From: an uncultured Erythrobacter sp.
GTDB lineage: Bacteria > Pseudomonadota > Alphaproteobacteria > Sphingomonadales > Sphingomonadaceae
Reading direction: 5' to 3'
Length of the DNA stretch: 64,000 nucleotides
Assembly: GCF_947502395.1 (NCBI RefSeq)
Contig: NZ_CANMZM010000001.1
Location: 248,001 to 312,000 of the forward strand
Below the pieces are notes generated by a model that did not search any database, had not been told where the DNA came from, and worked only from the letters and a program-made list of their open reading frames with translations. The position numbers and the translations under genes are program-made. Below are positions 1-64,000 of this stretch, one piece after another (the first letter of the stretch is position 1; every line of letters starts with the position of its first letter).

Positions 1-211
1 GCTGGACTTCTGGATCAATCAGGAGGTGCGGCTCGAACCGCCGCTTTCGGCTGAAAAGGTATCTGCAACTCGTCTTGGTGTGCGCCTCATAAACCAATTG
101 GTATTGGTTGGTGGTTTAGAGAAGGGCGAGCGGGTGGTTGCGCCTGATGGCACCACGCTCGTGATGCGCCCCTCCCGCAATGGAAAACTTGTAAGAGTAT
201 GGCGAGAGTGA
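1..211 (+). CDS. 3' end of an unrecognised protein (5' truncated by window edge)
   Basis: An open frame enters from the left edge (codons in frame from base 2) and stops at 211, giving about 69 residues of a C-terminus ending in VRVWRE. It contains a GGLEKGERVVAPDG stretch that looks like a short beta-rich segment, but no family is recognised. The stop lies just before the AHH nuclease gene on the same strand. Function is not assigned. Confidence 0.5.
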   Translation, partial: LDFWINQEVRLEPPLSAEKVSATRLGVRLINQLVLVGGLEKGERVVAPDGTTLVMRPSRNGKLVRVWRE

Positions 212-232
212 CCGCCCACGACGAGGGATCAG

Positions 233-817
233 TTGTCTGGGATGATAGCGCCGGCAACGGCGCGCAGAACAGTTGGTGCACAATTGCAGGCGACAGTGCA
301 GGGTACGCGGCCCAGTCGGGCTACCCGGAGCACTCTCTCTTTTCATTCTATTAATCGTTGTGGATCGCCTAACTACGATCCCGGGCTTCAACGTCACCAT
401 CTTCTTCCCAAACAACTCCTGCGCAAGCGGTACTTCGGTCGGATGTTTGAGAGCATTGGCCGGGTGCGCGTGGGCTTTGACGATTTCAGGTTCAACGGTT
501 TGCTTCTTCCAGCGACCGAACAAGCTTCGATGCGAACGGGTCTCCCTCTCCATCGCGGGCCTCACCCCATCTATAATGAGCTTGTGATCGAGCGGGTTGG
601 ATCAATCGAAAGCCATTGGGAATCGGTGACTAGAAAGGACCCAGAGAGCGCGTGCAATGAAGCACTGGATCGGATGCGCCTGCTGCAAAGAGCGCTGCGC
701 ATCCGTTTGCTGAATGAGCGAAAGGGCTTCGTGCTGAACCGGAATGACCCGCTAGGAACGGGCTTCAATTTCGACACTTTGGACGCAATGGCCGAGCAAT
801 TCTGGTCCTCAACCTGA
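233..817 (+). CDS. AHH-domain nuclease-like protein (HNH/Endo VII superfamily)
   Basis: The protein of about 190 residues carries the AHH signature: a central LQRHHLLPKQLL segment followed by FDDFRFNGLLLPA and PLHRGPHPIYN, the HH...N...H..H layout of the ENDO VII/HNH-type AHH nucleases. The C-terminal third is helical. The given start is TTG with GAGGG about 6 bases upstream; an in-frame ATG at 242 is an alternative, and the first ~45 residues are low-confidence. AHH domains often serve as toxin tips of polymorphic toxins, but this copy is solitary, with no secretion domain and no obvious immunity gene next to it. Nuclease activity is inferred from the family, not shown. Confidence 0.72.
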   Translation: MSGMIAPATARRTVGAQLQATVQGTRPSRATRSTLSFHSINRCGSPNYDPGLQRHHLLPKQLLRKRYFGRMFESIGRVRVGFDDFRFNGLLLPATEQASMRTGLPLHRGPHPIYNELVIERVGSIESHWESVTRKDPESACNEALDRMRLLQRALRIRLLNERKGFVLNRNDPLGTGFNFDTLDAMAEQFWSST

Positions 818-829
818 TCGCTAAGCGGC

Positions 830-1834
830 TTATTCCGCCGCTTCCGCAAGCGCGGTCCATGCAGTGTAGTCAGAGATATCAAGCATGCGTGCTCTCGCCT
901 CGTGATACTCGCGCTCAAACCGCGCAACCATACTTTCCACGGAGCCGACCGATTTGACTGCGCCGATCCCCTGGCCGGAGCCCCAGATATCTTTCCAAGC
1001 TTTTGCTTTGGTGTTCCCACCAGAGCCAAAATTCATTTTTGAAGGGTCGCTTTCGGGGAGGCTGTCCGGGTCCATTCCGGCATTCTCGATCGAAGAGCGC
1101 AAATAGTTGCCGTGTACTCCGGTAAAGAGATTAGAATAGACAATGCCTTCAGCCGAACCATCGACGATGCCCTGCTTGTATCCCTGATCGGCATTGGCTT
1201 CATCTGTTGCAATGAAGGCACTGCCGACATAGCCGAAGTCCGCGCCCACCGCTTGGGCCGCAAGGATAGAGGCACCGTGACCAATCGAACCTGACAGCGC
1301 GATCAGCCCATCGAACCACTCGCGAATTTCGCGTACGAGAGCAAAGGGCGATTGCACGCCTGCGTGGCCACCGGCACCGGCAGCCACGGGAATAAGGCCA
1401 TCTGCGCCTTTCTCGATCGCCTTATTGGCAAAGCGGTTGTTAATCACGTCGTGCATAGTGATGCCGCCCCAATTGCGCACAGCGTCGAAGATTTCGGTCC
1501 GTGCGCCCAGTGATGTAATCACCATCGGAACTTGCCACTTCTCACAGGTTGCCATGTCGGCCATCACGCGATCGTTCGACTTGTGGACGATTTGATTAAC
1601 CGCAAACGGGGCGGCCGGCTTGTCAGGGTTCTCACGATTGTGCTTGGCTAGTTCTTCGGTAATTTGGTGGAGCCACTCATCAAGCAGACTTTGCGGGCGC
1701 GCGTTCAACGCAGGGAAGCTGCCGATAATCCCCGCTTTGCACTGCGCAATCACCAGTTCTGGGCCGGAGACGATGAAGAGCGGCGATCCGATCAGGGGCA
1801 AGCGAAGGCGATCAAACGGGGCGGGCAGGGACAT
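830..1834 (-). CDS. nitronate monooxygenase (2-nitropropane dioxygenase family)
   Basis: A 334-residue flavoprotein of the NMO family, which oxidises alkyl nitronates with FMN and O2. The TIM-barrel phosphate/flavin-binding motif GAGGHAG is at residues 153-159. A second glycine-rich segment, LSGSIGHGASILAA, follows about 30 residues later. Length is normal for the family. The ATG at 1834 has a strong AGGAGAG ribosome site about 7 bases upstream. It stands upstream, on the same strand, of nothing obviously co-functional; the amidohydrolase behind it (1887-2933) is co-directional and may be co-transcribed. Many members have unknown physiological substrates, so the exact substrate is not claimed. 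Confidence 0.9.
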   Translation of the reverse strand: MSLPAPFDRLRLPLIGSPLFIVSGPELVIAQCKAGIIGSFPALNARPQSLLDEWLHQITEELAKHNRENPDKPAAPFAVNQIVHKSNDRVMADMATCEKWQVPMVITSLGARTEIFDAVRNWGGITMHDVINNRFANKAIEKGADGLIPVAAGAGGHAGVQSPFALVREIREWFDGLIALSGSIGHGASILAAQAVGADFGYVGSAFIATDEANADQGYKQGIVDGSAEGIVYSNLFTGVHGNYLRSSIENAGMDPDSLPESDPSKMNFGSGGNTKAKAWKDIWGSGQGIGAVKSVGSVESMVARFEREYHEARARMLDISDYTAWTALAEAAE

Positions 1835-1886
1835 GCAGCTTCTCTCCTAGTGACTGTGCGCGATAGCGTTAGGTTGCATTTTGAAA

Positions 1887-2933
1887 TCAAGCAAGCCGCT
1901 CTTCCAACCCATAAAACCGCGCTGCGTTCCCGGCGAAGAGCGCCGCTTTTTCATCGGCGCTTGCGCCAGCGGTGATTCGTTTGAAGGTGTTCCACAAAAC
2001 CGGATAGCTCGCGCCCCAGCGATCAACCGGATAATTGCTCTCAAACATGGCCCGTGAGGGACCGAAGGCTTCAATGCAGGTTTCGATGTAAGGTTTCCAA
2101 AGCGGCGCGAGTTTCTCAGAGGACCAGCCAGCAGCCGGGCCTTCCGGGGGAAGGTCGCAATTGTGCATCGCGAGTCCGCCCAACTTCACCATGACATTTT
2201 CACATTGACCCAATTCCAGAATGGCATCGCGCCAGATTGGAAAGCGTTCTTCGAGTTTCCCGGAATAGCTCGCATTGCCGAGCGGAGTGCCGCAATGGTC
2301 GAGGCAAATCGGCGTATCGGGAAAAGCTCGCGCCAGATCGGTCACATCGCCAATCTGTGGCTCCAATATCCAGGCGTCAAAACTCATGTCACGCTTGCCG
2401 AGCTCAGCGAATCCCTCCCGAAATGTTTCATTGCGATAAAGCTCAGGAGGCGCATGGAAAGGAGGGCCTAAGACTTCCGGATCGGCATCCCACGCACCTT
2501 GGTGGCGGATACCCTTGAACCTATCGGGCGCCGCAGCTTGTAGCGCATCAAGAACTTCACCAGCGCTTGCTCCGAGCATCAGATCTGCGTGGCCCACGAT
2601 CCCTGCACACAGGCGTGCTTCACCATAAAGACCGCTCGCACTTTGCGCAGCGACCCCATTCACAAATTCCACCTCGCCAATCGGCTTGAGCGCTTCGCCA
2701 TATGCGCCGTTGTAGAACGCACCGCATTCCATAAAGACGGTGGCGATGACATTGTGTCCGCTGGCGGCGACTTCTTCTTGCAATTGGTCAAACGTGTAGT
2801 GCGCGACGGGAATGAGTGTTTCGATAAAACGGTGACGTGGTTCCGGGAACATCGGCAGCATAGCGCGAAGGTCCCATAGGTGATGGTGGGGATCGATGAT
2901 CGGAAGGTCAGCTTCCAGAATGGCTTCGGTCAT
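1887..2933 (-). CDS. amidohydrolase family 2 (TIM-barrel metal-dependent hydrolase)
   Basis: A 348-residue protein opening with the metal-ligand motif DPHHHLWD (residues 14-21), typical of the amidohydrolase-2 superfamily, which includes dicarboxylic-acid lactonases and decarboxylases. A second metal or catalytic region, ICLDHCGTP, lies near residue 215 and a C-terminal FESNYPVDRWG block near 300; these are the usual positions in this family. The ATG at 2933 is preceded by AGGAG. The gene is upstream of and co-directional with the nitronate monooxygenase. Substrate cannot be read from the sequence. Confidence 0.87.
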   Translation of the reverse strand: MTEAILEADLPIIDPHHHLWDLRAMLPMFPEPRHRFIETLIPVAHYTFDQLQEEVAASGHNVIATVFMECGAFYNGAYGEALKPIGEVEFVNGVAAQSASGLYGEARLCAGIVGHADLMLGASAGEVLDALQAAAPDRFKGIRHQGAWDADPEVLGPPFHAPPELYRNETFREGFAELGKRDMSFDAWILEPQIGDVTDLARAFPDTPICLDHCGTPLGNASYSGKLEERFPIWRDAILELGQCENVMVKLGGLAMHNCDLPPEGPAAGWSSEKLAPLWKPYIETCIEAFGPSRAMFESNYPVDRWGASYPVLWNTFKRITAGASADEKAALFAGNAARFYGLEERLA

Positions 2934-3203
2934 AGCTGGGTTATCTCCTTTTGGGGAAGTCCTTCATTGGAGGCATTCCCGTACAAATAAGTCGCGTTTG
3001 AGACACTTGAGACACTGTTCAAGAGCAAAAAACCTTTGGAAGCAATCGGGCTGTGAAAAAGGACATGATAGAGGAAACGAAAAGCCATGCGTCAGGCTTT
3101 AGACGACGACCCAAGTGTAGGAAATTTGCAACCGTTTTCGCCGGAACGAATGCTGACTAGGGGGCTGTCTATAGCGCACCGATTCCGCGAAGATGAGGGC
3201 CTG

Positions 3204-4391
3204 TCAATTCTGATTTAGTCCATTGACAATGGCTTTGTTGAGCGGGGCCGCACTTGGTGTGTTGCCTATGGATACAATAACCTTTGCCGGAGTATCTGCC
3301 GCTGCTGGGCGCGCCAGAAAATGGCTTCTGTATCCCGCATTTGCTCCTGTATGGGATACGCTAAGAAGTGCACCGTCCTCATCCAGTTCCAACATTGTTC
3401 CCAGACCATAGTGGCTCGGACCGGTGTCAGTCTCCCAACCGGTTTTCACCTGCGGAGTCATCATCGCTTCGGCGACACTGGGAGGGATAGCATTCTCTTG
3501 CCCTTCTGAAGCTCTGACTAACGCCAAGGCAAATCGCGCATAATCCTCAGACGTAGTCCACAGGCCTGCCGCAGCTTGTTCCGGGTAATTGTGCCATGAA
3601 TTGGTGAGGGGAGAGAAAAGGGCTTGGGTTGGATCAATGCGCGCGTCAGCACCTGTGATCTTCAATGGCCAGTTTGGCCCGTTCTCAATCGGCTGTTCGA
3701 ACGTGCTATGCTTCATGTTTAGAGGCCTTAGCAACAGCTCATCAGCAAGCTGAGTGAACCCCTTTCCCGAAACGTCCTGGGCCCATAATTGTGCGAGTGA
3801 ATAGCCGCCACCCGAATAGCGAAACTCATCGGGTGGGCCATCGAAGGCGAGGGCAAATTCGAAGAAGCGTGGAGGCGATGAGATCACCTCCGCGATGCTG
3901 GGGGGTCTGTTGCCGCGTGGATAGCCGGCATAGCCAGATTGCGACGCGCCTGCTGTGTGAGACAACAATTGGCGCAGCGTAACAGGCCTGTCGCCGCCAT
4001 TGAGTTTCGTGATGTCAAACGACGTAATCTGGGTTCTTATGTCGTCATCAAGCTCAACATTCTCCCGCTCGGCCTGAATTAGAATGACTGCAGCTGCAAC
4101 CGCCTTGGACAGGCTTGCTGCTTGCATCAGTGCCCCTTCTTTTGACCGACCGAAATGAAGTGTCCTTGCCGTTTCACCATCCTTGATGGTTGCGACATCC
4201 AAAGCTGTGATTCCGAGGCTCTTTGCTTCCTGAGCGATTAGAGTTTCAGCCTGATGGTTTTCGGCCGCCGCCAACTTGTCTTCGAACGCCGGGTCAAGCG
4301 TGGGATCAAGGTGCCCAAATAGGAAAAGAGAGCTTCCAAGCACCGCCAAGCCAGTCAATGCACAGGCAATGAATACCTTGCGGGTTGTCAT
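3204..4391 (-). CDS. serine hydrolase of the beta-lactamase / class C PBP-like family
   Basis: A 395-residue protein with an N-terminal hydrophobic segment (residues about 7-27) that should act as a signal peptide or membrane anchor. The catalytic SxxK motif is SLSK at residues 93-96. The second motif region reads YSGGGY, where Tyr-x-Asn is usual, and a C-terminal SHTG replaces KTG, as is common in esterase and peptidase members of the family. It is probably a periplasmic esterase, D-aminopeptidase or similar enzyme rather than a resistance beta-lactamase. It lies downstream of leuA on the same strand with an 18-bp gap, so co-transcription is possible. Confidence 0.86.
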   Translation of the reverse strand: MTTRKVFIACALTGLAVLGSSLFLFGHLDPTLDPAFEDKLAAAENHQAETLIAQEAKSLGITALDVATIKDGETARTLHFGRSKEGALMQAASLSKAVAAAVILIQAERENVELDDDIRTQITSFDITKLNGGDRPVTLRQLLSHTAGASQSGYAGYPRGNRPPSIAEVISSPPRFFEFALAFDGPPDEFRYSGGGYSLAQLWAQDVSGKGFTQLADELLLRPLNMKHSTFEQPIENGPNWPLKITGADARIDPTQALFSPLTNSWHNYPEQAAAGLWTTSEDYARFALALVRASEGQENAIPPSVAEAMMTPQVKTGWETDTGPSHYGLGTMLELDEDGALLSVSHTGANAGYRSHFLARPAAADTPAKVIVSIGNTPSAAPLNKAIVNGLNQN

Positions 4392-4409
4392 TTGTGCCCC
4401 TCTTTCTTG

Positions 4410-6080
4410 CTACTCCGCCATCGCTGAATTTGCTGCGCTTAGGACTGCCCGTACACTGGCCGTGGCGACATCTTCGTCGATGCCGCAGCCCCAGATTACT
4501 TGGTCGCCTGATTGGCACATGAGGTAAGCTGCTGCTTTTGCATCGCGGCCCGTGCCGAGCGCGTGTTCAGTATAATCGAGGACTTTGATGTCGAGATCAA
4601 ACGCATCCTCGAGTGTGGTGAGCACACTGGAAATCAGACCGTTGCCCCGTCCAGATACGCTTTGCTGGCCGCCATCGACCGCGATCTTGCCCACGAACAA
4701 ACGCGTGCCATCGGAGGCGCGGCTTTCTTCGTAATCCACCAGTTGGAACTTTTTGTCCGATGTTTTTACATGATAAGCAGACTTGAACGCTTCCCAAATG
4801 TCCGCCGCATTGAGCTCGCGTCCAAGCTCATCTGCCATGTGCTGCACGTATCGGGAGAAATCGGCCTGCATCTTCTTGGGCAGCTTAAGACCCTGATCTT
4901 GTTCCAGCACCCACGCAAAGCCGCCTTTGCCGCTTTGTGAATTGACGCGGATGACGGCTTCGTAGTCGCGGCCCAAATCGGCGGGATCGATGGGCAGGTA
5001 AGGCACCCGCCAAAGTTCGTCGTTTTGCGTGCTGTTGGCTTCGAAGCCCTTCTTGATTGCGTCCTGATGGCTTCCGGAGAAGGCCGTGTAGACAAGCTCT
5101 CCACCATAGGGGTGACGCTGATGGACAGGCAGATCATTGCAATACTCAACCGTTTCGATCACCCGATCAATGTCAGAGAAATCTAACCCAGGATCAACGC
5201 CTTGCGTGTACATGTTGAGCGCCATGGTAACGAGACAGCAATTGCCCGTTCGCTCTCCATTTCCAAACAGGCATCCCTCGACCCGGTCTGCTCCAGCCAT
5301 CAGGCCAAGCTCAGCCGCCGCCACGCCTGTCCCACGATCATTATGCGTGTGGAGAGAGATTACTGCTGCGTCTCGATTGGGAAGGTTGCGGCAGAAATAT
5401 TCGATCTGATCGGCATAGATATTAGGAGTCGCTGCCTCAACCGTTGCCGGCAGGTTCAGGATGATGGGTTTTTCAGAGGTCGGCTGAAGCACCTCCATTA
5501 CTGCCGCGCACACTTCGATTGAGAAGTCGATCTCTGCGGTTGAGAAAGTCTCCGGCGAATATTGGAAATGCCAATCGGTGTCCGGTTGTTCAGCCGCGCA
5601 ATCCCGCATTACCTTCGCACCGGTCATGGCAATGTCGCGCACCTGCTCTTTGCTCATGCGAAAAACGATGTCGCGCCATGCTGGGCTCACCGCATTGTAG
5701 AGGTGCACGATTGCAGAGCGGGCTCCGCGAAGGCTTTCAAACGATGTGCGGATAAGGTCTTCGCGACTTTGGGTCAGCACCTGGACGGTGACATCTCCCG
5801 GGACAGCGCCGGATTGAACAAGCCCTGAGATAAAGTCGAACTCTGTCGCCCCTGCACTAGGAAAGCCGACCTCGATCTCTTTGACCCCAACTTCGACCAG
5901 TAGATCAAAGAAACGTCGCTTCTTCACTGCGTCCATTGGATCGATGATAGATTGATTGCCATCGCGCAGATCGGTCGAAAGCCAGCGTGGGGCTTTGTCG
6001 ATCACACGACCAGGCCATTGGCGGTCGGGCAGATTGATCTGCGGAAAGGGGCGATATTTGTTGTATGGATTTTTCAGCAT
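4410..6080 (-). CDS. leuA: 2-isopropylmalate synthase
   Basis: A 556-residue protein, the length of the longer (type 2) LeuA enzymes. It condenses acetyl-CoA with 2-oxoisovalerate in the first committed step of leucine synthesis. The DRE-TIM metallolyase motif is DLRDGNQ (residues 37-43), the metal-binding HTHND motif lies near residue 245, and GNGERTGN follows. The C-terminal ~130 residues form the LeuA dimer/allosteric domain that binds leucine. The 5' leader (6081-6400) encodes a leucine-rich peptide candidate, so attenuation is likely in addition to feedback inhibition. Its substrate comes from the ilvBNC pathway encoded further along in this window. Confidence 0.96.
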   Translation of the reverse strand: MLKNPYNKYRPFPQINLPDRQWPGRVIDKAPRWLSTDLRDGNQSIIDPMDAVKKRRFFDLLVEVGVKEIEVGFPSAGATEFDFISGLVQSGAVPGDVTVQVLTQSREDLIRTSFESLRGARSAIVHLYNAVSPAWRDIVFRMSKEQVRDIAMTGAKVMRDCAAEQPDTDWHFQYSPETFSTAEIDFSIEVCAAVMEVLQPTSEKPIILNLPATVEAATPNIYADQIEYFCRNLPNRDAAVISLHTHNDRGTGVAAAELGLMAGADRVEGCLFGNGERTGNCCLVTMALNMYTQGVDPGLDFSDIDRVIETVEYCNDLPVHQRHPYGGELVYTAFSGSHQDAIKKGFEANSTQNDELWRVPYLPIDPADLGRDYEAVIRVNSQSGKGGFAWVLEQDQGLKLPKKMQADFSRYVQHMADELGRELNAADIWEAFKSAYHVKTSDKKFQLVDYEESRASDGTRLFVGKIAVDGGQQSVSGRGNGLISSVLTTLEDAFDLDIKVLDYTEHALGTGRDAKAAAYLMCQSGDQVIWGCGIDEDVATASVRAVLSAANSAMAE

Positions 6081-6424
6081 GGCTCAGGCTGGTCGCTCTT
6101 GACGTTGCTCTTGGGAAGATGGCTTCGCGGTCCCTTGAACGGTGGGCCGCGCCATTCCTGTGCGCAAAAGCCCTACACCGCCCAAGGGCGGATAAGTCGT
6201 AGTAGAAGAGCTTTGCCGTAAGTCATGCCGTAACCATTGCTGATTTGTGTGAGCAAGGCAAGCCGAGGGATTTGCCCAGTGCCGCGAAACTGGGCCCTTT
6301 TACCTACTTTTTCCGACAGCTCGAATAATTTTGTGTAACCAACATTTGATGTGTTGCGAAAGAGGACGTGAGCCAACGATCAGGCTGTTGGACAATTTGA
6401 ACTTTATTCAGGAGGAATAATCCC
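6081..6424. promoter_or_regulatory. divergent leader/promoter region between leuA and the YHS lipoprotein
   Basis: This 344-bp gap separates two divergent genes. On the minus side it holds the leucine-rich leader peptide candidate. Around 6280-6301 is a strong hairpin, GCCCAGT with ACTGGGC around an 8-base loop, followed on the plus strand by CCTTTT; it could be part of the leuA leader structure or shield the two units from each other. On the plus side the YHS gene has an AGGAGGAAT ribosome site directly before 6425. No clear consensus promoter was picked for either direction. Confidence 0.4.
6174..6226 (-). CDS. candidate leuA leader peptide (Leu-rich, 17 aa)
   Basis: On the minus strand an ATG at 6226 opens a 17-codon frame, MTYGKALLLRLIRPWAV, whose stop codon occupies 6173-6175. 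It has four Leu codons in a stretch of five (CTT CTA CTA CGA CTT), two of them the generally rare CTA. The end of the frame lies in a GC-rich stretch where CCGCC-CTTG-GGCGG can pair, or GCCC can pair instead with GGGC just before TTTT, so two mutually exclusive hairpins are possible. leuA starts 93 bases downstream. No strong ribosome site is seen before this ATG. Attenuation by Leu codons is known for leu genes of several proteobacteria; here it is inferred. Confidence 0.5.
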
Positions 6425-6979
6425 ATGAAGAAATCACTGTTTACCCTCGCTCTTTTCGCAGGTGTTGCGGCTTGTAGCGCTCCTGTTGAGAATGCCTCTG
6501 AACCCGATGCTGCAGTCGCTGCAGAAGCATCTGAAAGCGCTGCGCTTTTCGCTGACCTTGGCGGTCAAGCCGAAAATCCGATCTACACCCAAGAGATCGG
6601 TGACACGCTGGCTGTGCGCGGATATGATGTTGTCAGCTACTTTGTCGGTGACGGTACTCCGGTTGAAGGCAGCGAAGCGCTGACCGTTCGCTATAATGGT
6701 TTTGACTATCGCTTCGCCAATGAAGACAATGCCAACGCATTTGTCGAAGATCCTGCAAAATATGCCCCCGCTTACGGTGGTTATTGCGCATGGGCGATTG
6801 GTGCCAATGACGCGCTTGCGCCAGGCGATCCGGAAGTCTTCGAAATTGTTGACGGAAAGCTCTACTTGAATTTCAGTAAGGACGTTCAGACACGCTGGGA
6901 AGAAGACATCCCCGGCTTCATCGAAAAAGGTGATGTGAACTATCCAACCCACTCAGCTGATGAGCACTTCAAGAGCTAA
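6425..6979 (+). CDS. YHS-domain lipoprotein
   Basis: A 184-residue protein with a lipoprotein signal ending in GVAAC (Cys17), then an acidic Ala/Glu linker. A YHS-type domain follows: RGYDVVSYF, YRFANEDNANAF, KYAPAYGGYCAWA, and a LYLNFSKDVQ block. This is the layout of exported YHS proteins (some database members are selenoproteins; no in-frame UGA is seen here). YHS domains are small folds often linked to metal binding, but the role of this exported group is not established. The start has a near-perfect Shine-Dalgarno and the gene ends at a strong terminator. A second YHS protein (9028-9507) shares the same block order. Confidence 0.85.
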   Translation: MKKSLFTLALFAGVAACSAPVENASEPDAAVAAEASESAALFADLGGQAENPIYTQEIGDTLAVRGYDVVSYFVGDGTPVEGSEALTVRYNGFDYRFANEDNANAFVEDPAKYAPAYGGYCAWAIGANDALAPGDPEVFEIVDGKLYLNFSKDVQTRWEEDIPGFIEKGDVNYPTHSADEHFKS

Positions 6980-6998
6980 TTGGCGTCCATAAATTTAA

Positions 6999-7038
6999 GA
7001 GCCCGGCATCGATCACGCAATCGACGCCGGGCTTTTTT
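6999..7038 (+). terminator. Rho-independent terminator after the YHS lipoprotein gene
   Basis: Arms GCCCGGC and GCCGGGC enclose an 18-base loop, itself partly self-complementary (ATCGAT / ATCGAC region), and are followed by seven T residues. It sits about 20 bases after the stop at 6979 and points along the plus strand. Confidence 0.9.
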
Positions 7039-7065
7039 TGTATTTCTGTGATGCCTTTGTCGGAG

Positions 7066-7509
7066 CTATCCGCAGCGTGCGTCTCTGATAACACCGAGGT
7101 TATCGATCATTATGCTGAGCCGCGGACTTGTGGGGTCTGGCTGGACCGTCGCAGTCCCAGGAAGGACAAAGCGCACGCCGCCCTCATTGTTCGCAGCGGT
7201 CTCAACAATTTGAACGCGAACCGCATCGTCGTATTTCTGACCGATGTAGGGTTCCATCAAATTGGCTCCGCAAATCGAACTAGCGGGGTCGGCCATTGTG
7301 CCTGGCACATCAGAGCTGTTCCCGGCAACGGGTAGAGGAGCGGCGACGCTCGGCGCATCGGCCGCCTCTGACGCAGCTCCGCCTTGCGCTCCACCGTTGA
7401 TTCGAGCCGCAAAATCGTCGGCAGAGCTTGCGTCACCTTCAGATCTGGCATCGCACGCGGCAAGAACAGCCATCAAGGAGCACGCAAGAACCGTGGAAGA
7501 TTTTTTCAT
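7066..7509 (-). CDS. lipoprotein with I78-type peptidase-inhibitor domain
   Basis: A 147-residue protein with a lipobox ending LAAC (Cys19) followed by Asp, which in E. coli favours inner-membrane retention. After a low-complexity Ala/Ser/Gly linker (about 20-75) comes an I78 inhibitor-like domain: CGANLMEPYIGQ, a central RFVLPGTATV block, then PRLSIMIDNLGVIRDARCG. The paired Cys near the ends and the PG..T..D..RL...D..G.I pattern are characteristic of the family, whose founding members inhibit serine proteases. It probably acts in the periplasm. It is convergent with the YHS lipoprotein. Confidence 0.78.
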   Translation of the reverse strand: MKKSSTVLACSLMAVLAACDARSEGDASSADDFAARINGGAQGGAASEAADAPSVAAPLPVAGNSSDVPGTMADPASSICGANLMEPYIGQKYDDAVRVQIVETAANNEGGVRFVLPGTATVQPDPTSPRLSIMIDNLGVIRDARCG

Positions 7510-7580
7510 GATCTGCCCCCCCTTTGAGTCGAATGATCTGACGACGCCATGACGTCATCAGTGGTCCGTTCTTATCACCT

Positions 7581-8729
7581 CTACCGTGTTCTTAGACGTT
7601 CGCGGGTGAGCTGGTCCACACCTGTTACTCCCATAAGCCGCATTCCGCGTTCAATCTCATCCTTCAGGATGGAGAGCGCGCGTTCGACCCCATCTTGTCC
7701 CGCAGCAGCAAGAGCATAGAGATAAAGCCTCCCGCCGGATGCTGCGGTTGCGCCTGTGCACAGAGCCTTGAGCGCATGAGTGCCACGCCTCACGCCTCCG
7801 TCGCAAATGATTTCAATCTCGCCACCGACCGCATCGACGATCTCCGGTAGCTGATCGAAGGGTGCGCGGCTGCCGTCCAATTGCCGCCCACCGTGGTTGG
7901 AGATCATGATCGCGTCCGCCCCAATCTCGACCGCACGCCTTGCGTCGCGGGCGCTCATCACACCTTTCAAAACAAAGGTACCACCCCAATCTTCGCGAAT
8001 GTTTGCCGCGGTGCCCCAATCCATCGAGGTGTCGAGCATGGTGTTGAAATACTCCGCGATGCTAACCGCTTGGCTCGAACCCTCGTTCACATGCGTATCG
8101 AGATTGGGCAGGCTGAATCTCTCCCGAAATAGGTAATCGAACGTCCATCGAGGACGCGTCGCATAGCTCAATATACCTGCAGGCGTGAAGCGGGGTGGGG
8201 TGGTGAAGCCACTGCGCAGACACCGCTCGCGCTTCCCCGAGACAATCGTATCGACTGTCAGAGCCAGAGCATCAAACTTCGCCGCCTGACATCGTTCAAT
8301 CATATGAGTGTTCAGACCCTTGTCCTTGTGGACATAGAGTTGAAACATCTTCGGGCCATTCGTGAGTTCCGCTATCTCTTCGATGGAGCGTGTCGCAAGG
8401 CTCGAAATGCCGAACCATAAACCAAACTTCTCGGCCGCCTTGGCAACTGCCGTTTCGCCCTGCCAGTGGAATGCACGTTGAACCGCAGTGGGAGACAGCA
8501 TCAGTGGAAGCGCGCTCTTGCGACCGAGAATTGTGCAACTTGTATCGATAGTCTCCACCCCGACGAGAACGTCGGGCACTAGATCAATGCTAGAATAGCT
8601 TGCCGTGTTGCGAGCCTTGGTCAGCTCATCGTCTGCCGCGCCGTCAATGTAATCGAACACGGGGAAGGGCAGACGTGCCTTCGCAAGTTTTTGGAAGTCA
8701 TCGATATTATGACAATCGGTGAGACGCAT
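7581..8729 (-). CDS. FMN-dependent alpha-hydroxy-acid dehydrogenase (LldD-like)
   Basis: About 382 residues of the FMN-dependent L-lactate dehydrogenase / glycolate oxidase family. The N-terminal FDYIDGAADDE block, the YVHKDKG segment, ALTVDT, the catalytic region SNHGGRQLDGSRAP with the active His and Arg, and the FMN phosphate site CDGGVRRGTHALKAL are all present in order. The ATG at 8729 is preferred to an upstream in-frame GTG (8756) because GAGGG lies just before it and the family normally starts with MRLTDCHNIDDF. The enzyme oxidises a 2-hydroxyacid and passes electrons to a quinone or O2; the exact substrate is not determined. Confidence 0.92.
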   Translation of the reverse strand: MRLTDCHNIDDFQKLAKARLPFPVFDYIDGAADDELTKARNTASYSSIDLVPDVLVGVETIDTSCTILGRKSALPLMLSPTAVQRAFHWQGETAVAKAAEKFGLWFGISSLATRSIEEIAELTNGPKMFQLYVHKDKGLNTHMIERCQAAKFDALALTVDTIVSGKRERCLRSGFTTPPRFTPAGILSYATRPRWTFDYLFRERFSLPNLDTHVNEGSSQAVSIAEYFNTMLDTSMDWGTAANIREDWGGTFVLKGVMSARDARRAVEIGADAIMISNHGGRQLDGSRAPFDQLPEIVDAVGGEIEIICDGGVRRGTHALKALCTGATAASGGRLYLYALAAAGQDGVERALSILKDEIERGMRLMGVTGVDQLTRERLRTR

Positions 8730-9027
8730 GGCCCTCGCTCTTATTGGGTGGATCACCTTCGTGCGATACGCGGGGATCTGCTTCAGTCGCTCGTCTTGGC
8801 CCGGCCTTATGACAAGTCGCCCTGCGTCTCATCAATTTTTTTTCAGATGAGTGTCACCAATTGAGCTGCCCCCGCGAAACAACAGATGTGCGCGGTCGCA
8901 AGGCGCTCGGCAGGTTCCAGCTGGTTTCCCCCTTAAGCCAGCTTACACCCTAGCCCCCCTTGACCTGCAAACCGCTTTGCGATCGCCGCACGACGCTTTT
9001 TTAAAGCGGACTCAAAGGAGATAAGTT

Positions 9028-9507
9028 ATGAAGATCAGGTATTTGATGGCAGCTGCCGTCGCGTTTGCAGCTCCGGTTGCATTAACCGCTCCGGTATTGG
9101 CCGATGGTGGTATTTTCGTAGGCGTAGAAGGCAGTAATGTTGCTGTGAGCGGTTACGACACCGTGAGCTATTTTCAGGGCAGTGGAAAGCCAGTTCGCGG
9201 CTCTGCCCAGTTCAAGGTGAACCACGGTGGAGCAGTCTATCACTTCTCCAGCCAGGCCAATGCTGACCTGTTTGCTTCGAGCCCAGACCAGTATGCTCCG
9301 CAATATGGCGGCCACTGTGCATGGGCGATGAGCCGCGGTTCGCTGGCACCGGGTGATCCGACCCTCTACAAAATTCACGATGGCAAGCTCTATCTGAACT
9401 TCAATCGCAATGTGCAGAGCACGTGGCTCGGCGACATCGAAGGCTTCATTGCCAAGTCAGATCCAGCCTGGACCAAGATTCCGGACGGTAAGAAGTTCGG
9501 CGACTGA
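9028..9507 (+). CDS. exported YHS-domain protein
   Basis: A 159-residue protein with a classical signal peptide (cleavage likely after VLA, about residue 25) and a YHS-type domain: SGYDTVSYF, YHFSSQANADLF, QYAPQYGGHCAWAM and LYLNFNRNVQSTW. It is paralogous to the lipoprotein at 6425-6979, with the same order of blocks, but lacks the lipobox and acidic linker, so it should be soluble in the periplasm. A strong AAAGGAGAT ribosome site precedes the ATG. The Cys/Ala repeat gene starts 112 bases downstream on the same strand and may be in the same transcript. Confidence 0.84.
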   Translation: MKIRYLMAAAVAFAAPVALTAPVLADGGIFVGVEGSNVAVSGYDTVSYFQGSGKPVRGSAQFKVNHGGAVYHFSSQANADLFASSPDQYAPQYGGHCAWAMSRGSLAPGDPTLYKIHDGKLYLNFNRNVQSTWLGDIEGFIAKSDPAWTKIPDGKKFGD

Positions 9508-9619
9508 TCCCTTTTCGTGTGGCGGCTGCAAACCCTCCCTTTGCCCCCTTGCTGCTTAGCCGCAGCGGCAGCCGCCCACGATCCCCAGAATATTTGAGAG
9601 AGATTGAAAGGAAATTCCC

Positions 9620-9922
9620 ATGACCAAGAAGACAAGTTTCGCGAAAATGTTGATGGTTGCAGGTGGCCTCGCCGTTGCGACTGCTGGTGCGCCAGCCGCT
9701 GCTCAGTGCAGCGCCGCTTGTACCGCCGCTGCCTGTAAGGCGAGCGCTTGTTCTGCCGCAGGTTGCTGTGCCGCTGCCTGTTGCGCTGCCGCTGGTTGTG
9801 CGGCTGCCGGATGCGCTGCATCGGCTTGTGCCGCATCTGCTTGTGCTGCTGGTTGCTGCGCTGCTGGTTGCTGCGCTGCGGGTTGCTGTGCAGCTGGATG
9901 CTGCGGCGCGGCCGACGACTGA
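9620..9922 (+). CDS. exported cysteine/alanine repeat protein (possible metal-binding peptide)
   Basis: A 100-residue protein with a clear signal peptide (residues 1 to about 28, ending APAAAQ). The mature part is almost only Ala, Cys, Gly and Ser, with 20 cysteines in residues 30-95, first as C-x3/4-C and then as four copies of AAGCC. The codons vary (GCT/GCC/GCG/GCA, TGT/TGC), so the pattern is maintained at protein level and is not a simple DNA slippage product. It has AAAGGAAA before the ATG and a terminator-like hairpin after it. No recognised family; the CC and CxxxC spacings suggest soft-metal binding or a disulphide-rich structure. It does not show the usual EGKCG repeat of bufferin-type peptides. 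Confidence 0.7.
   Translation: MTKKTSFAKMLMVAGGLAVATAGAPAAAQCSAACTAAACKASACSAAGCCAAACCAAAGCAAAGCAASACAASACAAGCCAAGCCAAGCCAAGCCGAADD
9845..9904 (+). repeat. four 15-bp tandem repeats encoding AAGCC
   Basis: Four consecutive 15-base units, first two identical (GCTGCTGGTTGCTGC), the others with synonymous changes only. They encode residues 76-95 of the Cys/Ala protein. The changes being synonymous points to selection on the peptide. Confidence 0.85.
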
Positions 9923-9966
9923 TCCGTTCACGGGTTGTGCGCCTGCTGCCTGACGGGCGTGCACTT

Positions 9967-10017
9967 GAGTGTGGTTGGAGGGTCGTTCCTCCTAGCCCCT
10001 CTGGCCACACTCTTCTT
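9967..10017 (+). terminator. terminator-like hairpin after the Cys/Ala repeat gene
   Basis: Outer arms GAGTGTGG (9967-9974) and CCACACTC (10005-10012) with an inner GGAGG/CCTCC hairpin, followed by TTCTT. The T tract is short and interrupted, so termination strength is uncertain. Confidence 0.55.
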
Positions 10018-10044
10018 GCACGCACCGATCAATAAGCAGGCTGT

Positions 10045-10644
10045 TCACAAACATATTGGCGCAGCGGTTCTAAATCGCTGCGCCAATTTTTCTACTGTAT
10101 ACCTGTCCTCAATCGCATCGCCGGCACAGGTTTGATAGCGCGGATCCTGTGTCACGCAGCCGGGCCCGCAAACAAGACGGGCCACGCCTGTCACATGGTT
10201 GATATGCCAAAAACGTCCGCCCGGTGTTGATACATAGCCATCCATCCCATTGGCGATATCGCTTCTGATATCGGTGACAGACGGCACCTCTCCATCATAT
10301 TCGCGGCTGAAACGCCCGTGGGTGTGGAAGCTGGCAATTGGCACCATTCCGGGCTCATCAAAGAAGGACAGATCGCAAGTGGCTTCATCGCCCCCGGTTT
10401 TGCGTGAAGCTCCTAATTCTCCATCGCTGGTTTCAAAGATGATCCCGCAGAGTTCGATATTCTCATTGAAGCTGCGTTCCTGAAGCGCATTCAGTTGTTC
10501 GCGGGCGAAGGCTTCAACGTCATATTGCGGTACCACTGGCTGAAGCGCCTCGGGACCCTTCACATTGAGATAGGCCCGCGCGATGATCACCAAGAAGGCG
10601 ATAGCACACAGGACATAGAGGAGGCGGGTGGCAGACAATTGCAT
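10045..10644 (-). CDS. DUF4329-type protein with a JAMM-like metalloprotease signature
   Basis: A 199-residue protein with an N-terminal membrane helix (about residues 7-25). The rest resembles DUF4329: LCGIIFET, then SFHTHGRFS and EVPSVTD. The residues can be read as a JAMM/MPN+ zinc site: a Glu at 64 or 71, His107-x-His109, and Ser122-x-x-Asp125, with a longer gap than in classical JAMM proteins. Six cysteines in the C-terminal half suggest disulphides in the periplasm. It lies next to ilvC on the same strand (18 bp after the ilvC stop), so it may be the last gene of that transcript. Protease activity is inference only. Confidence 0.65.
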   Translation of the reverse strand: MQLSATRLLYVLCAIAFLVIIARAYLNVKGPEALQPVVPQYDVEAFAREQLNALQERSFNENIELCGIIFETSDGELGASRKTGGDEATCDLSFFDEPGMVPIASFHTHGRFSREYDGEVPSVTDIRSDIANGMDGYVSTPGGRFWHINHVTGVARLVCGPGCVTQDPRYQTCAGDAIEDRYTVEKLAQRFRTAAPICL

Positions 10645-10662
10645 CGTCTCCCACCCGTGGCC

Positions 10663-11727
<1,065 letters not shown>

Positions 11728-12243
11728 TTAAGTGCCGCCAGAGCCACGCATCATGCCGACCACGCCAGAACGGCCAACTGAGACGAGGCCAAGTTCGCGC
11801 ATAAGAGCGATGAAGCTGTTGATCTTGTCGGGCGGGCCGGTGAGTTCGAATACAAAGCTCTCGATGGTCGTATCGACGACGTTGGCGCGGAATATCTCAG
11901 CGACACGCAACGCCTCCACACGTTTGTCTCCCGTGCCCGCTACTTTAATGAGCGCAAGTTCACGTTCCACATGTGGACCAGCGGCAGTGAGGTCAGTGAC
12001 CTTGTGAACCGGAACAAGCCGCTCCAATTGCGCTTCGATCTGGTCGATCACCTCGGGCGGACCACTCGTCACAACGGTGATTCGACTGATTGCGTGGTCG
12101 TCAGAAATGTCAGCAACCGTGAGGCTGTCGATATTGTAGCCGCGCGCGGTGAAGAGGCCGGTAATTTTGGCGAGAATGCCCGGCTCATTGTCGACCGTGA
12201 TGGTGAGGACGTGGCGCTCGCTTTGGGCGTTCTTGATTTTCAT
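11728..12243 (-). CDS. ilvN: acetolactate synthase small (regulatory) subunit
   Basis: 171 residues with an N-terminal ACT domain: HVLTITVDNEPGILAKITGLF, then YNIDSLTV, the valine-binding region. The C-terminal ALS_ss domain follows. It regulates IlvB, confers valine feedback inhibition and raises activity. It sits 21 bp after ilvB and before ilvC, in one transcript under the leader attenuator upstream of ilvB. The length is typical of IlvH/IlvN-type small subunits. Confidence 0.96.
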   Translation of the reverse strand: MKIKNAQSERHVLTITVDNEPGILAKITGLFTARGYNIDSLTVADISDDHAISRITVVTSGPPEVIDQIEAQLERLVPVHKVTDLTAAGPHVERELALIKVAGTGDKRVEALRVAEIFRANVVDTTIESFVFELTGPPDKINSFIALMRELGLVSVGRSGVVGMMRGSGGT

Positions 12244-12264
12244 CTGTTAAGTGTTCCTAACGCC

Positions 12265-14022
12265 CTAAACCAGTGCTTTGGCTTCGTCGTTCATCGTGCC
12301 TTCGACCTGATCACCATAGAGCAGCATCTCGGTATGCGCTGCGCCTGAAGGGATCATGGGGAAGCAATTCGCGTCCTTGGCGACACAGCAATCGACGATA
12401 ACGGGGCCATCATAGTCAAGCATCGCTTGGATACCAGCATCGAGATCGGCCTTGTCGGTGATGCGAATGCCTTTCCAGCCATAGGCCTCTGCCAATGCCA
12501 CGAAATCGGGCAGGCTGTCGGAATAGCTGTTCGAATAGCGGCTTTCATAGGTTAGCTCCTGCCACTGTCGAACCATGCCCATGTATTCGTTGTTCAAAAT
12601 GAAGACTTTGACCGGCAGGCGATATTGCGAGGCCGTCCCAAGTTCTTGAATATTCATCTGAATAGAGGCTTCGCCAGCAATGTCGATGACGAGGCTGTCC
12701 GGGTTCCCCAACTGCGCTCCAATGGCAGCAGGAAGCCCATACCCCATCGTTCCGAGCCCGCCTGAAGTCAGCCATTTGTTGGGCTTATCAAAACCGAAGT
12801 ATTGCGCGGCCCACATTTGGTGCTGGCCCACTTCAGTGGTGATAATGGGTGATCGCTCGTGCGTGAGGGAACAGAGCCGCTCGATCGCCTTCTGCGGCAT
12901 GATGGCATTTTTATCAGCCCTGGAGACTTCCGGATAGGCCAAGCATTCGCGCGCGCGCCATCCGGCAATGCGCGCCTTCCATTCGCCAAGATCCTGCGGT
13001 TTTCTGTCGCCCCAAGCAGCAATAAGCTGCTCAAGCACGGTTGCGCAGTCGCCGACAATACCGAGGTCAACGGGCACCGTCTTGTTGATGGAAGACCGAT
13101 CGATATCGATGTGGATCTTCTTGGAATCCGGCGAAAATGCATCAAGCCGCCCAGTCACGCGGTCATCAAAGCGTGCACCTATACAGACCATTACGTCACA
13201 TTTGTTCATCGCCATATTGGCTTCGTACGTGCCGTGCATTCCCAGCATGCCCAGCCAATCGGGGTGGGTATTGGGAAAGGCACCAAGGCCCATCAAAGTC
13301 GACGTGGTGGGGGCGCCGGTGAGGTCCTGAAACTGACGAAGCAATTCGCTCGCCCGCGGACCAGAGTTGATCACGCCGCCGCCAGTATAGAAGATCGGAG
13401 CTTCAGCCGCTGCCAATGCCTCAATCGCCTCGGCAACCTGCTCTGGCGGGGCAACCATCTGCGGGGAATAACGGTGCGAGCCGTGGTGTGTGGCATGTGG
13501 ACGGCTTTCGGATGGGACCGCGATCTGCACGTCTTTGGGAATGTCGACGACGACCGGGCCGGGCCGGCCCGTGGTAGCGATGCGGAACGCTTCCTCTAGT
13601 GTCGCAACCAGCTCCGCCGGGTCCTTCACCAGATAGTTGTGTTTGGTACAGTGGCGGGTGATTCCAACCGTGTCTGCTTCTTGGAAGGCATCGGTGCCGA
13701 TAAGAGTGGAGGGGACTTGTCCTGTGATCACCACCATTGGGATCGAATCCATCCACGCATCGGCGATGCCTGTCACGGCATTGGTAGCGCCGGGGCCTGA
13801 GGTGACCAGCACTACGCCCGGCTTGCCTGTGGCACGTGCGTAACCTTCGGCGGCATGGGCAGCGCCTGCTTCGTGGCGCACAAGGATGTGGCGGATACGC
13901 TCATCCCCAAAAAGCTCATCATAGATGGGCAGGACCGCGCCGCCGGGATAGCCGAAGACATACTCGACCCCCTGATCGATTAGGCATTCCATCAAAAGGG
14001 CGGCTCCAGAGCGCTGTCCCAC
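12265..14022 (-). CDS. ilvB: acetolactate synthase large (catalytic) subunit
   Basis: 585 residues with the three-domain thiamine-diphosphate enzyme layout. The catalytic Glu is in [15 protein letters not shown] (Glu51). The central FAD/Rossmann-like domain follows, and the ThDP-binding block near residue 440-475 reads DIAGEAS...NNEYMGM. It forms 2-acetolactate from pyruvate, or 2-aceto-2-hydroxybutyrate, in branched-chain amino-acid synthesis. It is the first structural gene after a leader peptide and intrinsic attenuator at 14041-14158. The enzyme works as a heteromer with IlvN. Confidence 0.97.
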
Positions 14023-14040
14023 GATAAACTACTCCCGCAT

Positions 14041-14074
14041 AAAAAACGGCCCGGTGCACATTCGCATCGGGCCG
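14041..14074 (-). terminator. ilvBNC attenuator (intrinsic terminator in the leader)
   Basis: On the minus strand CGGCCCGATGC pairs with GCACCGGGCCG around a short loop, one A/C mismatch, followed by six T residues (14041-14046). It lies between the leader peptide stop (14102) and the ilvB start (14022), the standard position of a transcription attenuator. The G+C-rich stem and T6 tail make it a strong terminator. Confidence 0.9.
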
Positions 14075-14101
14075 GTCAGGTGCTTATTTCAAAGGTCCCG
14101 A

Positions 14102-14158
14102 TCAGCCCAAATCTTCTACAAGAATGACGACGACCATGATCGATTGAGCCTTTTGCAT
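14102..14158 (-). CDS. ilvL: ilv leader peptide (Val/Ile/Leu-rich, 18 aa)
   Basis: The minus-strand frame from ATG at 14158 encodes MQKAQSIMVVVILVEDLG and stops at 14102. The core MVVVILV is read from GTC GTC GTC ATT CTT GTA. All three branched-chain amino acids, the products of the downstream pathway, are represented. An internal ATG (codon 8), with AAAGG about 11 bases upstream, is a plausible alternative start. The attenuator hairpin follows about 28 bases after the stop. Ribosome stalling at these codons would prevent terminator formation when branched-chain aminoacyl-tRNAs are low. Confidence 0.82.
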   Translation of the reverse strand: MQKAQSIMVVVILVEDLG

Positions 14159-14300
14159 TTGTTACAAGTCACACCGCCTGTGATGCTTTCGCATATAGCG
14201 GTTTACGAAGAACGAGCCAAGTCAGAGCCTGGTACCTTGATATGCTCGCTATTGGCCAGAATCTAATAAGTCAAGCACTCATGTTAAAATAATATTATAA
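14159..14300 (-). promoter_or_regulatory. probable ilv promoter region
   Basis: The gap between miaA and the leader peptide is AT-rich near 14275-14305. A TTGACT hexamer on the minus strand at 14274-14269 is a candidate -35 box; no good -10 hexamer with ideal spacing was seen. The transcript start is not determined. Confidence 0.3.
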
Positions 14301-15239
14301 TCAAGGTAGATTTTCAGCAATTTCGTCAGGCGCGATCCGTTTCCAATCCTCTGGGCATTGGTTGCGGAGCCATGTGAATTGCCTTTTGGCGTATTGCCGT
14401 GTTGCCTGACCGCCCGCCGAAATTGCTTCTTCACGGGTCAACTCGCCGCGGATCATCGCAGCGATCTCGGGAACGCCAATTGCACGCATCACCGGCAGGT
14501 CCGCTGAAAGCCCGCGGCCAAGCAGCGTTTCGACTTCCTCTACCGCCCCGTTCGCCAGCATCTTTTCGAAACGTGTGTCGCAGCGATCATAAACCCACTG
14601 CCGCTCTGGCATCATGACGAGTGGGTGCAACGTCACCTCTTCACCAATTCCGCCAGACTTCGCCTGTTGCCAATCGGCGAGGGTTACTCCGGTGGAGCGT
14701 TTGACTTCCAGGGCGCGGGCGATCCTCTGGCTGTCACCGGGTTCGAGCACATCAGCGCGTAAGGGATCTTCGATCTGTAAAGCCGCATAGGCATCTGCGG
14801 TCTCAAGCGAGCGCACCTGATCGCGCACTTCGGGTTCAATAGCGGGGATTGGGGCAATGCCTTCAAGCAGGACCTTGAGATACATGCCGGTGCCGCCGAC
14901 CAAAATCGGAGTTTTCCCGGCCTGATGCGCTTCTTCTATTTCGGCTTTGGCGTGCGTCGCCCAATTGGCAGCAGAGCACGCCACCGCTCCATCCCAAGCG
15001 CCGTAGAGACGGTGCTCACATTGCTTGAGCTCGTCTTCGCTCGGGGCTGCAGAAAGGACGGGAATGTCCGCATAAAGCTGCATACTATCAGCGTTGATGA
15101 TGACGGCGGTCTGAGCTTGCTTGCCAAGCGCTTTTGCCAATTGCAGTGCGCATGCGCTCTTGCCGCTGGCGGTCGGCCCTGCAATGAGCCAAACCGGCCG
15201 CGCGGATGCGGTGTCTGAAGGAGAAGTATTCGTGCTCAT
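14301..15239 (-). CDS. miaA: tRNA dimethylallyltransferase
   Basis: About 312 residues. The P-loop GPTASGKS near the N-terminus, the INADSMQLY block with the catalytic Asp, VGGTGMYL, and the C-terminal TRQYAKRQFTWLRNQ are the signature blocks of MiaA. The enzyme adds an isoprenoid to A37 of tRNAs reading UNN codons. ATG at 15239 is preferred to a TTG 45 bases upstream because family members start close to the P-loop. Its start codon overlaps that of divergent serB by 8 bp. Confidence 0.94.
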   Translation of the reverse strand: MSTNTSPSDTASARPVWLIAGPTASGKSACALQLAKALGKQAQTAVIINADSMQLYADIPVLSAAPSEDELKQCEHRLYGAWDGAVACSAANWATHAKAEIEEAHQAGKTPILVGGTGMYLKVLLEGIAPIPAIEPEVRDQVRSLETADAYAALQIEDPLRADVLEPGDSQRIARALEVKRSTGVTLADWQQAKSGGIGEEVTLHPLVMMPERQWVYDRCDTRFEKMLANGAVEEVETLLGRGLSADLPVMRAIGVPEIAAMIRGELTREEAISAGGQATRQYAKRQFTWLRNQCPEDWKRIAPDEIAENLP

Positions 15240-16137
15240 CGCGCGTCTGATAGCAGACAATCTGGATTGGGAAACAGGGATCAAGGACCTGCGAAAAGCC
15301 TTCCCGAAAATCTCGCCCAGATCGTCATGGTCGCCAACAGGTTGGGAGTTTCACTCTGGTGTGCGGCTGCCAATCGAGCAAGATGTGGTCGAACTTCATC
15401 TTGGGATGGAGGACCGAAAGGTCGTGAATAATGTACTCAAGATTCACTTTGGATTGGCAGACAAGCTGTTTGCTCACGAATTGATCAGAGTTCCGCAGGT
15501 TTTTGTATCGGATATGGATTCCACCATGATCGGGCAGGAGTGCATCGATGAGCTTGCCGACTATGCGGGGCTGAAAGATAAAGTTGCGGCGATCACAGAG
15601 CGGGCAATGCTCGGCGAGCTCGACTTTGGGAGCGCTCTAAAGGAACGCGTCGCGCTTCTCAAAGGCCTTCCGGAAACTGCAATACAGCAGTGCCTTGATG
15701 AGCGTATTAGCTTCAACCCTGGTGCAAGGGAACTGGTGCAGACTCTCAAGTCCAGACGTTGCAAGACCATTCTAGTTACGGGCGGTTTCCATCACTTCGC
15801 AGATCCTGTCGCTGAGGCGCTCGGTTTTGATATGGTTGTGGGTAATCGCCTTGCCGTCGAGGGCGGGGTGCTCACGGGTGAATTGGATGGGCCGATTGTC
15901 GACAGTGCGACTAAGCGTGCTGTGCTTGAGCGAGAGGTTGCCCAAATCGATCAACAAGCGATCTCTTTGGCTATTGGCGATGGGGCAAATGACATCCCTA
16001 TGATCGAGGCTGCGACTTACGGGTTTGCCTATCATGCAAAGCCAAAGGCGCGTGCAGCGGCAGACGGAATTATCGACGATGGCGATTTGGCGACGGTCCT
16101 TTCGCTGCTTGGCATATCTCAAGCAGACTGGTCATAA
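15232..16137 (+). CDS. serB: phosphoserine phosphatase
   Basis: 301 residues from a GTG start with GGAG 8-9 bases upstream. The N-terminal ~85 residues are a poorly conserved ACT-like region. The HAD-phosphatase core follows: motif I DMDSTMIGQE with nucleophile and acid/base Asp, motif II VTGGFHHF, motif III Lys region, and motif IV GDGANDIPM. It hydrolyses phosphoserine to serine, the last step of serine synthesis. An upstream ATG at 15121 in the same frame would run far into miaA and is not favoured. Divergent from miaA with overlapping start codons. Confidence 0.94.
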   Translation: MLIARLIADNLDWETGIKDLRKAFPKISPRSSWSPTGWEFHSGVRLPIEQDVVELHLGMEDRKVVNNVLKIHFGLADKLFAHELIRVPQVFVSDMDSTMIGQECIDELADYAGLKDKVAAITERAMLGELDFGSALKERVALLKGLPETAIQQCLDERISFNPGARELVQTLKSRRCKTILVTGGFHHFADPVAEALGFDMVVGNRLAVEGGVLTGELDGPIVDSATKRAVLEREVAQIDQQAISLAIGDGANDIPMIEAATYGFAYHAKPKARAAADGIIDDGDLATVLSLLGISQADWS

Positions 16138-16192
16138 GGGGATGGGGTGAAGGCTCAAGATAAATAGGGTTGCAAAAGGGAACTGATGTCGT

Positions 16193-16209
16193 TATTTACA
16201 CTAATGTAA
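16193..16209 (+). promoter_or_regulatory. palindromic operator upstream of the first coq4 gene
   Basis: The sequence TTACA-CTAA-TGTAA at 16196-16209 lies inside a longer near-palindrome GTTATTTACA...TGTAAGTAAC. It overlaps a possible -10 box TATTTA (16193-16198), placed 17 bp after a TTGCAA -35-like hexamer (16170-16175). The same element, ACTTACA-N4-TGTAAGT, recurs before the second coq4 gene at 18840. Such spacing is typical of TetR-family operators. The cognate regulator is not in this window. Confidence 0.6.
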
Positions 16210-16261
16210 GTAACGAGCTTTAGAGCTTACTCAGCACTCCGTTTCTCGAGGTCCGCGTACA

Positions 16262-17095
16262 ATGTCAGACACAGCCCGCTACACAAAAATGTTCGCTGCG
16301 GACGGCACAGTCCTCCGCCATCCTGATCGGCCCGCTCCGCGGTATTCTCTGCCTCGTGCGGTCAAGAACTTCCGCCTGCTGATGAAGGACAAGGAAGACA
16401 CGAGCCTCGTCTTCAAGATTTACGAATCCTTGCCTTCGAAGGACTTCATGCCGCGTGTCCAAGAGCTGATGCTGTCAGAGCGCGGAGAGGCGCTTCGTTC
16501 TTCGGAACCAAGCCTTCCCGAAATCCTCGACGACCACGCTGAGCTGCGCAAAACGCCTAAGGGTAGCCTTGCGCATGCTTATTGCGATTTCATGGAAAAC
16601 GAAGGGCTCACCGCTGCTGGCCTCGTAGCAGAAAGCGACCGTTTGGGGCGTCCCAAGTACAACGATTTGGTTCAGTGGTTCGGTGACCGGTCACGCGATA
16701 CGCACGATCTCTTCCATGTACTCACCGGCTATGGCCGTGATGCGCTGGGTGAGCAGTGTGTTCTCCTCTTCACCCACGGGCAATCGCCGACGCAGGGGCA
16801 CCTGCTTATCGGTTATGCGGGAGCTGCCAACATCAAAAAAATGGTCTGGGGTTCCAAAGCTCCGGTTATGGGTGCAGTGCGCCAGGCCAAAGCAACCGGG
16901 CGCGGAGCGCCAAGAATGATAGAGCAACCGATCCGTGAACTTTTGAAGCAGCCGGTGGATGAGGTTCGCCGCCTCCTCAACATTCCTGAGCCAACGCAAT
17001 ATCGCGAATGCCATCGCATCTGGGCTGAAGAGGGCATAGACCCTTACAACCTTCTCGCCAGCGAAAGCGGTTCTGAGGAACTTGCCTCGGCCTGA
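16262..17095 (+). CDS. Coq4-family protein, paralogue 1 (ubiquinone biosynthesis)
   Basis: 277 residues of the Coq4 family, with the diagnostic metal-binding motif HDLFH (His148, Asp149, His152) in RDTHDLFHVLTGYGRDALGE. Known Coq4 proteins take part in ubiquinone assembly, including decarboxylation/hydroxylation at ring C1. Whether these bacterial homologues do the same is not certain. GAGG lies 9 bases before the ATG, a palindromic operator is 53 bases upstream, and a strong terminator follows. A second Coq4 paralogue with the same motif and operator is at 18880-19686. Confidence 0.85.
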   Translation: MSDTARYTKMFAADGTVLRHPDRPAPRYSLPRAVKNFRLLMKDKEDTSLVFKIYESLPSKDFMPRVQELMLSERGEALRSSEPSLPEILDDHAELRKTPKGSLAHAYCDFMENEGLTAAGLVAESDRLGRPKYNDLVQWFGDRSRDTHDLFHVLTGYGRDALGEQCVLLFTHGQSPTQGHLLIGYAGAANIKKMVWGSKAPVMGAVRQAKATGRGAPRMIEQPIRELLKQPVDEVRRLLNIPEPTQYRECHRIWAEEGIDPYNLLASESGSEELASA

Positions 17096-17122
17096 ATGGC
17101 CTCACCTACGCGTTAGCAAGGT

Positions 17123-17156
17123 GCCTTCCACGCGGTAGCACGTGGAGGGCGCTTTT
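17123..17156 (+). terminator. Rho-independent terminator after coq4 paralogue 1
   Basis: A 10-bp stem, GCCTTCCACG with CGTGGAGGGC, one G-T pair, loop CGGTAGCA, followed by GCTTTT. It ends the first coq4 transcript before the methyltransferase-like gene. Confidence 0.85.
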
Positions 17157-17221
17157 GATTCTTCCAACTATGAAGTTGCATGCTCCTTGCCGCCACAATG
17201 CGGACCGAAGGAGCCACTTTC

Positions 17222-18097
17222 ATGGGACAATTCATCACACCCAATCAGGACATTGAAACATCTGAGACGCCGCATGAGGCGCTTAATCTTCCGATCTACT
17301 CAGGATACAAGTCAGCACCGCATGCCGACCAGTTTGTAGGTCAGTTCCGAATCTTCGACGCCATCGTTGAGCAGGCGAGCAGCTTCGATGTGCCTTATGA
17401 AGATCAATGCTCGATCGACTATTACTTCGACATCATTCGGACATTGCGCGATCTCAATGGCGAATATGATAGGGTCGTCGAAGTCGGAGTGTTCATGGGC
17501 GGAGCGTCCGTCATGTTGGCCGGCTGTTCGGGTAGGTTCGATTTCGACCTCGACCTTATCGACATTGACGCTGGTTACTTGCAGTTCTCCTACGAACGAG
17601 TTCGTCGAACCTTTCCGGAAGCAACGGGTCGGGTACGCCTCTACCAGGGCGAAGTTGCCGACTACGTGCGCGATGTCATGTTGCCGGATAACAGCGGTGA
17701 TCGCTCAATCATCCATCACGATGGCGCGCATGATTTCAATCAAGTTGTGCGAGATCTTTCCGCCTTAAGTTTCGTGCGAGAAAAGCTCCATTCTATCATC
17801 GCGCAAGACACACATCTCCGAGGGAACCTCGACCATATGAATTTTGTCGATATGGCACTGTGCGCTGTCTTCGGGACTGCGCTAACTTTTGTGCCAATTG
17901 GCAAGGTCTATGGCGAGCACGATTCGTGCACTCATCCCAATCGCTACCAAGGGAATTACTTCCGCCCTGGGATCGCGGAAGGAATGGTGGTGCCGATGGG
18001 AGCGAATGCGTTCCAATTCCCGCATTCAAGTGCAAAGTTTGAAGAGATGTTCGCGGCTCAGGGAACGAAACCAATGGCGCTGTCCAACGTGGCGTGA
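17222..18097 (+). CDS. class I SAM-dependent methyltransferase-like protein (CmcI/TylF-like fold)
   Basis: 291 residues. VVEVGVFMGGASVMLAG near residue 97 is a glycine-rich SAM-binding motif I, and DLDLIDID about 20 residues later is the acidic motif-II loop. The SIIHHDGAHDFNQVVRD segment resembles the metal-binding region of the Methyltransf_24 / cephalosporin-hydroxylase group. ATG at 17222 has AAGGAG 10 bases upstream; a CTG/ATG-rich extension upstream is not favoured. It lies between two coq4 paralogues, which hints at a quinone-related or redox role, but substrate is unknown. Confidence 0.7.
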   Translation: MGQFITPNQDIETSETPHEALNLPIYSGYKSAPHADQFVGQFRIFDAIVEQASSFDVPYEDQCSIDYYFDIIRTLRDLNGEYDRVVEVGVFMGGASVMLAGCSGRFDFDLDLIDIDAGYLQFSYERVRRTFPEATGRVRLYQGEVADYVRDVMLPDNSGDRSIIHHDGAHDFNQVVRDLSALSFVREKLHSIIAQDTHLRGNLDHMNFVDMALCAVFGTALTFVPIGKVYGEHDSCTHPNRYQGNYFRPGIAEGMVVPMGANAFQFPHSSAKFEEMFAAQGTKPMALSNVA

Positions 18098-18103
18098 GAT
18101 TTC

Positions 18104-18790
18104 TTAGAGCCAGCTGGCAATCTGGCTCAATGGTTTCTTTTTGAGTGCATGGGTTGGGACGGTCGCGTCTTCGCTGGGCCGGCCCACAACCACGATCATT
18201 AATGGTTTTTCCCATTCCGGGCGTTCACATGCCTCACGCAGGAAGCCCATGGGAGATGGCGTGTGGGTGAGGGTGGCTAGACCTGCCTCATGCAAGGTCG
18301 CGATGAGCATCCCACAGGCTATTCCTACGCTTTCACTGACATAGTAATTCTGTGTCTTTCCGTCTTCCTCGATCCCGCCTTTGCGCTGGGCAAAGACGAC
18401 GATGAGATAGGGGGCGGTTTCAAGGAACGGCTTGTCTTCGTCAGTGCCAAGCTCTTTGAGTGCGCCGAGCCATTCTTCGCTCGCCTTTGGGTCATCGCCA
18501 CCTGCACCGTAGAAGCGACGCTCTTCGGCTTCTGCCGCTTCGCGGATCGCGCGTTTCTTCTCTGCTGACGACACGACAGCAAAGTGCCATGGCTGGTGAT
18601 TGGCGCCGTTGGGCGCCGTGCCGGCCGCTTCGATCGCTGCCTCAATCGCTGCTCGGGGAACCGGCTCATCTGAGAAATATCGGCAGGTCCGTCGTTCCTT
18701 CAGGCGATCACGCAAAGCTCTTGCACGGGCTACGCTCTCGTCATCGGGAAGTGTCTCGAGCGAATAGGGAACGGTATAATGATCACGCAT
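18104..18790 (-). CDS. nitroreductase-family FMN protein
   Basis: 228 residues of the nitroreductase fold, close to the iodotyrosine-deiodinase/BluB-like branch. The FMN-phosphate region ERRTCRYFSDEPVP is near residue 32, TAPNGANHQPWHF near 57 and GIACGMLIATLHEAGLATLTHTP near 155. It is convergent with the methyltransferase (6-bp gap). It begins about 50 bp from the operator of coq4 paralogue 2, so a regulator bound there could affect both directions. Substrate unknown. Confidence 0.85.
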   Translation of the reverse strand: MRDHYTVPYSLETLPDDESVARARALRDRLKERRTCRYFSDEPVPRAAIEAAIEAAGTAPNGANHQPWHFAVVSSAEKKRAIREAAEAEERRFYGAGGDDPKASEEWLGALKELGTDEDKPFLETAPYLIVVFAQRKGGIEEDGKTQNYYVSESVGIACGMLIATLHEAGLATLTHTPSPMGFLREACERPEWEKPLMIVVVGRPSEDATVPTHALKKKPLSQIASWL

Positions 18791-18839
18791 GGGGCTTCCT
18801 ATCTCCGCTTATTCAAAAAAAGGCTAGTGGACTCTTAAC

Positions 18840-18853
18840 TTACATTGATGTAA
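18840..18853 (+). promoter_or_regulatory. palindromic operator upstream of the second coq4 gene
   Basis: TTACA-TTGA-TGTAA with extended arms ACTTACA/TGTAAGT. It matches the element at 16196-16209 in arms, spacing and downstream context (GTAGCGGGC versus GTAACGAGC). It lies 27 bp before the coq4 start and 50 bp from the divergent nitroreductase start. Confidence 0.6.
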
Positions 18854-18879
18854 GTAGCGGGCTCAATAGGAGAAATATT

Positions 18880-19686
18880 ATGGCGTTGTTGGACCTGCCC
18901 ATGGTTGCGCCCGAGCGTGTTGTTTCCGGTTTTCGGCCGTTCAAGGTGCTCCATCATTTTGGCAAACTTGTCGAAGATAAGGAAGACACAGAGCAGGTCT
19001 TTCACATTATCGAGGCGACGAAGGGCAAGAAATCTCACCGGCAGGCATGGGATTTTATCGCGTCTGAGGACGGCCAGCGGTTCCTGCGGGATGAAGTCGA
19101 CATTCCCACAATGCTTGATGCTCACGAGGATTGGGCGGACCTGCCCGACAACAGCGTTGCCAAGAAGTACATTGCGTTCATGAAGCGCGAAGGCCTGAGC
19201 GCGCAGGGTCTTGTTGACGAGAGCCACAAATGGGCACCTGCCGAACGTCGTCCCAATGATCAGACCGAGTGGTACTTCAATCGGCTACGGGACACGCATG
19301 ATCTCTTCCATGTGCTGACGGGCTATGGCCGCGATGCCTTGGGTGAAGCTGCACTTTTGGGCTTCACCTATTCACAGAATTACAACCCGGGCATCCTCTT
19401 CATTGGCTACGCGGCTGCGCGGCAAATCAAAAAGTTAACTGGCACCAATGCTCCGCTCTTTAGAGCCGTGCGCGAGGGACAGCGGCTTGGAAAAGCTGCT
19501 CAAAAATTGGCGCATATGGACGTTGCCGCAGTGATGCGCGAAGACATCGATGAGGCCCGGGCAAGGTTGGGTATTGGAAAGCCGGTGATCTACCGCCAGT
19601 GCCTCGCAGCGCTCCAAGCAGAAGGCTTTGATAAAGAGTCGCTTGACCTCTCAGAGAAAGATCCGGTGGCCCCTCAGGCTGCTTGA
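18880..19686 (+). CDS. Coq4-family protein, paralogue 2
   Basis: 268 residues with the same RDTHDLFHVLTGYGRDALGE block as paralogue 1; the metal motif is His140-Asp141-x2-His144. The N-terminus is shorter and the rest clearly diverged. The ATG at 18880 has AGGAG 6-9 bases upstream; the open frame extends to 18460 but that part overlaps the nitroreductase antisense and is not credible. Its 3' end overlaps the convergent MFS gene by 13 bp. Two Coq4 homologues under one operator suggest distinct substrates or a heteromer. Confidence 0.85.
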   Translation: MALLDLPMVAPERVVSGFRPFKVLHHFGKLVEDKEDTEQVFHIIEATKGKKSHRQAWDFIASEDGQRFLRDEVDIPTMLDAHEDWADLPDNSVAKKYIAFMKREGLSAQGLVDESHKWAPAERRPNDQTEWYFNRLRDTHDLFHVLTGYGRDALGEAALLGFTYSQNYNPGILFIGYAAARQIKKLTGTNAPLFRAVREGQRLGKAAQKLAHMDVAAVMREDIDEARARLGIGKPVIYRQCLAALQAEGFDKESLDLSEKDPVAPQAA

Positions 19687-20903
19687 GCGCCAAGTTTACT
19701 TCGCCTGATATTCCAGAACGCTATGCCCATCGCGGTTAAGCCGCACAGGAATGCCAGTAAATAGGGTGCACCTGGGAAGAACAGGCCCACATCATCGGCA
19801 AAAGTGCTGAACGCATTTGTCATGATAAGGGGACCGATAATCGCGGTAATACTCATTGTGCTTGCAATAGCGCCTTGAAGTTCGCCTTGGGCATCTTCTG
19901 AAATCCGCGCGCTCATCATCTGCTGCATTGCCGGGAAGGTGAGGCCGCCAATCGCTCCGATTACGATTCCGATGATCATGACATATCCTGCGGGAGCGAA
20001 AGCGAAGAGTAGGTTGGCGGGAAGTGAGACCGCAAAACCAAGCATGATTGTGCGTCCGGGGCCGATGCGCTCGATCACCTTTCCAGTAAGTCCACCTTGT
20101 ACAATCACGAGCATAATGCCGAAAAGGGCAACGCTTAGACCAATCTCAAGCTCGTCCCAACCAAACACCAGTTCGGTGTGATAAGCCCATACGGTCTGAT
20201 GTGATTGCGCGCCCAGTTGCGAAAAAAAGATCACGGCCAAGAAGCCGACCACGACCGGCACACGAGCCATCTGAACCAGCGTGCCCAATGGATTTGCGCG
20301 TGCCATGCTGAATTTCCGGCGCTGGCTTTCTGGCAGAGTTTCTTTGAGCAGAAAGTAACCTGCAATCGTGCCGCCAATCGCGATGATGGCTGCTGCGACG
20401 AAAGGAAAGCGAACGTCAATCGAGCCGAGCAGTCCGCCAAGCCCCGGTCCAATTACGAAACCACTGGCGCCAGCGGCTCCCATAATCCCGAAGTATTTTC
20501 CGCGCGTCTCTGGCCCTGCGACATCAGCGATACACGAGTTCGCCGCCGCCCAACTTGCACCCATTATGCCGGACAATATGCGACCGATGAATAGCCAGAA
20601 CAGCGTCGGAGCCCAAGCCATAATAGCGTAATCAATACCGAGCATGAACAGCGTCGCGAGCAAGACATGCCTACGTCCAAAGCGGTCCGATAACCCACCG
20701 ATGATCGGTGCGAACAGAAACTGCATCATCGCATAGGCAAACAGCAGCCACCCGCCAATTCGCGCGGTCTCATCAAGACCAAGCCCGGTGACCTCTTCCA
20801 AGAGGCCGGGGAGCACCGGGATGATGAGCCCAATCCCAAGCATATCGATAAAGACAATCAGCGCGACGATGAAGAGCGTCGCGGGAGTCGCTTTCTCGCT
20901 CAT
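19674..20903 (-). CDS. MFS efflux transporter (TetA/TCR-like)
   Basis: 409 residues with about 12 hydrophobic helices. The loop 2-3 signature GGLSDRFGRRHVL is clear, and SWAAANSCIADV is close to the drug-H+ antiporter DHA1 motif C area. Likely a proton-driven exporter; the substrate cannot be told, and tetracycline resistance is not implied. It overlaps by 4 bp with the upstream DUF3052 gene (ATGA), so the two are translationally coupled. Confidence 0.88.
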   Translation of the reverse strand: MSEKATPATLFIVALIVFIDMLGIGLIIPVLPGLLEEVTGLGLDETARIGGWLLFAYAMMQFLFAPIIGGLSDRFGRRHVLLATLFMLGIDYAIMAWAPTLFWLFIGRILSGIMGASWAAANSCIADVAGPETRGKYFGIMGAAGASGFVIGPGLGGLLGSIDVRFPFVAAAIIAIGGTIAGYFLLKETLPESQRRKFSMARANPLGTLVQMARVPVVVGFLAVIFFSQLGAQSHQTVWAYHTELVFGWDELEIGLSVALFGIMLVIVQGGLTGKVIERIGPGRTIMLGFAVSLPANLLFAFAPAGYVMIIGIVIGAIGGLTFPAMQQMMSARISEDAQGELQGAIASTMSITAIIGPLIMTNAFSTFADDVGLFFPGAPYLLAFLCGLTAMGIAFWNIRRSKLGAQAA

Positions 20904-21307
20904 CTATCAGCCTTTGGGATGACAAATTTGAGACCTGACCAGACGTCGTCAACGGCGCATTTCTTTATGTCGACGAGGCCCACGGCGATTCCGATGCGTT
21001 GCACTGCAACTTGATCCAATGCAGTTTCCTGACCTGATCCCTTCTTGGGCCAACTCACCCAGATCTGACCATTTCTATCCATTGACTGGCGTAGAGTTCG
21101 AATTTTCTCGGTAAGATCGACCGCGTCGGTCACAAAGAGATGCGCAGCATCAAAGGTGCCCTTGTCATTTCCAACTGGACGCAAGTCGAGGTTATAATGG
21201 TCAATCTCGCGCCTGATACTGTCAGGCATGCCGTCGAACAGGACGCGCATGGTGTCCCTCAGTGTCAGCTTTTTCGCTAGCGGTGTTCCGGAGTAACCTG
21301 CTGTCAT
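20900..21307 (-). CDS. DUF3052-family protein
   Basis: 135 residues from the ATG at 21307 ([18 protein letters not shown]), the usual start of this family; the upstream open frame overlaps the DUF6122 gene and is rejected. The sequence has a Rossmann-like half (AHLFVTDAVDLTEKI, QIWVSWPKKGSG, ending KFVIPK) but no catalytic motif. Start overlaps the stop of the upstream gene as TGATG and its own stop overlaps the MFS start. Function unknown. Confidence 0.8.
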   Translation of the reverse strand: MTAGYSGTPLAKKLTLRDTMRVLFDGMPDSIRREIDHYNLDLRPVGNDKGTFDAAHLFVTDAVDLTEKIRTLRQSMDRNGQIWVSWPKKGSGQETALDQVAVQRIGIAVGLVDIKKCAVDDVWSGLKFVIPKADR

Positions 21308-21648
21308 CACGGCAATGTTTGCATGACGCAGTCGCCATAGTCCACTGTCAGATGCCAAAAGGCTCCAGCACCAAGTGCACGGACCCACCAGCGTGGCACG
21401 AGCATCATAGCAAGATAGGCTAACCCTGCCTCCCATCCATGGAGGAGATGGAATCCGACTGAGCAACGCTCTGGATCAAAGATCGGATCAGCGAGCAGGT
21501 GATCGAGGTCAATCAGGTTCGCCGCGACCATGACAGCGCCGTAGCGTCTCCATTCCGATCTCCAGAGTGCGGCCGCAATCAGCAATGGAGCGATGAAATG
21601 GCCACCGTAATGGAGGATGGGTTGAAGAAACTCTATACGCCCATCCAA
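21307..21648 (-). CDS. DUF6122-family small membrane protein
   Basis: 113 residues with three to four hydrophobic segments. The histidine- and aspartate-bearing motifs [30 protein letters not shown], and FHLLHGWEA are the features of the DUF6122 family and look like the layout of membrane metal-dependent hydrolases. The start lies within the last 16 bases of purL and the stop overlaps the DUF3052 start by one base, so the three are coupled. Function unknown. Confidence 0.82.
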
Positions 21649-23888
21649 TCGGCGAAGAAGCTGTTGTGAGCGGAGTGCAAGTCTTCGAGTGAAACACCCA
21701 AAAGGCTGTCGCCGCCAACTGTGCCGAGCCTTGTGAAGCCTATCAATTCCGCCTCTGGAATGTCAGGCCCTTCGGCCACGATCCGGTTGAATGCGTCCGC
21801 GTTGTCTGGTGAAACTGTGACGACATAGCGCGCCTGATCTTCGCCAAACCACCACTGCGCGACAGTGTAGGCATCGTTTGCCGCGACTTCGGCTCCGATA
21901 CCACCGGACATCGCCATTTCGGCCAAAGCCACAGCAAGCCCCCCATCCGAAAGATCATGAACTGCGGTCAGCAGCCCCTCGCAAATGAGCTTACGGACAA
22001 TTTGTCCAGCGCCTTTTTCTGTGGCAAGATCGACAGGAGGCGCACGGCCTTCATCGCGGCCTTTAACGACGTCTAGCCAAAGTGATTTGCCAAGGTGCGA
22101 GCGCGTCGGATCAGGTTTCGCCCAGAATTCGGGCGCGATAAGGTAGATCGCATCGCCTTCCGTTTTAAACGCGGGCGTTACCATTTTCGAAGCGTCTTCC
22201 AGAATGCCCACGCCGCCAATCGCAGGCGTTGGAAGGATCGCCGAGCCGCCGCCCGTCGCCTTGCTTTCATTATAGAGCGAGACGTTGCCCGAAACGATCG
22301 GGAAGTCGAGCGCGCGGCAAGCATCGCCCATGCCTTCTAGAGCGTGGACAAACTGGCTCATGATCTCAGGGCGCTGCGGGTTGGCAAAGTTTAAGCAGTT
22401 GGTGACGGCAAGAGGCCGTGCACCAACCGCGCAGATGTTGCGATAGGCCTCGGCGATGGCTTGCTTGCCTCCTTCATAGGGGTCTGCATAGACATAGCGG
22501 GGCGTGCAATCGGTGCTCATCGCCAGAGCCTTGTCGGTGCCGTGCACCCGCACAACGCTGGCATCTCCACCGGTCTGCAGCGTGTCAGCCATCACTTGGC
22601 TGTCATATTGCTCCCTGATCCAACCGCGTGAGGCAAGATTGGGGGAGGCGAGCAGTTTCAATAGGTCCGTGCCTGGATCGCTGGTGTCTGGCGCGTCTCT
22701 CATCGGCGTAATCCCAGCCCACGCCGCGTATTCGTCTTTCGAAACGTAGGGCCGGTCATACTCAGGCGCGTCCGCGGCGAGAGGGCCAAGCGGAATATCG
22801 CAAACAACTTCGCCGTTGAACTCAAGGACCATATGCTGCGTATCTGTCACTTCGCCAATGACCGCGAAGTCCAGTTCCCACTTCTCAAAGATCGCCGCAG
22901 CCATCTCTTCTTTGCCGGGTTTCAACACCATGAGCATGCGCTCTTGGCTCTCAGACAGCATCATTTCGTAAGGCGTCATCGCCTCTTCGCGGCAGGGGAC
23001 CATGTTCATGTCGAGACGGATGCCCGCCTTGCCATTGGTCGCCATTTCAACGCTGGAAGAGGTGAGGCCCGCTGCGCCCATATCTTGAATGGCCACAATC
23101 GCATCGGTTGCCATCAGCTCAAGGCAGGCCTCGATCAGGAGCTTTTCCGTGAAGGGATCACCCACTTGAACGGTGGGACGCTTGGCTTCTGCATCTTCCT
23201 CGAAATCCGCGCTCGCCATAGTCGCGCCGTGGATGCCGTCACGACCGGTTTTGGAGCCGACATAGACAATCGGGTTCCCGACACCTGTCGCGGCTGAATA
23301 GAAGATTTTGTCCGCATCCGCGATGCCAACGGTCATGGCGTTTACAAGGATGTTGCCATCGTAAGCCGGGTGGAAATTGGTTTCGCCGCCCACGGTGGGC
23401 ACGCCAACGCAATTGCCATAGCCGCCAATGCCAGCCACCACGCCTTGCACCAGGTGCTTCATCTTGGGGTGATCTGGACGGCCAAAGCGCAGAGCGTTCA
23501 TATTCGCCACAGGCCGTGCGCCCATGGTGAAGACATCGCGCAAGATGCCGCCGACCCCCGTCGCCGCGCCTTGGTAAGGTTCAATGTAAGAAGGGTGGTT
23601 GTGGCTCTCCATCTTGAAGATCGCCGCCATCCTTTGTCCATCAGGCCCGTCGCCAATATCGATGACCCCAGCATTCTCACCAGGACCGCATATCACCCAG
23701 TCGGCCTCAGTCGGCAGCTTCTTCAAATGAAGGCGCGACGATTTGTAAGAGCAATGCTCGGACCACATGACCGAGAAAATGCCAAGCTCAACAAGATTGG
23801 GCTCGCGGCCAAGTCCTGCAAGCACGCGTTCGTACTCTTCGGGTGAAAGACCGTGCTGTTCGACTACTTCAGGGGTGATTTCGCTCAT
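21633..23888 (-). CDS. purL: phosphoribosylformylglycinamidine synthase II
   Basis: 751 residues, the length of the small-type PurL that works with PurS and Pur[17 protein letters not shown] near residue 47 with the active-site His, [25 protein letters not shown] near 93, the [17 protein letters not shown] block and a second repeat half ([24 protein letters not shown]) are all present. It converts FGAR to FGAM with ATP and ammonia in purine synthesis. No purS or purQ is in the window. Confidence 0.96.
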
Positions 23889-23903
23889 GAGCGCCCCCTT
23901 AAT

Positions 23904-24578
23904 CTAGAGGCTCGCTGCCGCCAACCCGCCTCTCTGGGTAAAATAGCGATTCTTCCCCACCCACATGGCCAGTCCGGTCAAGACGCCAAATGAGAGCAAT
24001 GCTTGCAGATAAAGCATGATGCCAGCCTCGGATGGTTGAGGGCCGAACCAATTGATTGCCTGGAACACGAGCATCACCAAAAGAAGTATAAGAGGTTGCA
24101 CGACGGGCCCGCGGGAGCGCCTTATGTAGAAGAGAAAGGCTGCCAGAACGATTCCTATCTCAAGCGGCATTGCAATCTCGGGGTGGTTCCAAAGGCCCAA
24201 TCCATAGGCCTCTCCGCCTCCTGTCAATGTGAGATCGGGCCGATGGGTGATCCAATCGAGGACCCAGTGCGAGGCAACCACGCTTGCCGACAGCAATCCA
24301 GCGAGGCTATCACGATGCCAAATTGCAACCACTATCCCAAAGACCAGCGCCCAAATCCCTGCCCCTAGGAGACTGTGAGTGTAGGGGATGTGATGGAGAT
24401 CAAAAGGCACCATAACGGTCGCTCCCGGATCGATCCGCATCTTCTCCACTCCGGCCATCGCGAGGATGAAGAAGCCCCAGTCCACCAACTGAGCAGCGAC
24501 AAAATAAGTCGCCAGTTTTGGCCCACGCGAATAGGATGCCGCTGCAACGAAAGCTGGTGCAAAGTGACCGATGAACAT
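23904..24578 (-). CDS. membrane protein of the YdjM/DUF457-like metal-dependent hydrolase group
   Basis: 224 residues with about six hydrophobic helices. The conserved polar motifs sit at the membrane boundary: HFAPAF at the N-terminus, DLHHIPYTHSLLGAG near 60 and SHWVLDWITHRPDL near 105. This His/Asp pattern is that of inner-membrane metal-dependent hydrolase-like proteins. Co-directional with purL, 15 bp upstream. The natural substrate is unknown. Confidence 0.72.
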   Translation of the reverse strand: MFIGHFAPAFVAAASYSRGPKLATYFVAAQLVDWGFFILAMAGVEKMRIDPGATVMVPFDLHHIPYTHSLLGAGIWALVFGIVVAIWHRDSLAGLLSASVVASHWVLDWITHRPDLTLTGGGEAYGLGLWNHPEIAMPLEIGIVLAAFLFYIRRSRGPVVQPLILLLVMLVFQAINWFGPQPSEAGIMLYLQALLSFGVLTGLAMWVGKNRYFTQRGGLAAASL

Positions 24579-24626
24579 GAGTGCCCCGAGTATCGCCCGT
24601 TTGTTTTGTTGTCTGAGTTAGCTGTG

Positions 24627-25034
24627 TTAGCGGGTGAAGCGCAATGCTATCCAACAGGCAAGAGTGCTCGTGATCCCTGTCGCAAATGCTCCCCAAAAAA
24701 TATCGTAGAGGGTCACCTTGGTGGCCCAGACCTTGAAAACAGCCTGGCTGGTAAGGTCAAAGGTTGCGTAACACAGTCCACCAAGGAGCACGCCGTTGAG
24801 AAGCGAATGACGCACATTCTCGCTTTCAATACCTGGCCGGATCGCGAACCAAGTCATGCCGAGAAGATAGAGAACGTAGAACGCACCAGCGGGCGCTACA
24901 TTGAAGTTTTCAGCCATGATCTCGCCGATATTCGGTTCGTACAGATTGGGGCCTGCCCAATTGAGCCATGCGGCATCCAGCGCTCCAAAAATTAGAGCCG
25001 CGCTGACAAATGCGATCAAATATCTGCTCATCAC
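24627..25034 (-). CDS. DUF2177-family membrane protein
   Basis: 135 residues with four membrane helices. The features FGALDAAWLNW near 17, NLYEPNIGE, and GLCYATFDLTSQAVFKVW followed by DIFWGAFATG are those of DUF2177. Such proteins are often found next to cyclopropane-fatty-acid or quinone genes, but here it precedes the membrane hydrolase-like gene on the same strand. Function unknown. Confidence 0.83.
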   Translation of the reverse strand: MMSRYLIAFVSAALIFGALDAAWLNWAGPNLYEPNIGEIMAENFNVAPAGAFYVLYLLGMTWFAIRPGIESENVRHSLLNGVLLGGLCYATFDLTSQAVFKVWATKVTLYDIFWGAFATGITSTLACWIALRFTR

Positions 25035-25093
25035 CTAATTCCCTGTTGGCAATCGCTTTGGACGGGCCTTGACCGGGCGAGTGCTCAGCGTCA

Positions 25094-25378
25094 ATGCTCC
25101 ATGCCATGGACGAGGGAAACATTGCCGGTGGTGCACTGCCGGACATCGAACAGATGAGCTTCGAACAAGCGCTCACCGCGCTTGAAGAGATTGTCACGCA
25201 ATTGGAGCGCGGCGATGTGCCGCTCGATCAATCGATTGCCTTGTACGAACGCGGCGAAAAACTGCGCGCTGCCTGTCAAAAGAGGCTCGATAGCGCCCAG
25301 GCTCGCATTGAGAAGATCGTCGCTGGAACTGATGGGGCTCCCAGCGGCACTGTTCCCTTGGATGGGGGCAATGCTTGA
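25094..25378 (+). CDS. xseB: exodeoxyribonuclease VII small subunit
   Basis: 94 residues from ATG 25094 (an in-frame ATG at 25106 is equally possible). MSFEQALTALEEIVTQLERGDVPLDQSIALYERG is the signature helical hairpin of XseB, which partners XseA to degrade single-stranded DNA. Its stop overlaps the ispA start as TGATG; this xseB-ispA pairing is common in proteobacteria (with dxs nearby). Confidence 0.95.
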   Translation: MLHAMDEGNIAGGALPDIEQMSFEQALTALEEIVTQLERGDVPLDQSIALYERGEKLRAACQKRLDSAQARIEKIVAGTDGAPSGTVPLDGGNA

Positions 25379-26292
25379 TGACCGTAGTCGGAATGCAAGG
25401 CGACCTGCTCAAAGATGGCCTTGCACGGGTTCAGAGTGAGATTGATTCGGTTTTCGACGCGTTTTTACCAGTACCTTCAGACACCCGCGCACGGCTTGTT
25501 GAAGCGATGCGTTACGCGGCCATAGGAGGTGGCAAGCGTGTGCGACCACTTCTGGTGGTGACCACGGCGGAACTGTTTGGCGTTGATCGCACGGCGGCTT
25601 TGCGAGCTGGAGCCGCGTTGGAGGCTATTCATTGCTACTCGCTTATCCATGATGACCTGCCTTGCATGGACGATGACGACCTACGGCACGGAAAGGCAAC
25701 GCTGCATCAGGTCTATGACGAAGCGACAGCGGTGTTGGCCGGAGATGCGCTTCATGCGCTGGCTTTCGAGATCCTTGCTGATCCGGAGACCAGTGCCGAC
25801 CCGTTTGTGCGCAGCGAACTTATTTCGACCCTTGGCCTTGCCAGCGGTATGAACGGGATGGCTGGCGGGCAGATGATGGATATGGTCGCCGACGAAGACG
25901 GGGTGACTTACGACCTGCAAGCGATCACGAGGTTGCAGCAGTTAAAGACCGGCGCGCTTCTTTCATGCTCCGTAGAAATGGGCGCAATTCTGGGCAAAGT
26001 TCCCGTCGAAGGCCGCGCTCACTTGCGCGCATATTCACGCGACATTGGCCTTGCGTTCCAGATTGCTGATGACCTCCTCGATGTCACAGGCGATGCCGAA
26101 AAAGCTGGTAAGGCATTGCGCAAGGATGAGGAGCAAGGCAAGCAGACTTTTGTGACTCTCATGGGCGTCGACAAGGCGCGCGAGCAGGCGAGAGTGCTCG
26201 TCGATCAAGCGATTGGACATTTAAGCTCGTACGGGAGCGAAGCGGATACCTTGCGTGCGCTCGCCCAGTTTATAGTTGAGCGTGATAGATAG
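25378..26292 (+). CDS. ispA: farnesyl (polyprenyl) diphosphate synthase
   Basis: 304 residues. The first Asp-rich motif is DDLPCMDDDDLRHGK (DDx4D form) and the second is FQIADDLLDVTGD, both Mg-binding sites for chain elongation. GGGKRVRPLL near residue 43 is the conserved FPP-synthase block. It condenses IPP with DMAPP/GPP to FPP, the precursor of ubiquinone side chains, undecaprenyl phosphate and carotenoids. ATG at 25378 is preferred, overlapping the xseB stop by one base. Confidence 0.93.
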   Translation: MTVVGMQGDLLKDGLARVQSEIDSVFDAFLPVPSDTRARLVEAMRYAAIGGGKRVRPLLVVTTAELFGVDRTAALRAGAALEAIHCYSLIHDDLPCMDDDDLRHGKATLHQVYDEATAVLAGDALHALAFEILADPETSADPFVRSELISTLGLASGMNGMAGGQMMDMVADEDGVTYDLQAITRLQQLKTGALLSCSVEMGAILGKVPVEGRAHLRAYSRDIGLAFQIADDLLDVTGDAEKAGKALRKDEEQGKQTFVTLMGVDKAREQARVLVDQAIGHLSSYGSEADTLRALAQFIVERDR

Positions 26293-26340
26293 ACGCACAA
26301 TGCGGACGGCAGCACCCGGAAGATTTGAGAGGAACCACTG

Positions 26341-26853
26341 ATGAGCCAGCGCATCGGGATTTATCCCGGAACCTTTGACCCCATCACTTTGGGCCATGCT
26401 GACATCATTCGACGTGGGTCCAAACTCGTCGATGAACTTATCATAGGGGTGACCACCAACCCCTCAAAAAACCCAATGTTCTCCACCGAAGAGCGCTTTG
26501 CCATGGTTGAGCGAGAGGTAAGGTACCTTGGGCTTACCAACGTTAAGGTGGTGGGATTTAATGCCTTGCTGGTGAAGTTCGCTCAGAAGCAGGGTGCCAA
26601 TGTGATCATTCGCGGCCTGCGCGCCGTGGCCGATTTTGAATATGAGTATCAAATGGCCGGAATGAACCAGCAATTGGATGATGCGATCGAAACGGTGTTC
26701 CTGATGGCGGATGTCTCACTCCAGCCGATTGCTTCAAAGTTAGTCAAGGAAATCGCGGTCTATGGCGGAGACATTACTCCGTTCGTAAGCCCAGATGTCA
26801 GGTCCGAAGTAAACGCTCGCGTCGAGGAGACGGGGCGTAAGGGCGATTATTAG
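26341..26853 (+). CDS. coaD: phosphopantetheine adenylyltransferase
   Basis: 170 residues. GTFDPITLGHADIIRR is the nucleotidyltransferase motif with the T/HxGH histidine, and FISPDVRSEVNAR-like C-terminal region (here FVSPDVRSEVNAR) follows. It transfers AMP to 4'-phosphopantetheine, the penultimate step of coenzyme A synthesis. GAGGAAC lies before the start. Confidence 0.96.
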   Translation: MSQRIGIYPGTFDPITLGHADIIRRGSKLVDELIIGVTTNPSKNPMFSTEERFAMVEREVRYLGLTNVKVVGFNALLVKFAQKQGANVIIRGLRAVADFEYEYQMAGMNQQLDDAIETVFLMADVSLQPIASKLVKEIAVYGGDITPFVSPDVRSEVNARVEETGRKGDY

Positions 26854-26957
26854 AATATGATACTTGCCTGTGTGCTGGGCGCACTCATTCATTGAAGTGT
26901 CAGGGACGGCTCGTTAGATGGAGCCGACAGACTTAATATGGATCGAAGACCACACGC

Positions 26958-27647
26958 ATGCTTAAATCACTGACGACATCTCTGAGCGCTCTTGCAATGC
27001 TCGCCTTTTCGGGTCCTGCCTTGGCTCAAGATGAGGCCGAAGAAGAGGCTCCAACGCTCGATACGCGCACTTATCCCACGGTCAATTTCGATCAGAGCGA
27101 AAAGCCAGAGAATGTTTGGGTGCTCGACCTTTCTAATGGTGAGCGGGTCAAGATTCGTTTGATGGAAGAATGGGCTCCCAAACATGTCGAGCGGATCAAA
27201 ACTCTTACACAGCAAGGGTTTTATGACGGCATCATTTTTCACCGTGTGATTGACGGGTTTATGGCGCAGGGCGGCGATCCGACCGGTACGGGGCAGGGCG
27301 GGTCAGAGCTTCCGAACCTCAACGAAGAATTCAATCCGATGCCGCACGTGCGCGGTACCGTGTCCATGGCCCGCGCAACCGAAGAAGATAGCGCGAACAG
27401 CCAGTTCTTTATCGTATTCTACCCACGGTTTAGTCTCGACAAGCGTTACACAAACTTCGGCCGCGTGATTGAGAATATGGCAGCTGTGGATGCCATCAAT
27501 AAGGGCGAACCACCCAGTCAGCCCACACGCATTCTCCAGGCATCATTGGCGAGCGACAATCGCCCGGTCCCGGTGAATGCGCCTCCGGCCCAGGCTGAAC
27601 CTGAAGTGACGGCTGATTTGTTGAGCGCTCCGTTAGAATCACAGTAA
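26958..27647 (+). CDS. periplasmic cyclophilin-type peptidyl-prolyl isomerase
   Basis: 229 residues with a signal peptide (cleaved after ALA, about residue 23) and an acidic spacer. The cyclophilin core has [25 protein letters not shown], with catalytic Arg in FHRV, then GTVSMAR, SQFFIV and FGRV. The Pro/Ala-rich C-terminal tail (about 30 residues) is an extension. It helps fold exported proteins. It is co-directional with queA 67 bp downstream. Confidence 0.92.
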
Positions 27648-27714
27648 GCCAGGTTTCATCGACAGCAGAAAGTGGGTTTTCGCAGTCGGGCGAAGTCCCT
27701 ATTGGGCGAGGTCC

Positions 27715-28752
27715 ATGCGTGTTGATCTGTTTGATTTTGAGCTTCCACAAGAGCGTATAGCCCTTCGTCCGGTGCGACCGCGCGATGCTGCACGCATGTT
27801 GGTAGTGCGAGGGCAAGGCTCAGCGCTCGAAGATGCAGGCGTGCTCGATTTGCCAAACTGCCTTGGACCGGGCGATGTGCTTGTTTTCAACGATACACGC
27901 GTGTTGCCCGCTCAGCTTGAAGGGCGCCGGGCAGGGGGTGAAGCGCGTATCGGGGCTACATTGCACAAGCGCATTGATCTGCGCCGTTGGCAGGCATTCG
28001 TGCGCAATGCCAAGCGAGTGAAAGAAGGCGATCAGCTGATCTTTGGTGGCGAGGTCACGGCCATAGCCGAGGCGCGCCACAGGGATGGGTCGCTTACGCT
28101 AATGTTCGAAGGTGAAGAGCCCGTTGAGGTGTTACTTGATCGTGCCGGCACGATGCCTCTTCCTCCCTATATTGCTCAACGTCGGGGCGTCGATGAGCAA
28201 GACCTTGCGGACTATCAGACCATGTTTGCTGCCGAAGACGGAGCAGTGGCAGCACCAACGGCGAGTCTGCATTTCACTGACCGGCTTGTCGACGCACTTG
28301 ATGAGAGGGGAATTGGCCGTGAGACGCTTACCTTGCATGTGGGTGCAGGGACCTTCTTGCCTGTGAAGGCCGACGATACAGATGACCACCAGATGCATTC
28401 AGAATTCGGTCGGATCAGCGCGGGCACGGTACAACGGTTGAACGCTGCACGAGAGGCCGGTGGACGCTTGATTGCGGTGGGTACCACTTCTCTGCGTCTC
28501 ATCGAAAGTGCCGCTGGCGAAGATGGCCGCATTCAAGAATTCGCTGGTGACACCAACATCTTCATAACGCCTGGATATCAATTTCGCGCGGTGAACGGGC
28601 TGATGACCAATTTCCATCTGCCCAAATCAACTCTGATGATGCTCGTAAGCGCCTTGATAGGTCGCGAGCGGGTGATGCAGGTTTACGCCCACGCGATCAA
28701 GAACGAATACCGTTTCTATTCCTATGGTGACTCATCGCTGCTTCTGCCCTAG
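27715..28752 (+). CDS. queA: S-adenosylmethionine:tRNA ribosyltransferase-isomerase
   Basis: 345 residues. The N-terminal [24 protein letters not shown] block and the later [27 protein letters not shown] and [15 protein letters not shown] blocks are all diagnostic of QueA. It builds the epoxycyclopentane of epoxyqueuosine at tRNA position 34. Together with tgt (30507-31631) it forms the queuosine locus, here separated by an ABC exporter pair. Confidence 0.96.
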
Positions 28753-28765
28753 CGCAACGCTCAAT

Positions 28766-29719
28766 ATGCCTGATCCCATCCTATCCATCAAAGGCCTCAC
28801 CAAGGTCTATTCCGGCGGTGTGAAAGCTCTCGATAATGTTGAACTAGACATTCGGAAGGGAGAGATTTTTGCGCTATTGGGCCCGAACGGAGCAGGCAAG
28901 ACGACATTGATTGGCGCGGTCTGCGGGCTTGTTCGCCCTACCTCCGGAACTATGGTTGCGTTCGGCAGCGACCTTGCCCGCGATTGGCGAACGGCGAGGG
29001 CGCGTATCGGCCTCGTTCCCCAAGAACTCTCGACCGATATGTTCGAGACTGTCTTTCGCGCGGTGGCCTATTCCCGCGGGCTTTTCGGGCTTGCTCCCGA
29101 CAAAGCGCGGATCGAGGAAATCCTGCGCTCGCTAAGCCTTTGGGAGAAGAAGGACAGCCAGATCCGTGAACTGTCTGGCGGCATGAAGCGACGTGTCCTG
29201 ATTGCAAAGGCTCTGGCACATGAGCCGGACCTTCTGTTTCTTGATGAGCCCACTGCGGGTGTTGATGTCGAACTGCGTAAAGGCATGTGGCAGCAGATCG
29301 GTGCCCTGAGTGAACGCGGCACCACAATTATCCTCACCACGCATTATATCGAAGAGGCTGAGCTGATGGCCGATCGTGTAGGTATTATCCTTAAAGGTCA
29401 GATACTTATGGTCGATGACAAAGCCTCGATCATGAAGCAGATGGGTAGCACTGAGGCGATCATTTCTTTGGCGCAGTCCCTCCAAGCGGTTCCAGAGAGC
29501 CTTTCTGCATATCCTGTCACTCTGAGCGAGGATGGCTGCTCATTGATCTATCGAGGTGGCAGCGGGGATGACGCTTCAAGCGGCAACGTTGAAGTGGCGA
29601 GTCTCACCAAGGCATTGATTGCCGCGGGGATTGACTATGTCGGGATCGATATTCACGATTCGTCGCTGGAAGACATTTTTGTCGACCTGGTCTCTGAACG
29701 CGAGGAGGGGACGGCGTGA
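28766..29719 (+). CDS. ABC-2 type exporter, ATP-binding subunit
   Basis: About 317 residues. Walker A is GPNGAGKTT, the signature is LSGGMKRRV, and Walker B is LLFLDEPTAGVD, followed by the H-loop TTHYIEEAE. It belongs to the DrrA/YadG-like family that exports lipids, polysaccharide or drugs. ATG at 28766 is preferred to 28724, which lies inside queA. The stop overlaps the permease start (TGATG). Substrate unknown. Confidence 0.92.
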   Translation: MPDPILSIKGLTKVYSGGVKALDNVELDIRKGEIFALLGPNGAGKTTLIGAVCGLVRPTSGTMVAFGSDLARDWRTARARIGLVPQELSTDMFETVFRAVAYSRGLFGLAPDKARIEEILRSLSLWEKKDSQIRELSGGMKRRVLIAKALAHEPDLLFLDEPTAGVDVELRKGMWQQIGALSERGTTIILTTHYIEEAELMADRVGIILKGQILMVDDKASIMKQMGSTEAIISLAQSLQAVPESLSAYPVTLSEDGCSLIYRGGSGDDASSGNVEVASLTKALIAAGIDYVGIDIHDSSLEDIFVDLVSEREEGTA

Positions 29720-30498
29720 TGGCACTGGGCGGGACCTTTAACGCGCGCGGCGCTTGGTCGATCTATGTCCGCGAACTGATGCGCGCAATGCGCACGGCGT
29801 TTCAGTCAATTCTTTCACCTGTGCTCACGACTTCGCTGTACTTTGTGGTGTTTGGGACGGTGATCGGCGCGCGTATGGAACCGGTGGATGGGGTTGCTTA
29901 CGGGGCTTTCATAATCCCCGGTCTCTTGATGCTCACCTTGCTTGGTGAGACGACCAGCAACTCTTCTTTCGGTATCTACATGCCGCGTTTCACGGGCACG
30001 ATTTACGAGCTTTTGTCAGCTCCGGTGGGCGTCGCTGAAACTCTCATCGGCTTCGTCGGGGCAGCGGCAACGAAAGGTCTAATCCTTGCTGCGATCATTC
30101 TTGGCACGGCGACTTTCTTTGTCGATTACGAGATCAAATATCCACTCGCGGCGGTCGGCTATATTATGCTCGTGGCAGCAAGCTTTTCTCTCTTCGGGTT
30201 CATTCTCGGCATTTGGGCGGACAGCTTTGAGAAACTTGGGATTATTCCCTTGTTGTTCCTAACGCCGCTCACCTTCTTGGGCGGCACTTTCTACTCGATC
30301 GATGACCTTCCCGGGGTCTGGTCAACGATTGCCTATGCAAACCCCATTGCTTTTCTGGTAAGCGGCCTGCGCTGGACTTTTTATGGCACGTCCGATGTCT
30401 CGATCTGGACCTCTCTCGGCCTCACATTCGGCTTCCTGGCGGTTTGCGTGGCAGTCATCGCCTTTATCTTCAAAACCGGTTGGCGCTTAAGAGAGTAG
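29719..30498 (+). CDS. ABC-2 type permease
   Basis: 259 residues with six predicted membrane helices. The hydrophobic stretches at about 30-55, 65-85, 115-140, 150-170, 175-195 and 230-252, and the [15 protein letters not shown] loop before the last helix, match YadH/DrrB-like permeases. It is coupled to the ATPase by TGATG. It would form the channel of the exporter; the tgt start lies just after the stop (8 bp). Confidence 0.9.
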
Positions 30499-30506
30499 TC
30501 GCGTCA

Positions 30507-31631
30507 ATGACCCGTTTTTCATTTGAGCTCCACGCCACCGACGGCCGCGCACGCACTGGCAAGATCACCATGCAGCGCGGGGAAATCTGCACTCCGGCTT
30601 TTATGCCGGTTGGGACCGCGGCGACAGTCAAGGCGATGAAGCCGGAAGGCGTGCGCGCAATCGGCGCTGATATTATTCTTGGCAATACATACCACCTGAT
30701 GCTGCGCCCTGGTGCTGAACGCGTCGCGCGCCTTGGCGGGCTGCACAATTTCATGAATTGGGATCGTCCGATCCTGACCGACAGCGGTGGCTATCAGGTG
30801 ATGAGCCTCTCTGAGTTGCGCAAGCTGACCGAAAAGGGTGTCGAGTTTCGTAGCCATATCGATGGTTCCAAACATATGCTTACGCCCGAGCGTTCGATGG
30901 AAATCCAGCGGTTGCTCGGTTCGGACATCGTAATGTGCTTCGATGAATGCCCGCGCGCGGATCGTCCTCGAGACGAGATTGCCGCCTCGATGGAACTCTC
31001 GATGCGTTGGGCCAAAAGGAGCCGCGATGGTTTTGACCGCGGTGAGGAGCACGCATCGCGTTCGGCGCTTTTTGGTATTCAGCAGGGCGCACTTGACGAA
31101 GACTTGCGCCGGGAAAGTGCTCAGAAACTGACCGATATCGGCTTTGATGGCTATGCTGTGGGCGGGCTGGCAGTAGGAGAAGGGCAGGAGGCGATGTTCG
31201 GCGTACTGGACTATGCGCCCGAAATGCTCCCGCAAGATCGTCCACGATACTTGATGGGCGTCGGAAAACCCGACGATCTTGTTGGCGCTGTTGAGCGTGG
31301 CATCGATATGTTCGACTGCGTACTGCCGACACGTTCTGGCCGCAATGGACAAGCGTTTACTTGGAATGGCCCGATCAATTTGCGCAATGCCCGTTTCGCA
31401 GAGGATCAGGAACCACTTGACCCGACATCCGATTGCTCAGCCTCGCGCGACTATTCGAAGGCCTATTTGCATCATCTGCACAAGTCGCATGAGATCCTCG
31501 GCGCAATGCTTCTCACCGAGCACAACCTATCCTTCTATCAGGCACTAATGCAGAAAATGCGCGAGGCAATTAGTGAAAAGCACCTCTCAGAATTCGCGAG
31601 AGAATTTCGGCGCAATTATCTTGGGGATTGA
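30507..31631 (+). CDS. tgt: queuine tRNA-ribosyltransferase (TGT) with a degenerate zinc site
   Basis: 374 residues. The catalytic DSGGYQ has Asp92 and the nucleophile is Asp270 in [10 protein letters not shown]; substrate-binding blocks are intact. It exchanges G34 for preQ1 in tRNAs of Asp, Asn, His and Tyr. In the zinc motif the usual C-x-C-x2-C reads SDCSAS: Ser308, Cys310, Ser313, with the fourth ligand His339 kept. Two of the four zinc ligands are therefore replaced. The start at 30507 follows the permease stop; an upstream frame to 30444 lies inside the permease gene and is rejected. Activity as TGT is likely but not certain. Confidence 0.92.
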
Positions 31632-31693
31632 GCTTTGACAAAGCTTTCACCCTTAGCAATACTTGGCCTTGTTAACATTCGGGGCTGAATTTT

Positions 31694-33700
31694 ATGAAAG
31701 ATTGGGGAGGGGCGCCTTGGCGTCCAATGTTCGCTGCTGCTGCGATTGCATTGGTGGGGGTTTGCGCGCCAGCGGCTGCATCTGAGCCAAGTGATGAAGC
31801 AAAACGGTTTGGGGCCCGCTCATCTGTTCTCGATGTAAGCCTGTCCCCATCGGGCTCAAAGCTTGCTTGGATTGCTCCGGGACCAGGGCATACTGAAGTG
31901 CTTTATGTCATTGATCTTGAGCACGGCGGTGGCGTGTCTCAAGTGTCTTACAATGATGAGATTCAGGCTGATCTTGGTCGCTGCGATTGGGCAACAGACA
32001 AGCGCATTGTCTGCGAAGTGTATGGTATGGCGCGCAGGTCTGATGGTGTGCTGCTGCCTTATACGCGCATGTTCGCGTTGAGCGATGATGGGACCGACCC
32101 TATTGGACTGAACGAGCGCCGTTCTTCGAGGGCACTGGGTTTCAATCAGGATGGCGGCGACATTGTTGCTCTTGATGTTGATGGCGAGGAGGGGCAGCTT
32201 CTCCTAACGCGGAACTATATCGAAGAGCGCACAACCGGCACACGGCTTGCGAACAGCAAAGAGGGCTTGGGGGTTGATCTGTTCGATGTGCAAACAGGCC
32301 GCAGGAAGGTGCAGGTCCAGCCAGACAAAGGCGCGAGCTACTATCTCGCGGATGACGACGGCAATCTGCGACTAAAAGTCCGCCGTGGAAGCGATGGCAG
32401 CGGGCGTCTCACCGATGAGCGCACATTTATGGTTCGAGACCCCGGCGGAAATTCGTGGCGCAGACTTGAAGATATCTCACTGAACGGACAGCCTGTGAGC
32501 TTCTCTCCTGTAGCGGTCGATGCGGTTTCAAATTCGCTCTTCGCTTACACATCGCTTGGAGGATACCGGGCGCTAATCGGAGTGCCACTTGATGGTGGTA
32601 ACGAGGCAAGGCTTATCGCGGCTAGAAATGATGTGGATGTCGATGGGCTGATCCGGATTGGGCGTCAGCGCCGGGTTGTTGGTGTGAGCTATGCAACCGA
32701 AAAGCGCTCGGTTGAGTATTTCGATCAAGAGCTTGCAGCTTTGGCGAAGGCGCTTGGCAAAGCCCTTCCAACACAGCCGCTGATAAACTTCGCCGGTGCG
32801 AGCGCAGATGAAAGTAAGTTCGTCATCATCGCATCGTCAGACACAGACCCAGGCACCGTTTATCTGTTCGATAAGACTTCGCAAAATCTCGAAATGCTCT
32901 TAGCAATGCGCGATCCGTTGGTTGGCCGAGCCATGGGAGAAATGCGTCCGGTGAGCTATCCAGCGGGCGATGGTACTCAAATTCCTGGCTATTTGACCTT
33001 GCCGTCGGGCTCGGACGGGACAAATCTTCCTGCGATCGTCCTCCCGCACGGCGGACCTGCTGCGCGTGATTATTGGGGCTTCGACTGGGTTGTTCAATTC
33101 CTCACCGCACGCGGTTACGCGGTGCTTCAACCCAACTACCGTGGATCGGCGGGCTATGGAGAGGCTTGGTTCGGACGCAATGGCTATCAGGCCTGGGATG
33201 TCGCTATCAGCGATGTGAACGATGCAGGCCGCTGGCTTGTGTCACAAGGCATTGCCGACCCTGAAAAGATGGCCATCGTTGGCTGGTCCTACGGAGGATA
33301 CGCTGCATTACAGTCACAGGTTGTCGCACCGGAGCTCTACAAAGCAGTCGTTGCTATCGCACCTGTCACGGACCTTGAATATCTGCGATCCGATGCGCGC
33401 GCGTACACCAATTTCCGCTTTCGTGATGGGCAGTTAGGGCGAGGCCCACATATCGCAGCCGGCAGTCCGAGGCGGCATGCTGAGCGATTTGTTGCTCCGG
33501 TCGCGCTCTTTCACGGTTCGCTCGATATCAATGTGGATGTAAGGCACTCGCGAGACATGTCCAATGCGCTTGAGAATGCGGGCAAGCAGGTGACTTACAC
33601 GGAGTTCGAGGACCTGCAACATGGCTTGCGTGACAGCAATGCTCGCAGAGAGATGCTGGGTTCGATTGACGAATTCCTAAATGAGAGCCTTGCACGCTGA
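31694..33700 (+). CDS. S9-family prolyl oligopeptidase / dipeptidyl aminopeptidase-like
   Basis: 668 residues with a signal peptide (residues 1 to about 31, ending PAAASEP). The N-terminal 400 residues form the beta-propeller. The C-terminal alpha/beta-hydrolase has the nucleophile in GWSYGGYAALQ near residue 531, the Asp in HGSLDINVD near 609 and the His in LQHGL near 642. This is a periplasmic serine peptidase that cleaves short peptides. It starts 62 bp after tgt. The substrate is not determined. Confidence 0.92.
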   Translation: MKDWGGAPWRPMFAAAAIALVGVCAPAAASEPSDEAKRFGARSSVLDVSLSPSGSKLAWIAPGPGHTEVLYVIDLEHGGGVSQVSYNDEIQADLGRCDWATDKRIVCEVYGMARRSDGVLLPYTRMFALSDDGTDPIGLNERRSSRALGFNQDGGDIVALDVDGEEGQLLLTRNYIEERTTGTRLANSKEGLGVDLFDVQTGRRKVQVQPDKGASYYLADDDGNLRLKVRRGSDGSGRLTDERTFMVRDPGGNSWRRLEDISLNGQPVSFSPVAVDAVSNSLFAYTSLGGYRALIGVPLDGGNEARLIAARNDVDVDGLIRIGRQRRVVGVSYATEKRSVEYFDQELAALAKALGKALPTQPLINFAGASADESKFVIIASSDTDPGTVYLFDKTSQNLEMLLAMRDPLVGRAMGEMRPVSYPAGDGTQIPGYLTLPSGSDGTNLPAIVLPHGGPAARDYWGFDWVVQFLTARGYAVLQPNYRGSAGYGEAWFGRNGYQAWDVAISDVNDAGRWLVSQGIADPEKMAIVGWSYGGYAALQSQVVAPELYKAVVAIAPVTDLEYLRSDARAYTNFRFRDGQLGRGPHIAAGSPRRHAERFVAPVALFHGSLDINVDVRHSRDMSNALENAGKQVTYTEFEDLQHGLRDSNARREMLGSIDEFLNESLAR

Positions 33701-33755
33701 AAATTGGTTCTGGACCCTCTCGACAAACCGTTGGGGAGAGTCCAAGGGCCTTCGC

Positions 33756-34091
33756 ATGACCGACTCTCCTTCCAAAATGCACGACCCCGCCAAATTACCT
33801 GTTGACTGCGAAACCATGGTGGACGTGCGTGAAGGAGTCGACGCGACCGACCGTGAACTGGTGGCGCTATTGGATCGACGCTTTGGCTATATGCGGGCAG
33901 CGGCGCGCATCAAGGCTTCTCGAGATGCTGTGCGAGATGAGGAGCGTAAGGCCAGCGTGATTGCTGCGGCTGTGGCGGACGCTGAGGCGCGCGGCCTACC
34001 TGGCGCTGTTTTCGCGGAGATATGGGAAGAGCTTGTTGAAGGCTCAATTGCCTATGAGTTTGTTCATTGGGATGAAATCCGCAACTCCTAG
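33756..34091 (+). CDS. chorismate mutase (AroQ type)
   Basis: About 111 residues from ATG 33756; the frame extends to 33681 but that overlaps the S9 peptidase. The helical core VREGVDATDRELVALLDRRFGYMRAAARIKASRD carries the Arg and Lys of the AroQ active site, with the second Arg and Glu in EERKASVIAA. It converts chorismate to prephenate for Phe and Tyr. It is slightly long for a monofunctional AroQ because of a ~15-residue N-terminal tail. Confidence 0.85.
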   Translation: MTDSPSKMHDPAKLPVDCETMVDVREGVDATDRELVALLDRRFGYMRAAARIKASRDAVRDEERKASVIAAAVADAEARGLPGAVFAEIWEELVEGSIAYEFVHWDEIRNS

Positions 34092-34128
34092 GTTTTTGGA
34101 CTTAGTCGCGGGTTTCCGGCCGAAAGCA

Positions 34129-34160
34129 CAAAAGAAAAGGGCGGCCCCGAAGGACCGCCC
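34129..34160 (-). terminator. Rho-independent terminator of the rpsD operon
   Basis: On the minus strand GGGCGG pairs with CCGCCC around TCCTTCGGGG, followed by TTTTCTTTTG. It lies 31 bp after the rpsD stop. Confidence 0.85.
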
Positions 34161-34190
34161 AGACTTCTGTATCGATGTGCCTTGCGGGGT

Positions 34191-34805
34191 TTAGCGGGAG
34201 TAGAACTCGACCACGAGGTTTGGTTCCATCGTCACCGGGTATGGCACTTCGTCGAGCTTCGGCACGCGGGTGAACTGAACCTTGTCGTTGCCATCTGGGG
34301 CAACGTAGTCAGGAATTTCACGCTCTGGTAGGCTTTGCGCTTCGATGATGAGAGCCATTTCTTTGGCTTTCGTGTTGAGGCTGATCACATCACCAACGTC
34401 GCAACGGCGCGATGGGATGTTACACTTGCCGCCATTCACGAGGATGTGGCCGTGGTTGACGATTTGACGCGCGGCAAAGATCGTTGGAGCGAACTTCGCC
34501 CGGTACACGATCATGTCGAGGCGACGCTCAAGCAGACCGATCAGGTTCTGACCGGTGTCGCCTTTAAGCTTCGTAGCGTCTTTGTAAGTTGAGCGGAACT
34601 GCTTCTCGGTCACATCGCCGTAATAGCCTTTGAGCTTCTGCTTAGCGCGAAGCTGAAGCCCGAAGTCGCTCATCTTGCTCTTACGACGCTGACCGTGTTG
34701 GCCAGGGCCATAGGAACGCTTGTTCACCGGAGAGTTTGGACGGCCCCAGATGTTTTCACCCATCCGGCGGTCGAGCTTATGCTTGGCGCTTGTGCGCTTA
34801 GTCAT
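34191..34805 (-). CDS. rpsD: 30S ribosomal protein S4
   Basis: 204 residues. It has the N-terminal [23 protein letters not shown], the S4 RNA-binding domain core [31 protein letters not shown] near residue 95, and a usual C-terminus [10 protein letters not shown]. In many bacteria S4 regulates its own mRNA. It is the last gene in a minus-strand run rpiB-glyA-nrdR-trmJ-rpsD, closed by a terminator. Confidence 0.97.
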
Positions 34806-34865
34806 TGTTCTTCCTTACATTTTGCTGGCCCACCCAATTGGTGAGCGTCTAACCCGGCAGCGCAC

Positions 34866-34886
34866 CGTTGAGGCGAATGCTCAACG
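34866..34886 (-). promoter_or_regulatory. hairpin in the rpsD leader
   Basis: Between trmJ and rpsD, a 7-bp stem CGTTGAG/CTCAACG encloses a GCGAATG loop. No T-run follows, so it is not a terminator; it may be an S4 autoregulatory structure or trmJ/rpsD processing site. Speculative. Confidence 0.3.
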
Positions 34887-34955
34887 CGGCTTCCGCTTCA
34901 CCGGGGTGCGGAGCCAAATTGCGTGAGCGCGCGTATACAGTGGCCGCTTACGAAA

Positions 34956-35708
34956 TCAACTCTTTTCGGACAGGTCCTTGTCGGGACGGCCAAGCGAGGT
35001 GAGCACGCCGCGCAAAGTGCGAACCTCGAGGTGGTTCCAGCCAGGCTTGGTGAGAACCGTGCGCAAAGTGCGCAGAGTAGCTTCTGCGCGTGCTTCGGGG
35101 AAGAAGTAGCCCTTTGGCGCGAGCATGCCTTCAAGGTGCTTGATGAGGCCTTCCAGCTCCTGTTGCGGGGCAGGGGGAAGGGCTTCGTCCTCCGAGGTGG
35201 GTTGGACCAGTTCACTCGACTCTTGCTCGCGACCGATGCGAGACCATTCATAGGCGGTCAGGATCACGGCCTGCGCCAAATTGAGCGAGCCAAATTCCGG
35301 ATTGATCGGAACGGTGAGGATATGGCGGGCAAGCGCGACATCCTCTGTCTCCAGCCCCGATGCTTCGCGACCGAACAGAACCGCATGGCGACCACTTTGA
35401 GAATGCATCAGCCGTGCCGCTTCATTTGGACCTACGACAGGCTTAGTCACGCCGCGTTTGCGAACGGTGGTGGCATAAACATGTTCGCAATCAGCGACAG
35501 CTTCGGCGGTTGTGCTGAAGATCTTCGCCTCATCCAGCACGATATCCGCGCCCGCCGCAGCAGGTCCTGCACTGGGGTTGGGCCAGCCATCGCGCGGGGC
35601 GACAATGCGCATCTCGGTCAGTCCAAAATTAAGCATGGCCCGCGCGGCTTTGCCGATGTTCTCGCCCAACTGTGGGCGGACCAAGACAATTATGGGCTTG
35701 TTGACCAT
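34956..35708 (-). CDS. trmJ: tRNA/rRNA methyltransferase of the TrmJ family
   Basis: 250 residues of the SPOUT superfamily. The features are VLVRPQLGENIGKAARAMLNFG near the N-terminus, LFGREASGLETEDVALA in the middle and VPINPEFGSLNLAQAVILTAYE at the knot. These are the TrmJ blocks; TrmJ 2'-O-methylates position 32 of some tRNAs. It is 150 bp upstream of rpsD and just 2 bp downstream of nrdR. Confidence 0.9.
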   Translation of the reverse strand: MVNKPIIVLVRPQLGENIGKAARAMLNFGLTEMRIVAPRDGWPNPSAGPAAAGADIVLDEAKIFSTTAEAVADCEHVYATTVRKRGVTKPVVGPNEAARLMHSQSGRHAVLFGREASGLETEDVALARHILTVPINPEFGSLNLAQAVILTAYEWSRIGREQESSELVQPTSEDEALPPAPQQELEGLIKHLEGMLAPKGYFFPEARAEATLRTLRTVLTKPGWNHLEVRTLRGVLTSLGRPDKDLSEKS

Positions 35709-35710
35709 AT

Positions 35711-36187
35711 CTAGTCTTGGGCAGCTTCGGCGACAGTGCTGGCAAATTCCTCGAAATCTTTGGCCTCTGAAAAGTCTCGATAAACGCTGGCAAAGCGGAT
35801 GTAAGCGACCGAATCGAGCTGCTTCAAACCGTCCATGACCATCTCACCGATGCGCGATGACGGAACTTCAGGATCACCAGCAGTTTCAACCTGCCGTTGG
35901 ATGCCGGAGACCAGCTGATCAATACGCTCTTCGGAAACATCACGCTTGCGGCACGCAAGAGCAACGGATTTTTCGAGTTTCACGCGATCGAAAGGCTCGC
36001 GCCGAGGTTCGGAGCCATCAAGGCCCGTTTTGACGATCACCACTTCACGTAGCTGGACGCGTTCAAAGGTTGTGAAGCGCGCACCGCAAGAATTGCATTG
36101 CCGACGCCTCCTAATCGAGGTGTTGTCCTCGGTTGGGCGGCTGTCCTTAACCTGCGTGTCTTCATGGGCGCAAAATGGGCAGCGCAT
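35711..36187 (-). CDS. nrdR: transcriptional repressor NrdR
   Basis: 158 residues. It has the N-terminal zinc ribbon CPFC...CNSCGARF and the ATP-cone ([30 protein letters not shown]) that binds ATP/dATP. It represses ribonucleotide reductase genes. It is 9 bp downstream of glyA, an arrangement (glyA-nrdR) common in alphaproteobacteria. Confidence 0.95.
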
Positions 36188-36196
36188 GTGTTGTGC

Positions 36197-37507
36197 TTAG
36201 CTTTCTGGATAGACCGGGAAGTCAGCGCAAAGTGTGGCAACACGATTGCGCACGCTCTCTTCGATCTGTGCATCGCCCTCTGGACCGTTCTTGGAAAGTC
36301 CATCGACCACTTCGGCGATGAGTTGTCCCACCTGGCGGAATTCCACCGGGCCAAAGCCGCGCGTGGTACCCGCTGGCGTGCCGAGGCGAATGCCTGACGT
36401 CACAAATGGCGAGCGCGTGTCGAACGGAATGCCGTTTTTGTTGCAAGTGAGCCATGCCCGGTCGAGCCCAGCTTCTGCCGCCTTACCAGTGACATCTTTC
36501 GCTGTGAGGTCGACGAGCATGGAGTGGTTGTCCGTGCCGCCAGAGACGATGCGAAGCCCATTATCTTCAAGACTTGTTGCAAGCGCGCGCGCGTTCTCGA
36601 CAATGCGGTGCGCATAAGTCTTGAACTCGGGTGCGAGCGCTTCCTTGAACGCAACCGCTTTGGCAGCTACTACATGCATCAACGGGCCGCCTTGGAGGCC
36701 GGGAAACACCGCCATGTTCAATGGCTTGGTGTATTTCTCATCGTTCCAAAGAATTATGCCCGAACGTGGACCGCGAAGCGATTTGTGCGTTGTTGAGGTC
36801 ACGATATCGCAATGCGGGAAGGGCGAGGGGTGAGCACCGCCTGCCACAAGACCCGAGATGTGGCTCATATCGCAAAGCAATATAGCGCCAACTTCATCAG
36901 CAACCGCGCGGAAAGCGGCAAAGTCCCAGATCCGTGAATAGGCGGTGCCGCCGCAGATGATGAGTTTGGGCTTATGCTCGCGTGCAGTCGCGGCAACCGC
37001 TTCCATATCGATAAGCTCATCACCCTCAGTCACGCCGTAGCTAACCGGGTTGAACCATTTGCCGCTCATGTTGACCGGAGAGCCGTGCGTCAGGTGCCCG
37101 CCAGAATTGAGGTCGAGACCCATAAAGGTATCACCCGGCTCCAACATCGCCAGAAATACCGCTTGGTTCATCTGGCTGCCGGAATTCGGCTGTACATTGG
37201 CAAAGTTGCAGCCAAACAATTGCTTGGCGCGCTCAATTGCCAGCGTTTCGACCACATCAGCATAGTCACAGCCGCCGTAGTAACGCTTGCCCGGATAGCC
37301 TTCCGCATACTTGTTTGTGAAGACGCTGCCCGTTGCCTCAAGCACCGCCTTGGATGCGATGTTCTCAGATGCGATCAGTTCGATCTTGTCTTGCTGACGC
37401 GCAAGCTCTTTGCCGATAGCTTCCGCGATCTCAGGATCACTGGTCGTCAGATCATCGTGCCAAAACCCATGCATCGGATCGGCTATGCTGGAAGGATTGG
37501 TGCTCAT
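36197..37507 (-). CDS. glyA: serine hydroxymethyltransferase
   Basis: 436 residues. The PLP lysine lies in [11 protein letters not shown] near residue 238, with [15 protein letters not shown] and the [17 protein letters not shown]-terminal block. It interconverts serine and glycine with tetrahydrofolate and is the main source of one-carbon units. ATGA overlap with rpiB upstream (rpiB stop at 37504, glyA ATG at 37507) indicates coupling. Confidence 0.97.
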
Positions 37508-37983
37508 TGGTGGGTCTCAATATGGTCCGGATCGATGGGGGGATTGCCAAGCTTGGCAACACGGCGTTGATGACGGCCACTGGGATCGCCCTCATCAGCA
37601 AATACGGTGTTTAAGAATGTAGCGACGCAGCTTTTCGCCATTTCTACGCCGATCAACCGCGCACCCAATGCAATGCAATTGGCATTGTTATGTTCCCGCG
37701 CCAATGCAGCGGAGAGCGGTTCAGAAATCAAGGCGCAGCGTACCGCAGGGTGGCGATTAACACTGATCGAAATGCCAATTCCTGAGCCGCATAGAGCAAC
37801 GCCATATTCTGCAGTCCCATCGGCCATCACTTCTGCCAGCTTGTAGCCGTAGTCAGGGTAGTCGACGCTTTCGCCGGGCTCCGGGCCCAGGTCCGCGACT
37901 TCATGACCTTCTTCCATAAGCCATTCGGCGAGCTCGGCCTTAAGCTCGGTGGCGGCGTGATCGGAGGCAATAGCTATACGCAT
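37504..37983 (-). CDS. rpiB: ribose-5-phosphate isomerase B
   Basis: 159 residues from ATG 37983 ([15 protein letters not shown]). The nucleophile is in [13 protein letters not shown], and the phosphate-binding His and Arg are in the SDHAA and REHNNANC blocks. It isomerises ribose-5-phosphate and ribulose-5-phosphate. An in-frame start 12 bases upstream is less likely. The 4-bp ATGA overlap with glyA links serine, nucleotide and folate metabolism in one unit. Confidence 0.94.
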
Positions 37984-38200
37984 GAAGCGATACATAGTGT
38001 GGCAAGAGCGACGACTCCACCCCGATATGGCGCTTTTCGACGCTTCCGAGTAAGGAATTGGGGAGAAATTCGTAACGCTGTCGCTCCCTGCCGTGCGGCT
38101 ACAGGCCGGTGGCTTTTAATGAAGTTGAGCTCGAATTTGGTCAATTTGTGCGAAGCTTCGCTGACGTTCCGGTGAGATGAGTCCAGAGGGCTCTATCAGC

Positions 38201-38848
38201 CTATTCTTTGCCCTTTTTTAGGGTTTTGCTCAGCCATTTCCAGAGCTTGTCGATCTCTTTTGCGGCTTTGCCATCAGGGGCCAACTCGCTGGCCGTCTCT
38301 CCCTTGGCGCTCGAGCGATGGAAGTCGGCGCGCTCGCCCAGGTCGACTGGGCAGATTTCGAGCCCCATTGCTTTCGCAGCTTCGCGGGCGTCATTTGCCA
38401 ATTTCGTCGCGCTCGCTGGAACTGCATTGAGCACGACAAAGGCAGGAGTCTTAGCGTAATTCACAAGGTCTGCGATTGGCTCAAGTGCCGCTAGATCGAA
38501 GGCGCGCGGTTTGGTCGGGATAAGCACAATGTCTGCCGCCTTGATGGCTTCACGGGCGGCAGCATCAGCGTGGGGTGGGGTGTCGATGACGACAAAATCC
38601 ACGCCATTCTTCTTTGCGCTCTCGATCGTACGGCCAAGACGTGCGGGCGGAGCGGTCACCACCACCGGCAGAAAATCTCCGCGCCAATCGCTCCACACTG
38701 CCGCGGTCGCTTGCGGATCGGTGTCGACCACGCAAGACTCATGCTTAGCCCCCGCAGCTCGCGTCGCAAGGTTTACAGCGAGTGTTGTTTTGCCCGATCC
38801 ACCTTTCTGGCTGACAATCGCGACTGTGGTGAGTTTAGATTTGGGCAT
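38201..38848 (-). CDS. ParA/MinD-type ATPase, orphan
   Basis: 215 residues. The deviant Walker A is KGGSGKTT (residues 15-22), with VVDTDPQA and the Walker B/switch VIDTPPHAD. It resembles small orphan ParA proteins (ParA-like, without an N-terminal DNA-binding domain). No parB or parS is adjacent. Such proteins position plasmids, chemotaxis arrays or carboxysome-like cargo; here the cargo is unknown. Upstream (38849-38966) is non-coding. Confidence 0.9.
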   Translation of the reverse strand: MPKSKLTTVAIVSQKGGSGKTTLAVNLATRAAGAKHESCVVDTDPQATAAVWSDWRGDFLPVVVTAPPARLGRTIESAKKNGVDFVVIDTPPHADAAAREAIKAADIVLIPTKPRAFDLAALEPIADLVNYAKTPAFVVLNAVPASATKLANDAREAAKAMGLEICPVDLGERADFHRSSAKGETASELAPDGKAAKEIDKLWKWLSKTLKKGKE

Positions 38849-38966
38849 TTACGCTCGACTCTGACTAACTTGTGTGCAGCAATTATTGTGAAAGCATCGT
38901 TGTATTGTAACTGCGGATAGCGATTCCCTGAAGGTTCAGAGTCGTTCGGCACACGCTACGCTATGC

Positions 38967-39569
38967 TTAGCTACCTTGACCAAGGCCTGCCGCTTGCAAC
39001 CGTTCAACAACCTCGGGGTTATTCTGGAGGAACTCAACCACCCGACCTTGCAACTTCTCAACTTCAGTTTGTTGAGAAGCGTTCACTTCGGCAAAGAATG
39101 CCTCATTCGCTTTCGCAACCGCGGGGTCTGCCAATAAGCTTTGCACGCTGGAGAAATACCGCCCGCCGCTTGGCGTTGACGCAAATGCACGGATATCCCG
39201 CAATTCCTGAAGCGAAAACTCTCGCGTGTAGGCAACTGCGGTTGACTTGATCATGCTGGGCAAATGCTTGATGATAACTGGGCGCATAATCTCGGGTAGC
39301 TCCCCGAGGAAATCATCCATAATCGCTCTGATGCCTGGTTCTTCAAAGATCGGCCCTGTCATCATAGAGGCCGCCATCTGGTTTCCCATGGTAGTGGCGG
39401 TATTGATCATGTCCTGCTCACGGGTGGCAGGCGGGAAGATCACATCTATGATCGCCATGGCCTCGGCAAGCTCATCTGCGGGTGGCGTGTAAACGTCAGT
39501 TTGGGCGAGGGCTGGGCTGACGAGCGCAAGCGCGCCTGCCCCAATAGCAAGCGTTCTCAACGACTTCAT
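38967..39569 (-). CDS. exported DUF2059-type protein
   Basis: About 200 residues with a signal peptide (cleaved after ALA, about residue 23). The YTREFSLQELRDIRAFASTPSGGRYFSSVQSLL segment is the core of DUF2059. ATG at 39569 is preferred over 39581 because GAGAG lies 5 bases before it. The upstream rpoD stop overlaps the alternative start as TAATG. The function is unknown; it lies downstream of rpoD and could be part of the same transcript. Confidence 0.82.
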   Translation of the reverse strand: MKSLRTLAIGAGALALVSPALAQTDVYTPPADELAEAMAIIDVIFPPATREQDMINTATTMGNQMAASMMTGPIFEEPGIRAIMDDFLGELPEIMRPVIIKHLPSMIKSTAVAYTREFSLQELRDIRAFASTPSGGRYFSSVQSLLADPAVAKANEAFFAEVNASQQTEVEKLQGRVVEFLQNNPEVVERLQAAGLGQGS

Positions 39570-39580
39570 TGCTACTCTCA

Positions 39581-41605
39581 TTATTGATCCAGGAAACTGC
39601 GCATCTTGCGGCTGCGGCTCGGGTGCTTGAGCTTGCGCAGCGCTTTTGCTTCAATCTGACGAATACGTTCGCGCGTTACCGAAAACTGCTGACCCACTTC
39701 TTCCAACGTATGGTCGGTGTTCATGCCGATACCAAAACGCATACGCAGAACGCGCTCTTCACGCGGGGTAAGCGAGGCAAGCACGCGGGTGACGGTTTCC
39801 TTGAGGTTTGCCTGAATCGCGGCATCCACGGGGATGATCGCATTCTTATCCTCGATGAAGTCACCCAGGTGCGAATCTTCTTCGTCCCCAATCGGCGTTT
39901 CGAGCGAAATCGGCTCTTTGGCGATTTTCATCACCTTGCGAACTTTCTCCAATGGCATGGAGAGGCGCGCTGCCATTTCCTCCGGGGTCGGCTCGCGGCC
40001 TTCTTCGTGGAGGAACTGACGCGATGTCCGGACCAGCTTGTTGATCGTCTCGATCATGTGAACCGGGATACGGATCGTGCGCGCCTGGTCAGCGATCGAG
40101 CGGGTGATCGCTTGACGGATCCACCATGTCGCATAGGTCGAAAATTTGTAACCGCGGCGATATTCAAACTTATCAACCGCCTTCATCAGGCCAATGTTGC
40201 CTTCCTGAATAAGATCAAGGAATTGCAGGCCACGGTTGGTGTACTTCTTGGCGATAGAGATCACGAGACGAAGGTTGGCTTCGACCATTTCCTTCTTAGC
40301 AATCCGCGCCTCGCGCTCGCCTTTTTGCACCATGTTGACGATGCGGCGGAACTCGGGAAGCGACATGCCGGTGTTCGCGGCAATATCGGTGATTTCGGTT
40401 CGAATGCGGTCAACCGAGCCTTCTTCCTTCTCAAGGAAAGCGGCCCATTTCTTGTCCTTCGCCGCGCGCTCTTTGATCCAACCATCGTCAAGTTCGTTGC
40501 CGACGTAGGATTTGAGAAAGTCGATGCGCTTAATTTTGTGACGCTCAGCCAAACGCAGCATCTGACCACCCAGCGCGGTCAGGCGGCGGTTAAAGGCGTA
40601 AAGGTTGTCGACAAGGAATTCGATTTTCGCTGCGTGGAATTGCACGCTCTCGACTTCCGCAGTGAGCTCGTCAGAAAGCTTTTCGTATTTGTTCTCTTTG
40701 GCCTTCGGGAACACGTCGCCAGCGGCGAGGGTATCGACACGCTCGATCTGCAATTTCTCGAAGCTTTTGAAAAGTTTCGTGATTCGGGCAAAGCGCTCAA
40801 TCGCGTCAGGTTTAAGCGCAGCCTCCATCTGAGCAAGCGAAAGAGTGTTGTCCTCTTCCTCTTCCTCTTCTTTCTTGGCGCCTTCGCCCTCTTCGCCCTC
40901 TTCGCCTTCTTCCTCGTGATCTTCGACTTCGTCGTCATCATCGCGGATGGTTGGACCTGCAGTCTCTTCTGAGATTTCGCCGCCGTTCTCGGCTTCCTCG
41001 TTCTCTTCCTCCATCTTGTCTGGCGGAGGTTCCTTCGAAAGCATCGCGTCAAGATCAAGGATCTCACGAAGCTGCATATCTTCAGAATTCAGCGCTTCGG
41101 ACCATTGGATGATCGCGTGGAAAGTGATCGGGCTTTGGCAAAGGCCCATAATCATCATGTCGCGGCCAGCTTCAATGCGCTTGGCAATCGCGATTTCGCC
41201 TTCACGGCTGAGCAGTTCAACTGCGCCCATTTCACGCAAGTACATACGCACAGGGTCATCGGTACGTTCGCCCGTACCAGTTTTCTTCGCAGCAGGTTTC
41301 GCAGTGGTGGCAGGCTTTTTCTTGTCGTCGTCAACCTCCATGGCCTCGACTTCAGCTTCCTGTTCAGCCTCCGCCTCTGCCTCTTCGTCGTTCTCAACGA
41401 TCTGCACGCCCATTTCCGAAAGAGCGGTCTGGATGTCTTCGATCTGATCAGGGCTCATTTCGCCAGACGGCAAAGCGGCGTTGAGCTCATCATATGTGAT
41501 GTAGCCCTTCTTCTTTGCCTTGGTCATGAGCTTCTTGATGGAAGCTTCATTAAGGTCGATCAGCGGTGCGTCGTCTTTATCGTTCGCTTTTGCGCTCGAG
41601 GCCAT
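39581..41605 (-). CDS. rpoD: primary sigma factor (sigma-70 / RpoD)
   Basis: 674 residues. Region 1.1 is at the N-terminus, an acidic low-complexity stretch (about residues 210-250, Glu-rich with a lysine pair) lies in the non-conserved region, and regions 2-4 are at the C-terminus ([18 protein letters not shown] in 2.4, and the region 4 [24 protein letters not shown]). It is the housekeeping sigma factor. It follows dnaG by 108 bp, in the usual yqeY-dnaG-rpoD order of alphaproteobacteria. Confidence 0.97.
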
Positions 41606-41713
41606 GTATTTGTCAGTCCGTTCGCCGGTGGTTGGTCCACGGTTGATCCCCTCCCGGACCAGCGCTTCACAATCCCACTTCTCGTTAATCCCACTCCGGA
41701 TCTGAAACCCGGA

Positions 41714-43570
41714 TCAACTCGCATTGGCCGGTGCTCCGGCCTTCTTACGCCCAAATGCCTTTAGACGCTCTTCAACTTTGGTGAGCTGTTCTCGCAAACG
41801 GTCCTGTTCTGCCAAAGCCCCTTCCGGGTCTTCATTAAACCGTGCGATCGTTGCCGCCATAGCAGCTTCGAGCGCTGGTTTCTGGGCCAGCAGCGATACA
41901 GCTTCAGCCAATTCCTCGCGCGCTTCACCGGGGGATGTGCCTTCTCGAAGAAAGGCGAACTGTTGGTTTACCGGTGGGGCAGGAAGGCCTTCGTTGTCCG
42001 ATATGGCGTTTGGCCCGTGCGAATCAAGTGTTTCCGACAGCTCCATCAACGATTCTATCGCAGGTGCAGCATTTGGATCGAGCTGTGCGAGGCGAGAAAG
42101 CGCCTCGGAATGCGCCGAGATTTCATCCGGATGGCGCACAAGTCCAGCGATTACAGCGGATAAGAGCGAGGCGCGCTGCCCGCCAGCCATAGCTCGGCCG
42201 AGAATGTCGCGTGCGTCCTGAGAAAGCCTTTGCGGCGCGGTGTTGCGGTTTTGCCAGCCTTGCTTGCCCGGTCTGCTCTTTGAAGAGCGGCTTCGGGGCT
42301 CTCGCTTGGGAAAAGCAAATTCGGAGAATCGGTCAAGCAGGTCGCGCCGATAGAGTGCTTGGATGTCGCGATTCTCGATGGTGTCGACATGTTCCATGAG
42401 CCGCGCCTTGAGGCCAGCCTTGGCCTCGGGACTTGTCAGCGGCTGCGCATCGCGTTCTCCTTCCCAGAGTGCATCGAGCAGGCTCTTGGGATCACTCAGC
42501 AGCTCTTCCATTGCTTTTGGCCCGTCACGATTGATCAGATCGTCGGGATCCAAGCCGCTTGGCAAGCGAACTATCGACAAGGAGCGCATCGGGGCAAGCA
42601 GCGGGAGGGCCCGGGAAATAGCTCTCATCGCGGCGCGTTCTCCGGCCTTGTCGCCGTCGAAACACAACACTGGCACTTCAACCATGCGCCATAGCATCTC
42701 AAGTTGAGTTTCCGTGAGCGCTGTGCCCAAAGGTGCAACCGCATCTTCAAACCCAGCCTGAGCCAGCGCGACCACATCCATATAGCCTTCGACCACTACA
42801 ACACGGCCTGACTGGCGCGAGGCAGGGGAGGCACGGTGGAGGTTGTAAAGCGTACGGCCTTTATCGAAGAGCGGAGTATCGGGAGAATTCAGATATTTCG
42901 CGACACCGTCTCGACTCTCCATGATCCGCCCGCCAAAGGCGATCACTCGACCGCGCGCGTCCTGGATAGGGAGCATGACCCGCCCACGAAAGCGGTCATA
43001 TGTTGTGCCATCATCGGTCATAATGCGCATGCCGGTTTCGACCAGCATCTGATCATCGTAGCGGGCAAGCGCACGATTGAGAGCCTGTTTGCTCTCTGGC
43101 GCATATCCAAAACCGAACTCAGCCAGTGTCTCAGGCTCTAATCCACGATCGGTCAAGTAACTCATCGCCGCCCGACCATCAGGCGAGCGCAGATTGTCGT
43201 AAAACCACCCTTGGGCATCGGTGGTTACGTCAATCAGCTCAGCTCGCTTCTCTGCCTTTTTGGCGGCGACAGGGTCGGGGGCTGGGACCTCCATCCCCGC
43301 TTCGCTCGCAAGCTCCTTGCACGCATCGATAAAGGTCAGCCCACGCTGCTCAGTCATCCAACTGATAACATCGCCATGCGCCCCGCAGCCAAAGCAGTGG
43401 TAGAACCCCTTCTGATCATTGACATAGAAGCTGGGCGTTGCCTCATTGTGGAATGGGCAACACGCTTTCCATTCGCGCCCCGCACGGGTAAGCTTGGTCG
43501 TGCGATTGATCACGGTTGAAAGCGTGATCCTCGCGCGCAGTTCGTCCTTCCATTGCGGGCTGATAGACAT
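41714..43570 (-). CDS. dnaG: DNA primase
   Basis: 618 residues. The zinc finger is CCPFHNEATPSFYVNDQKGFYHCFGCGAHGD-like (residues about 38-65; CHC2 type). The TOPRIM domain has VVVVEGYMDVVAL and DGDKAG near residue 300. The C-terminal ~150 residues would bind DnaB helicase. It synthesises RNA primers at the fork. Operon-like with yqeY upstream and rpoD downstream. Confidence 0.96.
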   Translation of the reverse strand: MSISPQWKDELRARITLSTVINRTTKLTRAGREWKACCPFHNEATPSFYVNDQKGFYHCFGCGAHGDVISWMTEQRGLTFIDACKELASEAGMEVPAPDPVAAKKAEKRAELIDVTTDAQGWFYDNLRSPDGRAAMSYLTDRGLEPETLAEFGFGYAPESKQALNRALARYDDQMLVETGMRIMTDDGTTYDRFRGRVMLPIQDARGRVIAFGGRIMESRDGVAKYLNSPDTPLFDKGRTLYNLHRASPASRQSGRVVVVEGYMDVVALAQAGFEDAVAPLGTALTETQLEMLWRMVEVPVLCFDGDKAGERAAMRAISRALPLLAPMRSLSIVRLPSGLDPDDLINRDGPKAMEELLSDPKSLLDALWEGERDAQPLTSPEAKAGLKARLMEHVDTIENRDIQALYRRDLLDRFSEFAFPKREPRSRSSKSRPGKQGWQNRNTAPQRLSQDARDILGRAMAGGQRASLLSAVIAGLVRHPDEISAHSEALSRLAQLDPNAAPAIESLMELSETLDSHGPNAISDNEGLPAPPVNQQFAFLREGTSPGEAREELAEAVSLLAQKPALEAAMAATIARFNEDPEGALAEQDRLREQLTKVEERLKAFGRKKAGAPANAS

Positions 43571-43630
43571 AAGTGCAGAATGCTCGCGATTGAGTGCTGC
43601 TTCAAGCGCTCTCGGTGGACAAGTCTGTGC

Positions 43631-44095
43631 TTAGCTAAGCGCTGCCTTCACAAGGCCACTCGCCAGCTTTCCATCGAGCGCAGCGCCGTGCTTCGCTTTG
43701 AGTGCGCCCATAACCTGCCCCATATCCTTCATCGAAGAAGCGCCGGTTTCCGCTTTGATCGCTTCAATCGCGGCCTTGGTTTCGTCCTCGCTCATCATCT
43801 GGGGCAGGAATTCTTCGATGACAGCCAACTCAGCCGTTTCCTTATCCGCTAATTCCTGACGACCGCCACTTTCGTACATCTCAATCGATTCGCGGCGTTG
43901 CTTTGCCATCTTTTGGAGCACGCTCGTGACTAGAGCATCGTCGTCGATATCCTTGCCGCCAGAAGACTTATTGCTGCGCTCTTCAATATCGCGGTCCTTG
44001 ATCTTGGCACTCATCTGGCGAAGCGTCGCAGTGCGTTCCTTTTCCTTGGCCTTCATAGCGGTGATGGTGGCAGCTTTGATATCGTCGCGGATCAT
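43631..44095 (-). CDS. GatB/YqeY domain protein
   Basis: 154 residues of the YqeY family, which resembles the tail domain of GatB. The conserved core is ELADKETAELAVIEEFLPQMMSEDE near residue 85, followed by AIKAETGASSMKDMGQVMGALKAKH. It has a helical N-terminal half (RQMSAKIKDRDIEERS). It is transcribed away from carA and heads the dnaG-rpoD unit. Its exact role is unknown; tRNA-related binding is suspected from homology. Confidence 0.9.
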   Translation of the reverse strand: MIRDDIKAATITAMKAKEKERTATLRQMSAKIKDRDIEERSNKSSGGKDIDDDALVTSVLQKMAKQRRESIEMYESGGRQELADKETAELAVIEEFLPQMMSEDETKAAIEAIKAETGASSMKDMGQVMGALKAKHGAALDGKLASGLVKAALS

Positions 44096-44245
44096 CGGAA
44101 CATTGTCTTTCTTGTGGATGGATTTGTCCGTTGGGCGGCTTAGCCCAATTAAGGCTGCGTAGATAGGTTGACGTAGGCCCCGCGCAAGCTTAGCGGGTGA
44201 GACTTAGCGACATTGCTGGAAAACCCCTCTTACGGAGAGCCCCAA
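44096..44245. promoter_or_regulatory. divergent promoter region of yqeY-dnaG-rpoD and carA
   Basis: 150 bp between divergent starts. carA has GGAG 7 bases before its ATG. A TTGACG (about 44169) with TAGCGG 17 bp downstream is a weak candidate promoter for carA. No repressor site was recognised. Confidence 0.35.
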
Positions 44246-45427
44246 ATGGCTTCTGCTGCCACTCGTCCTGCGCAACCAAAAGACGCGACGGGAGTCCTTG
44301 TTTTAGGCGATGGAACTGTGATCTGGGGGCGCGGCTTTGGCGCGGTCGGAGATGCGGTAGGCGAGGTGTGCTTCAACACCGCGATGACCGGCTATCAGGA
44401 GGTGATGACTGATCCCTCTTACGCGGCGCAAATCGTCACCTTTACCTTCCCTCATATCGGTAATGTCGGAGCAAACGGCGAGGACGTGGAGAGCGCAGTT
44501 GAGGGCGCAGTGGGCTGCGTTGTGCGCGAGGATGTGACCGAGCCATCGAACTTCCGCAGTTTGGAGCGCTTCCAGGAGTGGATGGAGAAGAACGGCAAAA
44601 TCGGCCTGTCGGGTGTCGACACAAGGGCGCTCACCCGCCGTATCCGCAAGTCAGGTGCGCCCAATGCGGTAATCGCGCATTCGCCAGAGGGTAAATTCGA
44701 CATTCCCGCTTTTATCCAACGCGCTCAGGAGTGGGCAGGGCTCGAGGGCATGGACCTCGCCGTGCGCGTCACCCGCGAATCCCAAGAGGATTGGGAAGGC
44801 GGATATTGGCGCTTGGGCCATGGCTATGGCCGCGCGGCCCACGATGCGACGCCGCATGTGGTGGCATTAGACTTTGGCGCGAAGGACAACATTTTCCGCA
44901 ACCTCGTGCGCGCTGGGGCCAAGGTGACTGTGGTGCCCGCCAAGACCAGCTATGACGACATCATGGCGTTAAAGCCCGACGGCGTATTCCTCTCCAACGG
45001 TCCGGGAGACCCTGCCGCGACCGGCGAATATGCCGTTCCAGTGATCCAGCAATTGCTTGAGTCGGACATGCCGCTTTTCGGCATATGTTTGGGCCATCAA
45101 ATGCTGGCGCTCGCAGCAGGCGCAAAGACGGTGAAAATGCACCAAGGCCACCGCGGCGCAAACCACCCGGTTCAGCGTGTGGGCGAGGGTTGGGGCGAGA
45201 CCACGGGATTGGTCGAGATCACCAGCATGAACCATGGTTTTGCGGTGGATGCGGATACTTTGCCCGACACGGTGGAGCAAACCCATGTTAGCCTTTTCGA
45301 CGGCTCCAACTGCGGAATTGCGGTGAAGGGCAAGCAGGCGTTTGGGGTGCAGTATCACCCAGAGGCAAGTCCGGGACCGCAGGATAGCTTTTACCTCTTC
45401 GAGAAGTTCGTTGGGGGGCTGGGGTGA
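44246..45427 (+). CDS. carA: carbamoyl-phosphate synthase small subunit (glutaminase)
   Basis: 393 residues. The N-terminal CPSase small-chain domain ends near residue 160; the class I glutaminase domain has the nucleophile in CLGHQM and the catalytic His-Glu in HPEAS near the C-terminus. It supplies ammonia to CarB for pyrimidine and arginine synthesis. The ATG at 44246 is preferred to 44213 by its GGAG site. Two small genes lie between it and carB, each with overlapping ends. Confidence 0.96.
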   Translation: MASAATRPAQPKDATGVLVLGDGTVIWGRGFGAVGDAVGEVCFNTAMTGYQEVMTDPSYAAQIVTFTFPHIGNVGANGEDVESAVEGAVGCVVREDVTEPSNFRSLERFQEWMEKNGKIGLSGVDTRALTRRIRKSGAPNAVIAHSPEGKFDIPAFIQRAQEWAGLEGMDLAVRVTRESQEDWEGGYWRLGHGYGRAAHDATPHVVALDFGAKDNIFRNLVRAGAKVTVVPAKTSYDDIMALKPDGVFLSNGPGDPAATGEYAVPVIQQLLESDMPLFGICLGHQMLALAAGAKTVKMHQGHRGANHPVQRVGEGWGETTGLVEITSMNHGFAVDADTLPDTVEQTHVSLFDGSNCGIAVKGKQAFGVQYHPEASPGPQDSFYLFEKFVGGLG

Positions 45428-45816
45428 GGCACCTTCTTACCCTCTTTTTATTGACTGTCGGAGCCTCGGCCTGCGCGAGCGACGTTGTGGCAGGCTCTGA
45501 TATCGCTCCAATCCTTGAGGCATCGTCCGAAGACCATTTCGATGAAGCACGCCTCGCGCGTTACAACATCGAAGTGTACAGCGGCGGCGGTATTCCGGGG
45601 ACCCAAGGTGCGAGCTTTGTCGTCGAGAATTACCGCGAAGTGCTCCAAATTATCGTTGATCAATGCGAATTGGGCCGCACGATATTGGTGCAGGCGACCG
45701 ATGGCGTGTCTCTCTTGGCGATCCTGAAAAATGATCTGACCGACAAGCAATTAGGCTGCATCAAGGAGAAGGAGCAGCCGGGTGTCCGGCTCAAAGATTG
45801 GGGAACCAACGGATGA
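45424..45816 (+). CDS. small exported/lipoprotein-like protein of unknown function
   Basis: 130 residues from a GTG that overlaps the carA stop by 4 bases (GTGA). The N-terminus has a signal sequence with a weak lipobox (GASAC). The mature part is about 110 residues without recognised domain, with Cys at C-terminal third (QCELGR, GCIKEK) able to form a disulphide. Not present in a typical carAB operon; see the next gene. Confidence 0.65.
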   Translation: MRHLLTLFLLTVGASACASDVVAGSDIAPILEASSEDHFDEARLARYNIEVYSGGGIPGTQGASFVVENYREVLQIIVDQCELGRTILVQATDGVSLLAILKNDLTDKQLGCIKEKEQPGVRLKDWGTNG

Positions 45817-46346
45817 AACGCCTTCCTATCATTGTTGCATCAGCGTTCACCCTCACGGGCTGCCACATCCTCTTCCCCGAGGACCCGCGCGAGGGCAGTG
45901 AACTCAGCGAGGAATGCCTGACCCGCGTCGCCAGCCTTCTCGGCCCGACCACCCAATTCGCCAAACTCGCGCAAGAAATGGGCGTCCCCACCTTCACCTT
46001 CGACATCACCAAAATGGCGTTCGAGGACATGCAGCGCCTGATGGTGGATGGCAGCGACGACACCGCTGGCAACCGTGCGATGGCCTCGACCAATGAAACC
46101 TCCACCGCCGTTGATATTTTCATGCAAACACCGGTCAATGAGAAGGGCGCATTCTTCACTGGCCGTGACCCTGCGCTCTACCGTGTGCGCGGCGGGCTCC
46201 AGCCCAAATCGACCATGATCGCCAGCGGCTGTGCCCGGCAACAAGAGGGCATGCGGCTGATCATGATCGACGTTGGGCCCGTGCCCGCTGAGCCTGAAAC
46301 CGCGCCCGATAACACCGATGCAACTCCCGAAAACGAGAGCCAATAA
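45813..46346 (+). CDS. putative lipoprotein between carA and carB
   Basis: 177 residues from ATG 45813, overlapping the previous stop as ATGA. A good lipobox LTGC ends the signal (residue 17). The mature part includes [16 protein letters not shown]-like helical text and an MIASGC segment; no family recognised. A Pro/Ala/Glu-rich tail ([18 protein letters not shown]) ends it. Its stop overlaps the carB start by one base (TAATG), so the four genes carA-x-y-carB should be translated from one mRNA. Confidence 0.72.
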
Positions 46347-49300
46347 TGCCCAAGCGTAATGACATTTCCTCTATCCTCGTGATTGGTGCAGGGCCGATCA
46401 TTATCGGGCAGGCGTGCGAGTTCGACTATTCGGGCACGCAGGCGATTAAGGCTCTGAAAGAAGAGGGTTACCGGGTCATTCTGGTGAACTCGAACCCGGC
46501 AACGATCATGACCGATCCCGAGTTTGCCGACGCCACATACGTCGAGCCGATTACGCCGGAGATCGTCGCCAAGATCATCGCGAAGGAAAAGCCAGATGCG
46601 CTGCTTCCCACCATGGGCGGGCAGACGGCGCTGAACTGCGCGTTGGCTCTTGAGGATATGGGCATCCTCGAAGAGCACGGCGTGGAGATGATTGGGGCCA
46701 AGGCGGACGCTATCGACAAGGCGGAAAACCGCCAGCGGTTCCGCGATGCGATGGACAAGATCGGTCTTGAGAGCGCGCGTTCAGGCGTTGCCAACACCAT
46801 CGAAGAAGCGCGCGAGATTGTGAAGCGCACCGGATTGCCGTCGATCATCCGTCCCAGCTTTACCCTTGGCGGGACGGGCGGTGGGATCGCTTACAACACT
46901 CAGGAGTTTGATCGGATCGTGCGTGAGGGCCTTGATGCATCGCCCACCACCGAAGTGCTGATCGAAGAATCGCTGCTGGGTTGGAAAGAGTACGAGATGG
47001 AGGTTGTGCGCGACAAGGCGGACAATTGCATCATCATCTGCTCAATCGAAAACGTTGATCCAATGGGAGTGCACACGGGCGATTCCATCACGGTGGCCCC
47101 GGCGCTGACGCTCACGGACAAAGAGTATCAGATCATGCGTAACGCCTCGATTGAGGTGCTGCGCGAGATCGGCGTTGAGACCGGCGGCTCAAACGTGCAG
47201 TTCGCCGTGAACCCTGCCGATGGACGGCTCATCGTCATTGAAATGAACCCGCGTGTGTCGCGTTCTTCCGCACTTGCCTCCAAGGCGACAGGCTTTCCGA
47301 TTGCCCGCGTCGCGGCGAAACTGGCGGTGGGTTACACGCTCGATGAAGTCACCAATGAGATCACCGGGGCAACGCCTGCGAGCTTTGAGCCCACAATCGA
47401 CTATGTCGTCACCAAGATCCCGCGTTTTACTTTTGAAAAATTCAAAGGCGCAGAGCCCTATCTTGCAACCGCGATGAAGTCGGTGGGCGAAGTCATGGCG
47501 ATTGGCCGCAACTTCCAAGAGAGCGTGCAAAAGGCCCTTCGCGGTCTCGAAACTGGGCTCGACGGGTTCAACCGGGTGACGGAGCTGGAAGGCGTCTCGC
47601 GTGATGTTGTGACCGCCGCTTTGTCCAAGCGCACGCCTGATCGCTTGCTGCAAGTGGGGCAGGCCTTCCGCGAGGGCCTCAGCCTCGATGATATCCATGC
47701 AGTCACCAGTTATGACCCGTGGTTCCTGCGCCAGATCGAGGCGATTATAGAGGCGGAAAGTGTGGTTCAGGCCGACGGCCTGCCTCGCGGAGCAGCGGAC
47801 CTGCGTCGCCTAAAAGCCATGGGCTTCTCGGATAAACGCCTCGCTACGCTGGCTGTTCGTTCTGTTGGGGTGAAGGGTGGTCTAGCAGAGACCCAGGCGA
47901 AGCGGTCCGGGCTACTGCATGACGCACTTCAAGCTATGGCAGGGGCGACCAGCGAAGAGGAAGTGCACTCGCTGCGTCAAAGGCTGGGTGTGAATCCCGT
48001 ATTCAAACGCATCGACTCATGCGCGGCCGAGTTCGAGGCTATCACGCCCTACATGTACTCGACCTATGAAGCGCCGACATTTGGCGAGCCTGAGTGTGAG
48101 GCGGATGTTTCTGATCGCAAGAAGATCGTGATCCTTGGTGGCGGACCCAATCGGATCGGGCAGGGGATTGAGTTTGATTATTGCTGTGTCCACGCCTGTT
48201 TTGCGCTTGCAGAGCAGGGTTTTGAGACGATCATGGTCAACTGCAACCCTGAGACCGTTTCGACCGATTACGACACATCTGACCGCCTCTATTTTGAGCC
48301 ACTGACAGCCGAAGACGTCCTCGAAATCCTGCGCGCTGAACAGAAATCGGGCGAGCTTGTCGGCGTTATCGTGCAGTTTGGCGGGCAGACACCGCTCAAA
48401 CTCGCGCAAGCCTTGGAAGATGCCGGAATCCCGATCCTTGGCACATCACCCGATGCTATCGACCACGCCGAAGACCGCGAACGTTTTGCCAAGCTCGTCA
48501 ATGAGCTGGGCCTAAAGCAACCCGACAACGGCATTGCTTACACCCGCGATGAAGCGGCTGCTGCAGCAGCGCGTATTGGCTATCCAGTGCTCCTGCGCCC
48601 AAGCTTCGTACTGGGCGGCCGCGCGATGGAGATCGTGGACAGCGAGGCGCAGCTTGATGACTATATCAAGACCGCCGTGAACGTCTCTGGCGACAGCCCC
48701 GTTCTGGTCGACCAATATTTACGCGATGCGATAGAGTGCGATGTCGATGCGCTGTGCGACGGAGACGAAGTGCGCATTGCGGGTGTGATGCAACATATCG
48801 AAGAGGCTGGCGTGCACTCAGGCGATAGCGCCTGTACCCTGCCGCCGTACTCACTTTCGCCCGGAATTATCGCTGAAATGGAGCGCCAAGCAGAGGCGCT
48901 TGCCACGGCTCTTAAAGTTCGCGGCCTGATGAATGTCCAATTTGCGGTCAAAGACGACGAGGTCTACCTTATCGAGGTGAACCCGCGTGCGAGCCGAACC
49001 GTGCCCTTCGTGGCCAAGGCCATCGGGCAGCCTGTTGCCAAGATCGCAGCGCGCGTCATGGCAGGCGAAAAACTCACCGATTTTGAGCCCTTCCGCCGCG
49101 ATCTGCCTTACATGGCGATCAAAGAGGCGGTTTTCCCCTTTGCTCGTTTCCCCGGTGCCGATCCTGTCCTCTCGCCAGAAATGAAGTCAACGGGAGAGGT
49201 AATGGGGATTGATTGCGCATTCGAACCAGCATTCTTCAAATCACAGCTTGGGGCTGGGATGACCTTGCCACAAGGCGGCACAGCGTTTGTTTCGGTCAAG

Positions 49301-49669
49301 AATTCGGACAAGGCGAATATCGTTCCAGCGGTCAAAGATCTTATGGAATGCGGGTTCGCCATTATTGCCACGTCTGGCACGTATAAATACCTTTCGGAAC
49401 AAGGACTTTCGATCGAGCGCGTGAACAAGGTCGCAGAGGGTCAACCGCATATCGTTGACAAGATCATTGATGGTGAGATCGCTCTCATTCTCAATACCAC
49501 TGAGGGTTGGCAATCTCTTCTCGACTCCAAATCGATCCGCGCCAGCGCCCTCGAAAAGAAGGTTCCTTACTACACAACGGCGACCGCTTCTTGTGCTGTC
49601 GCTGCCTCAATTAGAGCCCTCAAACCCTCACAGCTTGAAGTCCGGTCGTTGCAAGACTATTATGGTTGA
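46346..49669 (+). CDS. carB: carbamoyl-phosphate synthase large subunit
   Basis: 1107 residues, the full two-domain length. Each half has an ATP-grasp domain ([10 protein letters not shown] near residue 175 and the second repeat near 715), and the C-terminal ~140 residues carry the allosteric domain. It makes carbamoyl phosphate from ammonia, bicarbonate and 2 ATP. The start overlaps the preceding lipoprotein stop. Unusual only in its context, not in its sequence. Confidence 0.97.
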
Positions 49670-49787
49670 GCAATTACGCCGTCCTCCCGACATTTCGCTT
49701 GGTATTGGCCGCATCCATTGGAAGCGGTCAGGGGTGAAATTTCGAAAGTGAAATGTCAGAGAACGGACAACACGGAAAGAAACGGGA

Positions 49788-50264
49788 ATGGCTACGATGG
49801 AAAAGGTTCCGATGCTCGCAGAAGGGTATGAGCGTCTGACCACAGACCTTAAGGCGCTTCGTGAAGAGCGGCCGCGGATTGTTGACGCGATCGAGGAAGC
49901 GCGCGCGCATGGCGACCTTTCGGAGAACGCCGAATATCATGCTGCTAAAGAGCGGCAGGGGCAAGTTGAAGCACAAATCGGCGATCTTGAAGGCAAGATT
50001 AGCCGGGCGCAGATAATCGACCCGACGACTTTGTCAGGCAACAAGGTCATCTTTGGAGCAACGGTGACCTTGCTTGATGAAGACGACAAGCCTGTCAAAT
50101 ACCAGATTGTCGGTGAGACTGAAGCAGATGCAGCGCAAGGCCGCATCTCATACTCGTCACCCATTGCTCGCGCGTTGATTGGCAAACAGGTCGAAGAAGA
50201 GATCGAGGTGACTGTTCCAGCTGGCGACAAGTTCTACCTTATCGAGAAGATCGAGTTCATCTGA
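49788..50264 (+). CDS. greA: transcription elongation factor GreA
   Basis: 158 residues. The N-terminal coiled coil ([49 protein letters not shown]) ends in the acidic [13 protein letters not shown] tip that stimulates RNA cleavage. The C-terminal FKBP-like domain follows. It rescues backtracked RNA polymerase. ATG at 49788; an ATG three codons on is also possible. It is the last gene on this strand before a bidirectional hairpin. Confidence 0.95.
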
Positions 50265-50276
50265 ACTATGAGATGC

Positions 50277-50299
50277 AAACCTTTTAATTGAGAGGTTTT
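50277..50299. terminator. weak bidirectional hairpin between greA and the GNAT gene
   Basis: AAACCT and AGGTTT flank a 10-base loop, followed by TT on the plus strand and AA-rich on the minus. The stem is short and AT-rich, so it is at best a weak terminator for the convergent pair. Confidence 0.4.
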
Positions 50300-50760
50300 T
50301 CCATCGCATAATTGTGGATCATGACACCGCGCAGTTTAAAGTCACGGCGTCTGATTATCCTGTAGCCTGCTCGTTCAAATGCAGGCCGGGCCAGTTCGCT
50401 TGCCTCGGTGTAGAGCATCGCAACTCCCAATGTACGAGCGTGCCCTTCCGCGTGCATAAGCAATTGCCCAGCCAATCCACGCCCTGCGTGCGTGGGCGAG
50501 CAGTAGAGCATGTCGAGATGTCCATCGGGTTCCAACAGGGCGTAGGCTACTGGAGCATCACTTTCATCGGCTATGACATAGATTTGATGGCCCACCTCAG
50601 CGCGCGCCACGAAACGCTCTGCAGTGATATGGCCCATGGACCAAACTTCGACTTGCTCAGGCGAATATGCCTGGGCCCCAATCGTTCGGATCGCATCGAC
50701 AGTGAGCGAGGCAAGCGCAGGGGCATCGTCCGCCTTGAACTGTCGGAGCGTATTGGTCAC
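50284..50760 (-). CDS. GNAT-family N-acetyltransferase
   Basis: 158 residues. The acetyl-CoA pyrophosphate motif A, LYCSPTHAGRGLAGQLLMHAEGHARTLG, and the surrounding beta strands identify GNAT. The C-terminal YTEASELARPAFERAGYRII matches motif B. Substrate unknown. Convergent with greA. Confidence 0.88.
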   Translation of the reverse strand: MTNTLRQFKADDAPALASLTVDAIRTIGAQAYSPEQVEVWSMGHITAERFVARAEVGHQIYVIADESDAPVAYALLEPDGHLDMLYCSPTHAGRGLAGQLLMHAEGHARTLGVAMLYTEASELARPAFERAGYRIIRRRDFKLRGVMIHNYAMEKPLN

Positions 50761-50778
50761 GAGCCTTGAACCGAATCC

Positions 50779-51009
50779 CTAGGCGTCAGGGGTGAGGAGC
50801 TTGTGGATGGGGACGAGGACATATTTCATCTCAGCATCATCCACCGTGCGCTGCGCCTGCGCCCGCCATGCATCGACCGCGGCATCGTAAGAACTAAAAA
50901 CGCCGACAACATGGACGCTTTCAGGATCAGCGAATTCATGGCCACGCGGGTCAGTAACACGGCCACCCATAACAAGGTGTAGACGTTGGTTTGTGGTTGC
51001 TTCTTCCAT
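50779..51009 (-). CDS. DUF4170-family small protein
   Basis: 76 residues. HLVMGGRVTDPRGHEFADPESVHVVGVFSSYDAAVDAWRAQAQRTVDDAEMKY is the whole family pattern (DUF4170), common in alphaproteobacteria. Function unknown. It lies 18 bp upstream of the GNAT gene and may be co-transcribed. Confidence 0.82.
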   Translation of the reverse strand: MEEATTNQRLHLVMGGRVTDPRGHEFADPESVHVVGVFSSYDAAVDAWRAQAQRTVDDAEMKYVLVPIHKLLTPDA

Positions 51010-51135
51010 TGATTGCTTCCTTGGGGAGGAGTTGAGGGGGCGTCTTTTTAGAACAGCCCCGCTATTGCTCGCCGGTTAAGCGAAGCGCGCATGCAACACA
51101 AGGTGCCTGCATACCGATGTCTAAGTGGTTTAAAC

Positions 51136-51756
51136 TCAGTGCCGCACTCGGTCGGTCAAATCGCGCACTACACGCTCAGCCCGGCGCTTCGTTCTGCGTG
51201 TGGCTGCCCGTCCTTTATCAGCGGCGCTTCCCGCCAGATAACTGGCCTCGCGGCGCAGAGTTCTCGCCTTGGCAGCGGCGCTGTCGCCCAGATCCTCAAG
51301 CTTATCCTTGCCCACATTTGGACCGCCCAAAGCGTCATCGATGAATTTGATGGCGTAGCCGACGAGTGCGTCGGCAACGAGAGTCCACAAAGTGTTGGTG
51401 CGGTCGATGGCCGCGTTCTTGACGGTGCCAGCTGCCGCGCCTGCTGCACTGCTCGCAGCATCGCCAACCTTGCTCGCGGCACCCGATGCCGCGTTCACGG
51501 CGCTTGTGGCGGCTTTGCCCGCAACGCGTTGCCCAGGCTTTGTCATGAGTCCGATTGCAAGGCCAAGTACAATTGCTCCGCCGATAACAGTCAGCGGATT
51601 GGCACGGGTGTAATTGACGGCGGCATCAACGGCTTCCTTGGCTTGATCACCAAGAGTGCGCTCAGCAATCCGGCGTTCGTTGGCCTCGATCTTTTGCCGC
51701 AGCTCGTCACGTTTTGCCTTATCACCGGTGGAGGAAGGGGTGGTGTTAGTTGTCAT
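51136..51756 (-). CDS. membrane-associated protein with DUF883-like/glycine-zipper features
   Basis: 206 residues from ATG 51756, the last of a four-gene unit. ERRIAERTLGDQAKEAVDAAVNYTRANPLTVIGGAIVLGLAIGLMT near residue 30-65 gives one membrane helix with a glycine-zipper look, followed by an Ala/Ser-rich segment (GAASKVGDAASSAAGAAAG) and a basic C-terminus (RRTKRRAERV). Related to DUF883/ElaB-type proteins. The upstream open frame to 52056 overlaps the preceding gene and is rejected. Its start overlaps the previous gene by 11 bp. Confidence 0.72.
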   Translation of the reverse strand: MTTNTTPSSTGDKAKRDELRQKIEANERRIAERTLGDQAKEAVDAAVNYTRANPLTVIGGAIVLGLAIGLMTKPGQRVAGKAATSAVNAASGAASKVGDAASSAAGAAAGTVKNAAIDRTNTLWTLVADALVGYAIKFIDDALGGPNVGKDKLEDLGDSAAAKARTLRREASYLAGSAADKGRAATRRTKRRAERVVRDLTDRVRH

Positions 51757-52132
51757 GAGTGTCTCCGGGCGAGGCTTCTTCTGGTTCGGGGTCCGTTTCG
51801 CTTGCCTGAACAGCGGGGAGAGGTTCATCGCTATCGACTTCCCTATCTTCCATCTCAAGGTCCTCGGCCATAGCGGCAAGCAACGGTTCACGGCCAAACC
51901 ATAGGGCAAGCGCGCCCAGCACAATCGCAATGATCCCTCGGTTGTCGACCGTGTGGACCCTCGCGACCTCATAAACGTCCTTGGCACCCTCGGCGACACC
52001 GCCAAGATAGCGCGAGGTAAGGCCCTTCGCGGAAAATGTCGTGCGCGCGTGCTCAATATCCGTCATCAAAACCTTGCGAGCAGAATCACGCAAAGACCGA
52101 TAGTCGGAAAGACGCTCCTCAATATTGCTCAT
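51746..52132 (-). CDS. membrane protein of unknown function in the envelope cluster
   Basis: 128 residues. The N-terminal half is helical and charged (ERLSDYRSLRDSARKVLMTDIEHARTTFSAKGLTSRY), a single membrane helix is at about 68-85 (IIAIVLGALALWF), and the C-terminal 40 residues are acidic. It overlaps the holin-X gene start by 4 bp and the next gene by 11 bp, so the cluster is translated as a unit. No family recognised. Confidence 0.6.
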   Translation of the reverse strand: MSNIEERLSDYRSLRDSARKVLMTDIEHARTTFSAKGLTSRYLGGVAEGAKDVYEVARVHTVDNRGIIAIVLGALALWFGREPLLAAMAEDLEMEDREVDSDEPLPAVQASETDPEPEEASPGDTHDN

Positions 52133-52578
52133 GTTGCATCCTCCTCATCCGAAGAGGTGAACAGAGTTGCTAGCTTCTGTGCTCGGCTGAAGGCACCCCA
52201 GCCAAGCAATGCCACCACAAGCATCAGACCGCCAAAGACGATGCCGATCGCGCCCCAAATCCCTACGACCGGTTCAAACGCCAGTACCAAACCGACTGCA
52301 AGCGCGAGAAAGGCGATGTGAAGAAGGATCAAAGCTACAACGACAAGGCCGAGAGAAACGCCGATTAACCGGCCGGCAAAGGCCGCACGCGTTTTCTGAA
52401 AGCCTAACTCAGCCTCGGCATAAGTGCGCGCATTGTCGATGAGTGCGCTGGCCTCTTCCATCAATGAGGGGTCGAGCTGGGGAGAGGACTCTTCGCCACT
52501 CTCCTCAACGTCGAATTCTGTCACTTCAGGGGCGGCATCAGCGCTGTCCGCACCTACTCGCCCTTGAGTCTCCTCCAT
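52129..52578 (-). CDS. holin-X family (phage holin-like) inner membrane protein
   Basis: 149 residues. An acidic N-terminus (EESGEESSPQLDPSL) is followed by a helix and two long membrane helices (LGLVVVALILLHIAFLALAVGLVLAF and IWGAIGIVFGGLMLVVALLGWGAF), the layout of the holin-X family. These proteins are widespread in non-phage chromosomes and are not lysis genes by default. It stands second in the four-gene unit. Confidence 0.78.
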   Translation of the reverse strand: MEETQGRVGADSADAAPEVTEFDVEESGEESSPQLDPSLMEEASALIDNARTYAEAELGFQKTRAAFAGRLIGVSLGLVVVALILLHIAFLALAVGLVLAFEPVVGIWGAIGIVFGGLMLVVALLGWGAFSRAQKLATLFTSSDEEDAT

Positions 52579-52612
52579 TCAGTCCCCCTCTAAAGGCAGC
52601 AACACCAAGATC

Positions 52613-53227
52613 TTAGCGGCGGCCTCGGAACAGACGTGCAAGAAGAAATCCGGCAACCGCGGCGATGCCAACGGCAGCAGCAGGACTTTTGCGGATAGCC
52701 TCGCGTGTGTCTTCGCCGATTTCTTCGAGGCTCTTCGCTTCGAGCTTGGCAGAGGTTTCGACCAAGGTGCGCGAGGCTGAGCGGGCGTAGTCGCCATATT
52801 GTTCGCCAAAGCGCTCATCCAACTGACCAGCGGTGTCACCAACTGCTTTGCCCAGATTCGCAATGGCATCGCTCGCGGCTGCCTTGCCTTCTACGGCCAG
52901 CTCGCTTGCTTTTACCTTTGCCTGATCTCCATATTCTTTAGCGTCAGCCATTATATCATCTCCACGGGTTTTGGCTTGCTCGCGGTAGTCACCCGCACGT
53001 GTTGTGGCTTCCTCTCGAAGAGCTGCAGCACCGGCCTTAGCTTCAGCAAGCGCTGCGTTGAAACGGCTTTTCGCTTCACCTTTACCTGATGTGGTTGTGG
53101 CTTCGGGCTCGGCCTTCTTCGCTGTGGCACCTGCCTTCTTCGGCGCAGCCTTTTTGGCTGTTGTCCGCTTGGCCGCTGTCTTGGCGGGGGTCTTTCGAGT
53201 GGTCTTTGTGGTCTTGCTTTCAGCCAT
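52613..53227 (-). CDS. DUF883-like membrane protein with histone-H1-like Lys/Ala N-terminus
   Basis: 204 residues from ATG 53227. Residues 1-60 are Lys/Ala/Thr/Pro-rich with repeated AKKAAPKKAG-type units, like histone-H1/AlgP tails. The middle is a long helical coiled coil (AREALAEAKAGAAALREEATTRAGDYREQAKTR), and the C-terminal 20 residues are a membrane helix ending in Arg-rich GFLLARLFRGRR. It is the first gene of the cluster 53227-51136 on the minus strand. The H1-like tail may bind nucleic acid or polyanions; this is inference. A start at 53263 is possible but lacks support. Confidence 0.7.
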   Translation of the reverse strand: MAESKTTKTTRKTPAKTAAKRTTAKKAAPKKAGATAKKAEPEATTTSGKGEAKSRFNAALAEAKAGAAALREEATTRAGDYREQAKTRGDDIMADAKEYGDQAKVKASELAVEGKAAASDAIANLGKAVGDTAGQLDERFGEQYGDYARSASRTLVETSAKLEAKSLEEIGEDTREAIRKSPAAAVGIAAVAGFLLARLFRGRR

Positions 53228-53263
53228 GTTGATCTCTTGCTTTCGATTTGCGCGTTTGAGCAT

Positions 53264-54711
<1,448 letters not shown>

Positions 54712-54723
54712 TTGAGGTGGGTG

Positions 54724-55359
54724 CTAGAACTTCGAGCTTGCGTTAGCGAAATAGTCATCCATGGACGCAAGGCCCTTTTCGGTCAGACGGACAAGGACGC
54801 GGCGCTGATCTTCAGGATCATGCTCGCGCAAGATCAGCCCTTGTTCCGACAGAACGCCCAGCCAGCGAAGCCCGGTTGTGGGCGGCGCCGCGGAACCAAT
54901 ACAGGCGCTCGACACCGAAACCTTCTTCCTTTCGGCCTGGGCGATGTAAAGGTCGAGCAAGATATCCCAAGCGGGCTCCCCAAACAGCTCAGCGTTATCG
55001 AAAATCACCGTACGGCGACGGCGAATAGCGTAAGCCTCCCGAGCAAGAGCGGCAAATTGCAAGCGCCGCATCAAGATATCGGAGTGGACAGGCTGTGTAT
55101 TCGCCCGGGCATGCACAATCGGATAGTTTGCCAAGATTTCCGACGCGATGTCTGATGATCCGTTGGCATTGGCGGATGCCTTCGAAAAGCTGGTGCTGTC
55201 GGCGTTGGTCGGGCGTCCTGTGGTCTCTCTCAAGGTATCGGCAATGACGGCCAAGTGTTTGGCCAATGCGCCCAGGTCGATCTTATTACTAGCGTTACTG
55301 TGGGGATTGGACTGAGCCAAATCGACGGGCATTTTTTCCCCGTCCTTAATCTCGTTCAT
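54724..55359 (-). CDS. MarR-like winged-helix transcriptional regulator
   Basis: 211 residues. The first ~100 residues are polar and poorly conserved. The C-terminal winged helix has LQFAALAREAYAIRRRRTVIF and GEPAWDILLDLYIAQ, then the recognition region SVSSACIGSAAPPTTGLRWLGVLSEQGLI and the wing HDPEDQRRVLVRLTEKG. The Pro-Thr-Thr-Gly-Leu-Arg-Trp motif and RRxLVxLTxxG wing fit MarR-type regulators of sphingomonads. No target site was found in this window. Confidence 0.8.
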   Translation of the reverse strand: MNEIKDGEKMPVDLAQSNPHSNASNKIDLGALAKHLAVIADTLRETTGRPTNADSTSFSKASANANGSSDIASEILANYPIVHARANTQPVHSDILMRRLQFAALAREAYAIRRRRTVIFDNAELFGEPAWDILLDLYIAQAERKKVSVSSACIGSAAPPTTGLRWLGVLSEQGLILREHDPEDQRRVLVRLTEKGLASMDDYFANASSKF

Positions 55360-55753
55360 GATCGGACCTTCATGATATCAAACCCGATGAGTGCGCACAA
55401 TCGAGAGCGATAAACATGACAAGATCGCTGCTCAGCCTCGCATCTCCATGGCCACTGCGATTGTCGAGCAGTTTAGAGCATCTTGGCCCGTCTGAAGACA
55501 ATCTGTGATTTGTGGCATCCGAGGCCCGGAAAAACCTATCTCTCACATCACGTGTCATGGAGACTTTCCCCATGGCTTAGCTCCTCTACAAAAGGGCAGC
55601 GCAGCACTGGCATGGCTTGGTTCAGTGAAACGCTCACCCAAGCAGGAGCTTAAGCTGAAACCTGATACGACACACTAAGTGGGAATGCCTAGATTTGACC
55701 TATTCTTTCGCCATTTTCACGTAAAGTAGGCGTTTGCCGCCATTCTGGATAGA
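55360..55753. other. 394-bp non-coding interval upstream of the MarR-like gene
   Basis: No gene is supported here. It holds the MarR promoter region on the minus strand and the 3' end of the 70-codon gene. A short open frame on the minus strand (55370-55573) has no supporting features. A partial inverted repeat CCTA...AGTAGG near 55691-55730 is weak. Confidence 0.4.
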
Positions 55754-55966
55754 TCAGTCGTTGTGTTCCGGGAAAAGGAACGCTGGCTTTTCAGGCGCAA
55801 TTGAGGAGCGTAAAGCTCGTAGGTTGCTGTCCAGTTGTTCGATCGCTGCATTGACATGGATAGCAGCTATCCCGGCACCTGCAGTGTCAAGCGTGACAAG
55901 AACGCCTTGGAGCGAGCGCTTGCAACTCTCAAGCTCTTCCAGTTCGTCTTTAGTGAGTGGGAACAT
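55754..55966 (-). CDS. small acidic helical protein of unknown function
   Basis: 70 residues, FPLTKDELEELESCKRSLQGVLVTLDTAGAGIAAIHVNAAIEQLDSNL. Two amphipathic helices are predicted and the protein is acidic at both ends. No family recognised. Its coding look (start, helical text, good stop) is fair but not conclusive. It lies downstream of ribH on the same strand. Confidence 0.5.
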   Translation of the reverse strand: MFPLTKDELEELESCKRSLQGVLVTLDTAGAGIAAIHVNAAIEQLDSNLRALRSSIAPEKPAFLFPEHND

Positions 55967-56156
55967 TCCTAACTTTCTCCCAATCCAGCATATGTTGAAT
56001 TCACCGGTCCGTGCACCTTTGGACCCGTGGGAAAATGCTTAGGCGTTATCTCTGAATGGGGATATCCGTAGAAACACCTAATTGGAGCGTATAAGTTGTG
56101 ACGTTCAAACCGCTTTTCGCCGATTGCCACATACAAATGCGACACACTGTGGGAGT

Positions 56157-56579
56157 TCAAGCATCAAAGCGCGATGCGAGCGAAAGCAACGACAAAGCCG
56201 CTTTGGCCGCTTCTCCGCCTTTGTCTTTTTGCAAGGGATCAGCTCTTACGAGTGCCTGAGCTTCATTCTCGACAGTTAGGATGCCGTTACCAATGGCGAT
56301 TCCGTCCATAGTGAGCGCCATGATAGCGCGAGCGCTTTCGCCTGCGACGATCTCAAAGTGGTAGGTCTCGCCGCGAATAACGACGCCAATCGCGACAAAT
56401 CCGTCATACTCACCACTTTCAGCTGCCAAGGCAATCGCGCCCGGGATCTCCAATGCACCGGGAACAGTAAGTACCTCAGTTTCGTGTCCCTCCGCTTCAA
56501 GCGCAGCCTTGGCACCGGCAATTAGCATGTCGTTAAACGACTGGTAGAAACGCGCTTCGACGATCAGGATTTTCGCCAT
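56157..56579 (-). CDS. ribH: 6,7-dimethyl-8-ribityllumazine synthase
   Basis: 140 residues. Key blocks: [21 protein letters not shown] at the N-terminus, [14 protein letters not shown] for substrate binding, and [23 protein letters not shown] with the catalytic His88-type residue. It condenses 5-amino-6-ribitylaminouracil with the product of RibB (3,4-dihydroxy-2-butanone 4-phosphate). Follows RibBA on the same strand with a 144-bp gap. Confidence 0.94.
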
Positions 56580-56723
56580 TATTTGAGGTCCTTATTGAAG
56601 AGGAGACGGTTGCGGGTGGGGAAGGGCCAAAGCAATGACTCTTATACGCTCGTGGAAGTCCAATTAGCCAATGGAGACGCTTTCAGCGCGAAGCAAGGTT
56701 AGAGCTCTGCAGCTCTCACATCA

Positions 56724-57974
56724 TTACTCCGGGATCGACTGGTGACCCGCCAAGGTAATGCCGTACCCTTCAAGCGCAACAAGATCGGGCCGCGAGTTGG
56801 ACAGCAGGATCATTTCACGCACGCCCAGATCGGCCAGAATCTGGGATCCGATACCGATGTTTCGGTGCTCTTCATCCTGAGTCCATTTGGTGCCTTGGCC
56901 CACACGCTGAGTGAGGATCACGATAACGCCCGCGCCTTTCTCTCCAATTGCACTCATCGCTCTTTGCAAAGTGCGCTTACGGGGGCCCGGCGCGCCTAAG
57001 ACATCGTCAAACACGGAGATCGGATGCACCCGGGCGAGGGTGGGTTCCTCAGGTGAAACATGTCCTTTCTGCAGGACATAGGCCTCGTTATCTGAGATCG
57101 TGTTGCGGTAGGTGATCATGCGCCACTGACCGCCATAGTCGCTCTCAAAGCTGCGTTCATCGATGCGCTCTACGAGATGGTCGTTGCGCATCCTATACGC
57201 GATAAGGTCGCGGATCGTGCCGATCTTAAGGCTGTGCTTGCGCGCAAACTCAATCAGGTCATCAAGCCGTGCCATTGAACCATCTTCGTTCATGATCTCG
57301 CAAATCACGCCCGAAGGATTGAGCCCAGCAAGCCGCGAGATATCGACCGCAGCCTCTGTGTGTCCTGCTCGCACTAGTGTGCCACCGTCTCGCGCCATCA
57401 GAGGGAAGACGTGCCCTGGCGTCACGATGTCATCTGCGCCCTTGCTCGCGTCGATTGCGACGGAGATGGTGCGCGCGCGGTCAGCAGCCGAAATGCCAGT
57501 TGTTACGCCCTCTTTCGCCTCAATCGAGACGGTGAAGGCGGTCTGCATGCTTTCTTTGTTGTTGCGACTCATCGGATCGAGACCAAGCGCGTCCACCCGT
57601 GCTTTGTCGAGGGCAAGGCAAATAAGCCCCCTGCCATGGGTCGCCATAAAGTTCACGGCAGCAGGGGTCGCCATCTGCGCTGGGATAATCAGATCGCCTT
57701 CGTTCTCTCGGTCTTCGTCGTCGACAAGGATATACATGCGTCCATTGCGCGCCTCATCGATGATCTCTTCGGCCCCAACCAGAACCGGCGTGTCATCATT
57801 CGCATCAAGAAATTTCTGCAACTTCGCGAGAGTTTCAGTTGTCGGATTCCAGTCCGTTTCGCTTGCATCGCGTAAAGTGTTGGCGTGAAGGCCAGCAGCA
57901 CGCGCAATTCCGGCTTTTGTATAGGCACCTGAGTCGATCAGGTTGCGGACGAGTGTGATAGTTGATGTGCTCAT
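56724..57974 (-). CDS. ribB: 3,4-dihydroxy-2-butanone-4-phosphate synthase with N-terminal HTH and degenerate RibA half
   Basis: 416 residues. Residues 1-60 form a Cro-like HTH (TKAGIARAAGLHANTLRD) of a kind seen in sphingomonad RibB. Residues 68-270 hold the DHBP synthase core: DDEDRENEGD (85-94), HGRGLICLAL, GHVFPLMARDGG and GHTEAAVD. The C-terminal ~190 residues look like GTP cyclohydrolase II, but the zinc-binding C-x2-GD-x-CDC cysteines are missing (ARVHPISVFDDVLGA instead), so this half should be inactive. GGGG precedes ATG 57974. The frame is open upstream into the transglycosylase. Confidence 0.9.
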   Translation of the reverse strand: MSTSTITLVRNLIDSGAYTKAGIARAAGLHANTLRDASETDWNPTTETLAKLQKFLDANDDTPVLVGAEEIIDEARNGRMYILVDDEDRENEGDLIIPAQMATPAAVNFMATHGRGLICLALDKARVDALGLDPMSRNNKESMQTAFTVSIEAKEGVTTGISAADRARTISVAIDASKGADDIVTPGHVFPLMARDGGTLVRAGHTEAAVDISRLAGLNPSGVICEIMNEDGSMARLDDLIEFARKHSLKIGTIRDLIAYRMRNDHLVERIDERSFESDYGGQWRMITYRNTISDNEAYVLQKGHVSPEEPTLARVHPISVFDDVLGAPGPRKRTLQRAMSAIGEKGAGVIVILTQRVGQGTKWTQDEEHRNIGIGSQILADLGVREMILLSNSRPDLVALEGYGITLAGHQSIPE

Positions 57975-59072
57975 AACCCCCAGGTAGCACATTTCAATGT
58001 GATTGCAATTGTCGAGATCTGATCTCGATATAGGCATGCTCCGATGGCATTCGTTGGCTTGGGGTGACTGAAAGGATGCTTGGGGGTGATACGTGCGTTC
58101 GAATTGCGTCGATTGCCGTTGGCCGCTTCTCCTTGAGGACATTTCTTCAAATGTCGATTTAACCGTTTGTAACAAATGGGTGGTCTGAGAACTAGATCCA
58201 AACGAAAAGATGCTGTCATTGGGTCTATGGAGCGCATGAATGCCTTTACCTCTTTGGTCAGCTGCTAGTCCGAGTTCTACTAGAGCCCGGCTCATCTTCC
58301 GCTCGAAATATTCCAACACGTTTTGCAAGCTGCGAGGCCGCCCGGCTCCATAATAGAAAATAGAACGGTTTGCGCGTGCTGCTCTTGGAAACAGGCTTGC
58401 GGCACTCTGATGAGGATTACGTTTCCAGGCAGACATAAATCGCACGCTTCCACCGCTGCCAAGGAAATGCGCCACATACAGTTCTGTGCTGTTCGCTTGC
58501 CGCCCAAGCACTCCTTTCAACTTGTCGCCATTCTCCTGTGCATACGCAGCTGCCATCATTGAAGCGAGGTGCGGGTCGTGACGCCATTCCAGTCGGTCAC
58601 TGCGTTTAGTCTCTGACTGATCGATGCTTTTTTGGGCGTCTGTTTCGGCAATCTGCCTCGCGCGAAACGTCTGAATTTGGCTGGCATAGCGCTCTAAGCT
58701 CCGCAGCCACGTGCTTTCGATAAATTGAAACAGTCCCGCTGCGCTCGATGAGCTAGCCTTCGCCTTGGGATTAAGCCCAGATTCGAGATGCGCCTTAGCC
58801 AGAAGGTAATGGTAATCAACGCCGGAGTGTTGTGCCGCGGTCCAGATCGCGTCCATCACAACTTTCTTTGAGTGCGACTGGCGACTGATCCTTTCGCGGC
58901 GTTGCTCGAATCCTTGGGGAGCAGTGGGCTGGCTTACATGCTGTTTTCCAAGCATTTCATAGCACGAACTGGCAGGATTGCGATCCTCGGGGACTTGGGT
59001 GCCAGCATGTGCCGCACCGCCAAGTACGCACGCTAGGAAAACGGTTTTGATCGCCGCAGCTGCCCGAAACAT
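57975..59072 (-). CDS. lytic transglycosylase-type (SLT) exported protein, frame open into ribB
   Basis: Residues 1-366 from ATG 59072 have a signal peptide (ending AAHAG, about residue 23). The lysozyme-like SLT core is AKAHLESGLNPKAKASSSSAAGLFQFIESTWL (Glu at HLESGL is the candidate catalytic acid), and DLYVAHFLGSGG-type block near 205. It would cut peptidoglycan in the periplasm. There is no stop codon between this and the RibB ATG at 57974, so the reading frame runs on through RibB to 56724. The last ~80 residues before RibB are weakly conserved and may be extension or decay. Confidence 0.72.
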
Positions 59073-59211
59073 CGCGACGCAGTAGTCGCTCGCGAGTTAA
59101 AGAGGGACTGCTCTAAAATGGTGAATTTTGCGCAAACGCGGCAATGAGCCGGACGAAAGACTTTGAGTACACCTCTACCGGGGGTGAAGCTTCAATTTGT
59201 CGAGGCAAAAA
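59073..59211. other. short interval between the transglycosylase start and the tRNA-Lys island
   Basis: 139 bp without a supported gene, upstream of the minus-strand transglycosylase. It would hold its promoter. No further motif recognised. Confidence 0.3.
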
Positions 59212-59256
59212 TGGTGGACGCACGAGGGTTCGAACCTAGGACTCGCTGATTAAGAG
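59212..59256 (-). repeat. attachment-site copy: 3' fragment of tRNA-Lys (distal end)
   Basis: 45 bases that match the CCA-end to anticodon-loop portion of the tRNA-Lys gene at 60339-60383 with two mismatches (bases 13 and 33 of the repeat). It has no 5' tRNA half, so it cannot be a working tRNA. It is the displaced 3' end expected at the far side of an element inserted in a tRNA gene. Confidence 0.85.
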
Positions 59257-59297
59257 CAAAGTTGGTACCTCAATAACTTCAGGCAGTTACACGACCT

Positions 59298-59314
59298 GCT
59301 GACAATCAGTCAGC
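59298..59314 (-). other. tRNA-like anticodon stem-loop fragment in the island
   Basis: GCTGA and TCAGC enclose a 7-base loop CAATCAG (plus strand), with flanks that resemble tRNA text (GGTCGTG on the minus strand 3' side). Read on the minus strand the loop is CTGATTG. No acceptor stem or T arm pairs around it. It may be a decayed tRNA or recombination scar; low confidence. Confidence 0.25.
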
Positions 59315-59439
59315 TGCTACCCACGTTCAAAGCTCTGGATTCCTTAGCAAAATCAGTCGCTCCATAAGGCCACGATTTCTGAGTCTCAAAAGAGACTAAT
59401 CCACACCCATTGGTTGCAGGATTTCTGAGGTGTGATTGA

Positions 59440-59820
59440 ATGAAGTCATATGAAAGAGAAATCAAATTTAGAGCATGGGAGCCTGCGACCAACACGATTT
59501 GGGACGTGCGTGAGATTGAGTGGGCTGATGGGCAGATATTGGATTTGTACCTAGGGCTTCACTCGACAGGAAACCCTGACGATGCGGGTGTTTCCGTCCT
59601 GCAGTTCACTGGCCTAACAGGCAAAGACGGCACCGAGATTTATGAAGGCGATTGGTTCCGCCCAGACATACCAAATAGCCGAACAGCAATGTTAGTAGAA
59701 TGGGACGAGCACAAAGCCTCGTACAAACCATTCAACGATCCGAACTACAATTACTCTTCAAGCGCCGGTAAGATCATTGGTAACAAGTACGAGAACCCAG
59801 AGTTGATCGATGCAGAATAA
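59440..59820 (+). CDS. YopX-family phage-type protein
   Basis: 126 residues. REIKFRAWEPATN at the start, LQFTGLTGKDGTEIYEGDWFRP in the middle and KIIGNKYENPEL at the end are the defining blocks of YopX (named from Bacillus phage SPbeta). Its function is unknown; it is carried by many phages. GAGGTG lies 7 bases before the ATG. It overlaps the next gene by 11 bp, so the two are co-translated. Mobile-element origin is clear. Confidence 0.82.
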   Translation: MKSYEREIKFRAWEPATNTIWDVREIEWADGQILDLYLGLHSTGNPDDAGVSVLQFTGLTGKDGTEIYEGDWFRPDIPNSRTAMLVEWDEHKASYKPFNDPNYNYSSSAGKIIGNKYENPELIDAE

Positions 59821-60271
59821 CGATGAAGCCCGAACCACACCAATCGGGCTTTTTCATTATGCGCACTCATATGCGGCGAGTGCATTGGAACTTGAGCGCT
59901 CTGAGGTAGACGCCACTCATCCAGACGCACCAATCCGATACCTCTTCAGCCACGCCATCGAGCTCTATCTCAAATCGTTCCTTCTGATGAAGGGTGTTTC
60001 GTTGTCCGAGCTGCGGAGCAGGAACTTAGGCCACGATCTTCCAGCATTGTTGAAACGAGCGTCCGAGTTTCAGTTTCACGTCAGCGAAGAAATGGAGGCT
60101 CAGATTGGCTTGGCGAACGATGCGATCATGGATCGCTACATCGAGACCGGATACCGGCAGGTCCTCAGTCCAGAATCAATGACGGCCATTTGTCAGCATT
60201 TGAATGACGAGATTGGCGCGCTCGTCTATGCCGATTTCGGCACGAAGAGGGCAGTTCCGGCGCTGAAATAG
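59810..60271 (+). CDS. HEPN-like protein
   Basis: 153 residues, all helical. IRYLFSHAIELYLKSFLLMKG, then LRSRNLGHDLPALLKRASE is the pattern of HEPN-type helical bundles (the GHDL segment and an Arg-x5-His spacing that could be an Rx4-6H nuclease motif). HEPN proteins include toxins and antiphage RNases, but the catalytic residues cannot be proven here. Start ATG 59810 overlaps the YopX-like gene by 11 bp. Confidence 0.6.
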   Translation: MQNNDEARTTPIGLFHYAHSYAASALELERSEVDATHPDAPIRYLFSHAIELYLKSFLLMKGVSLSELRSRNLGHDLPALLKRASEFQFHVSEEMEAQIGLANDAIMDRYIETGYRQVLSPESMTAICQHLNDEIGALVYADFGTKRAVPALK

Positions 60272-60338
60272 GGAGACAAAATAGAGACTAAACCGAGACG
60301 AAGAGGCAGTCATTGTCGGTGTAAGTGTCTGAAAAGTT

Positions 60339-60414
<76 letters not shown>

Positions 60415-60524
60415 ATATGTTTCGCGAAGCTGGTGGGTAATGCCCCGAATGAAGGCTAAGTTGATTCGCGACGAGGCGCTCATATAGCGCGGCATTTGGA
60501 GATTTAAAGGGCGAAGCGTTGTGT

Positions 60525-61652
60525 TCAGCCAGCAAGACCATAGCGCGGCGCCTCGCGGTTCCAGCGATTGACCATCATCAGCGCACCTATGCAGATCATA
60601 TTGGTCATCATTGAAGATCCGCCATGACTCATAAATGGCAGGGGGATGCCGACGACGGGTGCCATTCCCATCACCATCATTAGATTGACCGCAACATAGA
60701 AGAAAATTGTGGCAACCATGCCTGCTGCCAGAAGACTAGCGAAACGGTCATGAGAGGCCCGAGCTACCCTCAGACCCCAGCTGAGGATTACTGCGAAGAC
60801 TGCCAACACGAATAGTCCGCCCAGCAAACCCCATTCTTCAGCCATGGTTGCGAATACAAAATCGGTCTGCGGTTCCGGTAGATATTGCAAATGGCTTTGT
60901 GATCCATTGTTGAACCCTTTTCCAAAGATGCCGCCAGAACCAATTGCTATTTTTGACTGATTTATGTGATAGCCTGCCCCCAATGCGTCCGCTTCGGGAT
61001 CAAACATCGTTAAGACCCGCCGTCGTTGGTAATCTTGAAGTCCGAAAAAGAAGACGAGGGGCGCCGCAGCGATCGCAGCGAGGCTTCCGCCGATAAACCA
61101 CTTCATAGGCAGGCCAGCGAGGAGCATCACCACGGCGCCCCCGAACGCGATGGCGAGCGACGTGCCTAAGTCAGGCTGAAGCAGGACCAGTGAAACAGGC
61201 AGTGCAATCAAAACCCCCGGCACCAACAAGGCACGCCAACTTAGGATCATGCCGACCGGCAAGCTCGCGTAGAATTGCGCTAGGGTGACCACGATCACTG
61301 GTTTCATCAGCTCTGAGGGCTGCAGCACCATAAAACCCAGATCGAGCCAACGCTGGCTTCCCCCGCGCACATTGCCGAGGATTTCGACTCCGATAAGCAG
61401 CAGCAAAACAATGACGTAGGCAGGGTATGTCATGAATCGAACGAATTGACGTGGGAGCGATGCGATAATCGAAGCCATAAGCAGAAATACGCAGAAGCGG
61501 ATCAGGTGTGAGGACGCGAAGGGATCCACCTTGCCACCAGCTGCCGAGTAAAGCACTGCCGCCCCAAATCCCACAAGCAAAAACAAAGGGATCAGCATGC
61601 CCCAAGGCTGGCGCGCGATGGGCACAGGAATGATGCCAGTGTGTGCGCTCAC
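60525..61652 (-). CDS. rodA: rod-shape determining glycosyltransferase RodA
   Basis: 375 residues, about 10 membrane helices, SEDS family. GSQRWLDLGFMVLQPSELMKP, LVLLQPDLGTSLAIAFGG with the Asp-Leu-Gly-Thr motif, and the SQSHLQYLPEPQTDFVFATMAEEWG loop with the catalytic Asp candidate, all fit RodA. It polymerises lipid II for sidewall growth together with PBP2 (next gene). The start overlaps the mrdA stop by 4 bp. Confidence 0.94.
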   Translation of the reverse strand: MSAHTGIIPVPIARQPWGMLIPLFLLVGFGAAVLYSAAGGKVDPFASSHLIRFCVFLLMASIIASLPRQFVRFMTYPAYVIVLLLLIGVEILGNVRGGSQRWLDLGFMVLQPSELMKPVIVVTLAQFYASLPVGMILSWRALLVPGVLIALPVSLVLLQPDLGTSLAIAFGGAVVMLLAGLPMKWFIGGSLAAIAAAPLVFFFGLQDYQRRRVLTMFDPEADALGAGYHINQSKIAIGSGGIFGKGFNNGSQSHLQYLPEPQTDFVFATMAEEWGLLGGLFVLAVFAVILSWGLRVARASHDRFASLLAAGMVATIFFYVAVNLMMVMGMAPVVGIPLPFMSHGGSSMMTNMICIGALMMVNRWNREAPRYGLAG

Positions 61653-63748
61653 GGCTCAATTCCTTGGGGTTGAGTTCCAATCAGCGCATCAGGCGGGGGC
61701 GAACCAGAGGCGGTCTGATTCTCGCGTGGTTGAACGAACTTATCGCCGATTTCTTGGGTCTGCTCCGCTTCCAGCCGGGCTTCGGCCTCCACTCGATCAA
61801 AGATGTCTTCATCGCGTTGGGGAGGGGGCGTGACAGTCGTGCCTCGTTCAGCGGCATACGCGGCGTAGCGCCGTTCAAGCCTTTCTTGCGCGGTGCCGCC
61901 CCATTGGTTCTCCAAAGCGCGTAGCGCTTCCACGCCTTTAGTCGGATCGAAAAGGAAGGTCATGACATCGCGCGCAATGGGATAGGCCGAGCCGGATCCT
62001 CCGCCGTGCTCGATCACCACCGCGCCAGCGTATCGCGGATTTTCAACCGGGGCGAAGAAGGTGAAGAGGCCGTGATCGCGGAACTTCCAGGGTCCGCTTC
62101 GCCCGTCGGAGACGCTCAAGGACACGACTTGCGCCGTCCCGGTCTTGCCTGCAATTTGCACGTCCTCAATCGGAAGCCGGGCCCGCCTCGCTGTGCCGGC
62201 ACCGTTAACAACGTTGTTCATGCCTTGGCGTACATACGCAAGGTGTTCTGGATCGAAATCATAGCTTTCAGCTGGAGCCACAGGCTCATCCAAAAGGAGG
62301 CGAGGATTAACCCGGTTGCCAGTGGCAAGGCGTGCACTCATCACTGCCAATTGCAGCGGGCTTGCCAGATAATAGCCTTGGCCAATTGACGCGTTGACCG
62401 TATCAAATGACTGCCAATCGCGTCCGAACTTATTGAACTTCCATTCAGATGTGGGGACAGTTCCATAGAATTGGCTGGTCACAGGTAGCTCAAATTCCTG
62501 TCCCATGCCAAGATCCTTGGCCAGTGCAGCCACGTTGTCGAAGCCGATTTGCTGAGCGAAATGGTAGAAATAGCTGTCGCAGCTCTGGGCGATGGCCTTG
62601 TCCATATTCACCACGCCGTGATTGGAGTGGCAGTTGAAGAAACGGTTGCCAATCCGCCGTCCACCGCCGCACACGATCGTATCGTCAGGGCTGACACCGG
62701 CTTGTAGAAACGCCAGACAGTGCATTGGCTTGACCGTTGATCCCGGGGGATAAAGTCCCTTCAAGACCTTATTGCGTAACGGCACTCGCTGATCTTCCCT
62801 CAGCATGGAATACTCGACCGAGCCGATGCCATCGGAGAAGCTGTTGGGATCGAAGCTTGGCATGGAAGCCATGCACAAAAGGTCGCCAGTCTGACAGTCC
62901 ATGACCACAACCGAGCCACTCTCAAGGCCAATTCGGCGGGCAGCATAATCCTGCAAGGGGCCATCGATGGTTAGTCGCACAGCATCGCCCTGAATATCGT
63001 CGCGCGTCTCAAGGTCGCGGACAATGCGTCCACCAGCGGTGACTTCTACCCGGCGCGCCCCGGGGGTTCCACGAAGGCCCTGTTCGAATTGTTTTTCAAG
63101 GCCATCCTTACCGATCTTATATCCCGGCGTGATAAGGATAGGGTTCCGGTCTTGCTCATATTCTTCGGCTGAAGCTGGGCCTACGTAGCCAATTAGGTGC
63201 CCAACCGAAGAGGCGGTGGGGTAGTATCGCGAGAAGCCGCGTTGGGGCACGACCCCTTGCATGTCAGGCAAGCGTACACTGAGCGCTGCGAACTGCTCAT
63301 ATTGGAGGCCGCTAGCGACCTCCACCGGAGCAAAGCCACGGGCGCTTTGAACCTCCAGCTTCAAGTCTTTGACCCGGTCAGGCTCAAGGTTAAGTAGTTC
63401 ACCGACTTGATCGATCATGCGGGCGGGGTCTGTCAGTCGATCAGGGATCACATCGACGCGGAAATCAGCTCGGTTGGACGCAAGGGGGGCACCATTGCGG
63501 TCAAGAATCCAGCCTCGACGTGGTGGAATAAGGGTAAGGTTGACCCGGTTACTCTCTGATTCGAGGCGATATTTCTCATTTTCCGCGATTGCCAGATAGC
63601 CCATGCGTGCAGCCAGGAGGATGGCCACAGAGGCTTGTATGCCACCGATGACAACCGTTCGCCGTTCGAACGCGTTGCGCAGTGTTGAGGCATTTACGAC
63701 CTGGCCGCTGGGCCTCGCTCCGCTGCGTAATTTGAAGAAGCGTTTCAC
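61649..63748 (-). CDS. mrdA: penicillin-binding protein 2 (class B transpeptidase)
   Basis: 699 residues. An N-terminal membrane helix (about 35-55), the dimerisation domain (IPPRRGWILDRNGAPLASNR), and the transpeptidase with STVK in PPGSTVKPM (the catalytic Ser), SCD in SQSCDSYFY, and KTG in GKTGTAQV. It cross-links sidewall peptidoglycan with RodA. It is long for the family because of a Gln/Glu-rich C-terminal ~70-residue tail (about 628-699). ATGA overlap with mreD upstream. Confidence 0.95.
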   Translation of the reverse strand: MKRFFKLRSGARPSGQVVNASTLRNAFERRTVVIGGIQASVAILLAARMGYLAIAENEKYRLESESNRVNLTLIPPRRGWILDRNGAPLASNRADFRVDVIPDRLTDPARMIDQVGELLNLEPDRVKDLKLEVQSARGFAPVEVASGLQYEQFAALSVRLPDMQGVVPQRGFSRYYPTASSVGHLIGYVGPASAEEYEQDRNPILITPGYKIGKDGLEKQFEQGLRGTPGARRVEVTAGGRIVRDLETRDDIQGDAVRLTIDGPLQDYAARRIGLESGSVVVMDCQTGDLLCMASMPSFDPNSFSDGIGSVEYSMLREDQRVPLRNKVLKGLYPPGSTVKPMHCLAFLQAGVSPDDTIVCGGGRRIGNRFFNCHSNHGVVNMDKAIAQSCDSYFYHFAQQIGFDNVAALAKDLGMGQEFELPVTSQFYGTVPTSEWKFNKFGRDWQSFDTVNASIGQGYYLASPLQLAVMSARLATGNRVNPRLLLDEPVAPAESYDFDPEHLAYVRQGMNNVVNGAGTARRARLPIEDVQIAGKTGTAQVVSLSVSDGRSGPWKFRDHGLFTFFAPVENPRYAGAVVIEHGGGSGSAYPIARDVMTFLFDPTKGVEALRALENQWGGTAQERLERRYAAYAAERGTTVTPPPQRDEDIFDRVEAEARLEAEQTQEIGDKFVQPRENQTASGSPPPDALIGTQPQGIEP

Positions 63749-64000
63749 CCAACTCTCCGGGCGCGGGACAGACGGAAGCGATCAGCCAGCGTTATTACTC
63801 GCGCGATCAGTGGGTAAAGCAGGATCGACACCAGGATTTGTGGCACAACAATGCTAATCAATGGGACCGAGATCTTCGCACCTGATACAAGCATAGCGGC
63901 GAGGATATATAGCAGAACGGTAAAACCGGCGGTGAACCAGTCTTGCCAAAAACCCCTCCAAGGAAAACGAGTCTCAAGGATTTCCAGCGCGATCATGGTC
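63745..64000 (-). CDS. mreD: rod-shape determining protein MreD (5' part outside the window)
   Basis: The C-terminal 84 or so residues of MreD, with hydrophobic helices (LEILETRFPWRGFWQDWFTAGFTVLLYILAAMLVSG, VPLISIVVPQILVSILLYPLIARVI). The N-terminus lies beyond 64000. It overlaps mrdA by 4 bp (ATGA), giving the mreD-mrdA-rodA order normal in this group. Confidence 0.85.
   Translation of the reverse strand, partial: TMIALEILETRFPWRGFWQDWFTAGFTVLLYILAAMLVSGAKISVPLISIVVPQILVSILLYPLIARVITLADRFRLSRARRVG

Follow-up and report, generated by a model that had tools for sequence, protein, structure and literature searches.

The locus and its genes

The window considered here, i.e., the whole stretch of 64,000 nucleotides that was analysed, lies on contig C1 of the genome of an uncultured Erythrobacter sp. 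(hereafter G000). It carries a gene for a cysteine-repeat precursor protein that starts 112 nt past the stop codon of a gene for an exported YHS-domain protein and on the same strand (Table 1), an arrangement that had been described in the initial annotation and was borne out. Residues 30-95 of this protein (66 residues) hold 20 Cys at spacings of 1, 4 and 5 only, with (AAGCC)4 at residues 76-95 and another AAGCC at residue 46, which confirms the Cys/Ala repeat as first described; the second-densest 66-residue stretch among all window ORFs of at least 70 aa has 10 Cys. The cysteines keep a five-residue register at positions 39-44-49-54 and again at 60-65-70-75-80-85-90-95, where every fifth residue is Cys and extra Cys stand between. 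Export, likewise proposed at the outset, is supported by an N-terminal Sec signal peptide, judged by composition; several Cys lie in the mature part.

Table 1. Features of the locus (window coordinates)
Feature	Position	Strand	Description and basis
Second exported YHS-domain protein	6425-6979		NCBIfam NF041384; 2 kb upstream of the first
I78-type peptidase inhibitor	7066-7509	-	same block
A-leader, structured leader RNA	8886-8993	+	14-pair basal stem, bulged once on its 3' side; the YHS gene starts after a further 34 nt
Exported YHS-domain protein	9028-9507	+	upstream gene of the presumed operon; NCBIfam NF041384, Pfam PF04945
Intergenic stem GGCGGCTGC/GCAGCCGCC	9521-9576	+	between YHS and Cys-repeat genes; 9 bp, 38-nt loop
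Cys-repeat precursor protein, type A	9620-9922	+	100 aa, 20 Cys, ATG start, stop codon included; ORF, composition, register, homologues, selection
Signal-peptide region, residues 1-29	9620-9706	+	judged by composition; common to the family
Signal-peptide motif MLMVAGGL, residues 10-17	9647-9670	+	common to precursors paired with DUF6969
Cys-repeat core, residues 30-95	9707-9904	+	composition
Hairpin 3' of the Cys-repeat gene	9967-10012	+	arms 9967-9982 and 9997-10012, 16 nt, 81% complementary
DUF4329 protein	10045-10644	-	same block
Terminator scan call	10055-10087		

Ala/Cys-rich, GC-rich repeat DNA can, as a matter of general knowledge, open long frames, and the gene could on that ground be a low-complexity ORF without function. 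This we find hardly credible in view of its codon usage, its conserved signal peptide and the leader RNA of its operon (see below). Codons five apart differ at 18, 25 and 66% of the first, second and third positions, respectively (67 pairs), and comparison with four relatives of the same type gives pS values of 0.67-0.82 vs pN values of 0.25-0.33. Mismatches between such codons are thus concentrated at the third position, and pS lies well above pN; the gene is under protein-level selection, as had been argued before. The 3' hairpin noted in the initial annotation is present, but the terminator scan of the window does not call it and places its call further downstream instead (Table 1).

A family of cysteine-repeat precursors

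A search of the window's genome and 99 relatives returned Cys-repeat matches in 24 of 61 genomes of the genus (Erythrobacter) and in one of 39 other genomes of the order, the latter being doubtful (three in-frame stops, E = 7e-4). The proteins are of two types. Type A, to which the window gene belongs, is secreted; its signal peptide looks cleavable, and CAANP and CCAAG are among its repeats. Type B is a lipoprotein that has a Cys resembling that of a lipobox, with CCAAEG as an example of its repeats; G000 encodes one of each, with type B at C1:806498. No family had been recognised at first, but one exists: the syntenic gene of genome G043 (locus L064) scores 34.2 bits against the NCBIfam model NF038108, 'Cys-every-fifth RiPP peptide CefA' (cut-off 30), although the window protein itself matches no NCBIfam family up to E = 1, NF038108 included. 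The curated CefA model shares with the window protein a Cys at every fifth residue and differs in its repeat, which is CAANP rather than CC/CAA-G. Peptides with Cys at every fifth position are thus already named as putative RiPPs by this model; no paper naming NF038108 was found in the open-licence literature.

DUF6969 is the recurrent partner

In stretches of up to 20 kb around such genes, a protein with the sequence SRWYYHVHAPG...EHGHFHLF recurs beside the Cys repeats, and the four examples tested belong to DUF6969 (PF22308). It is this family, and neither MNIO nor YHS, that is the commonest companion of the Cys-repeat family. A scan of named genomes gave at least 547 DUF6969 relatives, the best 80 loci of which were analysed with a detector of repeated cysteines, which looks for two Cys a set distance apart that are flanked by the same residues. 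The detector fires within 2.5 kb of DUF6969 in 58 of these best 80 of at least 547 loci, in none of their 80 outer flanks (327 kb) and in none of 30 MNIO loci (113 kb). One of the 58 is a false positive (L238) and six loci were added by eye (L174, L179, L192, L205, L207 and L210), which brings exported Cys-repeat proteins near DUF6969 to a corrected 63 of the best 80 of at least 547. In 16 of the same 80 no Cys-repeat protein was seen in reach, and the DUF6969 partner at L203 has a single Cys; the cysteines are therefore not strictly required.

The best 80 of at least 547 loci come from what we take to be Sphingomonadales, Hyphomicrobium, Kiloniellaceae and other Alphaproteobacteria, presumably also from Betaproteobacteria (Denitromonas, Herminiimonas and Nitrosomonadales) and, on the same assumption, from Gammaproteobacteria (Marinobacter and tubeworm endosymbionts). 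Among these best 80 the repeats beside DUF6969 vary by lineage (CCAAEG, CAANP, NPCAAK, CNPCAAK, KCAPKC), and in several partners outside the sphingomonads the repeat protein is fused to a cytochrome, either a SoxA/TsdA-like cytochrome c or P460 (Pfam). Long proteins of this fused kind were seen near DUF6969 at L211, L213, L230, L204 and L212. The window gene belongs to a family that is widespread in bacteria and usually has DUF6969 as its neighbour, and this cross-class association is the main support for the reading proposed below. The suggested co-occurrence with YHS proteins holds in part: the two genes share a syntenic block, but YHS occurs in just seven of the best 80 of at least 547 DUF6969 loci, five of these being one syntenic block, so the YHS link is mainly one of synteny. 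Two YHS genes stand side by side in seven of the eight YHS-holding loci among L062-L081.

Within the genus, DUF6969 is found in 30 of 61 genomes, including 23 of the 24 with a Cys-repeat match; the exception has a Cys-repeat gene that is cut by the end of its contig. Seven genomes have DUF6969 but no such match; next to it lies a divergent Cys-repeat gene in five of them and a Met-rich counterpart in the other two (G020 and G024). DUF6969 is otherwise uncommon, occurring in 20 of 398 genomes across the phylum and in 17 of 149 in the family.

Recurrent neighbours in the 61 loci L182-L242 include a cluster of VTT/pyridine-nucleotide disulphide reductases (10 loci) and the sulphur transporter PF04143 (four), both by Pfam, as well as AhpD-like (eight, named by eye), ECF-like sigma (six) and FGE-like (six) proteins, the last clusters being partly named by eye. 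These neighbours fit a metal or redox stress setting. The reductases, the transporter and the AhpD-like proteins, together with the SoxA/TsdA cytochrome fusion, would also suit a use of the cysteines in sulfur or redox chemistry rather than metal binding, i.e., an exported store of disulphide or persulfide; we regard this as improbable, since methionine, which replaces Cys in two branches of the family (see below), can form neither. Sub-threshold matches to the Caulobacter sRNA CC2171 (46-54 bits, gathering threshold 75) were seen about 2 kb downstream of DUF6969 at L163, L165, L169, L171 and L178.

The DUF6969 protein itself is predicted to be cytoplasmic, and a strongly hydrophobic N-terminus is found in none of the 62 rows of its alignment. 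Two alignments, of 20 and 62 rows, share the invariant residues Y50, P51, H67, H69, E78, G80, H81, H83, H113, N132, R186 and D187, the invariance in the larger one being partly by construction because the pattern used to select its rows contained H79, H81, H83 and N132. In the 20-row alignment H49, D54, H79 and R133 vary, and the L230 protein has Asn at position 79. The structure model is confident (pLDDT 95) and has no significant match in the PDB, nor was a known catalytic fold found; no NCBIfam model matched the four DUF6969 proteins scanned. In this model the invariant residues form a metal-site-like pattern.

An orphan precursor with a conserved signal-peptide motif

DUF6969 is not adjacent to the window gene: the sole match of its genome lies 0.55 Mb away, beside the type B paralogue. 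Twelve type A loci lie in the same syntenic block (YHS, Cys-repeat gene, DUF4329 and ilvC), and DUF6969 stands beside the Cys-repeat gene in six of them, is absent in five, the window's included, and one is cut. Three more orphan type A genes were found via the leader RNA and read by eye. Since all eight orphans lie in genomes that have DUF6969 elsewhere, action in trans is the simplest reading.

What the orphans share with the paired precursors is a motif in the signal peptide, ML-x-V-x-GGL, which in the form [MLF][LMI]x[VI]xGG[LM] is present near the N-terminus of 41 of 41 precursors beside DUF6969 at L163-L203. These precursors, mostly from Sphingomonadales or genera of that order with a few given only as Alphaproteobacteria, were chosen by position, hydropathy and composition and not by the motif, the regular expression having been written after the sequences had been inspected. 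The motif occurs in all eight orphan type A proteins, in one of 351 window ORFs, namely the window gene, and in none of 17 Cys-free lipoproteins that follow the leader RNA described below and are not beside DUF6969. It was not seen in the DUF6969 partners of lineages outside L163-L203.

Two structured leader RNAs

The presumed operon of the window gene is preceded by a structured leader, the A-leader (Table 1), which was folded with RNAalifold on 13 sequences and in which four pairs are changed on both sides. The covariance model built from it, R1, matches 17 of 61 genus genomes once each, of which 12 are the model's source genomes and five are new. Copies of the A-leader without YHS or Cys-repeat genes downstream occur in G004 and G051.

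The leader of the type B genes forms an H-type pseudoknot, with stem 1 near TTCTTGCCG/CGGCAAGAA and stem 2 near GGGGCGC/GCGCCCC. In 21 of 32 upstream regions it scores above the best of 20 dinucleotide shuffles, and in 22 rows whose register was set by hand both stems exceed all 5000 block permutations (170 of 198 paired cells in stem 1 and 149 of 154 in stem 2, against permuted maxima of 164 and 141). The model of this leader, R2, contains six base pairs, all of them in stem 1, while stem 2 contributes through its sequence, and matches 41 of 61 genus genomes. In all 19 R2 matches outside the R2 alignment, the loop pairs with the tail over 7 to 12 positions to give a second stem, and the mean score (23.5) exceeds the maximum (23.1) of 2000 permutations of the tails among genomes. 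The G000 copy lies at C1:806391-806441, upstream of a small lipoprotein, and other examples are found at L272, L275 and L276. Neither leader RNA has a match in Rfam.

Cysteine and methionine at the TspO-TlyA locus

A small lipoprotein-like ORF follows the R2 leader in all 41 genus genomes with a leader match, and in 22 loci that were compared by tblastn it lies between TspO- and TlyA-like genes. Beside DUF6969 this lipoprotein has Cys repeats in 22 of 24 cases, whereas without an adjacent DUF6969 it has no mature Cys in 17 of 17, three of these genomes (G029, G034 and G035) having a separate Cys-repeat gene with DUF6969 elsewhere. G020 and G024 keep DUF6969, but Met replaces Cys (e.g., EGEM); they fall on two separate branches of the TspO tree, where G024 is the sister of the window's genome. 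On this tree DUF6969 at the lipoprotein locus changes once and Cys three times. Because DUF6969 changes once, neither the within-genus contrasts nor the Fisher P values for gene co-occurrence and for the signal-peptide motif are independent evidence, and the contrast at this locus amounts to one event and two Cys-to-Met replacements. A Cys-to-Met swap is easier to reconcile with Cu(I) than with Zn or Cd. By this established chemistry, the two switches point to a ligand bound by both Cys and Met, with Cu(I) as the first candidate.

Comparison with bufferins and metallothioneins

Bufferins and captophorins are exported Cys-rich RiPPs modified by MNIO enzymes (PMC12452194 and PMC13097082). Like the family studied here, they have Cys repeats and a Sec signal peptide that probably serves for recognition, and both groups include lipoproteins, fusions to cytochromes and orphan precursors. 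The difference lies in the partners, which in bufferins are MNIO and DUF2063 and here DUF6969. The window protein contains no EGKCG and has no DUF2282 or EGKCG-type match in Pfam or NCBIfam up to E = 1. MNIO (PF05114) is not in the cluster of the window gene; the only match in G000 is at C3:147768, off the window's contig, so the absence of an adjacent MNIO gene, from which the initial annotation had argued against a known bufferin, stands. The G000 MNIO locus (L063/L035) reads as an ordinary bufferin operon, with sigma factor, DoxX-like, DUF2282-like precursor, MNIO and DUF2063-like genes, all named by eye except MNIO (Pfam).

An orphan bufferin precursor could nevertheless be modified in trans by the MNIO/DUF2063 pair of its genome, and stand-alone bufferin precursors are reported (PMC12452194). 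G000 has an MNIO gene, and MNIO occurs in 22 of 24 genus genomes with a Cys-repeat match vs 15 of 37 without, and in 26 of 30 with DUF6969 vs 11 of 31 without; in G035 the MNIO gene and the Cys-repeat gene are on one contig, 16 kb apart. This co-occurrence is, however, confounded by ancestry, and in G002 and G029 Cys-repeat matches occur without any MNIO match. The silence of the detector at all 30 MNIO loci, the finding that six MNIO loci of the genus each have a bufferin-like precursor of their own (named by eye) and the lack of a DUF2282 or EGKCG match argue in the same direction, and we doubt strongly that the window protein is an unrecognised bufferin.

Metallothioneins resemble the window protein in being small, Cys-dense and almost free of aromatic residues, but the window protein is exported, keeps a strict pentad register and has a partner gene. 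It has no metallothionein match in Pfam or NCBIfam.

A proposed route of maturation and its meaning

The genome sequences by themselves show that the precursors form a family associated with DUF6969, that the motif is shared, that the window gene is an orphan and that there are leader RNAs; we infer from them the cytoplasmic action of DUF6969, its recognition of the motif, the modification of Cys and the metal. In the proposed route, cytoplasmic DUF6969, here encoded 0.55 Mb away and acting in trans, would recognise the conserved motif of the signal peptide and, before the protein leaves through Sec, would handle its repeated cysteines, in all likelihood by modifying them chemically. Once exported, the product would buffer a soft metal, of which copper is the best candidate; type A would do so in the periplasm and type B lipoproteins at the membrane. 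Taken as a whole, the reading of the window protein as an exported, thiol-rich and probably soft-metal-binding precursor whose Cys are handled by DUF6969 before export has, in our judgement, an even chance of being right.

The same association data would be expected if DUF6969 were a cytoplasmic chaperone that, with no modification involved, keeps the Cys reduced and metal-free, or loads the metal, until Sec export, the product being a plain secreted metallothionein-like protein. Its conserved His, Glu and Asp could bind metal for delivery, and its fold was matched to no modifying enzyme. So strict a set of invariant residues would be surprising in a protein that only chaperones, however, and a signal peptide within the recognition sequence is reported, from preliminary results, for the modification of bufferins (PMC12452194). 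We consider chaperoning alone rather unlikely: because of the invariant residues and the bufferin parallel, modification seems the likelier activity, the data being compatible with both.

The maturation may be of a new kind. DUF6969 might even found a new class of RiPP-type maturases, with a fold unlike solved structures, for which a Sec signal peptide serves as leader and repeated Cys, as well as whole proteins fused to cytochromes, are the targets of modification before export, its precursors being under the control of two undescribed leader RNAs, one of them an H-type pseudoknot and maybe a riboswitch; this we put forward as a tentative possibility. No paper found in the open-licence literature describes the link to DUF6969, the signal-peptide motif or the two leaders, and the DUF6969 family itself was found in none of the papers searched there. 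In PMC12452194 and PMC13097082, MNIO enzymes are the partners of Cys-rich peptides that mature before they are exported through Sec. If the proposed route is true, DUF6969, with members in Alpha-, Beta- and Gammaproteobacteria, would be a second partner family unrelated to the first, bacteria would have built such thiol or metal buffers more than once, and DUF6969 would gain a directly testable role.
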